Below are positions 1-64,000 of a stretch of DNA of 64,000 bases, piece after piece; within the stretch, counting starts at the first letter, position 1; each line of letters starts with the position of its first letter. Below the pieces are notes generated by a model. That model saw only the letters and a list, made by a program, of their open reading frames with translations. It searched no databases and was not told the origin of the DNA. The stretch lies in contig BAIF02000026.1 in the NCBI GenBank assembly GCA_000509105.1, forward strand, positions 1 through 64,000, given 5' to 3'. Both the position numbers and the translations under genes were made by a program. The DNA comes from Clostridiales bacterium VE202-21 (GTDB lineage: Bacteria; Bacillota; Clostridia; Lachnospirales; Lachnospiraceae).

Positions 1-299
1 CTTGATAGCGAAAATATAAGAAGATAGACCTAGATATGTGAGGTTTACCACAAAAGCAAAATGCCCGTAGAGCCTATAAAATAAGGCTTTGCGGACATTT
101 AAGGAGATATAAAAAGATAGTCAAAAAGACATATATAATTTTCTATAAATTGATATAAAGACCTGTGAGCAATGTGTTTTTCCTAATGTTCACAGATTTT
201 CTATTGTATTTTTAGGATATTGGAATTTGTATATTATAAAGATATATTGGATACTTTTACACTTTCGTAGTGTACCCACAATAGGTGAGGGGCGGTGGG

Positions 300-1040
300 A
301 CAGCCGTTCAATGAAGGTTCTGTTCAGTTTTCTTCCAGAAATGTAATTAATATCATAATGCTCAGCCATTTCATGACACGTCTTATTAATTTTTGGTGCA
401 TATCAATCGCTATGGTCAATACCTGTACAGAAATTGTACGTGATTAGCATTCGCGCACAAATACTAAAGTATTGATACATGTAGACATACGCTGTTATTT
501 AGCTTTCCATATCCCTGGATAAGAATGTTTCTCCATATGCATGCAGACTGTAATCCAGGACACCAACGTATAATTAACAGGGAATGATTTCACCAGTTGA
601 TGGATCAATCACTTGTGAGGTGTCACCTCCCAGTCCACTTCAATTTGCTAGATAGGTTTTCTAGGGATATGCATAGTAGAATGGTTTCTTTCAAGATGCT
701 TATGGTAATAAAAACAGAACTGTGAAAACATGAGAGGCAACTTGTTGATTTGATCGCATTCTTTGCAGTATTCCTTCCAGAGCAGTTTCAAAGTAACTCC
801 ATTGCGCATCATTTATTTATTGATCTATACGTAATCAGAATGTCTGCATTCCACAGATGGGACATGTTTATCTGGGTACAAAAGTTTTCTGGATCTTCCT
901 ATGTGGTTTCAGCCTTTAAAGGCCATGTGATGTCCAGTTCTGTGGCCTGATTTAAAACATTCCGATACTTTATCCAGGAGCATTCACAACTGCTGGCAAT
1001 GCCAGTTTGATTAATCCTAAGACGAAGGTCTTCAGGATAA
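300..1040 (-). pseudogene. IS21-family transposase istA remnant (copy 1)
   Basis: Decayed IstA transposase gene on the minus strand, readable only by joining several frames. In order it shows an N-terminal HTH-like stretch (IASSCECS, about 960-1005) and a stretch ending in DITWPLKAE (about 915-945). Next come a segment containing GVTLKLLWKEYC (about 760-795), LPLMFSQFCFYYHKH (about 710-745) and the first catalytic block IEVDW (about 640). One base later in phase follows GDTSQVIDPSTGEIIP. Further pieces (RMLI, then HEMAEHYD near 350-375) match the later part of IstA. At least three frameshifts and stops are visible, so it cannot encode an active transposase. IS21 elements normally carry istA followed by istB; no istB follows this copy cleanly. 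Confidence 0.75.
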
Positions 1041-1403
1041 TTGGGCATAATGGGTGGGCTCTTTATAATAGACTTACATCAAAAAAACGATGAATAATTT
1101 TATTATAAGAAGTTGAAACGTTACCGGAATGAGTGGAACCTCAGCCCGGAACGATTGGAACCAAAGTCCGGTCTCAGTAGAAAATCCACCTGGCTTTACG
1201 TAAACGCATATGAATACCAATGCGATAATTCCGACTGTGATATTACTACTATTGTTGAAACATGAATGTTCTGACGACAGAACTCCTTCTGCACAGTTTT
1301 TTACACCCAGTCTCGCGGAGGACGAAACTCACTCTCACGGAGACTGACCCATTCAGCGAATAACAGATATTACTGATGTTATAAATCACAACCAAATATT
1401 TCT
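1041..1403. other. Non-coding IS-derived spacer
   Basis: No gene is supported here. The stretch lies between two IS21-type remnants. On the minus strand it has an AT-rich segment and a segment rich in GGTTCCA/GGAACC-type words, resembling the untranslated end of an insertion sequence. I could not identify defined terminal inverted repeats. Confidence 0.4.
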
Positions 1404-1580
1404 TTACCACCCCCAGAATTCAAGGAATAAAATCTCACGTTTCCTTTGAATGCTTTCAAGCTGGTCGGTATGTTTTCGGTGCTCGTGATAATCCTGCCGA
1501 AGTTTGCTAAAAGCCTCTTCGGCTTCACTGTTGTTTTCCTGTACAACCATTAATTCGATTTCCAACTCGCGGTACGTCAT
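1404..1580 (-). CDS. Small charged protein downstream of istB (58 aa)
   Basis: A 58-residue ORF beginning MTYRELEIELMVVQ and rich in Glu, Lys and Arg; it is probably one helix with coiled-coil character. Its ATG overlaps the stop of the upstream istB fragment as ATGA, which suggests translational coupling inside the insertion sequence. I do not recognise a characterised family. Its intact frame is notable beside broken istA and istB. It could be an accessory passenger of the IS21-like element or simply a frame not yet mutated. Confidence 0.45.
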   Translation of the reverse strand: MTYRELEIELMVVQENNSEAEEAFSKLRQDYHEHRKHTDQLESIQRKREILFLEFWGW

Positions 1581-2035
1581 GATTCGAGGCCTTCCTTTTG
1601 AGAAGCTTTTAATCCGTGACGTTCACGCATTGAAATTTTCCCCTGTATCAGAACATCGTAAGAATTGTGAATAATCCAATCCATGATAGCCTCCGAAATA
1701 GGGCTGTCAACATTAGGATCAGGAGTGATGCGTTCATACCATTCATCTGGATCATACTGTGTACAGAAAATCATGGAACCCTTTTCACAGCTGGATTCTG
1801 CAATCGTAAGGAGATCATAGGATTCCTGTGGCACTTGGCACCGAAAAGTGTAATGCTTTGATATATCGAGCCAGTTTATTCACCTGACTACGATTCCATT
1901 CTGCATCAACCAGCAGGCCCAGAAGTTCTTCAAAACCAAGGGTACTATAGGTAGAAGAGGCTTCCAACTGATGTTCAAGTTCTGCAACCATAGCAGTTAG
2001 CTTAATCGTCTTGAGGGAATCGATTGTGCCCTATG
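1577..2035 (-). pseudogene. IS21-family helper ATPase istB remnant (copy 2)
   Basis: Broken istB, the AAA+ transposition helper of IS21 elements. The N-terminal segment reads MVAELEHQLEASSTYSTLGF and continues through EELLGLLVDAEWNRSQVNK (about 1840-2005) in one frame. A C-terminal segment (1577-1834) in another frame contains FCTQYDPDEWYERI and a stretch with SEAIMDWIIHNSYDVLI, typical of the IstB end. The central region with the Walker motifs is missing, so the protein would be inactive. It lies downstream of the istA remnant at 2195-3590 on the same strand, the normal istA-istB order. Confidence 0.75.
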
Positions 2036-2194
2036 TGATCATACCTGCTCACCTCCCCTCTGGAAACAAGCAGCATGTGTGATACCGTGACTCTTTGATA
2101 CCGGCGTTAGCTTTTTTACATCGTTCACTTTGTCCTGACTATACTTGTCTCAAAGTTTGGTAAGACTAGCGCAGAATTTGTATTCCTATTCGGG

Positions 2195-3590
2195 TTACCT
2201 TCCGGCGTTTAGGAAGTAGTGAACTGCTTGGGCTGTGTATTTGCCAACTGATTCCGACCCACGGATAAATTCATCTGCGTTGTACGTTAGATATTTGCGA
2301 TGCTTTATCGGCATGTGTTCCGGCTGAGTAATCGGATCCCGCAGCTGTTTAGCTGCTCTTGGATGAGAGGCCACTCTGTAGCCATAATAAAAGACCTCAA
2401 CAGTCACCTTTGTCAGCCGGATGTCCACCGCCTTTCCAATAAGATCAAAGCGAAGGGGATATTTGTTTTTTCCGTCATTTATGAGATAATCAAGAAGAAC
2501 CTTTTCAGTGGGCCAGACTGCCGGTTCATACGGGGGCAAAGGGAGCGGCTTCATAAATGCCTTTTCTTCATCGGTAAAAGCGCTGTGGCGGCATCCCTCC
2601 CGTTTTTTAAAGGGATAATGATTAAGCTCTAAGAGCTTCTCGGCCACAGCAAGCTTGACTTCTTCAAGAGAAAAGAATTTACGATTTCGCAGAGTTGCAA
2701 TGATCCATGTGGTTGCAAATTTAACTATTCCTTCTGCAAGGTTTTTATCCTTAGGATGCAGGATTCTTGCCGGAACTATTGCAGTCTCATAGTATTGAGC
2801 CATTTCCTGATAGCTGTTGTTAAGAATGGTATCATACCTTGTGTTCTTTACTATACCGGTTTTAAGATTATTGGGTAGTCATAAACATATCACGCCGCTA
2901 AAATATCGATAAGCATGTACATGGCACATTAGCTAGTTCGTCGGTCTCATATCGTTGCAGGCCTCTGCATAAGCATAGTAGCTACAGGGTAAAACGGCAG
3001 CAAATAAATTCGTATCAATTAGTTCACCGGTGCCAGGGTTCTGATATTGAAGCGTGGTTCCAGCCCTATCGACCTGCATTGTCTCCCCAGGCTTGTGCTT
3101 GATACGCATAGTCACTTTGGTAACATGTGCCCAAGGCGATACTTATCACATTACTGCGAATACATGTAGGACATCACTCCCTCTGCATTGCATGTGCTGC
3201 AGTATTCTGTTCATAGCAGTGTGAGACTTACACCGGAACGTGCCTGTTCCTTGTGAATGTAATTATAATCCGACTCCTTTCCTTTGGATGCCATTTCCAC
3301 TCTTTTTGGAAATAGCAGTGTTAGAATCTCCTCATTAGTCAAATAGTCATCAAGTAGCTGCTAAGCCCCCTGGCTATTGACTCATGAAGAACTTCACGTA
3401 TTATATTACTTGAACTGTGGACACTTGCAGCGATTTGATGCTGCGAATATCCGAGGCTGTCAAGCCTGAGAATCTCTTGATAATTTACCATAATTACCGA
3501 CCTCCCATAATGATAGTCACACATTGCCAATTTCATTATAGAATAAATAATATCTGGAGTGGAATGGTGATCGTTTTTATCAATGGGCAA
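2195..3590 (-). pseudogene. IS21-family transposase istA remnant (copy 2)
   Basis: IstA transposase in three pieces on the minus strand. The N-terminal HTH piece (to about 3590) contains YQEILRLDSLGYSQHQIAAS. The DDE-core piece (2933-3115) contains MQVDRAGTTLQYQNPGTGEL, where the normal VDWAG is VDRAG. The long C-terminal piece (2195-2803, 202 residues) contains AQYYETAIVPARILHPKDKN and VEVFYYGYRVASHPR. Frameshifts and stops separate the pieces, and the canonical Trp beside the catalytic Asp has become Arg, so it is dead. The 202-residue piece is still open but is only the transposase C-terminus. Confidence 0.8.
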
Positions 3591-3886
3591 AACGTATTGG
3601 CGAAAGTACCTTCAAAGTTGTTGACAGCATCCTTACCTCCAAAACTGTGGAGCAACAAACTTATCGAGGCTGTATGGGACTTTTGAAACTGGCAGACAAG
3701 TATTCGGTGGAACACTTAGAAGTTGCATGTACAAAGGCTCTCAATTATACATCAACTCCAAGCTACAAGAGTATCAAAAACATCCTCGTAACAGGAAAAG
3801 ATAAGTTTGATGCACAAGGAAAAGAGAACAAAACAATAGCAAACAAGTACGGTATCACAAGAGGTGCCGGCTATTACAGGAGGTAA
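3557..3886 (+). pseudogene. IS21-family istA C-terminal fragment (copy 3)
   Basis: C-terminal IstA fragment on the plus strand, opposite in orientation to copies 1 and 2. It reads from about 3557 (NGDRFYQWAKRIGESTFK) through VEQQTYRGCMGLLKLADKYS to the lysine-rich end before 3886. It abuts the N-terminus of the minus-strand istA copy, so the junction at about 3500-3590 marks where two elements meet. No catalytic part remains. Confidence 0.7.
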
Positions 3887-3893
3887 CCGCTTA

Positions 3894-4365
3894 TGACAAA
3901 CCAAAGTACCATGAATAAACTTATCGAAATGCGTCTCTCTGCTATGGCAGATGTACTTCGTAACCAACTCTCAGACCCACGAAGGAAGTTCCGTTCGAAG
4001 ATCATATCGGAATGCTGGTTGATATCGAATACAGCAGTCGTAAAAGCAATCGTCTTCATCGACTGATTAAGAAGGCTGAATTCTACCAGCCTGATGCAAA
4101 TTTCATGGATATCGACTATACATCAGAGCACAAGTTAAACAGGTCTTTACTCAACAGACTTGCAACCAGTGAATATATCACTGAACACCGTAACTTACTT
4201 AATACTGGTGCAACAGGCAGTGGAAAAAGTTATCTGGCAAGTGCTCTCGGCATGGAAGCCTGCAAGCAGTACTATAACACCAAATATGTGCGACTTCCTG
4301 ACCTTTTGATAGATCTTGGTCCTTTCTCTCGCCACGCTCTATACAAGAGGGTACTACAATCATAG
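3894..4365 (+). pseudogene. IS21-family istB remnant (copy 3)
   Basis: N-terminal half of IstB, following the istA fragment after an 8-bp gap. It starts MTNQSTMNKLIEMRLSAMAD. A frameshift near 3980 moves the reading to the frame containing HIGMLVDIEYSSRKSNRLHR. The Walker A loop GATGSGKSYLAS is present near 4205-4240. Homology ends after RLPDLLIDL near 4315, followed by unrelated residues and a stop, so the ATPase core is truncated. One frameshift and a missing C-terminus make it inactive. Confidence 0.75.
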
Positions 4366-4514
4366 AAAACTAATTATAAATGTTATAAAGGTTACGTGAT
4401 GATCTGACGCAGATCCGACCAAGATGTCACGCTGCCTGACTAGAAATCTTAAGTACGCTTCCAGTATTACTGTGTGTTCTTGTATCATTCTTGTGTTCGT
4501 TTCTAAAATAACGC

Positions 4515-5627
4515 CTATTTTTTACATCTTAAAATAATCTTGCAAATTCGATCAACATCCTCCAACGCAAGATCAGGATATAATGGTAAAGTCAGTACTC
4601 TTTTACTAATATGTAAAGCTATTGGAGTTTTAGCAGCATCATACTGTCTATGGAAGCAATCAAATGTATTAGTTAACGGGTAAAAGTACTTCCTTGCTCC
4701 AATATTATTATCTGATAGCATTTTATATATTTCATTCCGAGTAGAACCATATACTTTTTCATCAATCACTATAGGAAAATATGCATAATTGGGTTGTACA
4801 TTTTTTTGTTTTAGATTAGTTTGAATGCCATCAACAGTTTTCAAATAACTCATATATCTTTCTACTATTAATTTACGTTTTGCAATCTCATCATCTACAT
4901 GTTTTAAATTACAAAGCCCCATAGCAGCACAGAACTCGTTCATTTTTGCATTGGCTCCTACACCGTCAATAGTTTCCGGTCCCCGAATGCCAAAATTCTT
5001 TAAACCATATAGATTAAGTCCAAAGTCTTTATTTCTAAAACAAGCAGCTCCGCCCTCAATAGTATTAAATACTTTTGTAGCATGGAAACTGAAACAAGAT
5101 ACATCTCCAAAAGAGCCGATACCTTGCCCCTTATAATGAACACCAAAAGTATGAGCGGCATCATATATGACTTTCAGTCCGTACTTATCTGCAATGCGCT
5201 GTATTTCTTCAATATCGCAGATATTTCCATAAACATGAACAGGCATAATCGCACATGTTCTATCTGTAATTAATTCCTCAATCTTTGAGACATCCATCGT
5301 AAAATCAACTGGATTAATATCACAGAATACCGGCACTAACCCATTACGCACAATCGCATGTGTTGTAGAAGCAAATGTAAATGGACTGGTAATAACTTCT
5401 CCTTGCAAGTTCATTGCCTGTAAATATAACTCCAATGCCATATGGCCATTTGTAAAAAGATCAATATGATCAACTCCTAAATAATCTTTTAGCTCCGTTT
5501 GCAAACGCTTATGCTTAATTCCCATATTAGTAAGCCAATGTGTATCCCATATATCTTTTATCTCCTCAATATACTCCTCTATTTCTGGCATGGATGATCT
5601 GGTTACTAAAATATTATTATTCATCAT
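4515..5627 (-). CDS. DegT/DnrJ/EryC1/StrS-family sugar aminotransferase
   Basis: PLP-dependent nucleotide-sugar aminotransferase of 370 residues, the full family length. These enzymes convert a keto-sugar nucleotide (often dTDP-4-keto-6-deoxy-hexose) to an amino sugar for surface polysaccharide. The PLP lysine is in SFHATKVFNTIEGGAA, preceded by the acidic VIYDAAHTFG that contacts the cofactor ring. The start is chosen after GAGGAG about 8 bases upstream of an ATGATG pair. It lies 19 bp after the ATP-grasp/GNAT gene and near rhamnose genes, so a dTDP-sugar substrate is likely; VioA/QdtB-like function is an inference. Confidence 0.85.
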   Translation of the reverse strand: MMNNNILVTRSSMPEIEEYIEEIKDIWDTHWLTNMGIKHKRLQTELKDYLGVDHIDLFTNGHMALELYLQAMNLQGEVITSPFTFASTTHAIVRNGLVPVFCDINPVDFTMDVSKIEELITDRTCAIMPVHVYGNICDIEEIQRIADKYGLKVIYDAAHTFGVHYKGQGIGSFGDVSCFSFHATKVFNTIEGGAACFRNKDFGLNLYGLKNFGIRGPETIDGVGANAKMNEFCAAMGLCNLKHVDDEIAKRKLIVERYMSYLKTVDGIQTNLKQKNVQPNYAYFPIVIDEKVYGSTRNEIYKMLSDNNIGARKYFYPLTNTFDCFHRQYDAAKTPIALHISKRVLTLPLYPDLALEDVDRICKIILRCKK

Positions 5628-5646
5628 CGCTATTCTCCTCGTCTAA

Positions 5647-6963
5647 CTACAGTACTTTTTCCATAAGATAAGAATCAGGAGTTACTTCCTCAGTCACACA
5701 ATAACCAAAATTTCCATAAAAACCGATTGCTGTAATATTGGATTTTCTTACCTCCAACTTGAATTTCAGCATACCATTTTTAATAGCATTGTCTTCTGCA
5801 ATTTTCAACATTTTTTCTGCTAAATGCTGGCCCCTGTATTTGGGTGAGATTGCAAGTAGAGTTAAGTAAGCCGTCTTTGTTTACTTATCGTTCATATACG
5901 CTGCTAATATGCCAATGATTCTATTCTGAGTGTCTTGTATTCTCCAGACCTCTCCGTAATAACATAGCTTTTTCGAATAAGATTGTAGATCTATTTTCCT
6001 TTCAGTCAACGACGGAGTTAAGAGTGTTTGCATTTCTATCACAGTACGATATATTTGTTCTTCTGTTCTGATTTTGTTAATAGAAACCTCTGGTTTAATA
6101 TGTAGCCTTACTAGATTAATATCCTTTTGTCCCATAATATTAATTCTTTCTGTTAACAACTTTTTATCGAACGAAATATTCTGTAACCAGTTCACAATTG
6201 CAAGTGGTAGATTTACTCCCGTCATGTGACTAAATGGATATCCCCCGACAAATCTTGCATTCATTTCCAACACATAAGGTTTATCATCAACTATAAAGAC
6301 ATCGACATCAAGGTTAGCTACATGATGTAAACAGCTGCTAAGCTTTTTTCCAAGCGCTTTTAGGCGATTATCTGCAATAGTAACTGCGCAATCAGTTTCA
6401 CCTGATCTCATTGCATATTTTACTTTTGCAATGGTTGTTTGATAATTACCATAAAGATCATTAATAATGTCCAATCCGTACTCCTGGCCGTTTATTTTTT
6501 CTTGTATCAATACACTGGTATCAATATCTTCCTGAGACTCATATTTTAAATATGTCTTTAAAATATTTCTTTTCGTTTTCTCATAGAAAACTTTCAATTC
6601 TTCTTCATTTTCTGCTTCAAACACTGCAATAGATCCCATCCCCCATCTAGGTTTTACTATAAGTGGATATGAGATTTGTTCATTTTTAACATTAACTAAT
6701 GCCTTTTCCAATGAAATGAAAGTTTTGGGCACATAGAATCCATTTTTTAATAAAAATTGATACGTTAACCATTTATCATTACAGATATTAATTACTTTTT
6801 TATCAGATATCACAACAGTTGTGCCAATCTCTTCAAATTTTTCCTTATTTTGAGTTAAAACAGGTAAGTCTACGTCAAAAAGGGAAATAATTGTTATTAT
6901 TAGTACATTCCAAATCCCGTCAATTGACCTCCAATTTATACTTAGACAATTATCCAAGAGCAT
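5647..6963 (-). pseudogene. ATP-grasp / GNAT fusion gene, interrupted by in-frame TAA
   Basis: The first part (5884-6963) is an ATP-grasp carboxylate-amine ligase of the CarB/PylC-like type. It shows the ICNDKWLTYQFLLKNGFYVP hinge, YPLIVKPRWGMGS for ATP binding and YVLEMNARFVGGYPFSH for metal binding. It then enters a GNAT acetyltransferase fold (EVWRIQDTQNRIIGILAAY) and meets TAA at 5881-5883. The same frame continues for 77 codons as a normal GNAT C-terminus with the acetyl-CoA loop SPKYRGQHLAEKML and ends at 5647. The N-terminus also lacks the usual first 70-90 residues. A CAA-to-TAA change is the simplest explanation for the stop. It is likely a decayed amino-acid-ligase step of surface sugar decoration. 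Confidence 0.75.
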
Positions 6964-7301
6964 GTTCCGATAAATATGATATATGAAATTCGACTAACCA
7001 AAAGAGCAGGAGACTCCGTTAAATTCTTCCGCTTAGGAAATTAGATAAAAATAATAAAAGGGATTCAATACCAGATATCATATTAGCTGTCATAGCCGTT
7101 GATTATGGCAGCCAATAGAAGAGCAATAGGAAGAAAAGAGAATGAAAAGGAGAGCGCTATGATTACTGTAAACTAGATGTGTGGAAATCTTACGCTTTTT
7201 TCTTATATCCAAGTACTTAGAAAGAGAAAGCACAAGCGACCAAATACCCTGGAGAAAGGATTCTGAACAACATACTTTGTTTGAACACTAATATTGGGAA
7301 A
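6964..7301. other. Non-coding, apparently degenerate spacer
   Basis: AT-rich stretch without a supportable gene on either strand. The missing N-terminus of the minus-strand ATP-grasp gene would be expected here, but I could not find recognisable pieces of it. Confidence 0.4.
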
Positions 7302-7479
7302 ATGATAAAAGAGAAAGGTTTAGTTTAAACTTGAGGAAGGCATTTCCAATATTCGAATAGCGCTAGATATCATTACGCAAAGCATCCTAGCGGGCCATGA
7401 TTTAATTGTTGATTCTGCATTAAGATTGGAAATCTATATATTACATGAGATGAAAGCGAAAAATCCACCTCCATTATAA
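7302..7479 (+). pseudogene. Possible Spo0E-like small protein remnant
   Basis: A reading of about 57 residues appears if one T is removed near 7320-7325. It starts MIKEKGLVKLEEGISNIRIA and includes AGHDLIVDSALRLEIYIL. The size and the spacing I-x3-R-x2-L ... (S/D)-x2-L-x3-I resemble Spo0E-type aspartyl-phosphatases of spore formers. As written, the frame is broken after eight residues. This is pattern resemblance only; it could be an unrelated chance frame. Confidence 0.25.
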
Positions 7480-7712
7480 AAAATTTTATATACATGAGTT
7501 TCATAATAGTTTTAAAACTGTTTAAGATTACATATTTACTTCAGTGAATGTAAGAGGAAAGCAAGAAGACATATTCAGACTATAAAGAACCGAGTGTGTC
7601 AGGATGAAAATAACTATACCGTATCCATATATTTGCCAGCAGAACAATACCTACCTTGCCATTGAAAATCCCATATGAATAAAACTTAATAAATAAAAAA
7701 AGACAAGAAAAT
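7480..7712. other. Non-coding spacer
   Basis: Nothing recognisable was seen on either strand between the possible small remnant and the terminator of the rhamnose operon. Confidence 0.4.
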
Positions 7713-7730
7713 AGCCGCAACTTTGCGGCT
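7713..7730 (-). terminator. Terminator of the rhamnose operon
   Basis: Inverted repeat AGCCGCA-ACTT-TGCGGCT. On the minus strand it is followed by a T-rich run (TATTTTCTTG, then seven T). It lies 94 bp past rfbC. Confidence 0.65.
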
Positions 7731-7823
7731 GATTTTACTTTCTGTGATTATGTACTTACTGTCTATCAAATATCCAAACCAGCGAATAAGGATGTAAATA
7801 AAGATCTATAAGTTTCAGGGGCC

Positions 7824-8432
7824 CTAAAACTTAAAAGTCCCCCGAAACCCATCCCACATCTGATCTTTCTCACTCAATATAAGCCCAGTCCCGTCTTCCA
7901 GCCGATACCCGTCAGCGGAAGCGCTGCCCCTATACTCGCCGGCCACCTGCGGCCAACAGATGCCGATCTCCGGGTCATTCCATGCAAGCCCGCCTTCATC
8001 GCCGGGGTGATAGAAATCCGTACATTTATAACAGAACTCTGCAACATCAGAAAGTACCAAAAATCCGTGTGCAAAGCCTTCCGGTATATAAAACTGCTTT
8101 TTATTTTCTTCGGTCAGCTCAACACCAAACCATTTGCCATAAGTTTCGGATTCGCTCCGCAGGTCAACGGCAACATCAAATACATGCCCCTTAATGACCC
8201 TTACCAGTTTTCCCTGGGGATATTCCTTCTGGTAATGGAGCCCGCGCAGTACGCCTTTGCTTGAACTGGACTGGTTATCCTGCACAAAATTCATGGCCAG
8301 ACCTGCATCCTCCATATCCTTCTGGTTGTAAGTTTCCATAAAATATCCCCTGGAATCGCCGTGGACGGCAGGTTCGATGATACAGAGCCCATGGATGCCG
8401 CCAACATTCTTTTCTACTTTAATCTGTCCCAT
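7824..8432 (-). CDS. rfbC: dTDP-4-dehydrorhamnose 3,5-epimerase
   Basis: Cupin-fold epimerase of 202 residues, converting dTDP-4-keto-6-deoxy-D-glucose to the L-lyxo epimer, third step of dTDP-L-rhamnose synthesis. Seen: HGDSRGYFMETYN near the N-terminus, LRGLHYQ with the catalytic His, KLVRVIKGHVFDVAVDLR, and IPEGFAHGFLVLSD. I chose the ATG at 8432 (MGQIKVEKN) because AGGAGGTAAAG precedes it; an upstream in-frame ATG would add 16 unlikely residues. It is the last gene of the rfbA-B-D-C operon, 102 bp after rfbD. Confidence 0.93.
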   Translation of the reverse strand: MGQIKVEKNVGGIHGLCIIEPAVHGDSRGYFMETYNQKDMEDAGLAMNFVQDNQSSSSKGVLRGLHYQKEYPQGKLVRVIKGHVFDVAVDLRSESETYGKWFGVELTEENKKQFYIPEGFAHGFLVLSDVAEFCYKCTDFYHPGDEGGLAWNDPEIGICWPQVAGEYRGSASADGYRLEDGTGLILSEKDQMWDGFRGTFKF

Positions 8433-8534
8433 CTTTACCTCCTGATATTGTTTCAATCCTTGTTGAAAGGCCAAAAACATTCTTTCGGCCCTTGTATAAC
8501 TAAGTTTATCTGCTCAGATCTCAGAACGTCTTTT

Positions 8535-9422
8535 CTAAAATTCAATTTCCTGTAAATATCTCCGCACGGCATCCTGCCATGTGGGGAGAAGTGTGAATCC
8601 ATTTTCTGTCAGCTTGCTTTTGTCCAGCCGGCTGTTGAACGGGCGTTCAGCCTTTGATATGCCGTATTCCTCCGTAGTAACCGGAATGACGTTCAGCCGC
8701 TCGGGAGAGTATTCCGGCCGCCCCATCTCAAAAGCCTGGCGGAAGATTTCCTTGGTGAACTCATACCAGCTGATGTATCCACCTTCGTTTGTTGCATGAT
8801 AGTAGCCGTATTTTTCTGTTTCAATCATATCTACTAATAATACTGCAAGGTCATAAGTATAAGTTGGAGTTCCGATCTGGTCGCTGACAACCTTTATGGT
8901 ATCATGTGTCTTGCCCAGATTCAACATGGTTTTTATAAAATTTTTCCCGTTTTTTCCAAATACCCAGGCGATACGGACAATAAAATATTTGTCCAGTGTC
9001 CGGGAAACAGCCAGTTCTCCGGCCAGCTTTGTCTTACCGTATACGCTCAGTGGTTTATAATCTGTACAATCCGGCTGCCACGGTTCTGTGCCCTGGCCGT
9101 CAAATACATAGTCGGTGGAGAGATAGAGCATTTTGCAGTCCAGATCCCTGCAGACATCCGCTATGTTCTGTGTTCCGACTGCATTAACCAGACGTACTTT
9201 TTCTTTGTTGTCTTCCTCCTCAGCGGCATCTACCGCAGTCCAGGCAGCACAGTGTATCACCGCATCCGGATTGGTTTCTCTGATCACGCTGTTTACGGAA
9301 GCTGCATCGGTAATATCCATTTCCTCAATGTCAACACCTACAGCTTCATGGCCCCGTTTCCTCAGTTCATTGACACAGTCATACCCGAGCTGTCCTTTAA
9401 CACCTGTTACTAAAACCTTCAT
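8535..9422 (-). CDS. rfbD: dTDP-4-dehydrorhamnose reductase
   Basis: Short-chain dehydrogenase family reductase of 295 residues, final step of dTDP-L-rhamnose synthesis. The N-terminal Rossmann motif is VTGVKGQLGYD. STDYVFDGQG is present and the catalytic YxxxK is YGKTKLAGE. The start at 9422 (MKVLVTG) is preceded by GGAGTGACTAT; an in-frame ATG six codons upstream is less likely. Lies 29 bp after rfbB in the same direction. Confidence 0.93.
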   Translation of the reverse strand: MKVLVTGVKGQLGYDCVNELRKRGHEAVGVDIEEMDITDAASVNSVIRETNPDAVIHCAAWTAVDAAEEEDNKEKVRLVNAVGTQNIADVCRDLDCKMLYLSTDYVFDGQGTEPWQPDCTDYKPLSVYGKTKLAGELAVSRTLDKYFIVRIAWVFGKNGKNFIKTMLNLGKTHDTIKVVSDQIGTPTYTYDLAVLLVDMIETEKYGYYHATNEGGYISWYEFTKEIFRQAFEMGRPEYSPERLNVIPVTTEEYGISKAERPFNSRLDKSKLTENGFTLLPTWQDAVRRYLQEIEF

Positions 9423-9451
9423 ATAGTCACTCCATTTCATTAAAAAACGAA

Positions 9452-10480
9452 TTATAATTCCTGGCGGTTCCCATACATTTGTTCATAATAGTTCTGGTAA
9501 TCGCCGGAAATAATGTTTTCCCACCAGTCTTTGTTATCCAGATACCACTGGATGGTCTTTTTGATGCCGTCCGCAAACTTTGTTTCCGGAAGCCAGCCAA
9601 GCTCATTATGGATTTTGGTTGGATCAATCGCGTAGCGCATGTCGTGGCCCTTGCGGTCTTCTACATATGTGATCAGGCTCTCTGGCTTGCCGAGTTCCTT
9701 ACAGATGATCTTAACAATATCAATGTTTTTCATCTCGTTGTGTCCGCCGATATTGTAGACTTCCCCCACGCGTCCCTTGTGGATGATTAGGTCGATTGCC
9801 TTGCAGTGGTCTTCGACATAGAGCCAGTCACGGACATTTTCTCCCTTGCCGTAGACCGGGAGCGGTTTGTCGTTTAACGCATTCGCAATCATAAGCGGAA
9901 TCAGTTTTTCCGGAAAATGATACGGCCCGTAGTTGTTAGAGCAGCGGCTGATGGTGACCGGAAGCCCATAGGTACGGTAGTAGGCCATTACAAGCAGGTC
10001 TGCTCCGGCCTTGGAGGAGCTGTAGGGGGAACTCGTGTGGATTGGCGTCTCCTCGGTGAAGAAGAGATCCGGTCTGTCCAGAGGCAGATCGCCGTATACC
10101 TCGTCGGTTGATACCTGATGGTAACGGGTGATGCCGTATTTGCGGCAGGCATCCATCAGTACGGCAGTTCCTTTGATGTTTGTATCCAAGAACACCTCCG
10201 GGTTCTCAATAGAACGGTCCACGTGGCTTTCAGCAGCAAAATTCACGACCATGTCAGGGTATTCCTCTTCGAATAATTTCTCCACTGCAGCGCGGTCTGT
10301 GATGCTTTCTTTTACAAAACGAAAATTCGGGTTATCCATTACAGGTGCGAGAGTAGAGAGATTGCCTGCATAAGTCAGACAGTCCAGGCAGATAATGCGG
10401 TAGTCCGGGTAGTTGTCTAACATATGGAATATAAAGTTGCTTCCGATGAATCCGGCGCCGCCGGTTACGATTATTGTCAT
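9452..10480 (-). CDS. rfbB: dTDP-glucose 4,6-dehydratase
   Basis: Extended SDR enzyme of 342 residues, second step of the rhamnose pathway (dTDP-glucose to dTDP-4-keto-6-deoxyglucose). Visible: NAD-binding TGGAGFIGSNF at residues 5-15, VNFAAESHVDRSIENP, STDEVYGDLP with the catalytic Asp-Glu pair, YSSSKAGAD with the catalytic Tyr and Lys, and SRCSNNYGPYHFPEKLIP. Its product could also feed the nearby DegT-family aminotransferase. Preceded by AGGAGACTATCACC. Confidence 0.95.
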   Translation of the reverse strand: MTIIVTGGAGFIGSNFIFHMLDNYPDYRIICLDCLTYAGNLSTLAPVMDNPNFRFVKESITDRAAVEKLFEEEYPDMVVNFAAESHVDRSIENPEVFLDTNIKGTAVLMDACRKYGITRYHQVSTDEVYGDLPLDRPDLFFTEETPIHTSSPYSSSKAGADLLVMAYYRTYGLPVTISRCSNNYGPYHFPEKLIPLMIANALNDKPLPVYGKGENVRDWLYVEDHCKAIDLIIHKGRVGEVYNIGGHNEMKNIDIVKIICKELGKPESLITYVEDRKGHDMRYAIDPTKIHNELGWLPETKFADGIKKTIQWYLDNKDWWENIISGDYQNYYEQMYGNRQEL

Positions 10481-10523
10481 GGTGATAGTCTCCTTATAGT
10501 ATATTCTTTGTTTTCAACTGTTA

Positions 10524-11419
10524 TTAATGTAGGACATCCAGAAATTTTCCGTCCAGAACGTCCTTTAGATATTGGCCGTACTGGTTTTTCCTGAATATCT
10601 CATAGACCTCCAGAATGTCATCTTTGGTGATCCATCCGTTCATATAGGCGATTTCCTCCAGGCATGCAATCTTGCGGTGCTGGTGAGATTCCACCGTTTT
10701 AACAAAATTAGTGGCTTCCACGAGGCTCTCGTGAGTTCCGGTATCCAGCCAGGTGAAGCCCTGACCGAGCAGTTCCACATTCAAGCTGTTATTTTCAAGA
10801 TAGATACAGTTCAGGTCTGTGATCTCCAGCTCTCCGCGGATCCCTGGCGTCAGGCTTTTTGCGTATTCTACAACCTTGTTGTCATAAAAATACAGGCCGG
10901 TAACACAGTAGTTGCTTTTGGGTGCTGCAGGTTTTTCCTCTATAGAAATGGCCTTTCCTTCGTTATTAAATTCAACGATTCCAAAACGCTCCGGATCATC
11001 CACATAATAGCCGAAAATGGTGGCACCTCTGCCTGATTCTGCGTTTTCGACTGCAGCTTTCAGCCTTTTTTTCAGCCCGTGGCCGGCAAAAATGTTATCG
11101 CCGAGTACCATGCAACGGTATCATTTCCGATAAACTCTTCGCCGATGATAAACGCCTGAGCCAGACCGTCCGGGCTTGGCTGCACTGCGTAACTAAGCTC
11201 CACTCCGAACTGGTGTCCGTCGCCTAAAAGCTCCTTGAACCTGGGAGTATCCTGTGGCGTGGAAATAATTAAAATATCGCGGATGCCGGCATTCATGAGC
11301 ACGGACATCGGATAATAAATCATGGGTTTATCATAGATCGGCAGTAACTGTTTGGAGGTTACCATTGTCAGAGGATAGAGGCGCGTCCCCGAACCTCCTG
11401 CTAAAATAATTCCTTTCAT
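10524..11419 (-). pseudogene. rfbA: Glucose-1-phosphate thymidylyltransferase, frameshifted
   Basis: First enzyme of dTDP-rhamnose synthesis, making dTDP-glucose. The 5' part (to 11419) reads [18 protein letters not shown] with the nucleotide-binding loop and breaks after FIGNDTVA. The remainder continues in the next frame as [18 protein letters not shown] to [11 protein letters not shown]. Restoring one A at about 11111 (GCATGG to GCAATGG) recreates a standard protein of about 297 residues. Both halves are otherwise well conserved, so this is either a fresh mutation or a sequencing deletion. It starts the operon, about 64 bases after the predicted MerR-type promoter, with AAAGGAGATTTCTT as ribosome site. 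Confidence 0.9.
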
Positions 11420-11483
11420 AAGAAATCTCCTTTATCTGTATGGACTACTGGTATCAAAGATTAGTTGTTCTGATTCAAGCTGT

Positions 11484-11524
11484 GTGTATATTATAAAAGG
11501 TGACCTAAGGTCACCTTCAAGCCT
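11484..11524 (-). promoter_or_regulatory. MerR-type promoter/operator of the rhamnose operon
   Basis: On the minus strand there is a -35 TTGAAG (11515-11520), a spacer of exactly 19 bp and a -10 TATAAT (11490-11495). The spacer contains most of the perfect dyad AAGGTGACC-TTA-GGTCACCTT (11497-11517). A 19-bp spacer with a centred dyad is the known hallmark of promoters remodelled by MerR-family activators. The promoter faces rfbA, and a MerR-type gene ends 58 bp upstream. The dyad could also act as a hairpin terminator for that gene, but the exact promoter geometry favours an operator. Confidence 0.7.
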
Positions 11525-11581
11525 TTTCATAAATTCTTAAGAATTTTATGGAAAAAAACTCAGTTGGGCATGGATGAAGCA

Positions 11582-12778
11582 TTACTTTTTGGGAGTGCAG
11601 ATAAATAATCCGGCCTCCTTTGTAATATGAAACCCACCTGCTGTTTTCTTTTTTACAAATGCGCGGAATTCCGTATAATGTTCTGAAATATACTGATACT
11701 GGTTGCCGTGGCAGGAAAGAATATAGGAGATCAGCGGCTCCGGTTCCGGGATCAGCAGGGAGTCTTCGTAGAGTCTCCAGTCCGTTTCCGCAAAATATTC
11801 CTTTAGGATACCGGCGCCATTTTCAAGGCCAAATTTTTCATATAACTTGTCTGCCGAAAGCATGATTCTCTCGTCAAATTCATGTACAAGCCGGCTGACT
11901 TCCGCCATATGGCGGGAACTGTAGGCGCTGCACAAAAAGCGGCCGTCCGGTTTCAGAACACGCCGTACTTCGCTGCATACCTGTGGGATATCCTCGCAGT
12001 AGAAGAGCACATGGTTGGCAATAACCAGATCCAGGCTGTGCTCTTCGAAGGGAAGCCGGTGGCAGTCAAAGGCCTCAAAAGAAAAACGGGAGTCCTTTGC
12101 TCCAACAGCCCGGCGGGCATCCCGGAGCATTCCTTCAGAGATATCGGACAGTGTGATATGAACATGTGCCGGGAGTTTTGAAAGGTTTTCTTTCCAAAGT
12201 GTCCCGTCTCCGCATCCAATTTCAAGGATTTCCATTCCCGGCTCAATCCGGCACTGTTCACAGATCCATGGAAACCAGCCCTGTGGATTCTGGGAATATA
12301 GGCTGTGGAGATTGATTCTTGCAGAAATGTTAGAAGCATTCTGATACTGATTTTTCAAACTGCTTTCCATGCCGGTCAGATGGATGAGATTCAGCATCTG
12401 GCTCCAGTCAATGTTATGCTCCTTCTGAATCACTTCCGCGGTATCCTGGATTGCTTTTTCAACGAGCTGCATTTGCTCGATCCGATCCTGAACGAGCTTT
12501 AGCTGAATATGCAGTGAGTTCAGCATAAAGTGGTAATCGGAATCATTTATGGTCATCTGACGGATGTCATCCAGAGAGAAACCCAGGTACTTCAGCAAGA
12601 GAATCTGCTGAAGCCGCGCAAAATCGGCATCCGTATAAAAACGTGCTCCCGACTCTGTGACAAGAGAGGGTTTTAATATATCCTGTTTATCGTAATAACG
12701 GATTGTGCGCAGAGTGACATGAGCCATGCGCGCAAACTCACCGGAAGAATAGTAACCTGGCTTTTTCATTGCTTTCAT
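11582..12778 (-). CDS. MerR-type regulator fused to SAM-dependent methyltransferase
   Basis: 398 residues. Residues about 9-75 are a MerR winged helix (YYSSGEFARMAHVTLRTIRY, then the ESGARFYTDADFARLQQILL wing), followed by a coiled-coil dimerisation helix. Residues about 175-290 are a class I methyltransferase: motif I ILEIGCGDGTLW, an acidic TLSDISEGML, and the post-motif DLVIANHVLFYCEDIPQ. The methyltransferase sits where a ligand-sensing domain normally does, so SAM or a small substrate may be the signal. It lies directly upstream of the rhamnose operon and its MerR-like promoter, which suggests but does not prove that it controls it. Confidence 0.85.
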   Translation of the reverse strand: MKAMKKPGYYSSGEFARMAHVTLRTIRYYDKQDILKPSLVTESGARFYTDADFARLQQILLLKYLGFSLDDIRQMTINDSDYHFMLNSLHIQLKLVQDRIEQMQLVEKAIQDTAEVIQKEHNIDWSQMLNLIHLTGMESSLKNQYQNASNISARINLHSLYSQNPQGWFPWICEQCRIEPGMEILEIGCGDGTLWKENLSKLPAHVHITLSDISEGMLRDARRAVGAKDSRFSFEAFDCHRLPFEEHSLDLVIANHVLFYCEDIPQVCSEVRRVLKPDGRFLCSAYSSRHMAEVSRLVHEFDERIMLSADKLYEKFGLENGAGILKEYFAETDWRLYEDSLLIPEPEPLISYILSCHGNQYQYISEHYTEFRAFVKKKTAGGFHITKEAGLFICTPKK

Positions 12779-12828
12779 CCTTTCGAAACTTGTCCGGCAG
12801 TAAGCTGCAGAATAAGATATTATAAAAT

Positions 12829-12857
12829 ATTATAAAGGGAAAACAAAGAAGAGGCAA
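12829..12857 (-). promoter_or_regulatory. Sigma-A-type promoter of the MerR-methyltransferase gene
   Basis: Minus-strand TTGCCT (12852-12857), 17-bp spacer and TATAAT (12829-12834), about 45 bp before the start codon. The spacer is a normal 17 bp without a strong dyad, unlike the downstream rfbA promoter. Confidence 0.5.
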
Positions 12858-12901
12858 TGAATAGTTGTAATAATAACGCAGGCCCGGGCTGCTGCAAATA
12901 A

Positions 12902-13045
12902 TTACTTGTCCATGTAAAGGCGCAGAAATTTTTCCTGCTGCTCGTCATCTGTCAGTCGGTCATAAAGAGTGCTGCAGTGCAGGATGCAAAACAAAACAAA
13001 GGTGATAAGACAAAACAAAAACACGCCTATTATAAAATAGATCAT
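12902..13045 (-). CDS. Small single-pass membrane protein (47 aa)
   Basis: A 47-residue protein beginning MIYFIIGVFLFCLITFVLF, one hydrophobic helix (about residues 2-24), followed by a hydrophilic tail with YDRLTDDEQQEKFLRLYMDK. A strong AAGGAGGGGC ribosome site lies just upstream of the ATG. I do not recognise a named family. It precedes the MerR-methyltransferase gene on the same strand, with that gene's promoter between them. The tail might contact a cytoplasmic partner. Confidence 0.6.
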   Translation of the reverse strand: MIYFIIGVFLFCLITFVLFCILHCSTLYDRLTDDEQQEKFLRLYMDK

Positions 13046-13196
13046 ATAGCCCCTCCTTATGATATTTCTATACATCTTATTATATGCAGGCTAAGGCACA
13101 AATACTCCAATAATTTCACTGTACCAGGATTTTACGGCGAGATCATAAAGTTCTGCATCCGGGAGGAGATATCAAGAAATTATTTTAAAAATCAGA

Positions 13197-13282
13197 CAGC
13201 AGCAAAATACCGCTGCAGTTCCGGCGCACATGAGAAATAAAAGTCATGTAACCGCCGGAACGAAGACAGTGTTTTGCTGCTG
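13197..13282 (-). terminator. Two-tier inverted repeat after the heptad-repeat gene
   Basis: The outer arms CAGCAGCAAAATAC (13197-13210) and GTGTTTTGCTGCTG (13269-13282) pair over 14 bp with one mismatch. After seven unpaired bases on each side, GTTCCGGCG pairs with CGCCGGAAC, and ATG pairs with CAT near the loop. On the minus strand it is followed by TCTGATTTTT, so it can terminate the operon ending at 13310. It is longer and more elaborate than an ordinary terminator. Confidence 0.55.
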
Positions 13283-13309
13283 CCGAGGAATCAGACACGC
13301 TCTAGTACA

Positions 13310-15818
13310 TTATTTATTAGAAACAAAGATGAATTTCACTTCACCATCCATTCCGTCTGAAATTCCGGAGAAATTCGTATATTTTTTGGAGGAATCTATC
13401 ATCGTGTTCAGCTTATCAAGCAGTCCGTCGAGGTCTCCGTCAAATGCGCTGACCAGTTTTTTGATGCCTTCATCATTGAATTGAATCATGCCGTCATTCA
13501 GTGTTTTTGCGCCGTCATCAAGTTGTTTTACGCCGTCGATCAACGCGCCGGAACCGGTCTGCAGTGTCTGGATACCTGCCGCAAGCGTGCCTGCTCCGGT
13601 ATTGAGGTCACCTGCACCGGAAGCGATCCGGGAAGCGCCTTCCATAAGGCTGGAAGCGCCATTGCTGGCCTCCCCCATCTTCTCGTGTAAGGTTCCTGCA
13701 CCGGTGTTTACCTGAGACGCGCCTTCGGATAACTGCTTCAATCCGGCTGCAAGACCTGCATTCCCGTCGATCCCGCCAAGAACCTGTGATGTGCCGGCCT
13801 TGAGTTGGGAAACTCCCTGATTTACCTGTGTACTGAGTCCGTTCTCACCGTTAACTCCTTCATTAAGGGAGCCGATTCCGTCTTTTATGCTTGGGGTCTG
13901 GGTTGAAGCATCGCCGGTGTTGAGGGCTGCATTCAGCGCGGCAGAACCGGCCCGGATACTGGCGGTGCCAGTGCTGGAATCGCCGGTATTCAATGCATTA
14001 TTTAGAGCAGATGCCGCATAGGTGATACTGGGCACTCCGTTGGAGGGATCCCCATCATTCAGCGCTGCACTTAAGAATGCTGCCCCGCCTGCAATACCGG
14101 GATTTGTACCATCTCCGTGGAAAGCAGTGTCTATTGCCGTGGCTCCTGCAGCAACCTCCTGGGCCAGAAGGGAAAGTGCGCTGTTATCCGATGCAGGAGC
14201 AGTATTGGCGAGGCTGTCCCGTTCGTTCTGGTCTGCCTGGAGGCTGCCAATCACGCCCTCGAGGCTTCCAGTGTGCCTTCCGGCAGATCCTCACAGCCCT
14301 GGAGGGTGGTTTCCAGTTCCTGAAGCTGTGTCACTTCATCCCAGCTGCTGGTAGTATCGCCTGCAGCCTGACTCTCTGGGCCTGCTGACAGGGCATTGGC
14401 GAGCTGCCACGCGGCAGCGGACAGCTCACCGGTACCCGCGGCAGTCTCTTGTATACCGCTATTCAGATTCGCAGCCCCCGCAGCTGCCTGCTGGTACCTG
14501 CGTCCAGAGCCGCGGCTCCGTCGCTTACCTGCTGGATTCCTGCATCCAGAGCCGCGGCACCGGCGGCGGTTTGGGCGATTCCGTCATTCAGGACAGCGAT
14601 TCCCTGGCACAATGCAGGAAGCTGGGCACCAAGAGACTTCTGCATCTCCTGGACGCCTGCATCCAGTGCCTGAACTCCGGGGAGAAGCTCATCGGTCACC
14701 TTGCCGGAAACCAGATTCAATCCTGCATGGAGTTCTCCGGCGCCTGTGTTTAATGCGCCGGTTCCGTCCAGCAGCTGGGAGGCTCCTTCAGTCAGGGCAG
14801 CGCTTCCATCCCTGAGTTCATTGCTGCCTGTGGCCAGTGTTTCGGTTCCCTCCTTTAAGGCGCTGCTGCCCGAAACCAGCTGTCCGATTCCGTCCGTCAG
14901 TGTGCCGGAGGAGGAGAGCAGTGTATCCAGCCCGCTTTTCAGCTCTCCCGAACCGTCCACCAGCTGATTGGCAGAATCCTGCAGTTTATTCATGGAACTT
15001 TTCAGGTCGTTCAGATCATCCAGTTTATCCGTCTCCAGACTGTTAAATACATCGTTAGTTGCGATTGTAATACCCTCCACGGCATCATAGTCTGTTACGT
15101 CGGCCTCCAGCTCAAAATAATCCGGTATATCTAAATCAGTCACACCTAGGTTTTCCTTTACCTGGGGAAGCCCCATGCCGAGAGCCATGTCTCTGTCACC
15201 GTCGGAGACAAGTTTACCGTTCGTGATCTTAATATTCGTGAACTTATCAGCATCCAGAATCAGTCCGGTTACCATCAGAAACGGCGTATACTCACTGCCG
15301 TTTTTTCCCGATGTGTTCTGGTACTGGTAACGTATCAGCAGATGACCGTTTTTTCCCTGCAGCTCGCCGGCGCTGATGGATTTGCCGTCCAGCGTGTATG
15401 TGATTGTAACACCCACTGGCAGAGCCCGGGTTGTCGTCCCCTGATAGCAGATGTCCTTGCTGTCTCCATCCCAGGTGATGCTGCTGCTTTTCTGGGTAAA
15501 TGGTTCATCGCCCTTGACATTCTCTATATTTTCCAGCGTGGAAACATCTTTAATTTCTGACGCGTCCTTCACATTTTTCAGCTGGTCAGACACCGTGACG
15601 GCTGTAACGGAGCCGCTGCCGTCTATTTTGGCATATACAGTTTCGTCCTTTACAGGCCTGACACGGGATTCGGATGTCTTGGTATCTTTGACAGCGGATT
15701 CCTCCGTCTTGGCCGTGTTCTCCTTTGCATAACAGGCGACAGGCACGGCCAGTGTGCCGGCTGCCATGGACATAGCCAGTGCGATTGCTACGAGTGTCTT
15801 ATATTCTCTGTTTTTCAT
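13310..15818 (-). pseudogene. Secreted xxxLxxG heptad-repeat protein, two frameshifts
   Basis: Exported protein of about 830 residues if repaired. It has an N-terminal signal peptide (basic start, then a hydrophobic stretch ending PVACYAKE) and a folded domain to about residue 260. A very long array of Leu/Gly heptads follows (for example LVDGSGELKSGLDTLLSSSG), of the type seen in YhgE/Pip-like and RND-associated secreted proteins. The frame breaks near 14470 and again near 14255-14280; each is repaired by adding one base. The last segment ends in FSGISDGMDGEVKFIF, with no C-terminal membrane anchor seen. It follows an MMPL exporter by 65 bp, so it is probably a partner of that exporter outside the cell. 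Confidence 0.75.
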
Positions 15819-15883
15819 ATCAGTTTACCTCCTCAATAAATCTGTTGACTCCAATTATTTATTCCCGCAGGGAATCCCTTAAC

Positions 15884-17995
15884 TCAGACATTAGCGCAGG
15901 CCTCATCGGCCGGCTTCTCTTTCTTCTTGATACATCCGCGCATATCTTTCGTAGTAGCACAGATGACTCTGTCAAAGACCATCAGCATGGATGGCAGTAT
16001 GAAAATAACTGTAAACATACTGATGACAGCTCCCCGGGCCATCAGGGTACATAGGGCGGATATCATATCAATATCGGAATAAAGCCCGACTCCAAATGTG
16101 GCGGCGAAGAAGCCCAGGGCAGACACAATAACCGAACTGACAGAAGCAGAAACCGCAATCTGTATAGAGTCCCTTTTTGCTTTTCCTCTGCAGCGCTCTT
16201 TTTTGTATCTGGTTGTCATCAGGATTGCATAATCAACGGTTGCCCCCAGTTGTATTGTTCCAATGACGATAGAAGCGATAAAGGGCATTTTTGTCCCTGT
16301 AAAATAGGGGATTCCCAGGTTAATGAAGATTGCAAATTCAATGACGGCAACAAGGATCACTGGCAGTGATATGGATTTAAACACGAGTGCGATTATGATA
16401 AATATGGCGATAATGGAAACCGCGCTAACCACCTTAAAATCCTTATCGGTGATCGTGATCAGATCCTTCGTACAGGGGGCCTCGCCGATCAGCATAGCGG
16501 AAGAATCGTATTTTTTTACAATATCATTCAGCACAGTGCATTGGTGGTTAACTTCGTCGGTCGCTACCTTGTATTCGGACTGTACCAGTATCAGCTGCCA
16601 GTCACCGGCCTTTAATGTCTCTGTCAGTCCGTCAGGTATGACATCCCGGGGAATGGCGGAGCCGATGAGACTGTCGAGCCCAAGCGCGAACTTGACCCCT
16701 TTCACATCGGACAGATCATCCAGCATCGCTTTTGCTTCCTTGGCCGGAAGATCTGCATTTGCCAGAACCATATGTGTGGCATTCATATCAAATTCGTCTG
16801 CCAGTTTGTCATTTGCCTTGATACTCTCCAGATACTTCGGCAGAGTTGCATCCAGGTTATAGTAAACTTCCGCTTTGCTGTATCCCCAGAGAGCGGGTAA
16901 GAGCAGTACGATGAAGAGGAGAATGAAAGCCTTAAAGCGTTTTGTTATAAACGTTGCAGGTTTCTCCATGCTCGGTATAATGGAGCGGTGCGTTGTTTTC
17001 TGAATCAGTTTGTCAAAAACAAGCAGGAAGGAGGGCAGTATGGTGACACAGCTTATGACACCAAATATGACGCCCTTTGCCATGACAATGCCGAGGTCTT
17101 TTCCAAGAGTAAAGCTCATAAAGCAAAGTGCAATGAAGCCGGCCACTGTTGTAACGGAGCTTCCGACCACAGAGGAAAATGTATTGGAAATCGCGTGGGC
17201 CATTGCCCGTTCCTTATCTCCCGGGTAACGCTGCTGGTTCTCCTGATAGCTGTGCCACAGGAAGATAGAGTAGTCCATGGTAACCCCAAGCTGGAGCACC
17301 GCGCTTAAAGCCTTAGTAATATAGGAAATCTCTCCGAGAAAGTAATTGGTTCCCATATTATAGAGGATTGCCATTCCAATACTCAGCATGAAGAAAACAG
17401 GCAGTATCCAGCAGTCCATAAATACAGAAAGCACAATACAGCTCAGGATAACGGCGATGAGTACATAGATTGGGGTTTCCTTTTCAGAAAGCTGCTTGAT
17501 GTCGGTGACCACTGCAGACATGCTGCTCAGATAGCATTGTTTATTTGTAACACTGCGGATCTCCGTTATGGCATCCATAGTGCTGTCTGCGGAAGTCGTG
17601 TCATCAAAGAAGATCGCCATCAGAGTGGCATCCTCTGTTTTAAACACATCTTTTAGTTTATCAGGCAGGATATCAATGGGCATGGAAGTGTCCGCTATGG
17701 AATCATACCAAATGACGTCCGCAACGCCGTCTACACTTTTGATTTTCTCCTTTACTTCAGCCGCATCTTTGGTATTCATGCCTTCCACAACTTCCATTGC
17801 GAAAGCACCTTTTCCAAACTCATCCATCAGGATGTTCTGCCCCTTCATCGTATCGATATTATCAGGCAGATAATAAAGTATGTCGTAGTTGACTCTGGTT
17901 TTCAGGAATCCCAAAGCCGATGGTATCAGAAGTAAAATGCCGAGTATCAGGATGACAACCCGATACTTCACTATTTTTTTACCTGCATTCACCAT
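15884..17995 (-). CDS. MMPL/RND-family membrane exporter
   Basis: 703-residue RND-superfamily transporter with the duplicated plan of one membrane helix, an extracellular loop and a bundle of further helices, twice. Helices are evident at about 12-30, 175-290, 360-380 and 540-690. The two halves carry related segments LGVTMDYSIFLWHSYQENQ and LGATVDYAILMTTRYKKE, the proton-relay type motif of MMPL proteins. The C-terminus is basic and cytoplasmic. The start is supported by AGGGAGG 8 bases upstream. It is co-transcribed with the heptad-repeat protein and divergent from a TetR gene; the substrate (lipid, peptide or drug) is unknown. Confidence 0.88.
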   Translation of the reverse strand: MVNAGKKIVKYRVVILILGILLLIPSALGFLKTRVNYDILYYLPDNIDTMKGQNILMDEFGKGAFAMEVVEGMNTKDAAEVKEKIKSVDGVADVIWYDSIADTSMPIDILPDKLKDVFKTEDATLMAIFFDDTTSADSTMDAITEIRSVTNKQCYLSSMSAVVTDIKQLSEKETPIYVLIAVILSCIVLSVFMDCWILPVFFMLSIGMAILYNMGTNYFLGEISYITKALSAVLQLGVTMDYSIFLWHSYQENQQRYPGDKERAMAHAISNTFSSVVGSSVTTVAGFIALCFMSFTLGKDLGIVMAKGVIFGVISCVTILPSFLLVFDKLIQKTTHRSIIPSMEKPATFITKRFKAFILLFIVLLLPALWGYSKAEVYYNLDATLPKYLESIKANDKLADEFDMNATHMVLANADLPAKEAKAMLDDLSDVKGVKFALGLDSLIGSAIPRDVIPDGLTETLKAGDWQLILVQSEYKVATDEVNHQCTVLNDIVKKYDSSAMLIGEAPCTKDLITITDKDFKVVSAVSIIAIFIIIALVFKSISLPVILVAVIEFAIFINLGIPYFTGTKMPFIASIVIGTIQLGATVDYAILMTTRYKKERCRGKAKRDSIQIAVSASVSSVIVSALGFFAATFGVGLYSDIDMISALCTLMARGAVISMFTVIFILPSMLMVFDRVICATTKDMRGCIKKKEKPADEACANV

Positions 17996-18019
17996 GTTTC
18001 ATGCCTCCCTTTTAAATTA

Positions 18020-18125
18020 TGACTATTAGTCATTTTTAAGACTAAAAGTAATATACAATAAAAATGACCAAAAGTCAATAATATTCAAAAGAAAAGTTGA
18101 CTTTGGGTCATTTTGAAATTATAAT
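18020..18125. promoter_or_regulatory. Divergent promoters with three TetR-type operators
   Basis: Three copies of TGAC-N5-GTCA lie at 18020-18032, 18065-18077 and 18098-18110. The exporter promoter on the minus strand is TTGACT (18073-18078), 17 bp, TATATT (18050-18055). The tetR promoter on the plus strand is TTGACT (18097-18102), 17 bp, TATAAT (18120-18125). Operators 2 and 3 each overlap one -35 box, and operator 1 lies downstream of the exporter -10. This layout predicts that one repressor closes both promoters. Confidence 0.8.
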
Positions 18126-18304
18126 ATAGAAAATTGCAACTGTTTTGTACAGGACTGTGGAAGCAAAAACAGGTGTGTGGAAATAGGATTCCGTTTTAAA
18201 CAAGCCCCGGTACCCACGGCAGATTTCATGGGCTGGCGGCGTGTCTGTTTATGGCAGGGTTCTGGCCGGAAACGAAAAAATTAATCGAAAGAGTGGGGAA
18301 AATT

Positions 18305-18910
18305 ATGGGAAAAGTTGACGAAAACAAGCAGCAGAAATTAGAGGCACTGTTTAAGAGTGCGTATGACTTGTTTCTGACACAGGGGATTTCCAAGACGTCG
18401 ATCCACGATATCGTTCAGAAAGCAGGAGTGGCTAAGGGGACATTTTATCTCTATTTTAAAGACAAGTATGAGATTCGGGACAGGCTGATTGCCAAGACGG
18501 CAGGGCGGCTTTTCATGGCGGCCCACGATGCATTAGAGCAGGCTCAGATCCCGGCATTTGAAGACAAAATTATATTTATAGTAGATTATGTCCTGGATGA
18601 GATGGCGAAAAGCAGGGCGGTGCTGCGATTTATCTCTAAGAACCTGAGCTGGGGCATCTTCAGGCAGGCAATTACGAAAAATGAATCAGACGCCGAAATA
18701 GATGTCATGGGCTTCTTTCATAAAATGGTAACAGAAAATCCGGATGTAAAACTGAGGGCGCCCGAGACCATGCTTTTCCTTATTATAGAGCTTGCTAGTT
18801 CCACGTCTTACAGTACGATACTGGAGAACGACCCGATCAGTTATCAGGAGCTGAAGCCCTATCTGAATGAAAGCATCCGTGCAATTATAAGAAATCACGT
18901 GATTGAATAG
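18305..18910 (+). CDS. TetR-family transcriptional repressor
   Basis: 201 residues. The N-terminal TetR helix-turn-helix is clear (AYDLFLTQGISKTSIHDIVQ, then KAGVAKGTFYLYFKDKYEI); residues about 70-200 form the variable ligand/dimer domain. I chose the ATG at 18305 (MGKVDENKQQK) over an in-frame ATG at 18251 because homology begins there and GTGGGG lies before it. It is divergent from the MMPL exporter, and its own -35 is covered by a TGAC-N5-GTCA site. It is probably an autoregulated repressor released by an exporter substrate. Confidence 0.88.
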   Translation: MGKVDENKQQKLEALFKSAYDLFLTQGISKTSIHDIVQKAGVAKGTFYLYFKDKYEIRDRLIAKTAGRLFMAAHDALEQAQIPAFEDKIIFIVDYVLDEMAKSRAVLRFISKNLSWGIFRQAITKNESDAEIDVMGFFHKMVTENPDVKLRAPETMLFLIIELASSTSYSTILENDPISYQELKPYLNESIRAIIRNHVIE

Positions 18911-18929
18911 CCGGAATTGGCGAAAAGGC

Positions 18930-18959
18930 TTGACTTCTGTCCGCTTGCTGTGGTACAAT
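18930..18959 (+). promoter_or_regulatory. Promoter of rpmG-secE-nusG
   Basis: TTGACT (18930-18935), 18-bp spacer, TACAAT (18954-18959), about 100 bp before rpmG. Confidence 0.65.
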
Positions 18960-19062
18960 GCTCTAGCGAATGGAAGTAGGTCTTTTTTTTATGCCTAAAT
19001 TTAGATGGCTTCGCAACCATCATGTAACACGTAGTGAATAAGAAAAAAGCGAGGTGGAAGTT

Positions 19063-19212
19063 GTGCGCACAAGAATCACACTGGAATGTACAGAATGCAA
19101 GCATCGTAATTACAACATGACCAAGGATAAGAAAGCTCATCCGGACCGCATGGAGACGAAGAAGTACTGTAAGTTCTGTAAATCACACACACTGCACAAA
19201 GAAACGAAATAG
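19063..19212 (+). CDS. rpmG: 50S ribosomal protein L33
   Basis: 49-residue L33 with a GTG start after GAGGTGGAAG. It has the zinc-binding form, with Cys pairs in [10 protein letters not shown] and [11 protein letters not shown]33 sits near the ribosomal E site. It precedes secE and nusG, the usual Firmicute order. Confidence 0.95.
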
Positions 19213-19234
19213 TCGTTGGAAGGAAGTGGATGGC

Positions 19235-19435
19235 ATGGGTGAGAAAACAGCAAAAACTCAGAAGAAGAGCTGGTTCAAAGGGCTTCAGGCAGAGTTTAAG
19301 AAAGTCATTTGGCCAGACAAAAAAACACTTGCAAAACAGACCACGGCAGTCGTTTCGGTTTCTATATTATTGGGGGTATTGATTTCGGTAATCGATGCAA
19401 TCCTAAAATATGGAATTGATCTGTTGGTTAAGTAA
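19235..19435 (+). CDS. secE: Preprotein translocase subunit SecE
   Basis: 66-residue, single-pass SecE, part of the SecYEG channel. A cytoplasmic amphipathic segment (SWFKGLQAEFKKVIWPDKKT) is followed by one transmembrane helix (about residues 37-58), the short Firmicute form. I use the ATG at 19235 with AGGAAG 8 bases upstream; an in-frame GTG at 19226 is possible. 22 bp after rpmG. Confidence 0.95.
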   Translation: MGEKTAKTQKKSWFKGLQAEFKKVIWPDKKTLAKQTTAVVSVSILLGVLISVIDAILKYGIDLLVK

Positions 19436-19460
19436 ACAGCCGCAGCAGAAAGGTGATTTT

Positions 19461-19979
19461 ATGTCAGAGGCAAAATGGTATGTAGTTCATACCTATTCCG
19501 GGTATGAGAACAAAGTAAAAGCAAATATTGATAAGGCAATTGAAAATCGTCATCTGGAAGATCAGATTCTGGAGGTCAGGGTTCCTATGCAGGAAGTGAT
19601 CGAACTGAAGAACGGTGTCCAGAAAGCCAGCCAGAAGAAGATGTTTCCGGGATACGTCATGATTCATATGATTATGAATGACGATACCTGGTATGTAGTT
19701 CGTAATACCAGAGGCGTGACCGGCTTTGTTGGTCCCGGATCCAAACCTGTTCCGCTTGAGGAAGAAGAGATGAACAGACTCGGAATCAGGCAGGAGAACG
19801 TCATCGTAGAGTTTGCAGTAGGCGATACCGTGACCGTGCTCAGCGGTGCATGGGAAGGGACTGTGGGTGTCATTCAGTCTTTGAATGAGCAGAAGCAGAG
19901 CCTGTCTATCAATGTAGAGCTGTTTGGCCGTGAGACACCGGTTGAACTCGGTTTCGCAGAAGTAAGAAAGATGGATTAA
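19461..19979 (+). CDS. nusG: Transcription termination/antitermination protein NusG
   Basis: 172-residue NusG. The N-terminal NGN domain begins KWYVVHTYSGYENKVKANI and binds RNA polymerase near the beta-prime clamp. The C-terminal KOW domain contains GDTVTVLSGAWEGTVGVI. The ATG at 19461 has AAAGGTGATTTT upstream. Standard position between secE and rplK. Confidence 0.96.
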   Translation: MSEAKWYVVHTYSGYENKVKANIDKAIENRHLEDQILEVRVPMQEVIELKNGVQKASQKKMFPGYVMIHMIMNDDTWYVVRNTRGVTGFVGPGSKPVPLEEEEMNRLGIRQENVIVEFAVGDTVTVLSGAWEGTVGVIQSLNEQKQSLSINVELFGRETPVELGFAEVRKMD

Positions 19980-19984
19980 AAACC

Positions 19985-20015
19985 GTGGGAGGGATTCAGA
20001 TCCCGCCAATACCAC
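19985..20015 (+). promoter_or_regulatory. Leader hairpin before rplK, probable L1-binding site
   Basis: The RNA can form an outer stem GTGG/CCAC and an inner stem GGGAT/ATCCC with an asymmetric internal loop (GA opposite GCCAATA), ending just before the AAGGAGGT ribosome site. A near copy lies before rplA. L1 represses its own operon by binding a 23S-like hairpin in the mRNA, so this is the expected place; the assignment is inferred. Confidence 0.5.
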
Positions 20016-20031
20016 AAGGAGGTAATTAAAA

Positions 20032-20457
20032 ATGGCAAAAAAAGTAGAAGGTTATATTAAATTACAGATTCCAGCTGGTAAAGCTACACCAGCACCACCG
20101 GTAGGTCCTGCGCTTGGACAGCACGGTGTGAATATCGTTGAATTTACAAAGCAGTTCAACGCAAGAACAGCAGACCAGGGAGACCTGATCATTCCTGTTG
20201 TTATCACAGTATACAATGACAGAAGCTTCAGCTTCGTAACAAAGACACCGCCGGCAGCAGTTCTGATCAAGAAAGCCTGCAACATCAAATCCGGTTCAGG
20301 TGTTCCGAACAAGACAAAAGTTGCGACGATCACAAAAGCTCAGTTAGAAGAGATCGCAAAGACAAAGATGCCGGACTTAAATGCTGCAACACTTGAGGCA
20401 GCTATGAGCATGGTAGCAGGAACATGCCGTTCCATGGGTGTAGTTGTTGAAGAATAG
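20032..20457 (+). CDS. rplK: 50S ribosomal protein L11
   Basis: 141-residue L11, full length. The N-terminal region contains the proline-rich [15 protein letters not shown], and the C-terminal RNA-binding domain contains [20 protein letters not shown]. It forms the GTPase-associated centre with 23S rRNA. AAGGAGG precedes the start. Confidence 0.97.
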
Positions 20458-20509
20458 TAGATTAAGTAAGGTATTTTCGAGCTTAGTACACTTAACGAAG
20501 TTGAAATAA

Positions 20510-20539
20510 GTGGGAGGGGCACGATCCCGCCAATACCAC
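20510..20539 (+). promoter_or_regulatory. Leader hairpin before rplA, probable L1-binding site
   Basis: Second copy of the rplK leader motif: GTGGGAGGGG, then GATCCCGCCAATACCAC, directly before AAGGAGG. The outer GTGG/CCAC pair and the CCAATACCAC element are kept, while the inner loop differs. Confidence 0.5.
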
Positions 20540-20555
20540 AAGGAGGTTATTTAAG

Positions 20556-21248
20556 ATGAAACGAGGAAAAAAATATATCGAAGCTGCGAAACTGATCGAA
20601 AAGGGAAACCTGTACGAGAAGGCAGACGCAGTAGCATTAGTTAAAAAAGCAGCAGTAGCTAAATTTGACGAAACAATCGAAGCTCATATCAGAACAGGTT
20701 GTGACGGACGTCATGCAGACCAGCAGATTCGTGGTGCAGTTGTACTGCCGCACGGAACAGGTAAAAAGGTTCGTATCCTTGTATTTGCGAAAGATGCAAA
20801 AGCTGAAGAGGCGAAAGCAGCTGGAGCAGATTACGTGGGAGGCGATGAACTGATCCCGAAGATCCAGAACGAGGGATGGTTTGAATTTGATGTTGTCGTA
20901 GCTACACCTGACATGATGGGCGTTGTTGGACGTCTCGGACGTGTACTCGGACCAAAAGGTCTGATGCCTAACCCGAAGGCCGGTACAGTTACTATGGATG
21001 TAACAAAAGCCATCAACGACATCAAAGCTGGTAAGATTGAGTACAGATTGGACAAAACAAACATTATCCATGTGCCGATCGGTAAGGCATCCTTTACCGA
21101 AGAACAGTTAGCGGACAACTTCCAGACGCTTATCGATGCAATCATCAAGGCAAAACCGGCAGCTGTTAAAGGTCAGTATTTGAAGAGTGTAACACTGACA
21201 TCCACAATGGGACCTGGTGTAAAAATCAACCCAATGAAGCTTGCTTAA
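20556..21248 (+). CDS. rplA: 50S ribosomal protein L1
   Basis: 230-residue L1, full length. Visible blocks are [19 protein letters not shown] and the signature [20 protein letters not shown], followed by NPKAGTVT. It forms the mobile L1 stalk and usually represses its own operon. Followed at once by a terminator, so rplJ-rplL are not co-transcribed here, unlike the arrangement in many bacteria. Confidence 0.97.
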
Positions 21249-21268
21249 TCAGAATTTGATGACATAGA

Positions 21269-21302
21269 GAAAAAAGTCCTGCCTTTTGGGCGGGACTTTT
21301 TT
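21269..21302 (+). terminator. Rho-independent terminator after rplA
   Basis: Stem AAGTCCTGCC / GGCGGGACTT with loop TTTTG, flanked by A-run and T-run on both sides. It could work in both directions, ending rplA and the convergent histidine kinase gene. Confidence 0.9.
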
Positions 21303-21321
21303 CGCGTTCGTTTTGCCTGTA

Positions 21322-22530
21322 TCAATCTGTAACGCTGTTAAGCTGAACGATAAATTTGTTCTTAGATGCTCCGTCAGTTTCCGCCCAGATGGAGCCGCTG
21401 TGTTCTTCTATGATCGATTGGGCGATGGAGAGCCCAAGTCCATAACCTGCGGAGTCTGTACCAATCCGGTAGAATTTCTGGAAGATTCTCTTCATATCTC
21501 CTGGACCGATAGGCTCTCCATAGCTTTCAACGGTAAACTGTACGTTTCGTTTGGCAGCCGTCAGTGAAACATATATCGTTGTTTCAGGGGTGGAATACTT
21601 TATTGCATTATCAATCAGGATGTCGACAACCTGTCTCAGACTTTCAGCATTTCCCAATACAGTAATATTTTCTATATAATTAAAATCTAAATTTTTTCCT
21701 AAATCGTATATAATAGGTTCATATGTAAGAATGCTGTTGCATACAAGAAAACTAAAATCCAGTTTTTCTTTATGGACCGGCAATGTTGAACTGTCCAGTT
21801 TTGCCAGCTGGAGCAGCTGCTCGATCAAGTCTTTCATCCTTAAGGATTCACTGTGAATAAAATTCAATCTTTGCCGGGAATAGTGGTCCGCCCTGTCAGA
21901 GTTTTCGTCCATATTTAGCAGCATCTCAGAATTTGACAGTATTACTGTCAGAGGTGTTTTGAGCTTATGTGAGGCATTGGCTATAAAGTCTTTTTGAGAC
22001 AAGATTGTATTCTGAACCGGTTTTGTCAATTTTTCAGATAACACAATGCTTAAGATCCCAAAGGTAAGGATTGAAATGACTCCAATGATTAACAGCTGCC
22101 AAAACTGTTTTCTCAGAAGCGATTGTTCTGTCTGTATGTCCGCAATGGCAACCCGGATGTCGGAGATGCCTATACTTTTTCTAAGAAAACGTAAATGTCC
22201 ATCAATTATGGATGATTTGGATTTGCTGGTCAATACTTCATGGACAAGCTCTCTTATATCATCTGTTGAAAGATTTTCTATGTCATTCACCAGCAGTTTT
22301 ACATTGTTTTTGTAATCTACTGTGACAACAAGTATAGGCAGGGATGTGTCCTGAACAAGCGGGGATTTATTGGAATAGGTTTTATAGATGGCTGATTCCA
22401 GCTTATCCCAGCAGCTGCTTTCTAAAGTTTCTTTGGTAGAAATAAAGATACTTACAAGTATAATAAGCAGCAGAATCGAAAATACACTCATGATAGTGGC
22501 AATGATTTGTTTACGCAGCTTTTTGATCAT
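21322..22530 (-). CDS. Sensor histidine kinase of a two-component system
   Basis: 402 residues: membrane helix 1 (about 10-31), an extracellular sensor of about 110 residues, helix 2 (about 142-163), then HisKA with the phosphorylated His in NASHKLKTPLTVI near residue 187 (HKLKTP, rather than the commoner HELKTP) and a HATPase_c domain (ILIDNAIKYS, YGLGLSIAQSII). It is co-directional with, and 35 bp after, the response regulator gene. It is divergent from a sugar ABC transporter, so the sensor may detect an extracellular glycan or a stress linked to it. Confidence 0.9.
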   Translation of the reverse strand: MIKKLRKQIIATIMSVFSILLLIILVSIFISTKETLESSCWDKLESAIYKTYSNKSPLVQDTSLPILVVTVDYKNNVKLLVNDIENLSTDDIRELVHEVLTSKSKSSIIDGHLRFLRKSIGISDIRVAIADIQTEQSLLRKQFWQLLIIGVISILTFGILSIVLSEKLTKPVQNTILSQKDFIANASHKLKTPLTVILSNSEMLLNMDENSDRADHYSRQRLNFIHSESLRMKDLIEQLLQLAKLDSSTLPVHKEKLDFSFLVCNSILTYEPIIYDLGKNLDFNYIENITVLGNAESLRQVVDILIDNAIKYSTPETTIYVSLTAAKRNVQFTVESYGEPIGPGDMKRIFQKFYRIGTDSAGYGLGLSIAQSIIEEHSGSIWAETDGASKNKFIVQLNSVTD

Positions 22531-22565
22531 GTGTCTCCTTTTATAATCTTTAGGGAATGGAATAT

Positions 22566-23237
22566 CTATCTGCTTTTTAGATAATATCCTACTTTTCTGG
22601 CGATACAGATTGTCACATTAGAAGATAATAAATGCAGCTTTCGGCGGAGAAAAGAGATGTAGGCCTCAAGATTATTATATGTCGCATCAGAGTCATAACC
22701 CCAGACTTTGTTGATGATTATGTCCTTAGAGAGTATGTTGTTTCGGTTCAGCATCAGGAGACGTAAAAGCTCATATTCCTTGGAATTTAATTTAATGCAT
22801 TTGTCACCGCATTTTAACTCATGCAGCGATGTCGAGAGCGTGATATCATCAAATGACATATCTTCATCAATGATAGGGCTCTGCCTTCTCATAATGGCAC
22901 GGAGGCAGGCGGAGAACTCCTCTGTTTCAAAAGGTTTTGTCAGATAGTAATCGGCTCCGCTGTCTAATCCGTAAATACGGTCTTTCAGATCCCCTCTTGC
23001 CGTTAACATCATGACAGGAGTTGTTATTTTTTCATTTCGGATACTTTTAAGTATTTCAAAGCCGTTCATGCCGGGGAGCATGACATCCAATACGATTGCA
23101 TCATATAAACCGCCTCTAGCATATTCAAGACCGGTGTCACCGTCAAAAACAAGATCGGCAGAATGTCCTGCTTCTCCGACCAGATCGGCGAGAGTCTGCG
23201 CCAGGGGTTTTGTATCTTCAATAATCAAAACTTTCAT
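22566..23237 (-). CDS. OmpR-family response regulator
   Basis: 223 residues: receiver domain with acidic IIEDTK and phospho-acceptor Asp in IVLDVMLPGMNGFE, conserved Thr and Lys (MLTARGD, TKPFETEE), then an OmpR/PhoB winged helix (LNSKEYELLRLLMLNRNNIL to AYISFLRRKLH). First gene of the kinase operon, divergent from the sugar importer, where a direct repeat of the OmpR type is found. Confidence 0.92.
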   Translation of the reverse strand: MKVLIIEDTKPLAQTLADLVGEAGHSADLVFDGDTGLEYARGGLYDAIVLDVMLPGMNGFEILKSIRNEKITTPVMMLTARGDLKDRIYGLDSGADYYLTKPFETEEFSACLRAIMRRQSPIIDEDMSFDDITLSTSLHELKCGDKCIKLNSKEYELLRLLMLNRNNILSKDIIINKVWGYDSDATYNNLEAYISFLRRKLHLLSSNVTICIARKVGYYLKSR

Positions 23238-23358
23238 TCAATCACCTCTAATACAATATATCTAGTAAAAAATGAAAAATCAAGAGATTGTGCAAAAAAT
23301 ATAAAAAAATCATGGGATTATTAGAAAAATAGGTTAAAGTGCAAAAAAACCTCTAGTT

Positions 23359-23386
23359 TTTAAGAGAAATTTAAGGTTTTTATATT
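23359..23386 (+). promoter_or_regulatory. OmpR/PhoB-type direct repeat and promoter of the importer operon
   Basis: TTTAAGA-GAAA-TTTAAGG, two heptamers 11 bp apart (23359-23376), just before TATATT (23381-23386), with no good -35 box. This 7-4-7 geometry is known for OmpR-family activators that replace the -35 element. The neighbouring response regulator is the natural candidate. Confidence 0.5.
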
Positions 23387-23431
23387 AAAATCCACTTAAC
23401 AAAGAAAGGAATTCTATAGGAGGAGGATATT

Positions 23432-24700
23432 ATGAAATTTAAGAAAATCAGCAGTATCTTACTAACGTGTGCAATGGTGTGTTCCTTGTTTGCAGGCTGC
23501 ACAAAACAGGAGACAAAAAAGGATGAAAGCACCAAAACAGATGAAACGAAGCTGTCGCTGTGGACTGTGTTCACAGGCTCTGACGGTGACGTTTTAAAAG
23601 AAATTATCAATGACTATAATGAGACAAATGAAGACGGGATTAAGGTAGAAGTGGATATCATGGACAACGATACTCTTCAATCAAAGCTTCCCGCAGCCAT
23701 ATCTACAGGCACTGCACCCTCGTTTATCCTGGTGGGTATTGAGTACATCCAGGAATATGTGAATAACGAGTCACTGGAAGATATCAGTGATTTTTGGGAA
23801 ACCACCAATACGAATGAAGACAATTATTATGAAAATGTGGTAGCGAAATCCTATGTGGGGGATAAATTATACGGTGTCCCGATGCAGTACAATTTGCAGT
23901 ATCTGTACTACAACAAAGATATGTTCAGAGATGCAGGATTGAATCCGGATGCTCCCCCTTCTACATTTGAAGAGCTTGAAGAGTGTGCAAAGGCATTGAC
24001 CAGTGCGGATGAAGGAAAATATGGACTGGCCATGCCGGTTGATTTTGGATATTATGTGCAGTATCTATGGGGAAATGGCGGAGATGTGATTAATACAGCC
24101 ACAAACGAAAATCTTTTGAATTCAGATGCAAATGTTGAAACACTTACCTGGCTTCAGGAATTAAAGCAGGCTGGCGTATCACCGGACGGTCTGGCTTCTG
24201 CTGAAGCAGACACGATGTTCCAGTCAGGACAGATTGCCATGTGTCTGGCGGGTCCGTGGAACATCAATATTCTCAATGATCTGGGCATGAATTATGGGAT
24301 TGCAGCCATGCCATCAGGAAGCGATGGAGCATACTCGGCAGAGGGCGGCTGTTCTTACATGATACCGAAGGGGACAGAGGATGCTGACCGGCAGGCGGTC
24401 TATAAGTTTATGGCACATTGGCTGACAGATGACGTTCTTAAGGAATGGTCAGTACGCAATGGTTTCCCGGTTTGGTCATATTCACTGCTTGAAGATAAAG
24501 ATATCAAATCGAATGAGGTATTAAACAGTGTTTCAGAGGCCTCTTCCATAGGCAGAGACTGGCATCTTGGGTACGAATATGGAACTCAGATCGATAATGA
24601 TGTTATGAAACCAATGATGGAAAATATTCTGATGGGTTCAAATGTCAAAACGGAAGTACAGGATGCTGCAGACAGACTGGATGAGATTGTTTCAAAATAA
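23432..24700 (+). CDS. ABC sugar-transporter solute-binding lipoprotein
   Basis: 422-residue family-1 extracellular solute-binding protein (CUT1 class). The lipobox is LFAGC with Cys23 for lipid anchoring, followed by a charged linker (TKQETKKDESTKTDE). The mature domain has features such as GVPMQYNLQYLYYNKDMF and AMCLAGPWNINIL. AGGAGGAGG precedes the ATG. Two permease genes and two arabinofuranosidase-type hydrolases follow, so arabino-oligosaccharides are the likely ligands. Confidence 0.9.
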   Translation: MKFKKISSILLTCAMVCSLFAGCTKQETKKDESTKTDETKLSLWTVFTGSDGDVLKEIINDYNETNEDGIKVEVDIMDNDTLQSKLPAAISTGTAPSFILVGIEYIQEYVNNESLEDISDFWETTNTNEDNYYENVVAKSYVGDKLYGVPMQYNLQYLYYNKDMFRDAGLNPDAPPSTFEELEECAKALTSADEGKYGLAMPVDFGYYVQYLWGNGGDVINTATNENLLNSDANVETLTWLQELKQAGVSPDGLASAEADTMFQSGQIAMCLAGPWNINILNDLGMNYGIAAMPSGSDGAYSAEGGCSYMIPKGTEDADRQAVYKFMAHWLTDDVLKEWSVRNGFPVWSYSLLEDKDIKSNEVLNSVSEASSIGRDWHLGYEYGTQIDNDVMKPMMENILMGSNVKTEVQDAADRLDEIVSK

Positions 24701-25653
24701 TGGCGGTTAGTGAAAGTTCTGATTTTTTCAGAACTTTCACTGCGAAAGGAGTAAAACAATATGGAGAAGACAAAAAAATAGCAGGGAAAAATCAAAAGAC
24801 GGCATATTTGTTTATTCTCCCATCCATGATTGTTCTGACTGTTTTTGTATTTGTCCCACTGGTTTCTGCATTTGTGATAAGCATGATGAATATGGACTTG
24901 TATATGAAGGACATTACATTTGCAGGTATTGGGAATTACCTGAAGATGTTTCAGGATGCCCGTGTGCTAAATGCCACAAAGAATACTCTTATATTCACTG
25001 TGATGGAAGTACCTGTACAGATATTAGTGGCATTGGTTCTGACCATGTTCATGCAGAAAAATACAAAACTGCATAAGTTTCTGAGAGCATCTTTCTATAT
25101 TCCTTATGTCTGTTCTATGACTGCGATCAGTATCTTATGGTCAATGCTGCTAAATTCCAATTCAGGGATGCTGGCATACCTGCTTAAGAAAATAGGTATC
25201 GTGATGCCCAATTTGATGTCCGACCCCACGTATGCGATGGCTGTGATCATTATGGTCACCGTTTGGAGAAATTTTGGATATACCTTGACAATCATAACTG
25301 CTGCGACTCTGGATATTCCGTATTCCTTATATGAAGCGGCGGATTTAGATGGTGCAACAGGGCTGAAAAAGTTTCTGTATATCACGATACCGTCTATAAA
25401 ACAGACCATAGGGTTTTGTGCAGTCACTACATTTATCCTTGCCTTTCAGGCTTTCGACCAAATATATGTCATGACCGGAGGCGGGCCACAGCATAAAACA
25501 GAGACATTAGTGAGTTATATTTATGACAGAGGCTTCAAAACGGAACATGATTTGGGATACGCTTCGGCAATATCTGTATACCTGTTCATTATCATAGCCA
25601 TTATTACGGTTTGTATGAGGAAATATATCAGCAGAAGGGAGGAACAGGCATGA
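24700..25653 (+). CDS. ABC sugar permease, UgpA/MalF type
   Basis: 317-residue inner-membrane permease. After a hydrophilic N-terminus of about 40 residues there are six predicted helices. The EAA loop for ATPase contact is seen as LYEAADLDGATGLKKFLYIT. Its ATG overlaps the stop of the binding-protein gene (TAATG). No ATPase gene is present, so a shared MsmX-type ATPase elsewhere is expected. Confidence 0.9.
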   Translation: MAVSESSDFFRTFTAKGVKQYGEDKKIAGKNQKTAYLFILPSMIVLTVFVFVPLVSAFVISMMNMDLYMKDITFAGIGNYLKMFQDARVLNATKNTLIFTVMEVPVQILVALVLTMFMQKNTKLHKFLRASFYIPYVCSMTAISILWSMLLNSNSGMLAYLLKKIGIVMPNLMSDPTYAMAVIIMVTVWRNFGYTLTIITAATLDIPYSLYEAADLDGATGLKKFLYITIPSIKQTIGFCAVTTFILAFQAFDQIYVMTGGGPQHKTETLVSYIYDRGFKTEHDLGYASAISVYLFIIIAIITVCMRKYISRREEQA

Positions 25654-26477
25654 AGAAAAAGGGAAGGATATTTGGGGTAACCGGTAATGTGATTTTATGT
25701 ATCGTTGCCCTCCTTGTGTTCATTCCGCTGCTATGGCTGGTAGTTTCTTCTTTTAAGTCTGATGCAGATGTCATCAGATGGCCGCCTGCTTTTCTGCCGG
25801 AGGAATGGCTGACTTCTCAGTATGAATACGTGGTAGAGGCGATTCCCATATTGAGTATGCTGAAGAATACCGTTGTTTTTGCGGGCAGCGTGACATTGAT
25901 CAGCCTGCTGTTTGATTCACTGGCAGCTTACGCTTTTGCCAGAATGGAGTTCAGAGGGAAAAACGTACTGTTCACGATAATCTTATTAACGATGATGGTG
26001 CCGTTTCAGATTATTATGATTCCTTTATACATAGAAGAATACAAGCTGGGAATTCTTGACACTTTGCTGGGTCTTATACTGCCAAGGGCATCCGGTGCCT
26101 ATGGAATCTATATGCTGACTTCATTTTTTTCCAGGATTCCGAAATCTTTGGAAGAAGCCGCAAGGCTAGACGGGCTGAACAACCTGCAGATTTACAGACG
26201 TATTGTAATACCGCTGTCAAAACCAGCGTTGATCAGTCTGGGAATCTATCATTTTATGAATAACTGGAATGACCTTTTGTACCCGATGATGCTGACGAGT
26301 TCAGTAGAAAACAGAACGCTGTCGGCCGGCCTGGCAGTACTTGTAGGAAGCAATTCCATCAAATATGGTCCTACATTGGCTGCGACAGTAATCTCTATCT
26401 TCCCGCTGCTATTATTGTTTTTATTTGGACAGAGGTTTTTTATTGAAGGCATTGCTGCTTCGGGAGTTAAGGAATAG
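25650..26477 (+). CDS. ABC sugar permease, UgpE/MalG type
   Basis: 275-residue second permease with six helices and the EAA loop LEEAARLDGLNNLQIYRRIV. The ATG at 25650 overlaps the previous stop (ATGA) and has GGAGGAACAGGC before it. The C-terminus GQRFFIEGIAASGVKE is typical of CUT1 permeases. Confidence 0.92.
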   Translation: MKKKGRIFGVTGNVILCIVALLVFIPLLWLVVSSFKSDADVIRWPPAFLPEEWLTSQYEYVVEAIPILSMLKNTVVFAGSVTLISLLFDSLAAYAFARMEFRGKNVLFTIILLTMMVPFQIIMIPLYIEEYKLGILDTLLGLILPRASGAYGIYMLTSFFSRIPKSLEEAARLDGLNNLQIYRRIVIPLSKPALISLGIYHFMNNWNDLLYPMMLTSSVENRTLSAGLAVLVGSNSIKYGPTLAATVISIFPLLLLFLFGQRFFIEGIAASGVKE

Positions 26478-26489
26478 GGGGAGGAAAAT

Positions 26490-28007
26490 ATGTATAAAGC
26501 AGAACTGATCATAAACAAAGACTTTCGGAAAGCAGAAATTAATCCTCTTCTATATGGTTCATTTGTAGAACATATGGGAAGGGTGGTCTATAGCGGGATC
26601 TATGAGCCGGGACACCAGGAAGCGGACGAGGACGGGTTCCGTAAAGATGTGATTTCGAAAGTGAAGGAGATGGGCGTTACCTGTGTCAGGTATCCGGGAG
26701 GGAATTTTGTATCCTGTTACAACTGGAAGGATGGCGTGGGAAAAAAAGAGGAAAGGCCCAGGCTCAGGGAAATAGCATGGAAATCCATAGAGACAAACCA
26801 ATTTGGCACAGATGAATTTATGGACTGGGCCAAAAAGGCAGAGATCACGCCTCTATTTGCGGTAAATCTCGGAACGAGGGGCGTGGAAAATGCAGTGTCG
26901 CTTTTGGAATACTGTAATCTGCCGGCGGGAACCCGATATAGTGACTGGAGATGTGAAAATGGCCATGAGGATCCTTATGGGATCCCGATATGGTGTCTGG
27001 GGAACGAGATGGACGGGATATGGCAGATTGGACACAAAACCCCCGAAGACTATGGAAAACTGGCGGGGCAGACAGCGCATGCCATGAAATCTCTGGATCC
27101 AAATATAAAGACAGTGGTATGCGGGAGTTCTTCAACAGATGTGGCAACGTATACAGAATGGGAAAGAATTGTATTGGAATACACTTATGAATTTGCAGAT
27201 TATATTTCCCTGCACCAATATTACGGCGGACAGGAGAGAGGAACGGATGAATTCCTGTCACAGTCTGTAGAAATGGAAGAATATATTCAGACAGTCATCG
27301 GAATCTGTGATACTGTAAGAAGCAAAAAGCGGTCAGATAAAAAAATCGATATCTGTTTTGATGAATGGGGAGTTTGGGAGATTCCCGGCGGGGAAGTGGC
27401 GGATTCTGTTGCTGCCAGAGACTGGGAGGTGGCGCCTGCATTCAGCGAACAGATCTACACGATGGAGGATGCTCTGCTCTTTGCAAGTATGCTGATGGCC
27501 ATGATTAAAAACTGTGAAAGAGTAAAAGCGGCATGTCAGTCCCTGCTTACAAACATCAGTGCCGCTATCATGACTGAACAGGGAGCTGGTGTCTGGGTAC
27601 AGCCGATTTTTTACCCATTTTCTCATATGGCTGCATATGGGAGAGGCGTTCTAATGGAGAGCGTCTTAAAGGCGCCGTCTTATCGGACTAAGAAAAATAA
27701 AGAGGTTCCATATTTGGATCAGGTGGCCATCCTCAATGAAGAAGCAAATGAATTGGTTATATTTCTTGTGAACAGAAGAAACGAATCAGCAGAATTGAAT
27801 GTAAATCTGCAGGGATTCTATATGGGACATGAGGCAGAACATACCGTTTTATTCCATAACGATATAAAGGCAGATAATAGATGCAATCATGAAAATGTAA
27901 TGCCACTGTGCGGCCGGATCGCGCTGGCCGAAAATACAAAGATAGACTGTAAAATAAGACCGTATTCTTGGAATATGATACGGGTTCAGGTGAAGCAATA
28001 TGAATAG
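26490..28007 (+). CDS. abfA: GH51 alpha-L-arabinofuranosidase
   Basis: 505 residues, no signal peptide, so it is an intracellular enzyme removing terminal arabinofuranose from imported oligosaccharides. The family layout is intact: RYPGGNFVSCYNWKDGVG near the N-terminus, acid/base Glu173 in WCLGNEMDG, nucleophile Glu292 in CFDEWGVW, and a C-terminal beta-sandwich. The catalytic spacing is typical of GH51. It lies 12 bp after the permease gene and overlaps the next gene by 8 bp. Confidence 0.95.
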   Translation: MYKAELIINKDFRKAEINPLLYGSFVEHMGRVVYSGIYEPGHQEADEDGFRKDVISKVKEMGVTCVRYPGGNFVSCYNWKDGVGKKEERPRLREIAWKSIETNQFGTDEFMDWAKKAEITPLFAVNLGTRGVENAVSLLEYCNLPAGTRYSDWRCENGHEDPYGIPIWCLGNEMDGIWQIGHKTPEDYGKLAGQTAHAMKSLDPNIKTVVCGSSSTDVATYTEWERIVLEYTYEFADYISLHQYYGGQERGTDEFLSQSVEMEEYIQTVIGICDTVRSKKRSDKKIDICFDEWGVWEIPGGEVADSVAARDWEVAPAFSEQIYTMEDALLFASMLMAMIKNCERVKAACQSLLTNISAAIMTEQGAGVWVQPIFYPFSHMAAYGRGVLMESVLKAPSYRTKKNKEVPYLDQVAILNEEANELVIFLVNRRNESAELNVNLQGFYMGHEAEHTVLFHNDIKADNRCNHENVMPLCGRIALAENTKIDCKIRPYSWNMIRVQVKQYE

Positions 28008-28980
28008 AGAAAATTATGTGACTACGTTATACAATACCCCTTTTATAACTAACAGGGCAGACCCGCAGGTATACAGACATTTTGATGGGATGTATTATTT
28101 TACAGCATCTGTGCCGGAATATGACAGGATTGTATTAAGACGGGCCAATTGCCTGAAAGGCCTGGCGGAGGCAGAAGAAAAAATTTTGTGGAAACGGCAT
28201 TTGTCAGGAAAACAAAGTATTCATATCTGGGCGCCGGAGCTCCATTATCTATGGGGGAAATGGTACATTTATTACGCAGCGGGCGACGTGGATGATATTT
28301 GGGCTATCAGGCCTTATGTGCTGGAGTGTAAAGGCAATGATCCGTTTCTGGATGAATGGGAAGAGCTGGGACAGATGCAGTCGGCGGACGGTGATGAATT
28401 TTCATTTCAGGACTTTTCTTTGGATGCCACAATTATGGAGCACAATGAAGAATACTACTATATCTGGGCCGAGAAAACGGGAACAGGGAAAAAGATTTCG
28501 AATTTGTACATTGCGGTAATGGAACGGCCAAACAAACTTGCAACCCCGCAGGTACTGCTGTCAACACCTGATTATCAGTGGGAACGGATTGGTTTTTGGG
28601 TGAATGAAGGTCCCGCAGTCATAAAACATGATCAGATGATATATGTGGTTTATTCTGCCAGTGAGACCGGTAAGGCGTATTGTATGGGATTGCTGTCTGT
28701 CCATGAATCTGAGGACATACTTGACCCTAATAATTGGAAGAAAAGCAGGAATCCGGTCTTATGTACGGATGAGGAAAAAGGGGTTTTTGGACCGGGCCAC
28801 AATTCTTTTGTGAAATCAGAAGATGGAACAAAAGATATCTGTGTATTTCATGCCCGCTGTTATGATGAGATTACAGGAGATCCGTTATACGATCCGAACC
28901 GCCATACAATGATGATCGAAGTGGTGTGGGACGAAAACGGAAGGCCTGTATTTGATTTGGGCAAGAAGTATTTGTTGTGA
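28000..28980 (+). CDS. GH43-family glycoside hydrolase
   Basis: 326 residues, one five-bladed beta-propeller domain without signal peptide. Catalytic features: the base Asp in ITNRADPQVYRHFDGMYY, IHIWAPELHYLWGKWYIYYA, the pKa-setting Asp in FSLDATIMEH, and the acid Glu in VNEGPAVIKH. Most likely an arabinofuranosidase or arabinanase-like enzyme acting in the cytoplasm beside GH51. Its start overlaps the abfA stop, which indicates coupling. Confidence 0.9.
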   Translation: MNRENYVTTLYNTPFITNRADPQVYRHFDGMYYFTASVPEYDRIVLRRANCLKGLAEAEEKILWKRHLSGKQSIHIWAPELHYLWGKWYIYYAAGDVDDIWAIRPYVLECKGNDPFLDEWEELGQMQSADGDEFSFQDFSLDATIMEHNEEYYYIWAEKTGTGKKISNLYIAVMERPNKLATPQVLLSTPDYQWERIGFWVNEGPAVIKHDQMIYVVYSASETGKAYCMGLLSVHESEDILDPNNWKKSRNPVLCTDEEKGVFGPGHNSFVKSEDGTKDICVFHARCYDEITGDPLYDPNRHTMMIEVVWDENGRPVFDLGKKYLL

Positions 28981-29013
28981 TATGAAGTCGCGTTGTGTTT
29001 CTTAAAAAAACTA

Positions 29014-29042
29014 TTGACAAGCATATCAATTAGTGCTAATCT
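29014..29042 (+). promoter_or_regulatory. Promoter of rplJ-rplL
   Basis: TTGACA (29014-29019), 17-bp spacer, TAATCT (29037-29042), placed just before the L10 leader. Confidence 0.75.
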
Positions 29043-29048
29043 AATATA

Positions 29049-29170
29049 GCAATTGACTGCCGAAGACAGCAGGTGCCGTAAGGCATAAGTTTGAACCGCC
29101 TGCCGAGGAAGATCATGATTCTTAATGTGAATTATTGAGCCTCTGTGTCTTTGGACACAGAGGCTTTTAT
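29049..29170 (+). ncRNA. Ribosomal protein L10 leader with terminator
   Basis: The 5' leader contains the conserved L10-leader elements GACAGCAGGTGC and CCTGCCGAGG. A perfect 11-bp hairpin follows (29139-29149 with 29154-29164, loop TTTG) and then TTTTATTTTT. Binding of L10(L12)4 to such leaders is known to cause premature termination in Firmicutes, giving feedback on rplJ-rplL. Confidence 0.85.
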
Positions 29171-29215
29171 TTTTGGCAGTACACGCACAAATAAAATAAG
29201 GAGGTGTACCAGAAC

Positions 29216-29800
29216 GTGGCAAAAGTTGAATTAAAACAACCAATCGTAGAGGCAATTTCAGAAGAGATTAAAGATGCTCAGTCAGTTGTTCTTGTTGACT
29301 ACCGTGGATTGACAGTAGCTCAGGATACAGAACTTCGTAAACAGCTCAGAGAAGCAGGTATTATTTACAAAGTATACAAGAACACCATGATTAAGAGAGC
29401 GATCGAAGGAACTGAGTTCGAAGGACTTACAGATTGTCTGGAAGGACCAAGCGCTATCGCAATCTCTAAAGAAGATGCAACAGCACCGGCCAGAATCCTT
29501 TGCAAGTTTGCAAAAGATGCACAGAAACTTGAGTTAAAGGGCGGCGTAGTTGAAGGGAATGTATATGACGTAGCTGGATTGACAGAACTGTCCAAGATTC
29601 CTTCAAGAGAAGAGTTACTTTCCAAATTGCTTGGAAGTATGCAGTCACCTATTACCAATTTTGCTCGTGTTATCAAGCAGATTGCAGAACAGGGCGGCGC
29701 AGATGCATGTGCAGCTGAAGCGGCTCCGGCAGCAGAAGAAGCTCCGGCTGAGACAGCAGAAGCTCCTGCAGAGGAAGCAGCAGAGACACCGGCTGAGTAA
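29216..29800 (+). CDS. rplJ: 50S ribosomal protein L10
   Basis: 194-residue L10 with a GTG start (29216) after AAGGAGGTG. The conserved start is AKVELKQPIVEAIS, and VVLVDYRGLTVAQDTELRKQ follows. The C-terminus carries an unusual tail of about 30 residues rich in Ala, Glu and Pro (EEAPAETAEAPAEEAAETP), beyond the L7/L12-binding helix; such tails occur in some Clostridia. It anchors the L12 stalk and governs the upstream leader. Confidence 0.95.
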   Translation: MAKVELKQPIVEAISEEIKDAQSVVLVDYRGLTVAQDTELRKQLREAGIIYKVYKNTMIKRAIEGTEFEGLTDCLEGPSAIAISKEDATAPARILCKFAKDAQKLELKGGVVEGNVYDVAGLTELSKIPSREELLSKLLGSMQSPITNFARVIKQIAEQGGADACAAEAAPAAEEAPAETAEAPAEEAAETPAE

Positions 29801-29899
29801 GCCGATCTGGATTACCTGAGATTTCAGGGGAACCGAAAAGCGAAAATTAAAAATGAGGCCCAAAAGCCCGGAAAATAATCTAAAATGGAGGATATTAAA

Positions 29900-30277
29900 A
29901 TGGCTAAATTGACAGCAGCTGAAATGATCGAAGCGATCAAAGAGTTATCAGTATTAGAATTAAATGAATTAGTAAAAGCTTGTGAAGAAGAATTTGGTGT
30001 GTCTGCAGCAGCAGGCGTTGTAGTTGCAGCAGCAGGAGACGGAGCAGGTGCAGCAGCAGAAGAGAAAGATGAGTTTGATGTAGAGCTCGTATCCGCTGGA
30101 TCTTCTAAGGTTAAAGTAATCAAAGTTGTTCGTGAGATCACAGGACTTGGATTAAAAGAAGCAAAAGAATTAGTTGACGGAGCACCGAAGGTAGTGAAAG
30201 AAGCAGTTTCTAAGGCAGAAGCTGAAGAACTCAAAGCTAAACTGGAAGGTGAAGGAGCAGAAGTTAACCTGAAATAA
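29900..30277 (+). CDS. rplL: 50S ribosomal protein L7/L12
   Basis: 125 residues. N-terminal dimerisation domain ([20 protein letters not shown]), flexible Ala-Gly hinge ([16 protein letters not shown]) and C-terminal factor-binding domain with [21 protein letters not shown] chose the ATG at 29900 because homology starts there; the in-frame ATG at 29885 overlaps the ribosome site GGAGG. Confidence 0.97.
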
Positions 30278-30308
30278 TTTGGTGCTTTTGTAACGGAAAC
30301 GCTTATAA

Positions 30309-30345
30309 ACAGCCATATCTGCTTTACTGCGGATATGGCTGTTTT
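30309..30345 (+). terminator. Terminator of rplJ-rplL
   Basis: Stem ACAGCCATATC / GATATGGCTGT with a loop of about 12 bases, followed by TTTTTG. Confidence 0.85.
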
Positions 30346-30392
30346 TGTGATGCAAGGCAGCAGTCCAGGCTTTCATGAACTGGGACGATATA

Positions 30393-30434
30393 AAAAAATA
30401 GTAAGGCGCGAAAAGACCTTGCCAACTATTTTTT
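30393..30434. terminator. Second, bidirectional terminator-like hairpin
   Basis: AAAAAATAGT pairs with ACTATTTTTT, with inner AAGG/CCTT. The T-run and A-run make it usable on either strand. It lies between the rplL terminator and the potassium-uptake promoter. Confidence 0.5.
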
Positions 30435-30520
30435 ATGCATCGCACGTAAGAGGCCAAAATACTGCCGCTAAGTGCTCGTAGCTATAAAAATTTCTCTGTG
30501 ATTTTCGTTTCGATTAAGGA

Positions 30521-30549
30521 TTGACAACCTGAACTTTCAGTCCTATAAT
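30521..30549 (+). promoter_or_regulatory. Promoter of the potassium-uptake operon
   Basis: Consensus TTGACA (30521-30526), 17 bp, TATAAT (30544-30549), about 65 bp before the first gene. I saw no c-di-AMP riboswitch in the leader. Confidence 0.8.
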
Positions 30550-30614
30550 GCATATATCTAATAGTAGAGAAATACAGTGTCAGAGAAGCAGTTGAGCAGG
30601 CAGGAGTAAGGGAT

Positions 30615-31049
30615 ATGAAGATGAAAAGTGAAAATAAAATAATCATTGCTATCTGTTTATTTACTGTACTGCTATTTACTGTAAGTCTGCTTGTCTCAGG
30701 GCATTCAATAACATCTGTGCAGCACAGGGACCGTTCTGCTCCCAGCGGGGCACAGATCAGCCGTGCGGACGGTCATCTGGCAGATTCAGCTGTATCCGAC
30801 AGAGGGGCGCGGGTATCGTCTTTTTCTGCGGGCAGAGAACAGAGCCCTAATCACTGGAATCTGAAGGGAAAGGTCTATTTTGATTCTATTTTGGCTGTTT
30901 TATTCAAAATAGCTGTAATTCCATGCGTTATTTTATTGATGTTCCATTTTGTGAGGGATGTGAATACACTTCTATGGAGGATAGTATTCGGATTTGTGCA
31001 TGAGCAGGATGGGAAGAAAAGAACAGGCGCTTTCTGTACAGTCTTATAA
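30615..31049 (+). CDS. Unknown membrane protein upstream of trkH
   Basis: 144 residues, not recognised. It has an N-terminal hydrophobic helix (about residues 8-28), an extracellular-type loop of about 65 residues rich in Ser, Arg, Asp and His, and a second helix (about 92-112), then a short basic tail. It could start at 30615 or at the ATG at 30621. It is first in the operon, 29 bp before trkH, so an accessory or sensory role in K+ uptake is possible but unproven. Confidence 0.7.
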   Translation: MKMKSENKIIIAICLFTVLLFTVSLLVSGHSITSVQHRDRSAPSGAQISRADGHLADSAVSDRGARVSSFSAGREQSPNHWNLKGKVYFDSILAVLFKIAVIPCVILLMFHFVRDVNTLLWRIVFGFVHEQDGKKRTGAFCTVL

Positions 31050-31078
31050 TTATAGTGCGAAAGGAAGCGTTAATTATT

Positions 31079-32395
31079 GTGAATTTCATATTGCAGGCGG
31101 GAAAAGAGTTCTTTAAGAAGCAGTCGCCGGCCCGGCTGATTACGCTGGGGTTTGCCGGTGTGATTCTTTTGGGGACCGTATTATTGAAGCTGCCGGTTTC
31201 TCTCAGAGAGGGAGCCGAGGTACATTGGATCGACGCTCTGTTTACTTCCACAAGCGCTGTCTGCGTGACGGGGCTGATAGCGATTGATACGGCAGAGCAT
31301 TTTACGGTTTTCGGCAGAACGGTTGTGGCGCTGCTGATACAGATCGGCGGCCTGGGCGTGACCTCTGTTGGCGTGGGCATAATACTGGCAGCAGGGAGAA
31401 AGATTGGCTTCAAAGAAAGGCTGCTGGTGAAAGAGGCACTGAACGTAAGCGGTTTTCAGGGCATGGTCATACTTGTGAAGCATGTGCTCTTTATGACACT
31501 GTGCTTCGAGGGAGTAGGAGCGGTCTTGAGTTTTCTGGTGTTTGTACAGAAATACTCACCCCTGGATGCGCTGGGAATCAGCATGTTTCATTCGATAGCC
31601 GCATTTAATAACTCGGGGTTTGATATTCTGGGAGGGCTGACAAACCTGATACCGTATCAGGGCAACGTGCTCCTGAATCTGACAACATGCGGACTGATTA
31701 TATTCGGCGGCCTGGGATTTCTGGTCATTCTGGATGTACTGAAAAACAGAAACTTCCGGCGGCTGTCCCTTCATTCTAAAGCGGTGATCTTCACCAGCGT
31801 TGTATTGCTTGCGGTGGGGACGTTATCACTAAAGTGTACGGAAGACATAACCTGGCTGGGGGCCTTTTTTCAGAGCGTTTCTGCCAGGACTGCGGGATTC
31901 TCAACATATCCGATTGGAAGCTTTACTTCCGCGGGACTATTTATCCTGACGATACTGATGTTTATCGGAGCCTCACCGGGCTCAACCGGAGGCGGCATTA
32001 AGACAAGTACATTGTTTGTACTTCTCAATATTATTAAAAGTACGGCAACAAACCAGCACTGTACTGCGTTTAAGCGGAAAATCCCGGAAAAAGTGGTGTT
32101 TAAGGCGTTTATCATTACAATGTTATCGATGATTGTAGTTTGTGCGTCAACATTTACCATGTGTATACTCGAACCGGAGTATTCCTTTATGCAGCTGCTC
32201 TTTGAATGTACGTCTGCCTTTGGAACGGTAGGGCTCTCCACGGGCATTACGCCGGATTTGAGTATAGCGGGTAAGCTGGTGATCATAATGACGATGTTTA
32301 TCGGAAGGCTGGGGGCGCTTACAATTGTTACAATGTGGAGCTTTAAACAACCGTCCACCGCGGTATTTACCGAGGAAAATATTACAATTGGTTAG
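31079..32395 (+). CDS. TrkH/KtrB-family potassium uptake channel protein
   Basis: 438-residue K+ translocating subunit with four M1-P-M2 repeats. The four selectivity loops can be seen: STSAVCVTGLIAID, AFNNSGFDILGG, SARTAGFSTYPIG and AFGTVGLSTGITPD. A GTG start at 31079 is chosen, with AAGGAAG 9 bases upstream; an earlier in-frame GTG at 31055 is possible. Partner of the next gene, which encodes the gating ring. Confidence 0.93.
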   Translation: MNFILQAGKEFFKKQSPARLITLGFAGVILLGTVLLKLPVSLREGAEVHWIDALFTSTSAVCVTGLIAIDTAEHFTVFGRTVVALLIQIGGLGVTSVGVGIILAAGRKIGFKERLLVKEALNVSGFQGMVILVKHVLFMTLCFEGVGAVLSFLVFVQKYSPLDALGISMFHSIAAFNNSGFDILGGLTNLIPYQGNVLLNLTTCGLIIFGGLGFLVILDVLKNRNFRRLSLHSKAVIFTSVVLLAVGTLSLKCTEDITWLGAFFQSVSARTAGFSTYPIGSFTSAGLFILTILMFIGASPGSTGGGIKTSTLFVLLNIIKSTATNQHCTAFKRKIPEKVVFKAFIITMLSMIVVCASTFTMCILEPEYSFMQLLFECTSAFGTVGLSTGITPDLSIAGKLVIIMTMFIGRLGALTIVTMWSFKQPSTAVFTEENITIG

Positions 32396-32407
32396 GAGTT
32401 GAAGAGG

Positions 32408-33079
32408 ATGTTGAAAGAAGAATTATCAGAAAGTTATGGGATTATAGGATTAGGCAGGTTCGGGACAGCGCTTGCGCAAAAACTGGCTGAAGCCGGCAGG
32501 GAAGTGATTGTGGTAGACCGATGTGAATATAAGGTAAAGGAACTGCGGCGTTATACGGATTTTGCGTATGTTGCCGATGAATTGACGAAGGAAGTGCTGG
32601 AGGAGATCGGCATTCAAAACTGTGATACGGTTGTTGTCTGCATCGGTGAGAAGATTGACACCAGCATCCTTGTTACCCTCAATGTAGTCAATCTTGGTGT
32701 TAAGCGGGTCATTGCAAAGGCCATCAGCAGAGACCAAGGGGAGGTGCTGGAGAAGATTGGCGCCGAGGTTGTATATCCGGAGCGCGATATGGCCCTGCGC
32801 CTGGCTAAGAAAATGCTGGTAAGCAGCGTGATGGATTCGATTACACTGGACAATAATGTTGAGATATCGGAAGTTATGGTGCCGCTGAGGGTGATAGGAA
32901 AAAGCCTGGAGGAGACACGGTTCAGGCAGAAAACCGGATTAAATATTATTGCGATCCAACATAAAGGAATAACCGAAACGGAGATCAGTCCGGGGTATAT
33001 ATTTTCAGAAGGCGATATACTTGTTGTGATTGGAAAATCGGAGAACGTCAGCAGATATGAAGGCAGCCTGCTGGCTTAG
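32408..33079 (+). CDS. TrkA/KtrA-family potassium uptake regulatory protein
   Basis: 223 residues: RCK_N domain with GLGRFGTALAQKLAEAGREV for nucleotide binding and acidic IVVDRCE, then RCK_C (TrkA_C) with EISEVMVPLRVIGKSLEET. It forms the cytosolic ring gating TrkH/KtrB with ATP/ADP or c-di-AMP. The ATG at 32408 is used; the TTG at 32399 directly abuts the ribosome site. Confidence 0.93.
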   Translation: MLKEELSESYGIIGLGRFGTALAQKLAEAGREVIVVDRCEYKVKELRRYTDFAYVADELTKEVLEEIGIQNCDTVVVCIGEKIDTSILVTLNVVNLGVKRVIAKAISRDQGEVLEKIGAEVVYPERDMALRLAKKMLVSSVMDSITLDNNVEISEVMVPLRVIGKSLEETRFRQKTGLNIIAIQHKGITETEISPGYIFSEGDILVVIGKSENVSRYEGSLLA

Positions 33080-33094
33080 AAAGGTGGGGTTTTT

Positions 33095-34519
33095 ATGCGG
33101 AAAACAAAAATTATCTGTACCCTTGGACCGGCTACTGACCGGGAAGGGGTTCTGGAACAGCTGGTCAGAGACGGTATGGATGTGGCGAGGTTCAATTTTT
33201 CTCATGGGAACTATGAGGAACAGAAAAAACGTTTGGATGAGCTGAAGGCAGTCCGGCAGCGGCTGGATAAGCCGATAGCCGCTCTTCTGGATACAAAGGG
33301 ACCGGAGATCCGGCTCTGTAGGTTTAAAGAGGGCAGAGTGGAGCTGAGAGAAGGGCAGGAGTTTCTTCTGACACCGGAAGAGATAGAAGGCACACAGGAG
33401 GCGGTATCGGTTACTTATGCGGATCTATATAAAGATGTAAAACCAGGGGACAGCATTCTGATAGATGACGGACTGGTGGGGCTGGCCGTGGAGCGGATCG
33501 AAGGCAGTTCTGTATGCTGCAGGGTTGTGAATGGAGGCGTGGTCTCTGACCATAAGGGCGTGAATCTTCCGGGAGTCAATGTAAATATGCCTTTTATCAG
33601 TCAGAAGGACCGGGAGGATATTCTGTTTGGGATTCGGGAAGGGTTTGATTTTATTGCCGCATCCTTTACCCGTTCTGCGGAAGATGTAAATGAGATCAGG
33701 AAGATTCTGGATGAAAACGGAGGTGAATTTATTAATATTATCGCCAAGATTGAGAATCAGCAGGGCGTGGACAATATCGACAGTATTATTGAGGCAGCCG
33801 ACGGCATCATGATTGCCCGGGGGGATATGGGGGTAGAGATACCGCTGGAGGAAGTTCCTGTGATACAGAAGGCCGTCATTGGAAAAGTGTACAATGCCGG
33901 GAAGCAGGTGATCACGGCTACGCAGATGCTGGATTCTATGATGAAAAATCCACGGCCTACCAGGGCAGAGACGACTGACGTTGCAAATGCAATTTACCAG
34001 GGAACAAGTGCAATTATGCTGTCCGGGGAGACGGCAGCCGGACGTTACCCGGTGGAAGCGCTGCGTACGATGGTGAAGATCGCGGTGCGGACGGAGAGTG
34101 ACATCGATTATAATCAGCTGTTCAGCATACGCGGCAGGGAGAGCAGGACGGATATGACGACAGCCATTTCACATGCTACATGTATGACTGCAATTGACCT
34201 GCGGGCTAAGGCAATTATAACGGTAAGCAAGTCCGGGCGTACGGCGCGTATGATATCAAAGTACCGTCCGGGGTGCATGATTGTAGGGTGTTCACCGGAT
34301 GAGCATACGTGCCGCCAGCTGAACCTGTCATGGGGTGTACTGCCGGTGCATATCCGGGAGGAGTATAGTATGGAAATTCTGTTTTTGCATGCCACCGAGG
34401 CCGCAGAGAAGAAGGGCTATGTAGAAAACGGGGAAATAGTTGTGCTGACAGCAGGAGTGCCTTTGGGTAAATCCGGAAACACCAACCTGCTGAAAACTAC
34501 ATTAGTGGGCGAATATTAG
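33095..34519 (+). CDS. pyk: Pyruvate kinase
   Basis: 474-residue pyruvate kinase, making pyruvate and ATP from phosphoenolpyruvate. Seen: KIICTLGPATD, MDVARFNFSHG, LLDTKGPEIRL, the catalytic IIAKIENQQGVDNID, and signature IMIARGDMGVEIPLEEVP. It lacks the extra C-terminal PEP-utiliser-like domain found in Bacillus enzymes. It lies 15 bp after the K+ regulator gene, so it is probably co-transcribed; many pyruvate kinases need K+, which gives the linkage a possible meaning. Confidence 0.95.
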   Translation: MRKTKIICTLGPATDREGVLEQLVRDGMDVARFNFSHGNYEEQKKRLDELKAVRQRLDKPIAALLDTKGPEIRLCRFKEGRVELREGQEFLLTPEEIEGTQEAVSVTYADLYKDVKPGDSILIDDGLVGLAVERIEGSSVCCRVVNGGVVSDHKGVNLPGVNVNMPFISQKDREDILFGIREGFDFIAASFTRSAEDVNEIRKILDENGGEFINIIAKIENQQGVDNIDSIIEAADGIMIARGDMGVEIPLEEVPVIQKAVIGKVYNAGKQVITATQMLDSMMKNPRPTRAETTDVANAIYQGTSAIMLSGETAAGRYPVEALRTMVKIAVRTESDIDYNQLFSIRGRESRTDMTTAISHATCMTAIDLRAKAIITVSKSGRTARMISKYRPGCMIVGCSPDEHTCRQLNLSWGVLPVHIREEYSMEILFLHATEAAEKKGYVENGEIVVLTAGVPLGKSGNTNLLKTTLVGEY

Positions 34520-34544
34520 CAGCTTTGAATAATTACGGTAAAAA

Positions 34545-34592
34545 GCCTCATTTGTAAAGCGAAGGATAAGCTTTATGAATGGGGCATTTTAA
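34545..34592 (+). terminator. Terminator after pyk
   Basis: 16-base arms (34545-34560 and 34570-34585) pair fully if three G-U pairs are allowed, loop GAAGGATAA, followed by ATTTTAAT. Confidence 0.75.
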
Positions 34593-34618
34593 TGTGTCTG
34601 GGTATACGATAAATCAAT

Positions 34619-34689
34619 GTTGTACACATACAACTTTTAAAATTATATGCACAGAATACAAAAAAACGGGAGTAGTTGTATGTACATTT
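34619..34689 (+). promoter_or_regulatory. AraR-type operators upstream of araR
   Basis: Two related sites: GTTGTACACATACAAC (34619-34634, perfect inverted arms) and AGTTGTATGTACATTT (34674-34689). Both resemble the B. subtilis AraR operator core TTGTACGTACAA; the second has the same 2-bp centre, the first a 4-bp centre. They are 55 bp apart, about five helical turns, which would allow looping. Autoregulation is the likely role; I could not place the -35/-10 boxes with confidence. Confidence 0.6.
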
Positions 34690-34892
34690 ATGAAAGACTC
34701 CGTCTTGAATTTAAAAAAAATATATAATAAAGTTATAGTATAACTAAAGGATATATTGAACACATGTTTCTATGGGGAAGCCTTTAAAGCAAAGCCGTAA
34801 ATAAGGTATATCCAGGGAACCCCCTTAATACAGGCTCCTGGGTGGGAGAGAAATTAAAGGGAACGCAGACAATAAGGGAAGGGAGGGAATCT

Positions 34893-36008
34893 ATGGCTGA
34901 GGAGAAGGCAAAATACGAAGAGATAGCAGACTGCATTATGCGTGAGCTGGAAGAGGGAAAGCTTAAGCCGGGAGAACGGATTTATTCGGAAAATGAACTG
35001 GTGTCGCTTTTTCAGGTGAGCAGGCAGACGGCAAGGCATGCGGTATCTGTCCTGGAGGCCCGGGGTGTAGTGAAACGGGTCAGAGGAAGTGGGACTTATA
35101 TAAAAGGGCAGGAAAAACGGTTGGAGAAAAAGCGCAGCAGAACCATGCGGATTGCTGTTATGACAACTTATGTAGACGAGTACATTTTCCCTAGCATGCT
35201 GCGGGAGATGGAGTCCAGATTCTCCCGCGAAGGCTATACGCTGCAGATCTCATTTACCTATAATGCGGTAGAAAAAGAGCGGATGATATTGAAAGGTTTT
35301 CTGCGGGAAGATTCTGTGGACGGGATTATTGCAGAACCTACCAAAAGCGGTCTGCCGAACCCTAACCTGGACATTTACCGGGAATTGGAGAAGAGAGAAA
35401 TACCGGTTTTATTTTTGAATAGTTACTATCCGGAGCTGCAGGGAGTGCATGTGAGCCTGGACGATTATCTTGCCGGGCGGATGGTGACGGAGCATCTTCT
35501 GCAGTGCGGGCACAGACGGATTGCGGGAATATTTAAATCCGATGACGGGCAGGGGCACAGGCGTTACGCGGGCTATGTGGATGCCCTGATGGCGGGAGAT
35601 ATTAAGGTAAAAGGCGAACGGATTGCCTGGATAGATACTTGTGAACTTAAGGAGATGCAGGAGGATCAGGGCAGGTACCTGCGGAGGCTCAAGGGCTGTA
35701 CGGCCTGTGTCTGCTACAACGATGAGGTGGCCAATCAGCTGGTGGGGATCTGTAAGGGGGCAGGTATTCGGATTCCGGAGGATCTTTCCATTGTAGGGAT
35801 TGACAATTCAGAGCTGGCCGGACGCTGTGAAATTCCTTTTACCTCGGCCCAGAATCCCGTAAAAGAACTTGCGGGACTGGCGGCATCCAGAATGCTCATA
35901 ATGTTGGATGGCGGGGGAGAAATCGAAAGCGTAGAACTGAAGCCGGAAATGATCATCCGAAAGTCGGTGCGGATTCTTTCTGAACCAGGGGAGCAGTGCT
36001 ATCGGTAA
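34893..36008 (+). CDS. araR: AraR-type arabinose repressor
   Basis: 371 residues with the hybrid AraR plan. Residues 1-75 are a GntR winged helix (LKPGERIYSENELVSLFQVS, then RQTARHAVSVLEARGVVKRV). Residues 90-371 are a LacI/periplasmic-binding effector domain (MTTYVDEYIFPSML, CYNDEVANQLVGIC, LSIVGIDNSELAGR). The ATG at 34893 has GGGAGGGAATCT upstream. Arabinose would release it from DNA. araD and araA follow directly. Confidence 0.9.
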   Translation: MAEEKAKYEEIADCIMRELEEGKLKPGERIYSENELVSLFQVSRQTARHAVSVLEARGVVKRVRGSGTYIKGQEKRLEKKRSRTMRIAVMTTYVDEYIFPSMLREMESRFSREGYTLQISFTYNAVEKERMILKGFLREDSVDGIIAEPTKSGLPNPNLDIYRELEKREIPVLFLNSYYPELQGVHVSLDDYLAGRMVTEHLLQCGHRRIAGIFKSDDGQGHRRYAGYVDALMAGDIKVKGERIAWIDTCELKEMQEDQGRYLRRLKGCTACVCYNDEVANQLVGICKGAGIRIPEDLSIVGIDNSELAGRCEIPFTSAQNPVKELAGLAASRMLIMLDGGGEIESVELKPEMIIRKSVRILSEPGEQCYR

Positions 36009-36064
36009 TTTAGGCCTGCTTAAGTGGCAGTTAATTATTATATGATGTATTAGGAGGAATAAAG

Positions 36065-36766
36065 ATGCTCGAAAATCTGAAACAGGAAGTTTATGAGGCA
36101 AACATGCAGCTTCCGAAATATGGACTGGTGACATTCACCTGGGGAAATGTAAGCGGCCTGGATAAAGAATCAGGGAGATTTGTCATCAAGCCCAGTGGTG
36201 TGGAGTATGACAGACTTACCCCAGAGGATATGGTAGTCGTGGATCTGGAAGGCAACAAAATAGAGGGGAAATACAATCCGTCTTCGGATACCCCGACCCA
36301 TCTGGAGCTGTACCGTGCATTTCCGGAAATAGGAGGAATCGTACATACGCATTCCGCCTGGGCGACAAGCTGGGCGCAGGCAGGTCGGGGAATTCCCTGC
36401 TACGGTACCACCCATGCCGACTATATGTACGGTGAGATACCATGTGTCAGAAACCTGACAAAAGAAGAAATCGATGAGGCATATGAAAAAAACACGGGAG
36501 TCCTGATTGCAGACTATTTCAAAGAAAGAGATTATCTTTCTATGCCTGCTGTACTCTGCAAAAACCACGGTCCTTTCACCTGGGGGAAGGATGCCTGCGA
36601 AGCGGTACATAACGCGGTGGTGCTGGAGGAAGTAGCCAAGATGGCTGCCAGAAGCGAGGTGATAAATCCGCAGGTTCTGCCAGCACCGCAGGAGCTAAAG
36701 GACAAACACTATTACAGAAAACATGGGGCTGACGCTACTACGGACAATAATTTGAGAATATTCTGA
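36065..36766 (+). CDS. araD: L-ribulose-5-phosphate 4-epimerase
   Basis: 233 residues, class II aldolase-like zinc enzyme producing D-xylulose 5-phosphate. Zn ligands are in [12 protein letters not shown] and in [10 protein letters not shown], and the N-terminal [10 protein letters not shown] phosphate/substrate loop is present. GGAGGAATAAAG precedes the ATG. No araB kinase is found in this window. Confidence 0.95.
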
Positions 36767-36770
36767 AAAC

Positions 36771-36824
36771 GGAGCGCAAGGGGGTCAGACCCCTCTGCAG
36801 AGGGGTCTGACCCCCTTGCGCTCC
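36771..36824. repeat. 54-bp perfect palindrome between araD and araA
   Basis: Perfect 27-bp arms meeting at a central TGCA (36796-36799). The arms contain GGGGTCAGACCCC and its complement. There is no T-run after it. It may stabilise the upstream mRNA or partly terminate, or be a REP/MITE-like mobile palindrome dropped into the operon. Confidence 0.85.
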
Positions 36825-36869
36825 TCTTACGGGAAACTTTGCGTGTTCTTATGAAATGGAGGTATTATC

Positions 36870-38366
36870 ATGAAACAAAAACAGTACAAATTTTGGTTTT
36901 GCACGGGCTCACAGGATTTATATGGGGACGAATGTCTGGCACATGTGGCGGAGCATTCCAGACAGATTGTGGAGGCGTTGAATGCTTCCGGGGAAATCCC
37001 GTATGAAATAGTATGGAAACCAACGCTTATTACGAATGAGCTGATCAGAAAGACGTTCAATGAGGCAAATACAGATGAAACCTGTGCGGGGGTCATTACA
37101 TGGATGCATACTTTCTCACCGGCCAAGTCCTGGATTTTGGGGCTGCAGGAGTACAGAAAGCCGCTGCTTCATCTACACACACAGTTTAATCAGGAAATCC
37201 CCTATGATACGATCGACATGGACTTTATGAATGAGAACCAATCGGCACATGGAGACCGGGAATACGGCCATATTTTCAGCCGGCTGGAGATGGAACGTAA
37301 AGTGGTTGTTGGTTTCTGGGGCGATCAGGCGGTACAGGCGAAGATCGGTTCCTGGATGCGCACGGGTGTGGGCGTGATCGAGAGCAGCCATGTACGTGTT
37401 ATGCGTATAGCTGATAATATGCGTAACGTGGCCGTAACTGAGGGGGACAAGGTGGAAGCACAGATCAAGTTCGGCTGGGAAGTAGATGCTTATCCGGTGA
37501 ATGAGATCGCAGAAGCGGTGGCTCAGGTCTCCAGAGGGGATATCGATGCACTGGTAGAAGAATATTACGATAAATATGAAATCCTTCTTGAGGGAAGGGA
37601 TGAAAAGGAATTTCGGGAGCATGTGGCAGTGCAGGCTGGGATTGAGATCGGTTTCGAACGGTTTTTAACAGAGAAAAATTATCAGGCAATCGTAACCCAT
37701 TTTGGAGATCTCGGCAGCCTGAAACAGCTTCCCGGCCTTGCGATTCAGAGATTGATGGAAAAAGGCTATGGATTCGGCGGGGAGGGAGACTGGAAGACCG
37801 CAGCCATGGTTCGAATTATGAAGATCATGACCCAGGGAATCAAAGATGCAAAGGGAACTTCTTTCATGGAGGATTATACCTACAATTTAGTGCCTGGAAA
37901 AGAAGGAATTCTGCAGGCACATATGCTGGAGGTATGCCCATCCATCGCAGAAGGGCCGATCAGCATCAAGGCACAGCCGCTGAGCATGGGAGACAGGGAA
38001 GACCCTGCACGACTTGTGTTCACCGCCAAAGAAGGGCCGGCAGTTGCAACGTCTTTGATTGATCTTGGGGACAGGTTCCGTCTGATTATCAATACGGTTG
38101 ACTGTAAAAAGACAGAGAAACCAATGCCGAAACTTCCGGTTGCAACTGCGTTCTGGACTCCGCAGCCGAATCTGCAGACGGGAGCAGAGGCGTGGATTCT
38201 GGCAGGCGGTGCGCATCATACCGCATTCTCCTATGACCTAACGGCAGAGCAGATGGGAGACTGGGCGGCAGCTATGGGGATCGAAGCTGTATATATTGAT
38301 AATGAAACAACAATCCGACAGATTAAGAACGAACTGAGGTGGAATGCCCTCGCGTTCAGGAAGTAA
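36870..38366 (+). CDS. araA: L-arabinose isomerase
   Basis: 498 residues, the usual length, converting L-arabinose to L-ribulose. Characteristic blocks: WFCTGSQDLYGDECLAHVAE, TWMHTFSPAKSW, LHLHTQFNQEIPYDTIDMDF, GFGGEGDWKTAAMVRIMK with a metal ligand, and LAGGAHHTAFSYDL. GGAGG precedes the ATG. It follows araD after the palindrome. Confidence 0.97.
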   Translation: MKQKQYKFWFCTGSQDLYGDECLAHVAEHSRQIVEALNASGEIPYEIVWKPTLITNELIRKTFNEANTDETCAGVITWMHTFSPAKSWILGLQEYRKPLLHLHTQFNQEIPYDTIDMDFMNENQSAHGDREYGHIFSRLEMERKVVVGFWGDQAVQAKIGSWMRTGVGVIESSHVRVMRIADNMRNVAVTEGDKVEAQIKFGWEVDAYPVNEIAEAVAQVSRGDIDALVEEYYDKYEILLEGRDEKEFREHVAVQAGIEIGFERFLTEKNYQAIVTHFGDLGSLKQLPGLAIQRLMEKGYGFGGEGDWKTAAMVRIMKIMTQGIKDAKGTSFMEDYTYNLVPGKEGILQAHMLEVCPSIAEGPISIKAQPLSMGDREDPARLVFTAKEGPAVATSLIDLGDRFRLIINTVDCKKTEKPMPKLPVATAFWTPQPNLQTGAEAWILAGGAHHTAFSYDLTAEQMGDWAAAMGIEAVYIDNETTIRQIKNELRWNALAFRK

Positions 38367-38416
38367 TAGAGCGTACGTCCTGACAGCAGGCCGGGGCAAG
38401 GGGAAGAAGAAAGAAG

Positions 38417-38490
38417 ACCGGGACAGCCTGGCAGTATGACAAGAAGTCTTTATGATTTCATGTAATGCCGCCATATTGTCCCGGTTTTTC
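38417..38490 (+). terminator. Terminator after araA
   Basis: ACCGGGACA (38417-38425) pairs with TGTCCCGGT (38477-38485), followed by TTTTC; the long loop has further short pairing (GGCA/TGCC). Confidence 0.6.
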
Positions 38491-38582
38491 TGATTTTGAG
38501 GGCGGGAAGAAGGGAGGGGGCCTTTTAGATCTAAATTTAATATGATATAATTAAAAAATAGTCAGTAATCGTGGAGGATGCA

Positions 38583-39761
38583 ATGGAACACAAGAAATGG
38601 GATGCGGTTGATTTGGCCCGGGAGCTGGTGCAAAAAGAGAGTACGAATCCGGGAACTTATGAAGAAGCAGTAGGCAGATTGGTTGAAAGGTATTTGGTAA
38701 GCGCGGGAGTACAGCCAGATGATTCGGAGGTGCTGCCAGGGCGGCGGAACATAAGGGCAGTTCTTCCGGGAAGGGCCTCCCACCCGGCGCTGGTTTTTAT
38801 CTGCCATATGGATACGGTTGTGGAAGGTTCCGGATGGAATAAGGGGGCATTTTCAGGGGAGATAACAGACGGGAAACTTTTTGGCCGGGGAAGCTGTGAC
38901 ATGAAAGGCGGGCTGGCCTGTGCCCTTTCTGTTTTTGCGGAGACAGCGGCCAAGATCCATGATAAGGATCTGGAGCTGGACTATCCCTTGGTATTTATCG
39001 GAACTGTGGATGAGGAAGGGGATATGCGGGGCGTTGAACAGGCGGTTGCTGACGGCTGGGTGACAAAAGAGGACTGGGTTGTGGATTTGGAGCCTACGGA
39101 TGGGCGGATACAGATGGCACATAAAGGGCGCACTTGGTTCGAACTGGAGATGCAGGGAATGACTGCCCATGCCAGCATGCCCGAAACGGGTGCAGACGCA
39201 ATTGCAGGTCTGGCATTTGTGATTACTTATATAAGAAAGAAAATAGCAGAGTGCCCGGTTCATCCGGAGCTGGGACGCTCAACTGTAACCTTCGGGCAGA
39301 TCCAGGGAGGGTACAGCCCCTATGTAGTTCCGGATCAGTGTATGGCAACGGTTGATATGCGTCTCGTTCCTCCGGTGGATACGAAAAAAGCGGAGGAGAT
39401 CGTAAGAGAGGCCGTTGTTTATGGCGAACAGCAGGTTCCGGGAGTTAAAGGAAGCTATACGGTGACCGGTGACCGGCCTTCTATCGAAACACACCCGGAT
39501 TCTGTACTTCTGGGGGAGCTGAAACGCGCCGCGGAAGAAGTGACGGGAAAAACAGTGCAAATCACTCCGTTTCCCGGCTACACAGATACCGCCGTAATCG
39601 CCGGAGTACTGAAAAACACCGAATGTATGTCCTATGGACCAGGAAGTCTCAGGCAGGCTCATAAGCCGAATGAATTCGTTATTACCACAGAAATCGACAG
39701 ATGTCAAGAGGTTTTTCGTAAATTAGTAAGAAATATGTTGACAATGAAAAGAGCTTTGTGA
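38583..39761 (+). CDS. M20-family metallopeptidase / deacylase (ArgE-DapE type)
   Basis: 392-residue zinc hydrolase of the acetylornithine deacetylase / succinyl-diaminopimelate desuccinylase family. Metal and catalytic motifs: FICHMDTVVEG, GRGSCDMKGGLACALS, and GTVDEEGDMRGVEQ with the general base Glu. The lid domain starts near HKGRTWFELEM. The exact substrate cannot be told; a peptide or N-acyl amino acid is likely. The ATG at 38583 has GGAGG 5 bases upstream. The rpoB promoter lies over its 3' end. Confidence 0.88.
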   Translation: MEHKKWDAVDLARELVQKESTNPGTYEEAVGRLVERYLVSAGVQPDDSEVLPGRRNIRAVLPGRASHPALVFICHMDTVVEGSGWNKGAFSGEITDGKLFGRGSCDMKGGLACALSVFAETAAKIHDKDLELDYPLVFIGTVDEEGDMRGVEQAVADGWVTKEDWVVDLEPTDGRIQMAHKGRTWFELEMQGMTAHASMPETGADAIAGLAFVITYIRKKIAECPVHPELGRSTVTFGQIQGGYSPYVVPDQCMATVDMRLVPPVDTKKAEEIVREAVVYGEQQVPGVKGSYTVTGDRPSIETHPDSVLLGELKRAAEEVTGKTVQITPFPGYTDTAVIAGVLKNTECMSYGPGSLRQAHKPNEFVITTEIDRCQEVFRKLVRNMLTMKRAL

Positions 39762-39767
39762 TATAGT
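39738..39767 (+). promoter_or_regulatory. rpoB promoter, overlapping the end of the M20 gene
   Basis: TTGACA (39738-39743), 18-bp spacer, TATAGT (39762-39767). The -35 and spacer are inside the last codons of the upstream gene. The leader is about 130 bases long. Confidence 0.75.
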
Positions 39768-39901
39768 AGAAAATGCGCTATTGTGGAAAGGTATGCCATT
39801 GTAGTGACTGTCTTCACGTCACAGGGCTCTTTCCCTGATTAAGAGAACTAACGAAGGGCGACTCGTAGCCCGCCAAAAAATATATGAGGAGTGAAACGTC
39901 A

Positions 39902-42900
39902 ATGGAGAAAAACAGAATTCGTCCCATCACAAACGGAAAAAGTTCACGCATGAGCTATTCCAGACAAAAAGAAGTATTAGAGATGCCGAATCTAATCGAA
40001 GTCCAGAAAGACTCGTACCAGTGGTTTCTGGATGAAGGACTGAAAGAGGTGTTTGACGATATTTCCCCGATCTCTGACTTCAGCGGTCATCTGAGTCTGG
40101 AATTTGTCGATTTTACGCTTTGCGAGGATGACGTAAAGTATACCATCGAAGAGTGTAAAGAGCGTGATGCAACATACGCTGCGCCTTTGAAAGTCAGAGT
40201 ACGGCTCTACAACAAAGACAACGATGAGATAAACGAGCATGAAATATTTATGGGAGATCTTCCGCTTATGACGAAGACCGGCACCTTTGTAATCAACGGT
40301 GCGGAACGTGTAATCGTAAGCCAGCTGGTTCGTTCCCCGGGGATCTATTACGGGATTGCCCACGATAAACTGGGAAAAGAACTTTATTCCGCAACAGTCA
40401 TCCCAAACCGTGGCGCATGGCTTGAATATGAGACAGACTCCAATGACGTTTTTTATGTACGTGTAGATAGAACGAGAAAGGTGCCGATCACTGTGCTGAT
40501 CCGTGCACTTGGTATCGGAACAAATGCAGAAATCATCGACTTGTTTGGTGAAGAACCAAAGATCCTTGCAAGTTTCGGCAAAGATACAGCCGAGAACTAT
40601 CAGGAAGGTTTATTAGAGTTATATAAAAAGATTAGACCAGGCGAACCACTTGCAGTGGACAGCGCAGAAAGCCTGATCACCAGTATGTTCTTCGATCCAA
40701 GACGTTATGACCTCGCAAAGGTTGGACGCTACAAGTTCAACAAGAAACTGGCACTCAAGAACCGTGTTAAGGGACAGAGAGTGGCAGAAGATGTAGTAAG
40801 CCCTCTGACCGGGGAGATCGTTGCGGAAAAGGGGACGGTTATCACAAGGGAACTTGCCGATACCATACAGAATGCGGCTGTGCCTTATCTGTGGGTAGAA
40901 GGAGAAGAAGAGTCACGTAACATCAAGATTCTTTCCAATATGATGGTAGACCTTCAGGCAATCGTAGACATTGATCCAAAAGAAGCTGGCGTTACAGAAC
41001 AGGTATATTATCCTGTACTGGAGGGGCTCCTGGAGGAGAGCGGCGGAGACATCGAGGAATTAAAGCACTTAATCCGCAGAGATATCCACGACCTGATTCC
41101 AAAGCATATCACAAAGGAAGACATTTTAGCTTCTATTAACTATAACATTCACCTGGAATACAGAATGGGAAATGACGACGACATCGATCATCTGGGCAAC
41201 AGACGTATCCGTGCGGTAGGAGAACTCCTCCAGAACCAGTACAGAATCGGTCTGTCCAGACTGGAGAGAGTAGTCCGCGAGAGAATGACCACACAGGATC
41301 AGGAAGGAATTTCTCCGCAGTCACTGATCAACATCAAGCCGGTAACCGCAGCTGTAAAAGAGTTCTTTGGCTCTTCCCAGCTGTCACAGTTCATGGATCA
41401 GAATAACCCGCTCGGTGAGCTGACACACAAGAGACGTCTGTCCGCACTGGGACCGGGAGGTCTGTCAAGAGACCGTGCCGGATTCGAGGTACGGGATGTT
41501 CACTATTCCCATTATGGTAGAATGTGTCCGATTGAGACTCCTGAAGGTCCTAACATCGGTCTAATCAACTCCCTTGCAACCTATGCAAGGATCAATGAGT
41601 ATGGATTTATCGAGGCTCCATACCGTAAGATAGATAAAGAAAATCCGGAGAATCCGATCGTCACAGAAGAAGTAGTCTACATGACGGCAGATGAGGAAGA
41701 CAACTACCACGTTGCACAGGCGAATGAACCTCTGGACAAGGAAGGACACTTCATCCACAGAAATGTATCCGGACGTTACCGCGAGGAGACACAGGAATAC
41801 GAGAGAAGCAAGTTTGATTTCATGGACGTTTCTCCGAAGATGGTGTTCTCCGTAGCGACAGCATTGATTCCTTTCCTGGAAAATGACGATGCCAACCGTG
41901 CGCTGATGGGATCTAACATGCAGCGTCAGGCGGTGCCGCTTCTTACTACAGAAGCTCCGGTTGTCGGAACAGGTATGGAAGTAAAGGCCGCAGTAGACTC
42001 CGGTGTCTGCATCGTTGCAGAAAAGGCCGGTGTCATTGAGCGTTCTACATCGACGGATATCACAATCCGCCACGATGACGGAACTAAGAAGACCTATAAG
42101 CTGACTAAGTTTTTAAGAAGTAACCAGAGCAACTGCTATAACCAGAGACCCATCGTAGACAAGGGCGAGCGGGTGGAGGAAGGACAAGTAATTGCGGACG
42201 GTCCGTCCACTTCCAACGGCGAGATGGCTCTTGGAAAGAACCCGTTGATCGGATTCATGACCTGGGAAGGTTACAACTACGAGGATGCCGTACTGCTGAG
42301 CGAAAGGCTTGTGCAGGACGACGTGTATACTTCCGTGCATATTGAAGAATATGAGGCAGAGGCACGTGATACAAAGCTGGGGCCGGAAGAGATCACAAGA
42401 GATATTCCGGGTGTCGGCGATGACGCGCTGAAAGATCTGGATGAGCGGGGAATCATCCGTATTGGTGCGGAGGTGCGTGCAGGGGATATTCTGGTCGGCA
42501 AGGTAACTCCAAAGGGAGAGACAGAACTGACAGCAGAAGAGAGACTGCTGCGTGCGATTTTCGGTGAGAAAGCCCGCGAAGTAAGAGACACTTCCCTGAA
42601 GGTGCCTCATGGTGAATATGGTATCATCGTGGATGCCAAAGTATTTACAAGAGAAAATGGCGATGAACTGTCTCCTGGCGTTAATCAGGCAGTACGTATC
42701 TATATCGCCCAGAAGAGAAAGATTTCCGTTGGGGATAAGATGGCCGGACGTCATGGTAACAAGGGTGTTGTTTCCCGTGTGCTGCCGGCAGAGGATATGC
42801 CTTACCTGCCGAACGGACGGCCGCTGGATATCGTGCTGAATCCGCTGGGTGTGCCTTCCCGTATGAACATCGGACAGGTACTTGAAATTCATCTGAGCCT

Positions 42901-43759
42901 TGCCGCTAAGGCGCTGGGATTCAATATTTCCACACCGGTATTCGACGGGGCGAACGAGATCGACATTATGGATACCCTGGATCTGGCAAATGACTATGTT
43001 AATCTGGAGTGGGAAGAATTTGCTGCTAAGCACGGCGAAGAACTGCTTCCGGAAGTGCTGGAATATCTTTCAGATAACAGAGAGCACAGAAAGCTGTGGA
43101 AGGGAGTTCCGCTGACCCGCGACGGTAAAGTGCGCCTGCGCGATGGCCGTACGGGAGAGTTTTTCGACAGTCCGGTTACCATCGGGCACATGCATTACCT
43201 GAAGCTGCATCATCTGGTAGACGACAAGATCCATGCACGTTCTACCGGCCCTTACTCACTGGTTACACAGCAGCCATTGGGCGGTAAGGCGCAGTTCGGC
43301 GGACAGCGTTTCGGAGAGATGGAGGTATGGGCCCTGGAGGCATACGGCGCATCCTATACTCTGCAGGAGATCCTGACCGTGAAATCGGATGATGTTGTCG
43401 GACGTGTGAAGACGTATGAAGCCATTATCAAGGGCGAGAACATCCCGGAACCAGGCATACCGGAGTCCTTTAAAGTACTCTTAAAAGAGCTTCAGTCACT
43501 GGCGCTGGATGTACGCGTACTGCGGGATGACAACACAGAAGTTGAGATTATGGAAACCGTGGATTATGGCGAGACTGATCTGCATTCTATTATCGAAGGA
43601 GACAGAAGATACCGTGATGAAAACGAACCTTACGGGGAGCATGGATTTACGGAGCAGGAGTTTGTTGGAGAAGAACTTGAGGATGTGGAACCTGAAGAAG
43701 ACGATTTCGACGATGACGCTGATATCGAATTAGATGAGTTTGTGGATGACGAAGAATAG
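39902..43759 (+). CDS. rpoB: DNA-directed RNA polymerase subunit beta
   Basis: 1285 residues, full length. Landmarks: [16 protein letters not shown], the rifampicin pocket [20 protein letters not shown], then [18 protein letters not shown] with no familiar resistance substitution seen, [16 protein letters not shown], and the catalytic-side [15 protein letters not shown]. An acidic tail ends [12 protein letters not shown]. The start at 39902 follows GAGGAGTG; homology begins there. 14 bp before rpoC. Confidence 0.97.
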
Positions 43760-43773
43760 GAGGAGCCATTTAT

Positions 43774-46700
43774 ATGCCAACAAGTAATAATGAACAACAA
43801 TACCAACCGTTAACATTTGATGCGATCAAAATCGGGCTGGCTTCACCGGATAAAATAATGGATTGGTCAAGGGGCGAGGTGACAAAGCCTGAGACCATCA
43901 ACTATAGAACATTGAAACCTGAAAAAGACGGGCTTTTCTGCGAAAAGATTTTCGGACCAAGCAAGGACTGGGAATGCCACTGTGGAAAGTACAAGAAGAT
44001 CCGCTATAAAGGCGTGGTCTGCGACCGATGCGGAGTCGAGGTGACGAAGGCTTCCGTGCGCCGTGAGCGCATGGGGCATATCGCTCTGGCAGCGCCGGTA
44101 TCCCATATTTGGTATTTTAAGGGGATTCCGAGCCGCATGGGCCTGATTCTGGACATTTCACCGAGGACACTGGAGAGAGTGCTGTATTTTGCTTCCTACA
44201 TCGTTCTCGACAAGGGTGAGACGGATATGCAGTACAAACAGGTACTGTCAGAGGCCGAGTACCAGGAAGAAAAAGAAAAATGGGGCTATGGTTCCTTCCG
44301 CGTAGGAATGGGAGCCGAGGCGATCCAGGAACTTCTGCAGGCAATTGATCTGGAGAAGGAATATACCGAACTGCAGGCGGGGCTTACCAATGCCACCGGA
44401 CAGAAACGTGCGAGAATCGTAAAGCGTTTGGAAGTTGTAGAGGCATTCCGGGAATCCGGAAACAAGCCGGAGTGGATGATCCTGACTGCAATTCCGGTCA
44501 TCCCGCCGGATCTGCGCCCTATGGTACAGCTGGACGGCGGACGTTTTGCGACATCCGACCTGAATGACCTGTACAGGAGAATTATCAACAGAAACAACCG
44601 TCTGAAGAGACTGCTGGAACTGGGGGCGCCGGATATCATTGTCCGCAATGAGAAGCGTATGCTGCAGGAAGCAGTAGATGCCCTGATTGATAACGGCCGC
44701 CGCGGCCGTCCGGTAACAGGACCTGGAAACAGGGCGCTGAAGTCCCTGTCCGACATGCTGAAAGGTAAATCAGGACGTTTCCGCCAGAACCTGCTCGGAA
44801 AGCGTGTTGACTATTCCGGACGTTCCGTTATCGTGGTTGGGCCGGAGCTGAAGATCTATCAGTGCGGTCTGCCGAAAGAGATGGCAATCGAGCTGTTTAA
44901 GCCGTTCGTGATGAAAGAACTCGTAGCGAACGGGACAGCGCACAATATAAAAAATGCGAAAAAGATGGTTGAGAGGCTGCAGCCAGAGGTATGGGATGTG
45001 CTCGAGGAAGTGATCAAAGAGCACCCGGTTATGCTGAACCGTGCCCCCACGCTGCACAGGCTGGGAATTCAGGCATTTGAGCCGATCCTTGTAGAAGGTA
45101 AGGCGATCAAGCTGCATCCGCTGGTATGTACGGCTTACAACGCCGATTTTGACGGTGACCAGATGGCGGTCCATGTGCCCCTGTCAGTGGAGGCGCAGGC
45201 AGAATGCCGTTTCCTCCTGCTTTCACCAAATAACCTGCTGAAACCGTCGGACGGCGGCCCTGTTGCCGTTCCTTCCCAGGATATGGTGCTTGGTATCTAC
45301 TATCTGACCCAGGAAAGACCGGGAGCAAAGGGCGAGGGCATGTTCTTCAGGAGCGTGAGTGAAGCCATCCTGGCCTATGAAAATGAATATATTACCCTGC
45401 ACTCCAGAATTAAGGTCCGCGTAAAGAAGACCATGCCGGACGGAAGTGAGAAGGCAGGAGTGATTGATGCAACACTTGGAAGACTGCTGTTTAACGAGAT
45501 TATCCCGCAGGATCTGGGGTTTGTAGACCGCGAGGCCGAAGGCAGCGAGCTGCTGCTGGAAGTAGACTTCCACGTGGGTAAGAAACAGCTGAAGCAGATT
45601 TTGGAAAAAGTCATTAATACCCACGGCGCAACACAGACTGCAGAGGTTCTGGATGATGTAAAGGCGATCGGGTACAAATACTCAACAAGAGCGGCGATGA
45701 CCGTATCCATTTCCGATATGACCGTGCCGCCTGAGAAGCCGCAGATGATCGAGGCAGCACAGGATACTGTGGACCGGATCACAAAGAACTACAAACGTGG
45801 CCTGATCACAGAGGAAGAACGTTACAAAGAGGTAGTCGAGACTTGGAAGGCCACCGATGATAAGCTGACGGAGGCCCTGCTGTCCGGTCTGGATAAGTAT
45901 AACAACATCTTTATGATGGCCGATTCCGGAGCCCGTGGTTCCGATAAGCAGATCAAACAGCTTGCCGGAATGCGTGGTCTGATGGCGGATACGACAGGCC
46001 GTACCATCGAGCTGCCGATCAAGTCTAACTTCCGTGAAGGGCTGGACGTACTGGAGTACTTCATGTCTGCGCATGGAGCCCGTAAGGGTCTGTCCGATAC
46101 AGCCCTTCGTACAGCCGATTCAGGATACCTGACAAGACGTCTTGTCGACGTGTCACAGGAACTGATCATCCACGACAGCGATTGTGCGGAGGAAGGCAAA
46201 GAGATTCCAGGAATGTATGTCAAGGCATTCATGGATGGAAATGAAGAGATTGAGAGTCTCCAGGAGCGGATTACAGGACGTTTCTCCTGCGAGGATATCA
46301 GAGATAAAGACGGGAATATTCTTGTGAAAGCGAACCACATGATCACACCAAGACGTGCGGAGAGAGTCATGAAAAAGGGCGTGAATGAGAAGGGCGATCC
46401 GTTAGATATGGTAAAAATCCGTACCATTCTTACCTGTAAATGCAAGAACGGTGTATGCTCCAAGTGTTATGGGGCAAACATGGCTACGGGCGAAGCGGTG
46501 CAGGTTGGTGAGGCTGTTGGTATTATTGCCGCACAGTCTATCGGCGAGCCTGGTACACAGCTGACCATGCGTACGTTCCATACGGGTGGAGTTGCCGGTG
46601 ATGATATCACACAGGGTCTTCCTCGTGTCGAGGAGCTCTTTGAGGCAAGAAAGCCGAAAGGCCTTGCTATTATTACTGAGTTTGCGGGGACTGCAACCAT

Positions 46701-47400
46701 CAGTGATACAAAGAAAAAGCGCGAGATCATCGTGTCAAACGACGAGACAGGCGAATCCAAGGCATATCTGATCCCATATGGTTCACGTATCAAGGTACAG
46801 GACGGCGCAAAGCTGGCAGCCGGTGACGAGCTGACAGAAGGTAGCGTGAACCCGCATGATATCCTGAAGATTAAGGGACTGCGTGCCGTACAGGATTATA
46901 TGATCCAGGAAGTGCAGCGTGTATATCGTCTGCAGGGGGTTGAGATCAACGATAAGCATATTGAAGTCATTGTGCGTCAGATGCTGAAGAAGATCCGTAT
47001 AGAGGAAAGAGGAGACAGCGAATTCCTGCCCGGAACCATGGCAGATGTTCTGGAATTCACCGAAGTGAATGAACAGCTGCAGGCAGAAGGCAAAGAGCCT
47101 GCAACAGGCGAACAGATCATGCTTGGTATTACCAAGGCGTCACTTGCAACCGATTCCTTCCTGTCAGCGGCATCCTTCCAGGAGACGACGAAGGTTCTGA
47201 CAGAAGCAGCAATCAAGGGGAAGGTAGACCACCTGATCGGTCTGAAAGAGAACGTCATCATCGGAAAACATATTCCGGCCGGTACCGGTATGAGAAAATA
47301 CCGTGATGTGAAGTTGAGCACGGAGCTTGAGCTTGATGATGAAATTGACTTTGATGAAGAACTGGTACTTGATGAAGAACTGGTCTTTGATGAAGAATAA
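43774..47400 (+). CDS. rpoC: DNA-directed RNA polymerase subunit beta'
   Basis: 1208 residues, full length. The N-terminal zinc ribbon is [20 protein letters not shown]. The catalytic Mg-binding loop is [12 protein letters not shown]. The second zinc site shows [13 protein letters not shown], and [20 protein letters not shown] marks the trigger-loop region. The C-terminus ends in an acidic repeat ([20 protein letters not shown]), similar in kind to the rpoB tail. Confidence 0.97.
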
Positions 47401-47410
47401 AGAATAAGAA

Positions 47411-47475
47411 ACAGGCCCTGTGAGCAGGCCAAAGAGGAAGATACTCTTTGACGCTGATCACGGGGTCTGTTTTTG
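47411..47475 (+). terminator. Terminator after rpoC
   Basis: ACAGGCCCTGTGA pairs with TCACGGGGTCTGT (two G-U pairs); a nested AAAGAG/CTCTTT hairpin lies in the loop, and TTTTT follows. Confidence 0.85.
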
Positions 47476-47602
47476 TGATGAAGGGGAAAACTTTTGCGCT
47501 GTCCCTTTACCTCTTTCCAGTCTTATCCTGATCACAAATATAATATGATTAAGATTGGGAATAATGGAGCGGAATAAAACAGAAAATAAAAGAAGTCTGA
47601 TC

Positions 47603-47631
47603 TTGAGTTTCCTTTAAAAATGCAGTATAGT
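47603..47631 (+). promoter_or_regulatory. Promoter of the chemosensory operon
   Basis: TTGAGT (47603-47608), 17-bp spacer, TATAGT (47626-47631). It looks like a housekeeping sigma-A promoter rather than a motility (sigma-D) promoter. Confidence 0.6.
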
Positions 47632-47666
47632 TAGGGTAACTGTATTGTAGGGAAGGCGGTAGGAAA

Positions 47667-48455
47667 ATGGAAGGTTTAGAAAAACTATATCTGCTTTTTA
47701 GCACAGACGGCCTCTATTATCTTCTTCCTGTTTCCAAGATGGAGAGAATACTGGACGGACGGGATATCCCCGATGGGCTGGCAGTTGCCGATGTATCTGA
47801 AATAACAGGCGGCAGCGGGGATATGGGGAAGTCCGACAGACAATATATAATACTGTTGAAAGAGGAGGGCGGCCACGGGCTGCTGGTAGAGCATATAACC
47901 GGTATGCTTGAGGTGCACGAAGGGGAGCTGATATCTTTGCCGGAACCGGTGCTTAGCGGTGCTAACAGATATCTGAAAGCCGTTTACAAGCTGAAAAACG
48001 AAGAGGCGGTATGGGCATATGCAGTGGATCCCGGGATATTTGCAAAGCCGGAGGATTCCGCAGAAGACAAAAGAAGGCGGGAGCCCCGCGTGCCAGATAG
48101 AATGCCGGGCGGCACTTATATCAGTTTGGAGTATGGCGGCAGGCGGTTGTATGTAGACAAAGAAAGCGTATCTGCAGTAGTCAGCAGTCCCCGGATTCAG
48201 CGTGTACCCGGGGCAGAGGAAGAGATCCTGGGTATAGCAGACTATCAGGGAAAGGTTGTGGTCTATTATAATCCGGTTAAGATGGGTGGAACAAAGCAGG
48301 CCGGTGCGGGAAGCCTGGAATACACATGCGGGATCATCCTGGAGCAGGGGGATTGGATGATAGGAATACCATGCAGTGATATAGGCGGACAGGAGGAGGT
48401 TCCGGATGATCTGCTGCCAGTGATAAACGGAGTGGGGGCGAAAAGTTGTGATTAG
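47667..48455 (+). CDS. Double CheW-like chemosensory scaffold protein
   Basis: 262 residues with two weak CheW-like domains. The first is about 5-125 (LYLLFSTDGLYYLLPVSKME, LLVEHITGMLEVHEGEL). The second is about 145-255 (TYISLEYGGRRLYVDKESVS, then VPGAEEEILGIADYQGKVVV). CheW domains tether receptors and CheA. It is the first gene of the operon and overlaps cheR by 8 bp. The divergence from the other CheW (55479) suggests a special scaffold role. Confidence 0.75.
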   Translation: MEGLEKLYLLFSTDGLYYLLPVSKMERILDGRDIPDGLAVADVSEITGGSGDMGKSDRQYIILLKEEGGHGLLVEHITGMLEVHEGELISLPEPVLSGANRYLKAVYKLKNEEAVWAYAVDPGIFAKPEDSAEDKRRREPRVPDRMPGGTYISLEYGGRRLYVDKESVSAVVSSPRIQRVPGAEEEILGIADYQGKVVVYYNPVKMGGTKQAGAGSLEYTCGIILEQGDWMIGIPCSDIGGQEEVPDDLLPVINGVGAKSCD

Positions 48456-49266
48456 GCTGACAGAGCAGGAGTTTGCCGATATTGTTGAATATTTCAGGCT
48501 ACACTACGGCATTAACCTGGATAAAAAGAAAGTGCTTATTGAGTGCCGGATGTCCAAAGAACTGGAGCGTTATCAGGTCACCTCTTTTGCGCAGTACATG
48601 CGGCTTCTCAGGAGTGACGGTTCGGGAGAGATTGCGGGCGGTATGGTGAACAGGCTGACGACAAACTATACATATTTTATGCGTGAATCCGTGCATTTTT
48701 CCATTCTGACGGATAAGGTATTTCCCGAACTGTTTGGAAAAAAGTACGGGATCTGCCAGATATGGTGCGCAGGATGTGCCACAGGTGAGGAATGCTACAC
48801 GCTGGCTATGTGCCTGGATGAGTATAAAGAGAAAAATAATAGGGCTGTCAGCGCCAGAATTCTGGCAACGGATATATCGGAAGAGGTGCTCAGCAAGGCG
48901 GAAAAGGGAATATATCCGCGCCGTGAGATTGCGAATATACCCTTGGCATGGCAGGAGAAGTATTGTACGGATATGAGCCGGGACAGTTTCCGGGTAGATG
49001 AAAACTTGAAATACAATATCCGTTTTCGGAAGCATAACCTTATGGAGCCGCTAACGGAGTCTTCCCGGTTCGATCTCATATTCTGCCGGAATGTCATGAT
49101 CTATTTTGACAGAGCGTCCAGAAAACAACTGGTTTCACGTTTGGAGGAGAGCCTGCATCCGGGGGGATATCTTTTTATCGGCCACGCGGAGCTTTTATCC
49201 CGTGACGAAACATCGCTTGAGCAGGTATATCCGTCAGTGTACAGGAATAACGGCGGCGTAAAATGA
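48448..49266 (+). CDS. cheR: Chemoreceptor glutamate methyltransferase
   Basis: 272 residues with a GTG start overlapping the previous gene. N-terminal all-helical CheR_N domain (about 1-75), then a SAM-dependent methyltransferase domain: IWCAGCATGEECYTLAM, ILATDISEEVLSKAE, and FDLIFCRNVMIYFD. It methylates receptor glutamates for adaptation. No cheB methylesterase is found in the window. Confidence 0.95.
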   Translation: MIRLTEQEFADIVEYFRLHYGINLDKKKVLIECRMSKELERYQVTSFAQYMRLLRSDGSGEIAGGMVNRLTTNYTYFMRESVHFSILTDKVFPELFGKKYGICQIWCAGCATGEECYTLAMCLDEYKEKNNRAVSARILATDISEEVLSKAEKGIYPRREIANIPLAWQEKYCTDMSRDSFRVDENLKYNIRFRKHNLMEPLTESSRFDLIFCRNVMIYFDRASRKQLVSRLEESLHPGGYLFIGHAELLSRDETSLEQVYPSVYRNNGGVK

Positions 49267-49296
49267 TTAATTTAACAAAAGGGAAGAGGAGAATAC

Positions 49297-49662
49297 ATGG
49301 ATAAGAAAATTATGATCGTGGATGATGCGATGTTTATGAGAAAGACGATACGCAATGCATTAGAAAGCGCGGGATATTCCTCGATAGTTGAGGCGGAGGA
49401 TGGAGAAACAGCAATCGGGATATATCAGAAGGAAATGCCGGATCTTATGCTCCTTGATATCACGATGCCCGGGAAGTCCGGAATTGAGGTGCTGGAGGAA
49501 ATTATGCGCATCCATCCGGAGGGAAAAGTTGTAATGTGTTCTGCCATAGGCCAGGAGATGATGATTCAAAAAGCGATACTGGCCGGAGCGCAGGAATTTA
49601 TCGTAAAGCCATTTAAAAAGGAAGAACTGCAGAGGATAGTAAAATACTGCCTTGGAGATTAA
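49297..49662 (+). CDS. cheY: CheY-type response regulator
   Basis: 121-residue single receiver domain. Acidic pocket [12 protein letters not shown], phospho-acceptor Asp54 in [13 protein letters not shown], Ser in [10 protein letters not shown], and Lys in [11 protein letters not shown]. Output is usually the flagellar switch, but no motility genes are nearby. Confidence 0.93.
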
Positions 49663-49690
49663 CTGGGGAGCAAATGAGAGGAATAGCAAG

Positions 49691-51373
49691 ATGAAAAAAC
49701 ATTTTGAGAATCTGAGAGTTGGAAAGAAACTGATTGTGGCATTTGCATGTATCATCGTGCTTTATGTGATCACTGTAAGTGCAGCGGTAGTGAATATCAG
49801 AAGCCTGTCGGACAGGATTGAAAAGATGTATACGGAACCGTTTGCCAATATGGAAGCATCGATGGAGATGATAGCGGATATGCAGAGCGTAGGAAGAAAT
49901 CTTTCCATTCTATCGACAACGGATAATACCGTCGATAGAGAGCAGTATCTTCAGAAAACGAAGGAATACGCAGCGAATGTGGACGAATGCGCTGAATCCC
50001 TCCGTACTGGCTATGTGAGTGGTAAGGAAGAGGTTGAAGAGCTGACCGCGCAGTTTACACAGTTAAAAACAATAAGGGATCAGGTATTTGCCTATCTAGA
50101 GGCAGGAGATGACAGCGCTGCCTTTGATACATATTATCATCAGTACGAACCCCAGTCTCTGGTTACAAGAGATGCACTGGAAGCCGTGATAAGTGCATGC
50201 AAGGCGGATGTGAAAGAGAGTGTGGATACGGCTGCCACAATGAGCAAACGTATCGTTTCAATTATGTTTATTCTGGCGGGTGTATGTATACTGATTACCA
50301 TCGGGCTTTGGATCCTTATAACGAGAAGCGTATTAAGGCCAATCCGGGATGTAAAAGATGCCGCAAATCAGATCGCGAACGGGAAATTGTGCATTGATCT
50401 GGATTATCAGTCTAAAAATGAATTTGGAGAACTAGCAGATGATATACGTATTACGGCGGACTCCCTGAATCTTTACGTATCAGAGATACAAAAAGGGATG
50501 CGTGCCCTCGGGGAAGGCAGGCTGAATTATCACAGTGAGACAGAGTTTAAAGGTGACTTTATAACGCTGCGCAGGTGCATGGAGGATATCGGCGCTATGC
50601 TGCGCAGTTCCATCCAGCAGATCAGCAGCAGCGCTGAACTGGTATCCGGAGGGGCAGAACAGGTTTCCAATGGGGCGCAGGTACTTGCGCAGGGGGCATC
50701 AGAACAGGCAAGTTCCATCGAGGAGCTGGCTGTCAGCATCAATGAGATTGCGGAGAGCGTGAAAATTAACGCTGAGAACGCTGTGATGTCCAGAGATTTT
50801 GCGGATGAAGTGGGCAGAAAGCTCCTGGAAAGCAACAACCAGATGAGGCGCTTAGAGGACGGTATTGAGCAGGTCCGCGCCAACTCAAAAGAAATTGCAG
50901 GTATTGTGAAGGAGATTGAAGATATTGCGTTCCAGACCAACATACTGGCGCTCAATGCTGCGGTAGAAGCCGCCCGTGCGGGAGAGGCCGGAAGAGGGTT
51001 TGCCGTGGTAGCAGGAGAAGTGCGCAGACTTGCGTCGAAGACGGCCGGGGCATCCAAACTGACAGCGGAACTGGCAGAGAAGAATGCGGAGGTGGTAGAG
51101 GAAGAAAGTTCAGCGGTTGCAATTACGGCAGACACGCTTCAGGATTCTGTGGAGGGTGCACAGAAAGTCAATGATATGGTTAATCAGATATCCGAGTTGA
51201 GCACACAGCAGGCAGAGGCGATTACACAGATCAGGAAAAGTGTGGAGATGATATCGGATATTGTCCAGGGGAACTCGGCGACATCAGAAGAAAGCGCAGC
51301 GGCAAGTGAAGAGCTGTCCGCTCAGGCACAGCTTTTGAAAGAACTGGTGGAACAGTTTGAAATACAGGCATGA
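49691..51373 (+). CDS. Methyl-accepting chemotaxis protein
   Basis: 560 residues. Membrane helix 1 (about 12-34), an extracellular four-helix-bundle-type sensor of about 155 residues, helix 2 (about 188-212), a HAMP domain ([20 protein letters not shown]), and a long signalling helix with the conserved hairpin tip around [20 protein letters not shown]. The ATG at 49691 is used, with GAGAGGAA upstream. It is the only receptor in the operon, so it probably provides the dedicated input. Confidence 0.93.
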
Positions 51374-51387
51374 GAGAAGAGGCGCGT

Positions 51388-51999
51388 ATGAATATTTATA
51401 CTGATTTAGATAATGAGACAAGGGATATGCTGGCTGAGCTGGGCAATATTGGAACAGGCAATGCTGTTTCCTCACTCTCGGCGATGATGGGGCATGTAAT
51501 CGAGATCGGAATACCGAGTATCTGTCTGGTAAGATATCAGGATATATTTGATACACTGGGAATCCAGGAAGCGGTGCAGACGGGGATTCTGATCCAGGTA
51601 AGCGGGGAACTGCAGGGGATGTTTTTATTCCTGATGGACGAAGCGTTTACCAAAGCAATTCTGGAAACGATGCTGGGTGAGACAGACTACTGCCTGACCT
51701 GTCTGGACGAAATGGGCCAGTCCCTGCTGAGTGAACTGGGGAACATCATGTGTGGTTCGTACATACGTGCCCTGGCGGAACTGACTGGAATGGATACGGA
51801 TGTGTCGGTGCCGGACCTTTGTATTGATATGGGCGGAGCCATACTGGGCGTGCCGTTGTCCAGACACCTGAAAGTAAGCGACAGCATTCTGCTGATTGAA
51901 AATATATTCCATATGGGAGAAAACGCGTTTGTAGGCAGGATCCTATTCTGGCCGGAGCTGGATTCGCTGAATACGATGCTTAAAAAACTCAGGGAGTAG
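51388..51999 (+). CDS. cheC: CheY-P phosphatase CheC
   Basis: 203 residues with both CheC active-site motifs. Each has Glu and Asn three residues apart, followed by a Pro: ELGNIGTGNAVSSLS with GIPSI, and SELGNIMCGSYIRAL with SVPDL. Having both indicates an active phosphatase. I chose the ATG at 51388 with GAAGAGG upstream; an ATG at 51370 overlaps the MCP stop. It usually pairs with CheD in Bacillus-type adaptation. Confidence 0.92.
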   Translation: MNIYTDLDNETRDMLAELGNIGTGNAVSSLSAMMGHVIEIGIPSICLVRYQDIFDTLGIQEAVQTGILIQVSGELQGMFLFLMDEAFTKAILETMLGETDYCLTCLDEMGQSLLSELGNIMCGSYIRALAELTGMDTDVSVPDLCIDMGGAILGVPLSRHLKVSDSILLIENIFHMGENAFVGRILFWPELDSLNTMLKKLRE

Positions 52000-52003
52000 G
52001 CCT

Positions 52004-52480
52004 ATGGAGAAGATTATAGTTGGGATCGCCGAAGGGAAAACTGCAAGACCCGGGCAGCTGCTGGTATCCTATGCTTTGGGTTCCTGCGTGGGAGTCTGCC
52101 TGTATGATGTGAAAAACCGGATCGCAGGTATGGCCCATGTGATCCTGCCGGACAGGACCTATGCGGTGGGACAGAAAAATGTATATAAATTTGCGGCTGA
52201 CGGCACAAAAAAGCTGTTGGATGAGATGTACAGACAAGGTGCACAGAGACGGTATATAACGGCAAAAATCGCAGGCGGAGCCAAAATGTTCGGCACTGCA
52301 GAGAATGATTGGGATATTGGGGAACGGAATGTAAGAGGTGTAAAACAGGCACTGTCTGAGGAACGAATACGTCTTGCAGCGGAGGATACAGGAAGTAATT
52401 ATGGGCGCACGATTACATTTTCAGCGGAAGACGGGATACTGGAAGTGAGCACGGTACGGCACCCTGTTAAGCGTTTCTGA
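52004..52480 (+). CDS. cheD: Chemoreceptor glutamine deamidase CheD
   Basis: 158 residues. The catalytic Cys is in YALGSCVGVCLYD and the His in IAGMAHVILPD, with the Thr expected near YITAKIAGGAKMFG. It deamidates receptor glutamines and activates CheC. Lies 4 bp after cheC. Confidence 0.94.
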   Translation: MEKIIVGIAEGKTARPGQLLVSYALGSCVGVCLYDVKNRIAGMAHVILPDRTYAVGQKNVYKFAADGTKKLLDEMYRQGAQRRYITAKIAGGAKMFGTAENDWDIGERNVRGVKQALSEERIRLAAEDTGSNYGRTITFSAEDGILEVSTVRHPVKRF

Positions 52481-52526
52481 TCCAGGCAGCAGGTGGAAAT
52501 AGATGGATAACGATGGAGGAAGAATG

Positions 52527-53477
52527 ATGGACACGGAGAATAAAAAAATAGTAATGGTAGTGGATGACAGCCTGCTTATCTGCAAGCAGATAAGGGCAGC
52601 GCTGAGCGATGCCGATGTCTTTATATGCGAGGCACATACCGGGCAGGAGGCGCAGGAGATGATCGGGCAGTATCAGCCGGACCTGATTCTTCTAGATGTG
52701 GTTCTGCCGGACACAGACGGTTATGAGTTGTTCCCAAAACTAAAAGAAGCAGATAAGAATAACGCCTCAATCCTATTTTTGACGTCAAAGGATAAGGACG
52801 ATGACGTCGTCAAAGGCTTTGATATGGGAGCCTGCGACTATATCAAAAAGCCGTTTGTCAAGGGGGAGCTGCTGTCCAGAGTGAATACACATCTTCAGCT
52901 GAAGCTGCAGAAGGATGAGCTGGACCGACAGAACAAGGAACTGCTCTCCAATATGGAAAAATTAAATTATATGGCGTTTCGGGATGGGCTAACGGGGCTT
53001 TATAACCGGAGATACGTGATTGGAGACCTGGTGGAAGATATCGCGAAATGTACGGGAGAGGAACGGAAGAATGTTCTGATTCTTGCGGATATAGACGATT
53101 TTAAGATGGTGAATGATACATACGGGCATGAAGCGGGCGATATGGCGCTGGTCTGTATCGCGAATATAATGGAGGGAATCTGCAGGGATTACAAGGTTGT
53201 GCGCTGGGGCGGCGAAGAGTTTCTGGTGGCATTGTTTAATGTGACGGAGTCAGAGGCATTTCAGATCAGTGAGACAATCCGTAAAGAGGTCGAAGGATTT
53301 CAGATAACCTGTGGAAGTGATACATTTTCCTGCACCATTACGCTGGGAATGCATGTTTACGGACGGCAGGAAGGGATCGAGGAATGTGTGGAAAAGGCAG
53401 ATCAGGCCTTATACTATGGTAAGAGGCATGGGAAAAACTGCAGTGTATGGTATGAAAACATAGAACAGGCGGAATGA
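52527..53477 (+). CDS. Response regulator diguanylate cyclase (REC-GGDEF)
   Basis: 316 residues. The receiver domain (8-125) has an acidic VVDDS and phospho-acceptor Asp57 in LILLDVVLPDTDGYE; Lys in YIKKPFVKGEL. A short coiled-coil linker (about 125-155) leads to a GGDEF domain with the active loop GGEEF at 228-232 and YGHEAGDMAL. The RxxD inhibitory site expected just upstream of GGEEF is absent. It makes c-di-GMP and probably receives phosphate from the CheA encoded next. Start at 52527 after GGAGGA; an ATG at 52503 is possible. Confidence 0.92.
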   Translation: MDTENKKIVMVVDDSLLICKQIRAALSDADVFICEAHTGQEAQEMIGQYQPDLILLDVVLPDTDGYELFPKLKEADKNNASILFLTSKDKDDDVVKGFDMGACDYIKKPFVKGELLSRVNTHLQLKLQKDELDRQNKELLSNMEKLNYMAFRDGLTGLYNRRYVIGDLVEDIAKCTGEERKNVLILADIDDFKMVNDTYGHEAGDMALVCIANIMEGICRDYKVVRWGGEEFLVALFNVTESEAFQISETIRKEVEGFQITCGSDTFSCTITLGMHVYGRQEGIEECVEKADQALYYGKRHGKNCSVWYENIEQAE

Positions 53478-53481
53478 GAAT

Positions 53482-55488
53482 ATGGGGTTTTTTGATGCGG
53501 ATGCAGAAGAGATGTTAGAGGTATATTTGCTGGAGGCAGAACAATTGACAGGGCAGCTGAGTGCTGTCCTGTTGGAGACTGAGAGGAAAAATGCCTTTGC
53601 AAAAGAAGATATCCACAGTATTTTCCGTGTTATGCACACGATAAAAAGTTCATCCGCAATGATGGGGCTGAAACAGCTTTCCTCTCTGGCGCATAAGGTG
53701 GAGGATTTATTCTCGTATTACAGGGAGCAGCAGGGGGAGATCAAAGAGGTGCCTTCGGACTTGTTTGACCTGTTGTTTGCCGTGCTGGATTATATGGAAG
53801 ATGAGCTCAAACGCATGGATCAGCCGGATTATGCCCCGGCAGATACAAAGGTTCTGGAGGGAAACGCTGACGCATATCTGAGCAGGATCAGCCATGGACA
53901 GTCTGCAGAACCGGAGGAGGCAAAGGAAGAGGCCCCCGGCACGGAACAGGATGTGATACCTGCCCAAATGGCAGAAAAGAATGGGGTTATCGTGAAGGTT
54001 CTGTTTGAGGAAGGGTGCAGAATGGAGAACGTCAGAGCCTTTATGCTGATCCGGCAGATAAAAGGAATGTGCAGCGATCTGGAGACATATCCTCCGGATC
54101 TGGAGCGCTCTCCGGAATCTTCCGGTATCATCAGTGAACAGGGGCTGTTTATCCGTTTTGAAAGCAAAAGCAAAGAAGAAGTGCTGGAGATTCTGAAGCG
54201 GGGGCTTTTTGTGGAATCGTGCAGGGTTATCCAGGAGCGCCTGCCCGCGCCGGTGCCGGAAGAGACGAACCAGCAGGACAGGGAAGTCGCAGAGAATAAA
54301 GAAGTAGAATTTCTTAGTGTGCGAAGCGACAGACTGGACCACCTGCAGAATCTGGCAAGAGAGCTGCTGATACATATGATGTCCCTTGAGAACCAGCTGG
54401 AATCCAGCGGGATGGACGATATCAGGGAAGGGCCTGCACACCAGCTGGAACGCCTTATCAGTGAGGTGGAGCGGACGGTGATGGAGATGCGCATGGTGCC
54501 TCTCGAAAAGATTGTGCCGAAGCTTAGGCGGATTCTCAGGGACATCTGCAGAGATGAAGATAAGGAAGTGGAGTTTGTTGCCAACTGCGGGGATATCGAA
54601 GCGGATAAAAGTGTGGTGGACTATGTGTCTGAAGCTCTGGTACATCTGATCAGAAATGCAGTGGACCATGGAATCGAATCTCCCGATGAACGGACAGCCG
54701 CAGGAAAAGACCGCCGGGGAAAGGTGATATTTTCCGTGGAAAGCAACGTGGGGGAGGTGTTGATCTCTATAGCAGACGACGGACGGGGCCTGGATCAGGA
54801 GAAGATATGCGGGAAAGCAAGAGAAAGAGGCATGCTGACAAAGCCTGTGGAAGAGTACAGCCGTCAGGAGATTCTGGATTTGATCCTGCAGCCCGGCTTT
54901 TCCACGAAAGAGGAAGTGTCTGAGTATTCCGGCCGCGGCGTGGGGATGGATGTGGTAAAAAGCGTCCTGGAGAGTGCGGGAGGCAATATTTTCATTGAAA
55001 GCGAGCAGGGCAGGGGAAGTACCTTTACGTTGTCTGTTCCGTTGACGCTGGCCACCATGGAATGCATACGTTTCCGTGTGAGCGATTACCGCTTTTCCAT
55101 GCCTGCACGCTATGTGTATCAGTTTCTGGAGTATGGAGATAATAAAAAAAATATACAGGAGATTCAGGGCTGTTCCTACATTCTGTTTGAGAACAGAATG
55201 GTACCCATGATCGACTTACGGAAGTTCTACCGCCTGGAAGGAGAGACGCCGGATTCTGCAGTGCTTGTCTATGTAAGGGGTACGGAAAAAGAGGGCTGCA
55301 TTCTGGCAGACCGTATGTATGAACAGAAGAGAATTGTGGTAAAACAGCTGCCTGCCCTGTTCGGGGTGGATTTCAGAAGAAAGACCGGAGTCAGCGGCAT
55401 GAGTATTATGGGAAACGGCAAGGTATGCACAGCGCTGGATCTGGAGATGCTGTTTGGTTTATATGAGAAAGGGAGCCTATGGAACTAG
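53482..55488 (+). CDS. cheA: Chemotaxis histidine kinase
   Basis: 668 residues with the standard order. Hpt/P1 carries His52 in IFRVMHTIKSSSAMMG. A P2-like target-docking domain spans about 165-255. P3 dimerisation helices begin near SVRSDRLDHLQNLARELLIH. P4 is the ATPase (VHLIRNAVDHGIESP, ISIADDGRGLD, SGRGVGMDVVKSV). P5 is CheW-like (about 530-665). No extra receiver domain is fused, unlike WspE. It starts 4 bp after the diguanylate cyclase gene and overlaps cheW by 10 bp. Confidence 0.95.
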   Translation: MGFFDADAEEMLEVYLLEAEQLTGQLSAVLLETERKNAFAKEDIHSIFRVMHTIKSSSAMMGLKQLSSLAHKVEDLFSYYREQQGEIKEVPSDLFDLLFAVLDYMEDELKRMDQPDYAPADTKVLEGNADAYLSRISHGQSAEPEEAKEEAPGTEQDVIPAQMAEKNGVIVKVLFEEGCRMENVRAFMLIRQIKGMCSDLETYPPDLERSPESSGIISEQGLFIRFESKSKEEVLEILKRGLFVESCRVIQERLPAPVPEETNQQDREVAENKEVEFLSVRSDRLDHLQNLARELLIHMMSLENQLESSGMDDIREGPAHQLERLISEVERTVMEMRMVPLEKIVPKLRRILRDICRDEDKEVEFVANCGDIEADKSVVDYVSEALVHLIRNAVDHGIESPDERTAAGKDRRGKVIFSVESNVGEVLISIADDGRGLDQEKICGKARERGMLTKPVEEYSRQEILDLILQPGFSTKEEVSEYSGRGVGMDVVKSVLESAGGNIFIESEQGRGSTFTLSVPLTLATMECIRFRVSDYRFSMPARYVYQFLEYGDNKKNIQEIQGCSYILFENRMVPMIDLRKFYRLEGETPDSAVLVYVRGTEKEGCILADRMYEQKRIVVKQLPALFGVDFRRKTGVSGMSIMGNGKVCTALDLEMLFGLYEKGSLWN

Positions 55489-55934
55489 AGAATACAACAG
55501 AATTGCTCTGCATTCAGGGCAGAGAAAGAAAATACGCTTTTGAGTTTCCTTATATCACAGAGATATGTCCCGGGCTGAAAATCTCGAAAATCCCCTGTCT
55601 TCCAAAATACTTTACTGGGGTATGCAACTATAAAGGAATGATAATACCGGTGATTCACACGCAAGACATGGAGGAAAAATCGTTGGCCAGACATATTGTC
55701 ATTGTCTGCCAGTACCGTGATTATCAGCTCGGTATCGAATATTGGGGGGAGCCTTATATCCTCTCTGCAGAAAACTGCAGGGAGATCCAGAGGCCGGAGG
55801 CCGAGCCGCGCATTGAGGTCTGGATAGAAAAGGCAATTCTACAGGCGGAAGAAGAACTGTACACGGTGGTGGACCTGGAAAAAACAATCTTGAATCTGGC
55901 CCGGTATTTCCAGGAAGAATATCTCCGGATTTAG
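55479..55934 (+). CDS. CheW-like coupling protein
   Basis: 151 residues, a single CheW domain: LLCIQGRERKYAFEFPYITE, ISKIPCLPKYFTGVCNYKGM, and IIPVIHTQDME. The canonical Arg in the receptor contact loop is not obvious, so it is divergent. Last gene of the chemosensory operon. Confidence 0.85.
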   Translation: MELENTTELLCIQGRERKYAFEFPYITEICPGLKISKIPCLPKYFTGVCNYKGMIIPVIHTQDMEEKSLARHIVIVCQYRDYQLGIEYWGEPYILSAENCREIQRPEAEPRIEVWIEKAILQAEEELYTVVDLEKTILNLARYFQEEYLRI

Positions 55935-55957
55935 AAGCAAGTACCGGTCGTAAAATA

Positions 55958-56001
55958 CATGAGCCGGGCTGTGCTGGATTACCAGCACAGCCCGGCTCAT
56001 G
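55958..56001. terminator. Perfect 20-bp hairpin between convergent genes
   Basis: Arms 55958-55977 and 55982-56001 are perfectly complementary (beginning CATGAGCCGGGC), loop ATTA. T-rich sequence follows on the minus strand. It separates cheW from the convergent XRE gene and probably ends both transcripts. Confidence 0.8.
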
Positions 56002-56021
56002 GTTTCTGTATCATGTTACTG

Positions 56022-56579
56022 TCAGAATGTATAGGGAGAAGTAGAAACCATCAGGATTTTTGCTTCTTTCTCTTCCTTGTTCATCCATCGGTGTCCGATA
56101 TAATTAGGGTAATACAGGGTATCATGCTCCTCCAGCTCATAGCTGCCGTTGTTTTCCAGTTCAAACGTAACATTTCCCTGCAGCACATATACAAATTCTT
56201 CTCCGCCATGGCGTGCGAATTCGCCGGAGTCTGAGCCGGAGGGAATTGTGACAGTGGCTGCGTACATTTCGTTCTTCCCGTGTATGATTAAAGATTCTGT
56301 CAAAGCCTTTCCATTGCTTGTGTTTCTGACAAATGATTTTTGATCCCGAAAGCGGACCAACTGTACCTGAGAATCCTCCTCTAAAAACAGGGAAAAGACG
56401 GGGATGTCAAGAGTATCACAGATGGCCTTCAGCGTCAGCAGATTTGGGGATGTCTTGCCGGTCTCGATCTGGCTGATGGTGCTTCCGGCCACCTGAGACA
56501 GGGCGGAAACTTCACGCAGTGACAGGTTCATCTCCTGCCGTTTGTCTTTGATTGTTTTACCGATTTTAGATAAATCCAT
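56022..56579 (-). CDS. XRE-family regulator with cupin sensor domain
   Basis: 185 residues: HTH_3 domain (KTIKDKRQEMNLSLREVSAL, then QVAGSTISQIETGKTSPNL) and a C-terminal cupin_2 barrel (GEFARHGGEEFVYVLQGNVT, GHRWMNKEEKEAKIL). The ATG at 56579 follows GGGAGGTCATT. This family often controls a neighbouring catabolic gene; here its promoter abuts that of an amidohydrolase gene. The cupin probably binds a small metabolite, perhaps a purine. Confidence 0.9.
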   Translation of the reverse strand: MDLSKIGKTIKDKRQEMNLSLREVSALSQVAGSTISQIETGKTSPNLLTLKAICDTLDIPVFSLFLEEDSQVQLVRFRDQKSFVRNTSNGKALTESLIIHGKNEMYAATVTIPSGSDSGEFARHGGEEFVYVLQGNVTFELENNGSYELEEHDTLYYPNYIGHRWMNKEEKEAKILMVSTSPYTF

Positions 56580-56614
56580 AATGACCTCCCGGGTAATTTT
56601 AACTGAATGCAAGT

Positions 56615-56681
56615 ATTATAACAGAAACAGATTATTCAGTCAAATAGGAGAATTGACAAAATGAACGATATTCGTTATAAT
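56615..56681. promoter_or_regulatory. Divergent promoters with a candidate operator
   Basis: Minus strand: TTGACT (56638-56643), 17 bp, TATAAT (56615-56620) for the XRE gene. Plus strand: TTGACA (56653-56658), 17 bp, TATAAT (56676-56681) for the amidohydrolase. Within the plus spacer lies the dyad AACGA-TAT-TCGTT (56663-56675), a plausible operator for the XRE protein. Confidence 0.75.
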
Positions 56682-56712
56682 GAACAAAAAGTCAGATAAA
56701 GGAGGCAGTGGA

Positions 56713-58086
56713 TTGGAAAGTGCAAAACAAATTTATTTTAAAAATGGTTATATTCTAACCATGAATGAGTCAAACCAGGTTTATGAAAACGGCGGTCTTC
56801 TGGTGCAGGACGATAAGATTCTGGCGGCAGGTAAAGTAGACCCCGCGCTGATTAGGCCGGATGCGGAAGTCATTGACCTCAATGGCAGATATCTTCTGCC
56901 GGGATTTGTCAATACGCATGTACATACATCTCAGCAGATCAGCCGCGGCGTCGGCGATGATGTAGATTTTATGACGTGGCTGCATAAAAGAATGTGGCCT
57001 TTTGAGAGTAACATGACAGAAGAGGATTCTTATGTCTCGACCCTGATGTGCTGTCTCGAACTGATCCGCTCCGGAGTGACCAGTTTTGCCGAGCCGGGCG
57101 GCCAGTTTGTCAGCGGCATGGTAAGAGCCGTGTCAGAAGCCGGGCTGCGCGGAAAGCTTGCCAAATCCGTCATGGACTGTGGGGAGGGGCTGCCTCCAAT
57201 CTGGCAGAAGACCATGCAGGAAGAACTCGATCAGCAGGTGGATGATCTGAAAAAGTTCCATAACACTGCTGATGGCAGAGTCCAGATCTGGTTTGGGCTG
57301 AGGACGATTTTCAACAATACGGATGATCTGATCGTCAGGACAAAAGAACTGGCGGATCAATATCGTGTGGGTGTGCATATGCATGTAGCGGAGGCTAAAT
57401 CAGAGATTGAGTATACAAAAGAAGTTTACGGGGAGCCAACGGTAACACATCTGCACCGTCTGGGAGTATTGGATAAAAATCTGCTGGCGGTACATACCGT
57501 GTGGCTGACAAATGAGGAAGTCGACCTGTTCAAAAAATATGATGTCAAAGTCTCCCACAACCCGGCTTCTGCCATGCGTGTACTGGGGTTTGCCAAAATT
57601 CCGCAGATGCTGGATAAGAAAATTTGCGTCTCTATAGGCACTGACGGGGCATCTTCCAGCAACCGTATGGATATGGTGGATGAGATGTGGCTCACGTCGC
57701 TGATTCATAAGGGATGGCGACTGGATTCCACGGTTGTACCGTCGGAGGACATCTTATGTATGGCTACCAAAAACGGTGCGAGGGCACTGTTGGATGACCA
57801 GGTATATGGAAGCCTGGAACCAGGCAAAAAAGCGGATCTAATCGTGATTAATCCGCATGGCCCGTCCATGATGCCGGTAAACGACAGAATAGCGGCGCTT
57901 GTGACGGCTATGCATTCTACGAACATTGAAAGTACAATGTGTGATGGAAAATGGCTGATGAAGGACAGGAAAGTGCTGACACTAGATGAAGAGGCAATCG
58001 TAAAAGAGGCCCAGGAACGGAGCGAGGCGATATACAGGAGAGCGGGAATCACGCTGCCTAACCGGTTTCCGGTCACCCGCTGCTAA
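56713..58086 (+). CDS. Amidohydrolase, nucleobase/adenosyl deaminase type
   Basis: 457-residue metal-dependent deaminase of the AtzA/TrzA/MtaD/SsnA group. Metal ligands: HVHTSQQ near the N-terminus, His in VHMHVAEAK, His in LAVHTVWLTNEE, and Asp in SIGTDGASSSNRMDM. Substrate could be guanine, methylthioadenosine or a related purine. I chose a TTG start at 56713 with AAAGGAGG 7 bases upstream; an in-frame ATG at 56680 falls inside the predicted -10. Adenine deaminase follows. Confidence 0.85.
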   Translation: MESAKQIYFKNGYILTMNESNQVYENGGLLVQDDKILAAGKVDPALIRPDAEVIDLNGRYLLPGFVNTHVHTSQQISRGVGDDVDFMTWLHKRMWPFESNMTEEDSYVSTLMCCLELIRSGVTSFAEPGGQFVSGMVRAVSEAGLRGKLAKSVMDCGEGLPPIWQKTMQEELDQQVDDLKKFHNTADGRVQIWFGLRTIFNNTDDLIVRTKELADQYRVGVHMHVAEAKSEIEYTKEVYGEPTVTHLHRLGVLDKNLLAVHTVWLTNEEVDLFKKYDVKVSHNPASAMRVLGFAKIPQMLDKKICVSIGTDGASSSNRMDMVDEMWLTSLIHKGWRLDSTVVPSEDILCMATKNGARALLDDQVYGSLEPGKKADLIVINPHGPSMMPVNDRIAALVTAMHSTNIESTMCDGKWLMKDRKVLTLDEEAIVKEAQERSEAIYRRAGITLPNRFPVTRC

Positions 58087-58163
58087 GAGACAAGCTGAGT
58101 GCATGAGAAGCAGGAGGATGTTTCAGATAACAAAGTGTGATTTCAGATAGGAGGAACAGATAT

Positions 58164-59929
58164 ATGGATAAAAAATTACTAGAAGTTGCGGCAGGAAGAA
58201 CACCTGCAGATATCGTTGTTAAGAATGGAAAGATTGTAAATGTATATACAAAAGAGATCTATGAGGGCGGTGTGGCTGTAAGCGGAAACACGATTGCGGC
58301 GGTTGGCGATGTGGACTATACAATCGGAGAAAATACAAAGGTCATTGATGCGGGAGGAAATTATATTACTCCGGGATTTATTGACGGACATATTCATCCC
58401 GAAAGCACCAGCCTGGCAATCCGTTCCTTTGCTGAACTGGTATTAAAACACGGCACCACAGCAGTTATGACAGACCTTCATGAGGTCGGGGTTGTAGGCG
58501 GCCTGGAAGCCATCGAAGCGGTGCTCAAAGAAGCGGAGGAGACGGATCTGAAACTTTATTTTGTTGTTCCGTCCCATGTACCATTTGCCCCCAACCTGGA
58601 AACAAGCGGAGGACATTTTAACGGCGAAATCATTCAGAAAGCGCTGCAGAGAGAAGATGCGGTCGGCTTGTCTGAAATTGTAGGGCCATACGTCTTATCC
58701 GGATTTCCGGATCTGCTTGAGTCCATGGAGAAAGCGAACAAGATGCCGGGGAAGACCTGTCAGGGGCATCTCCCGGATATGATGGGGCCTGCTTTGAATA
58801 CCTGCCTTGCAGCAGGCGTTACCACGGATCACGAATCCCTGAACGGAGAGGAGGCGGCTGCCAGATTAAGGAATGGCTGCCACCTTATGATCAGAGAGGG
58901 ATCAGCTGCGCAGAACCTTGCAGATTGCTTGAAAACGATCCTGGAACAGAAACTGGATACATCCAGAGTCAGCATCGTTACGGATGACCTTCATACCGTC
59001 GATGCAGTGGACAATGGACATCTCGATGAAGCAGTGCGCAGGGCGCTGAAGGCAGGCGTTGATTTCCCAACCGTAATACAGATGGTTTCCCTCAATGCTG
59101 CCAGGGCCTTCCATCTGGACGATGAAATCGGCGGCCTGGCGCCTGGGCGCAGGGCGGATATCAACATAACAACCGGGGAAGAAGATTTCCGCGTATTAAG
59201 CGTCATCGCAGGCGGAAAAGAAATCGTGGACAATGGCAGGTGCCTCATATCCTATCCAAAGGCAGAGCATGCGCCATGCCTTTTAAACACAACGAAACTG
59301 AAAAATCCAATCACCCCGGAAAGCTTCCGAATCGAAGCCCCCGAGGGAGCAAAAAAGGTAAAAGTAAAGGTAATGGATACCCTGCCATGGATACCGATCA
59401 CGCAGGGACGTGAAGCAGAACTACCTGTGGTTAATGGTGTGGTACAGTGTGACGTGGAGCAGGATGTGCTCTATATTGCCCAGGTAGAACGTTACGGAGT
59501 AAACGGAAACGTCGGCAAAGCGTTTATGGGAGGGTTCCATCTCAAAGAGGGTGCCATTGCATCTTCTGTAGGACACGATAACCACAACATTATCGTAATG
59601 GGAACAAACTTCGAAGACATGGCCATAGCTGTCAACCACCTGATTGAAATAGGCGGGGGCAGAACATCGTCAAAAATGGCGAGATACTGGCAGAGATATC
59701 TTACCCAATCTGCGGCCTCCTTTCAGACCTGTCAGGAGAAGAGCTTGCAGACGAGAAACGGAAACTCAACGGAATTATCCACGAACTCGGTTCACCGATC
59801 ATCATTCCATTCATGTTCCTGTCCTTCATCTGTCTGGCAGCCATACCAATGTATGCAGTTACAGACGTAGGATTCATAGACGTAATAAACCAGGAAGTTA
59901 TCTCACCCATAATCGAGGTCACTGAGTAA
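58164..59929 (+). pseudogene. ade: Adenine deaminase, frameshifted near the 3' end
   Basis: Deaminates adenine to hypoxanthine. Seen: FIDGHIHPESTSL (metal ligands), TAVMTDLHEVGVVGGLEA, TTDHESLNGEEAAARL, IVTDDLHTVDAVDNGHLD, and ASSVGHDNHNIIVMGTN. Near 59671-59677 the frame is lost by one base. Adding one base restores GEILAEISYPICGLLSDLSG, then LGSPIIIPFMFLSF and the normal end at 59929. As written, the protein ends with about 60 unrelated residues at 59870. It starts at 58164 with AGGAGGAACAG upstream, about 77 bp after the amidohydrolase gene. Confidence 0.9.
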
Positions 59930-59966
59930 AGATGTGATCCTTTGGGGAATAGGAAAGTCTTGTTTC

Positions 59967-60091
59967 AGGACAACATAAAGGGGCTGTCGGGAAATGATAT
60001 TTACAAACTACATATTGAGGCGGACTATGAAGTCAGGCGGCAATATATAGTATGAGTCAATCATTTTCCGACGGCCCTTTCATGTTGTCCT
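59967..60091. repeat. Long imperfect inverted repeat, MITE-like or terminator
   Basis: Two 32-base arms (59967-59998 and 60060-60091) differ at four positions, three of which become G-U pairs in RNA. The loop is 61 bases. The arms contain GGGGCTGTCGGGAAATGA, a word reminiscent of insertion-sequence terminal repeats. TTCCCTTTTT follows, so the transcript could terminate here. No transposase is inside. Confidence 0.65.
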
Positions 60092-60127
60092 TCCCTTTTT
60101 GGAGCCGCCTTTATGGTCATCCGCCAA

Positions 60128-60274
60128 TTAATCGGCCAGCTTATACCCGTAGCGTATTTTGCGGTATATTTTCCATATAATGAGCGCCGGAAAACTGACG
60201 GCAATATAAAGTGATGAAAAAATTCCCACAGCGCCCCCCACTACCATTAAGATAGTCATTCCTATATTTCCCAT
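60128..60274 (-). CDS. Small membrane protein (48 aa) after the KdpDE-like genes
   Basis: 48 residues beginning MGNIGMTILMVVGGAVGIFS, one or two closely spaced hydrophobic helices, and a basic tail (IWKIYRKIRYGYKLAD). GGGAGAG and AAGG lie before the ATG at 60274. I do not recognise a named family. It follows the response regulator on the same strand, about 120 bp away. Confidence 0.6.
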   Translation of the reverse strand: MGNIGMTILMVVGGAVGIFSSLYIAVSFPALIIWKIYRKIRYGYKLAD

Positions 60275-60396
60275 AGCCTTTTCTCTCCCTTTCCTTTTCT
60301 TGATCATTTTATGACTTATTGTAAAGGAAAAGGCAGTATACCAAAAGAGTTTGGTCATTTTCTTAGCGGTTCTTTAACGGGGAAACGGAGAGCGGA

Positions 60397-61137
60397 CTAA
60401 ACGGAAGAAGGCTGAGAATTGCTGTCATATTCGTCTTCTTTCATGCGGTACCCAACCCCTACTTCCGTGAAAATATACTGCGGCTGGGCGGGATCAATTT
60501 CTATTTTTCTGCGTATATTTGCCATGTTTACGCGCAGGATTTTATTATCACTGTCCGCATAGGGCCCCCATACATTTGACAGAATTGAGGCATAAGTTAT
60601 GACTTTGCCGGAATTCTGTGCCAGGTAGGCTACTATTTTGTATTCGATAGGCGTCAGATGAACCGCTTTCCCGTCAATGGTCAGAATACGTTTAGAGAAG
60701 TCCAGAAGCATATTGCCGCACTGGTAGGGGCGTATGTACAGAGAACCATCCGTATACAGCCGGTTGCTGTGGCGCAGGGAAGCACGGATGCGGGCCAGAA
60801 GCTCCGAGGTACCAAATGGTTTTGTGATGTAATCATCCGCGCCCAGATCCAGAGCAGCTACTTTTTCTTTTTCCGCTGAGCGGGCCGAAATTACGATGAT
60901 CGGTATGCTGGACCAGGCCCGCACTTCCTGTATAATCGAACATCCGTCAAGATCAGGCAGGCCGAGATCAAGCAGGATGATGTCCGGACATTGGGAACCG
61001 ATCAGACTGAGCCCTCCTTTGCCGGTATCTGCGCATAAGACCTTGTAATCGTGTTTTTTCAATATTTTACTTACAAATGTCAAAATTTTCTTTTCATCTT
61101 CAATTATCAGAACTGTAACTTTATGCGTCATATTCAT
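60397..61137 (-). CDS. KdpE-like OmpR-family response regulator
   Basis: 246 residues: receiver with IIEDEKKIL, phospho-acceptor Asp in IILLDLGLPDLDG, and TKPFGTSELLARI. The winged helix has AVHLTPIEYKIVAYLAQNSG and KILRVNMANIRRKIE, close to KdpE. The start MNMTHKV at 61137 overlaps the kinase gene and has AAGGAG upstream. No kdpFABC genes are in the window, so the target is elsewhere or different. Confidence 0.9.
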   Translation of the reverse strand: MNMTHKVTVLIIEDEKKILTFVSKILKKHDYKVLCADTGKGGLSLIGSQCPDIILLDLGLPDLDGCSIIQEVRAWSSIPIIVISARSAEKEKVAALDLGADDYITKPFGTSELLARIRASLRHSNRLYTDGSLYIRPYQCGNMLLDFSKRILTIDGKAVHLTPIEYKIVAYLAQNSGKVITYASILSNVWGPYADSDNKILRVNMANIRRKIEIDPAQPQYIFTEVGVGYRMKEDEYDSNSQPSSV

Positions 61138-62195
61138 GCTCTCTCTCCTTTGGCAGTGTAAAAGTAAATTCAGCCCCATTTTCATGGTTAGCGGCAGTAA
61201 TCGTGCCGCTGTGTGCAGTAATGATAGTCTTGCAGATTGACAGACCGATACCAACGCCTCTGTAGCTGTCGGCCGGACTGCGGGTAGACTTTCCCTCAAA
61301 GATATAAGGGAGCTGCATTTCATCCAGTCCGATACCGTAATCCCGGATTTTAAAGCGGACAAAATCATCATCGCTGGTTATGGTCAGCTCTACGGGTTTC
61401 TCAGTATGTGAATGGACGCAGGCATTTTCCATAAGGTTAATCAGGACCTGTTCGATCAGTGTGGCATCCATGGGAACCATAAGGAAGTCCTTGGGCATAT
61501 TCACATGAATCTTTATATCTGGATAGCGCTTCCGGGTTCTCGTAATTGCCTCGGAAATGACCTCCTCCACGACTTCAGGCGACTTCTTCACTTTACCGGA
61601 ATCATCCTGAATCCGGGTAACGGTCAGCAGATTTTCGACCATGTTTAAAAGCCAGCCTGCATCCTCATGGATATTGTGAATCAGTTCCAGTTTTTCTTGA
61701 TCCGTAAGGTCGTCATAATCCTCCATACAAGAGGCGGAAGAGCCGATGATTGTCGTGAGCGGTGTGCGCAGGTCATGGGAAACCGCACGCAGCAGGTTGG
61801 CCCGGATTCTTTCTTTTTCTGCCTCTGCCAGTTTACGTTCCTTTTCGTCCAGTATTATCTTCTGCTTTTTTATACGGGTGGTGGCTGTGCTGGTGATAAT
61901 ACTGACTGCCAGCATACCCAGAAATGTGACAGGGTAGCCGTCCAGGGTAAAATCCATCCGGAAAAAGGGATAGGTAAAAAATACATTAACCGCTGCTACG
62001 CAGAAAACCGAAGCACAGATTCCATAAATGTAGCCGTCCGTGTTAAGCGCAATCAGAATGAGCGCAAGAATATAGAATAAAGCAATATTTGCGGAACTTT
62101 TATTTCCCAAATGGAAAAATAAAAAGGATAAAACACTCGAGATTGCGAGGAACAGAAGAACAGCCCCCAGATTTCTAAGTATTTTTTTTTATCAA
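61121..62195 (-). CDS. KdpD-like sensor histidine kinase, start disrupted at an A9 tract
   Basis: The open frame encodes a DUF4118-type membrane domain (helices such as IALFYILALILIALNT) and HisKA with the phospho-His in RAVSHDLRTPLTTIIGSSAS. The HATPase part follows (IEQVLINLMENACVHS, YRGVGIGLSICKTII). It lacks the large KdpD N-terminal UspA/KdpD region, a short form. The best start is TTG at 62195 after GAGGTG, giving MIKKILRNLGAVLLFLAISS, but only if the A9 run (62182-62190) is read as A8. Otherwise translation must begin inside the first helix. Confidence 0.8.
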
Positions 62196-62332
62196 TTATA
62201 ATCACCTCATTATCAAGCATATCATAAACCAAAAAAAAATCCACATTAAATTAATGAGACCATGTAAAAACCGGACCTGCAGCAGGGAGAAACACCCAGC
62301 AGAAGCAGGAAATATATACCATCGGGGATTTA

Positions 62333-62361
62333 TTGACATGCCATATGAATAGCCTTACAAT
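62333..62361 (+). promoter_or_regulatory. Promoter of the M24 peptidase gene
   Basis: TTGACA (62333-62338), 17-bp spacer, TACAAT (62356-62361), about 58 bp before the start codon. Confidence 0.75.
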
Positions 62362-62418
62362 GACAGAGGTATGTTTATAAGAAAGCATTAAATATGCAGA
62401 AAAAAGGAGGTTTTATGA

Positions 62419-63503
62419 ATGGACACAGGTAAGTTAAATAGAATATTGGGGGCAATGGAAGAAAAAAGCGTTCCGCAGATGATCATTGCTGATCCACTCA
62501 CCATTTTCTGGCTGACGGGAAAGATGATTGTTCCGGGAGAGAGATTGTTAGCGCTGTATCTGAATGTGAATGGGAATCACAAGCTGGTAATCAATGAGCT
62601 GTTCCCCCAGGAGAAAGATCTTGGGGTTGATCTGGTCTGGTATAACGACATACAAGATGGCGTTGAGATTCTGTCACAGTATGTAGAAAAAGATAAAACA
62701 ATTGGCATCGATAAAATCTGGCCGGCGAAATTCCTGCTCAGATTGCAGGAACTGGAAGCTGGCAGTCGTTATGTGAACGGTTCCATGATTGTAGACTATA
62801 TCAGGATGATCAAAGATGAAAAGGAACAGGAACTGATGCGGGAATCGTCCAGATTGAATGACGCTGCGGTAGAAAAGCTGATCCCTTGGGTTGGAAAAGG
62901 ACTCACAGAAAGGGAGCTGAGCGCAAGATCCGTGAGATCTACAAGGAGCTTGGATGTGAGGGCGTATCCTTCGAACCGATCACAGCATATGCTAAGGGCG
63001 CAGCCGATCCACATCATGTAACAGATGACTCCAGAGGAAAGCGTGGAGACTGTGTGATTCTGGATATAGGCGCATTTAAAAACAACTATGCATCAGACCT
63101 GACAAGAACTGTATTTATAGGTGAAGTATCTGACCGGGCAAAAGAGATCTATGACATTGTCGCAGAAGCCAACAGAAGAGGAATCGAAGCTGCCAGGCCG
63201 GGGAACAGAATGTGCGATGTAGATGCTGCATGCCGTGATTATATTACGGAAAAAGGATTCGGCCCATACTTTACACACAGGACAGGCCACTCTATCGGCC
63301 TGGAGGATCATGAATTCGGGGATGTATCGTCCGTCAATGAAGACATCATCAAGCCAGGACAGTGCTTTTCTGTAGAGCCTGGAATTTACCTGCCGGATGA
63401 GGGAATCGGCGTCCGTATCGAAGACATTGTGCTCATCACGGAAGACGGATGCGAAGTACTCAACCACTTTACAAAAGATCTTATAATTGTTCCGGAGGAG
63501 TAG
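62419..63503 (+). pseudogene. M24-family Xaa-Pro aminopeptidase, frameshifted
   Basis: The N-terminal creatinase-like domain begins at 62419 (MDTGKLNRILGAMEEKSVPQ) after AGGAGG. The catalytic pita-bread domain is in the next frame, with metal ligands in CVILDIGAFKNNYASDLTRT, HRTGHSIGLEDHE and CFSVEPGIYLP. One missing base near 62918-62925 explains the break (ERELERKIREIYKELG when repaired). The repaired protein is about 361 residues, normal for PepP/PepQ-like enzymes. It removes residues before proline or cleaves Xaa-Pro dipeptides. Confidence 0.88.
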
Positions 63504-63536
63504 GAACCGGGGCATAAATCAACACATCTACAATGA

Positions 63537-63592
63537 TCCGCCGCCCGACCTCTTTCAGATATTCAGATAATTGACGGAGGGCGGAAGGCGGA
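63537..63592 (+). terminator. GC-rich inverted repeat after the peptidase gene
   Basis: TCCGCCGCCC pairs with GGGCGGAAGGCGGA across a loop of about 30 bases. There is no clear T-run, so it is only a possible terminator. Confidence 0.35.
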
Positions 63593-63654
63593 GTGCATAA
63601 AGTTCTTTCAATTGAATAAATTTCCCAAATACAATACAATTTCTGCAAAATACA

Positions 63655-63683
63655 TTGTTAATTCCTGCATTCTTTGCTAGAAT
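63655..63683 (+). promoter_or_regulatory. Promoter of hppA
   Basis: TTGTTA (63655-63660), 17-bp spacer, TAGAAT (63678-63683). Confidence 0.6.
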
Positions 63684-63771
63684 GAGATCAACAGACCCGG
63701 TAAAGAAGGAGGTGTTGAATCATTTATAGGCCGGGAATATGTTAAAAGGGATTGGTTTTTAGGAGGTTATT

Positions 63772-64000
63772 ATGGAAAGGTTATTGTATTTGGTTCCGGC
63801 AGTAGGAGTTCTAACACTGCTGTTTGCCGCATATCTGGCGGTAAAAGTAAGCAGAGCAGATGCCGGGAACGACAAAATGAAGGAAATTGCCAGTGCAATT
63901 AGTGAAGGCGCACAGGCTTTCCTGAAATCAGAATATAAAATTCTGGTTATTTTCGTTGTGGTGCTATTCATACTGATCGGTGTGGGCATCGGCAACTGGG
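63772..64000 (+). CDS. hppA: Membrane-bound pyrophosphatase, N-terminal part
   Basis: Only the first 76 residues are inside the window. They match the start of Na+/H+-translocating membrane pyrophosphatase: helix 1 (MERLLYLVPAVGVLTLLFAA), then the conserved MKEIASAISEGAQAFLKSEY and helix 2. AGGAGGTTAT precedes the ATG. The pump type (K+-dependent or not) cannot be told from this part. Confidence 0.9.
   Translation, partial: MERLLYLVPAVGVLTLLFAAYLAVKVSRADAGNDKMKEIASAISEGAQAFLKSEYKILVIFVVVLFILIGVGIGNW

Follow-up and report, generated by a model that had tools for sequence, protein, structure and literature searches.

All 28 MerR-type promoters that have been surveyed possess spacers of 19 to 20 bp and are activated by distortion of the DNA, with no contact to the polymerase (PMC7722741). 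Within the family, the specificity pair of highest significance joins position 14 of the MerR alignment to positions 6 and 13, which are symmetric in the site; the combinations K-C and K-G are over-represented, as is R-T on the right half of the site (PMC5045206). An arrangement of this kind was detected in the window, which is the whole stretch of 64,000 nucleotides analysed here. Judged by its sequence, it is a promoter of the sigma-A type in which a MerR-type dyad occupies the 19-bp spacer, and it is kept before rml genes in about 40 genera that share a particular regulator. The site is very probably the promoter-operator of the operon rmlA-B-D-C, under the predicted control of a MerR-methyltransferase encoded just upstream. 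The region contains the following features:

7824 to 8480, minus strand: rmlC, dTDP-4-dehydrorhamnose 3,5-epimerase (TIGR01221 above cut-off; the start may be further in)
8535 to 9440, minus strand: rmlD, dTDP-4-dehydrorhamnose reductase (TIGR01214 above cut-off)
9452 to 10480, minus strand: rmlB, dTDP-glucose 4,6-dehydratase (TIGR01181 above cut-off)
10524 to 11419, minus strand: rmlA (rfbA), glucose-1-phosphate thymidylyltransferase (NTP_transferase halves; alignment with the nearest relative)
11483, minus strand: probable transcription start, an A, 7 nt after the -10 element
11490 to 11495, minus strand: -10 element TATAAT, separated from the -35 element by 19 bp
11497 to 11517, centre 11507, minus strand: dyad AAGGTGACC-TTA-GGTCACCTT, a perfect inverted repeat and predicted operator
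11515 to 11520, minus strand: -35 element TTGAAG, with a conserved C just before it (11521)
11524 to 11527, minus strand: AAAA, an UP-element-like A-tract 5' of the -35 element
11582 to 12778, minus strand: regulator gene encoding the MerR-methyltransferase (Pfam MerR_1 and Methyltransf_11/25)

The minus strand reads ...gaaaaggcTTGAAGGTGACCTTAGGTCACCTTTTATAATatacacAcag... here, and the distance between TTGAAG and TATAAT, read directly from the sequence, is 19 bp (11514 to 11496). The spacer thus falls within the 19 to 20 bp required of MerR-regulated promoters, and the dyad is centred in it. Its two arms (11497 to 11506 and 11508 to 11517) comprise 10 nt each, are separated by the single central base 11507, and overlap the -35 hexamer by three bases. 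A perfect 9-bp dyad filling the spacer, as the sequence-only reading had put it, was therefore essentially right, except that the arms are one nucleotide longer and reach into the -35 element. A default promoter scan missed the promoter because only spacers of 16 to 18 bp are taken into account. A chance palindrome was ruled out by two results. The dyad is single-copy in the window at up to three mismatches, with 0.03 matches expected. Among the matches to TTG-N22-TATAAT in the window, it is also the only one with at least 7 of 9 complementary pairs, having all nine, while 100 rounds of dinucleotide shuffling applied to the whole window yielded one case with 7/9 and none with 8/9 or 9/9. In the 5.3-Mb genome, the dyad is single-copy at up to two mismatches, and further operator copies were not found at up to three.

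The promoter lies 64 nt upstream of rmlA, whose start at 11419 is preceded by a good ribosome-binding site. Downstream, the gene order is rmlA-rmlB-rmlD-rmlC, so that all four genes of dTDP-L-rhamnose synthesis stand together as in known rml/rfb operons (equivalog-level matches). The promoter had been described as facing rfbA. It does so, but the gene is not intact: compared with the nearest relative, 1 nt is deleted at about 11112, which splits rmlA into overlapping open reading frames (11072 to 11419 and 10524 to 11111). A second, intact rmlA was not found in the assembly at E<=1e-120. The frameshift may be a real mutation, resulting in a strain without dTDP-rhamnose synthesis, or a sequencing or assembly error.

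The regulator gene is located upstream of the promoter on the same strand and specifies a protein of 398 aa. The listed start (MKAMKKPG..., 12769 to 12778) is probably three codons early, since relatives begin with MKKxGYYSSGEF; the true methionine is perhaps at 12769. The one relative with a name, from Blautia wexlerae, is 75% identical and makes Lachnospiraceae the probable family of the window's host. The N-terminus is a MerR winged helix-turn-helix (residues about 10 to 75; Pfam MerR_1, E=6e-18), with 3hh0 (MerR family), MtaN, BmrR, and TipA as the best PDB matches to the N-terminal part. It is followed by a long helix (about 81 to 121), seen in an AlphaFold model that was built from a two-sequence alignment and is of poor overall confidence (pLDDT 42), by a class I SAM methyltransferase (about 180 to 300), and by a conserved C-terminal region. 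According to Pfam, the C-terminal domain is thus a SAM methyltransferase, unlike the usual effector-binding domains of MerR proteins. At least 95% of 43 relatives retain the motif of class I SAM-dependent enzymes, E186-x-G-C-G-x-G (E186, G188, C189, G190), along with D212 and D238, in keeping with a putative class I methyltransferase. Its nearest solved relatives include MitM and phosphoethanolamine methyltransferases, a likeness that does not point to a ligand. Stand-alone homologues of the domain exist as well.

To follow site and regulator through the family of the window's host, 299 genomes, one per genus, were searched. The regulator yielded matches in 49 of them at E<=1e-40, 43 being fused copies with at least 45% identity. 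A promoter-operator pattern matched in 37 genomes, and the reversed pattern, used as a control, in none of the 299. Pattern sites were present in 34 of the 43 genomes with the regulator at this identity versus 3 of 256 without it (Fisher p of about 6e-33, to be read with the fact that genera of one family are not independent samples). A weight matrix built from the 34 rml-linked sites was then run on the fetched loci. It detected sites in remaining regulator-bearing genomes with scores of 14.9 to 43.1, the known sites scoring 30.8 to 51.8 in a leave-one-out analysis. No similar site was present at 18 rmlA loci that lack a linked regulator (scores of 0.0 or less). Altogether, the promoter-operator was found in 42 of the 43 regulator-bearing genomes, 41 times before an operon containing rml genes. 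In the 42nd (G029), it precedes the regulator gene at a contig end, and the remaining piece of that gene is situated just before rmlA on another contig. The lone genome without the site (G174) is 76% complete and also has no rmlA match.

When the first loci were searched for the dyad only, 23 sites were obtained, and every one of them had TTG as well as a match to TATAAT in at least five of six positions, with the 19-bp spacing unchanged. Sequence features lying outside the search patterns are conserved as well among the 34 aligned sites: an A-tract in front of the -35 element at -9 to -5 (27 to 30 of 34), the C before TTG (32 of 34), and, seven bases past the -10 element, an A (30 of 34), which corresponds to 11483 in the window. 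Such features would be expected if the promoter works and transcription begins at a fixed position. The sequence-only reading had proposed a MerR-type promoter for the rhamnose operon under an unusual regulator, a start at about 11483, and a check for the dyad upstream of rfbA together with the MerR-methyltransferase gene in relatives, naming loss of the promoter spacing as an argument against it. The spacing is kept at 23 of 23 dyad-only sites, dyad and fusion occur together in 42 of 43 genera (in 41 before an rml-containing operon), and the predicted start coincides with the conserved A; the proposal as a whole gains support from the conserved pairing of site and regulator.

In its position, the site tracks rml, not the regulator gene. 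At 34 sites, rmlA or rmlB comes first downstream, and in operons beginning with rmlB the site stands before rmlB (L065, L086, L102). A separate rmlC in one genome has its own site (L075 in G046). The regulator gene, by comparison, may be found immediately upstream of the site, as in the window, L032, and others, divergent from it (L064 in G008), or 1.2 to 2.5 kb upstream (L065 to L068 and L072, in G043, G078, G179, G256, and G295). In G148 (L063), about 10 kb with divergently transcribed genes lie between the two, and in two genomes the regulator is on another contig than the site, which precedes rmlACBD in G265 (L149) and rmlD in G118 (L148). A sister branch often has the site in front of the regulator gene, with that gene at the head of the rml operon (L074, L083, L085, L088, L090). 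One further genome (L076 in G162) contains the site before rmlABDC, and no MerR-methyltransferase was detected in its 97%-complete assembly; this genome may have lost the regulator or replaced it, or the assembly may lack the gene.

Comparison of the operators with the recognition helices of the cognate proteins revealed a covariation. The operators of G042, G090, and G179 are of the type GTGCCC...GGGCAC, with C at -4 and G at +4, and the recognition helix is ITKKT. The other linked operators go along with R24 in helices of the V(T/S)xRT type. Hence, the change from A/T to C/G at +/-4 accompanies a change from Arg to Lys at residue 24, which we equate with position 14 in the MerR alignment of PMC5045206 after aligning the helix with GolS and CueR. 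The published site positions 6 and 13 would correspond to +/-4, as we infer from the consensus in that study, assuming that the central base is omitted. In the full tree, all Lys-Lys proteins group into a single clade (100/97), so the covariation probably reflects a single evolutionary event, yet the letters predicted by the rule appear in the predicted place. A GTGCCC operator was not found in G174, the 76% complete genome without an rmlA match mentioned above, which also encodes a Lys-Lys helix.

More distant fusions, 33 to 41% identical, are present in a second family of Clostridia. Those scanned (36 to 41% identity) have a related site about 25 to 100 bp before the fusion gene. Domain fusion and site are like those of the window, whereas the site precedes the regulator gene and two predicted sugar aminotransferases instead of rml: at four loci (L151, L152, L153, L155), the next two genes resemble DegT/DnrJ/EryC1/StrS aminotransferases, as tested by Pfam in three of them. 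At L154, an arginine deiminase follows instead. A second fusion with 39% identity occurs in G127 (L150), where the order is site, second dTDP-glucose 4,6-dehydratase, fusion. From the aminotransferase and dehydratase neighbours, the wider group of fusions seems to be linked to nucleotide-sugar genes, with L154 deviating. Within the window's own family, a second class of MerR-type promoters was recognized, with a GTGACGCAGCGTMAT-like dyad and a 19-bp spacer before another MerR gene (L077, L078, L079, L080); three or all four of these loci continue with genes for an ABC transporter ATPase and permease. Weak pattern matches in G003, G255, G067:C10, and G261:C10 were considered as counter-examples and dismissed, because they precede other MerR genes, three or more of which stand in MerR-ABC transporter operons; these matches were set apart as a separate regulon.

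Could the dyad be the intrinsic terminator of the regulator gene and its match to a promoter coincidental? It is located about 61 nt past the stop codon of that gene, and a transcript could form a 9-bp GC-rich hairpin followed by UUUUAUAAU. In other genomes, however, the site is located before the rml operon while being upstream of the regulator gene, in divergent orientation to it, at a distance of 10 kb, or on a different contig, which rules out a simple terminator of that gene and contradicts the alternative raised by the sequence-only reading that the dyad merely ends the MerR transcript. Moreover, the -35 and -10 elements and their exact spacing are retained at all 23 dyad-only sites. Complementarity of the arms is complete at +/-3, +/-4, and +/-6 across the sites, but at +/-2, +/-7, +/-8, and +/-9 pairing is lost in about a quarter of them with the promoter hexamers remaining, a distribution that fits protein half-sites rather than an RNA stem. 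Based on the site positions and this loss of pairing, the terminator was rejected as hardly conceivable; a side role of the dyad as a weak terminator in the window may exist.

That the promoter is a genuine MerR-type promoter bound by a different MerR protein, with the adjacent fusion as a bystander, appears very unlikely, if slightly less so. G162 carries the site with no fusion detected, and dyads of a related class go with another group of MerR proteins; the similar GTGACGCAGCGTMAT dyad serving a MerR-ABC transporter regulon in the same family indicates that other MerR proteins could cross-bind. Against this stand the joint occurrence of site and fusion in 42 of 43 genera, unlinked cases included, the bases at +/-4 of the operator, which follow the recognition helix of the fusion, and the similar site in front of the fusion gene itself in the other family. 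A variant compatible with control of rml by the fusion concerns the methyltransferase domain, which might be a working enzyme modifying, for example, a glycan precursor, with rml controlled mainly by repression. An intact SAM motif, the resemblance to small-molecule methyltransferases such as MitM, and the stand-alone homologues speak for it, but a 19-bp spacer with near-consensus hexamers is a hallmark of MerR activation by distortion, and the variant is considered improbable, although clearly less so than the bystander or the terminator.

Activation of the rml promoter by the MerR-methyltransferase, the preferred reading, could proceed as follows. A dimer of the regulator would bind the dyad via its MerR domains, and the promoter would be off or weak because the -35 and -10 elements are too far apart. 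Once the methyltransferase-fold domain has bound its signal, which might be SAM/SAH, a small molecule (perhaps a glycan precursor), or both, the dimer would kink the spacer and shorten it, allowing RNA polymerase to begin at about 11483 in the manner known for BmrR and CueR. Binding, the direction of control (activation or mainly repression), and the signal are inferences. In the branch represented by the window, the regulator would be expressed from a promoter without the dyad, and in the sister branch, the site before the regulator gene heading the rml operon would provide feedback.

In a broader sense, there is about an even chance that these proteins constitute a new one-component class, in which a MerR protein with a SAM-methyltransferase sensor ties the supply of the rhamnose nucleotide sugar to a metabolic or envelope signal, such as the SAM/SAH level or the methylation of a glycan intermediate, across the Lachnospiraceae, and in which a sister branch in other Clostridia controls sugar aminotransferases. 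Among the gut Lachnospiraceae, surface glycans rich in rhamnose can have immunological activity, e.g. the glucorhamnan of Ruminococcus gnavus, and the regulation of rhamnose precursor supply in these bacteria appears to be undescribed so far. Neither a MerR-type regulator for rml nor a description of this fusion was found in a search of the open-access literature. A control circuit for a cell-surface sugar in which both the sensor domain of the MerR protein and its target are unusual is therefore apparently undescribed. The circuit involves a single regulator, operator, and start site and makes a specific prediction for R24/K24 versus the base pair at +/-4, which renders it directly testable in vitro. 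If true, the methyltransferase-fold sensor would be a new type of effector domain for the textbook MerR family.

Among described regulators, those of the BmrR/MtaN/TipA type share with the protein studied here the N-terminal MerR winged helix, a separate C-terminal domain, a dyad in a 19-bp spacer, and, going by the low-confidence model, the long helix. Their C-terminal domain is GyrI-like or TipAS, whereas a class I SAM methyltransferase fold is predicted here, and their target is drug efflux, in contrast to the proposed target dTDP-rhamnose synthesis. With the metal sensors CueR, GolS, and MerR, the regulator has in common the operator geometry and the residue-base specificity rule, K with C/G and R with T at +/-4 (PMC5045206), but in place of their short metal-binding C-terminal part, it carries a full enzyme-like domain.
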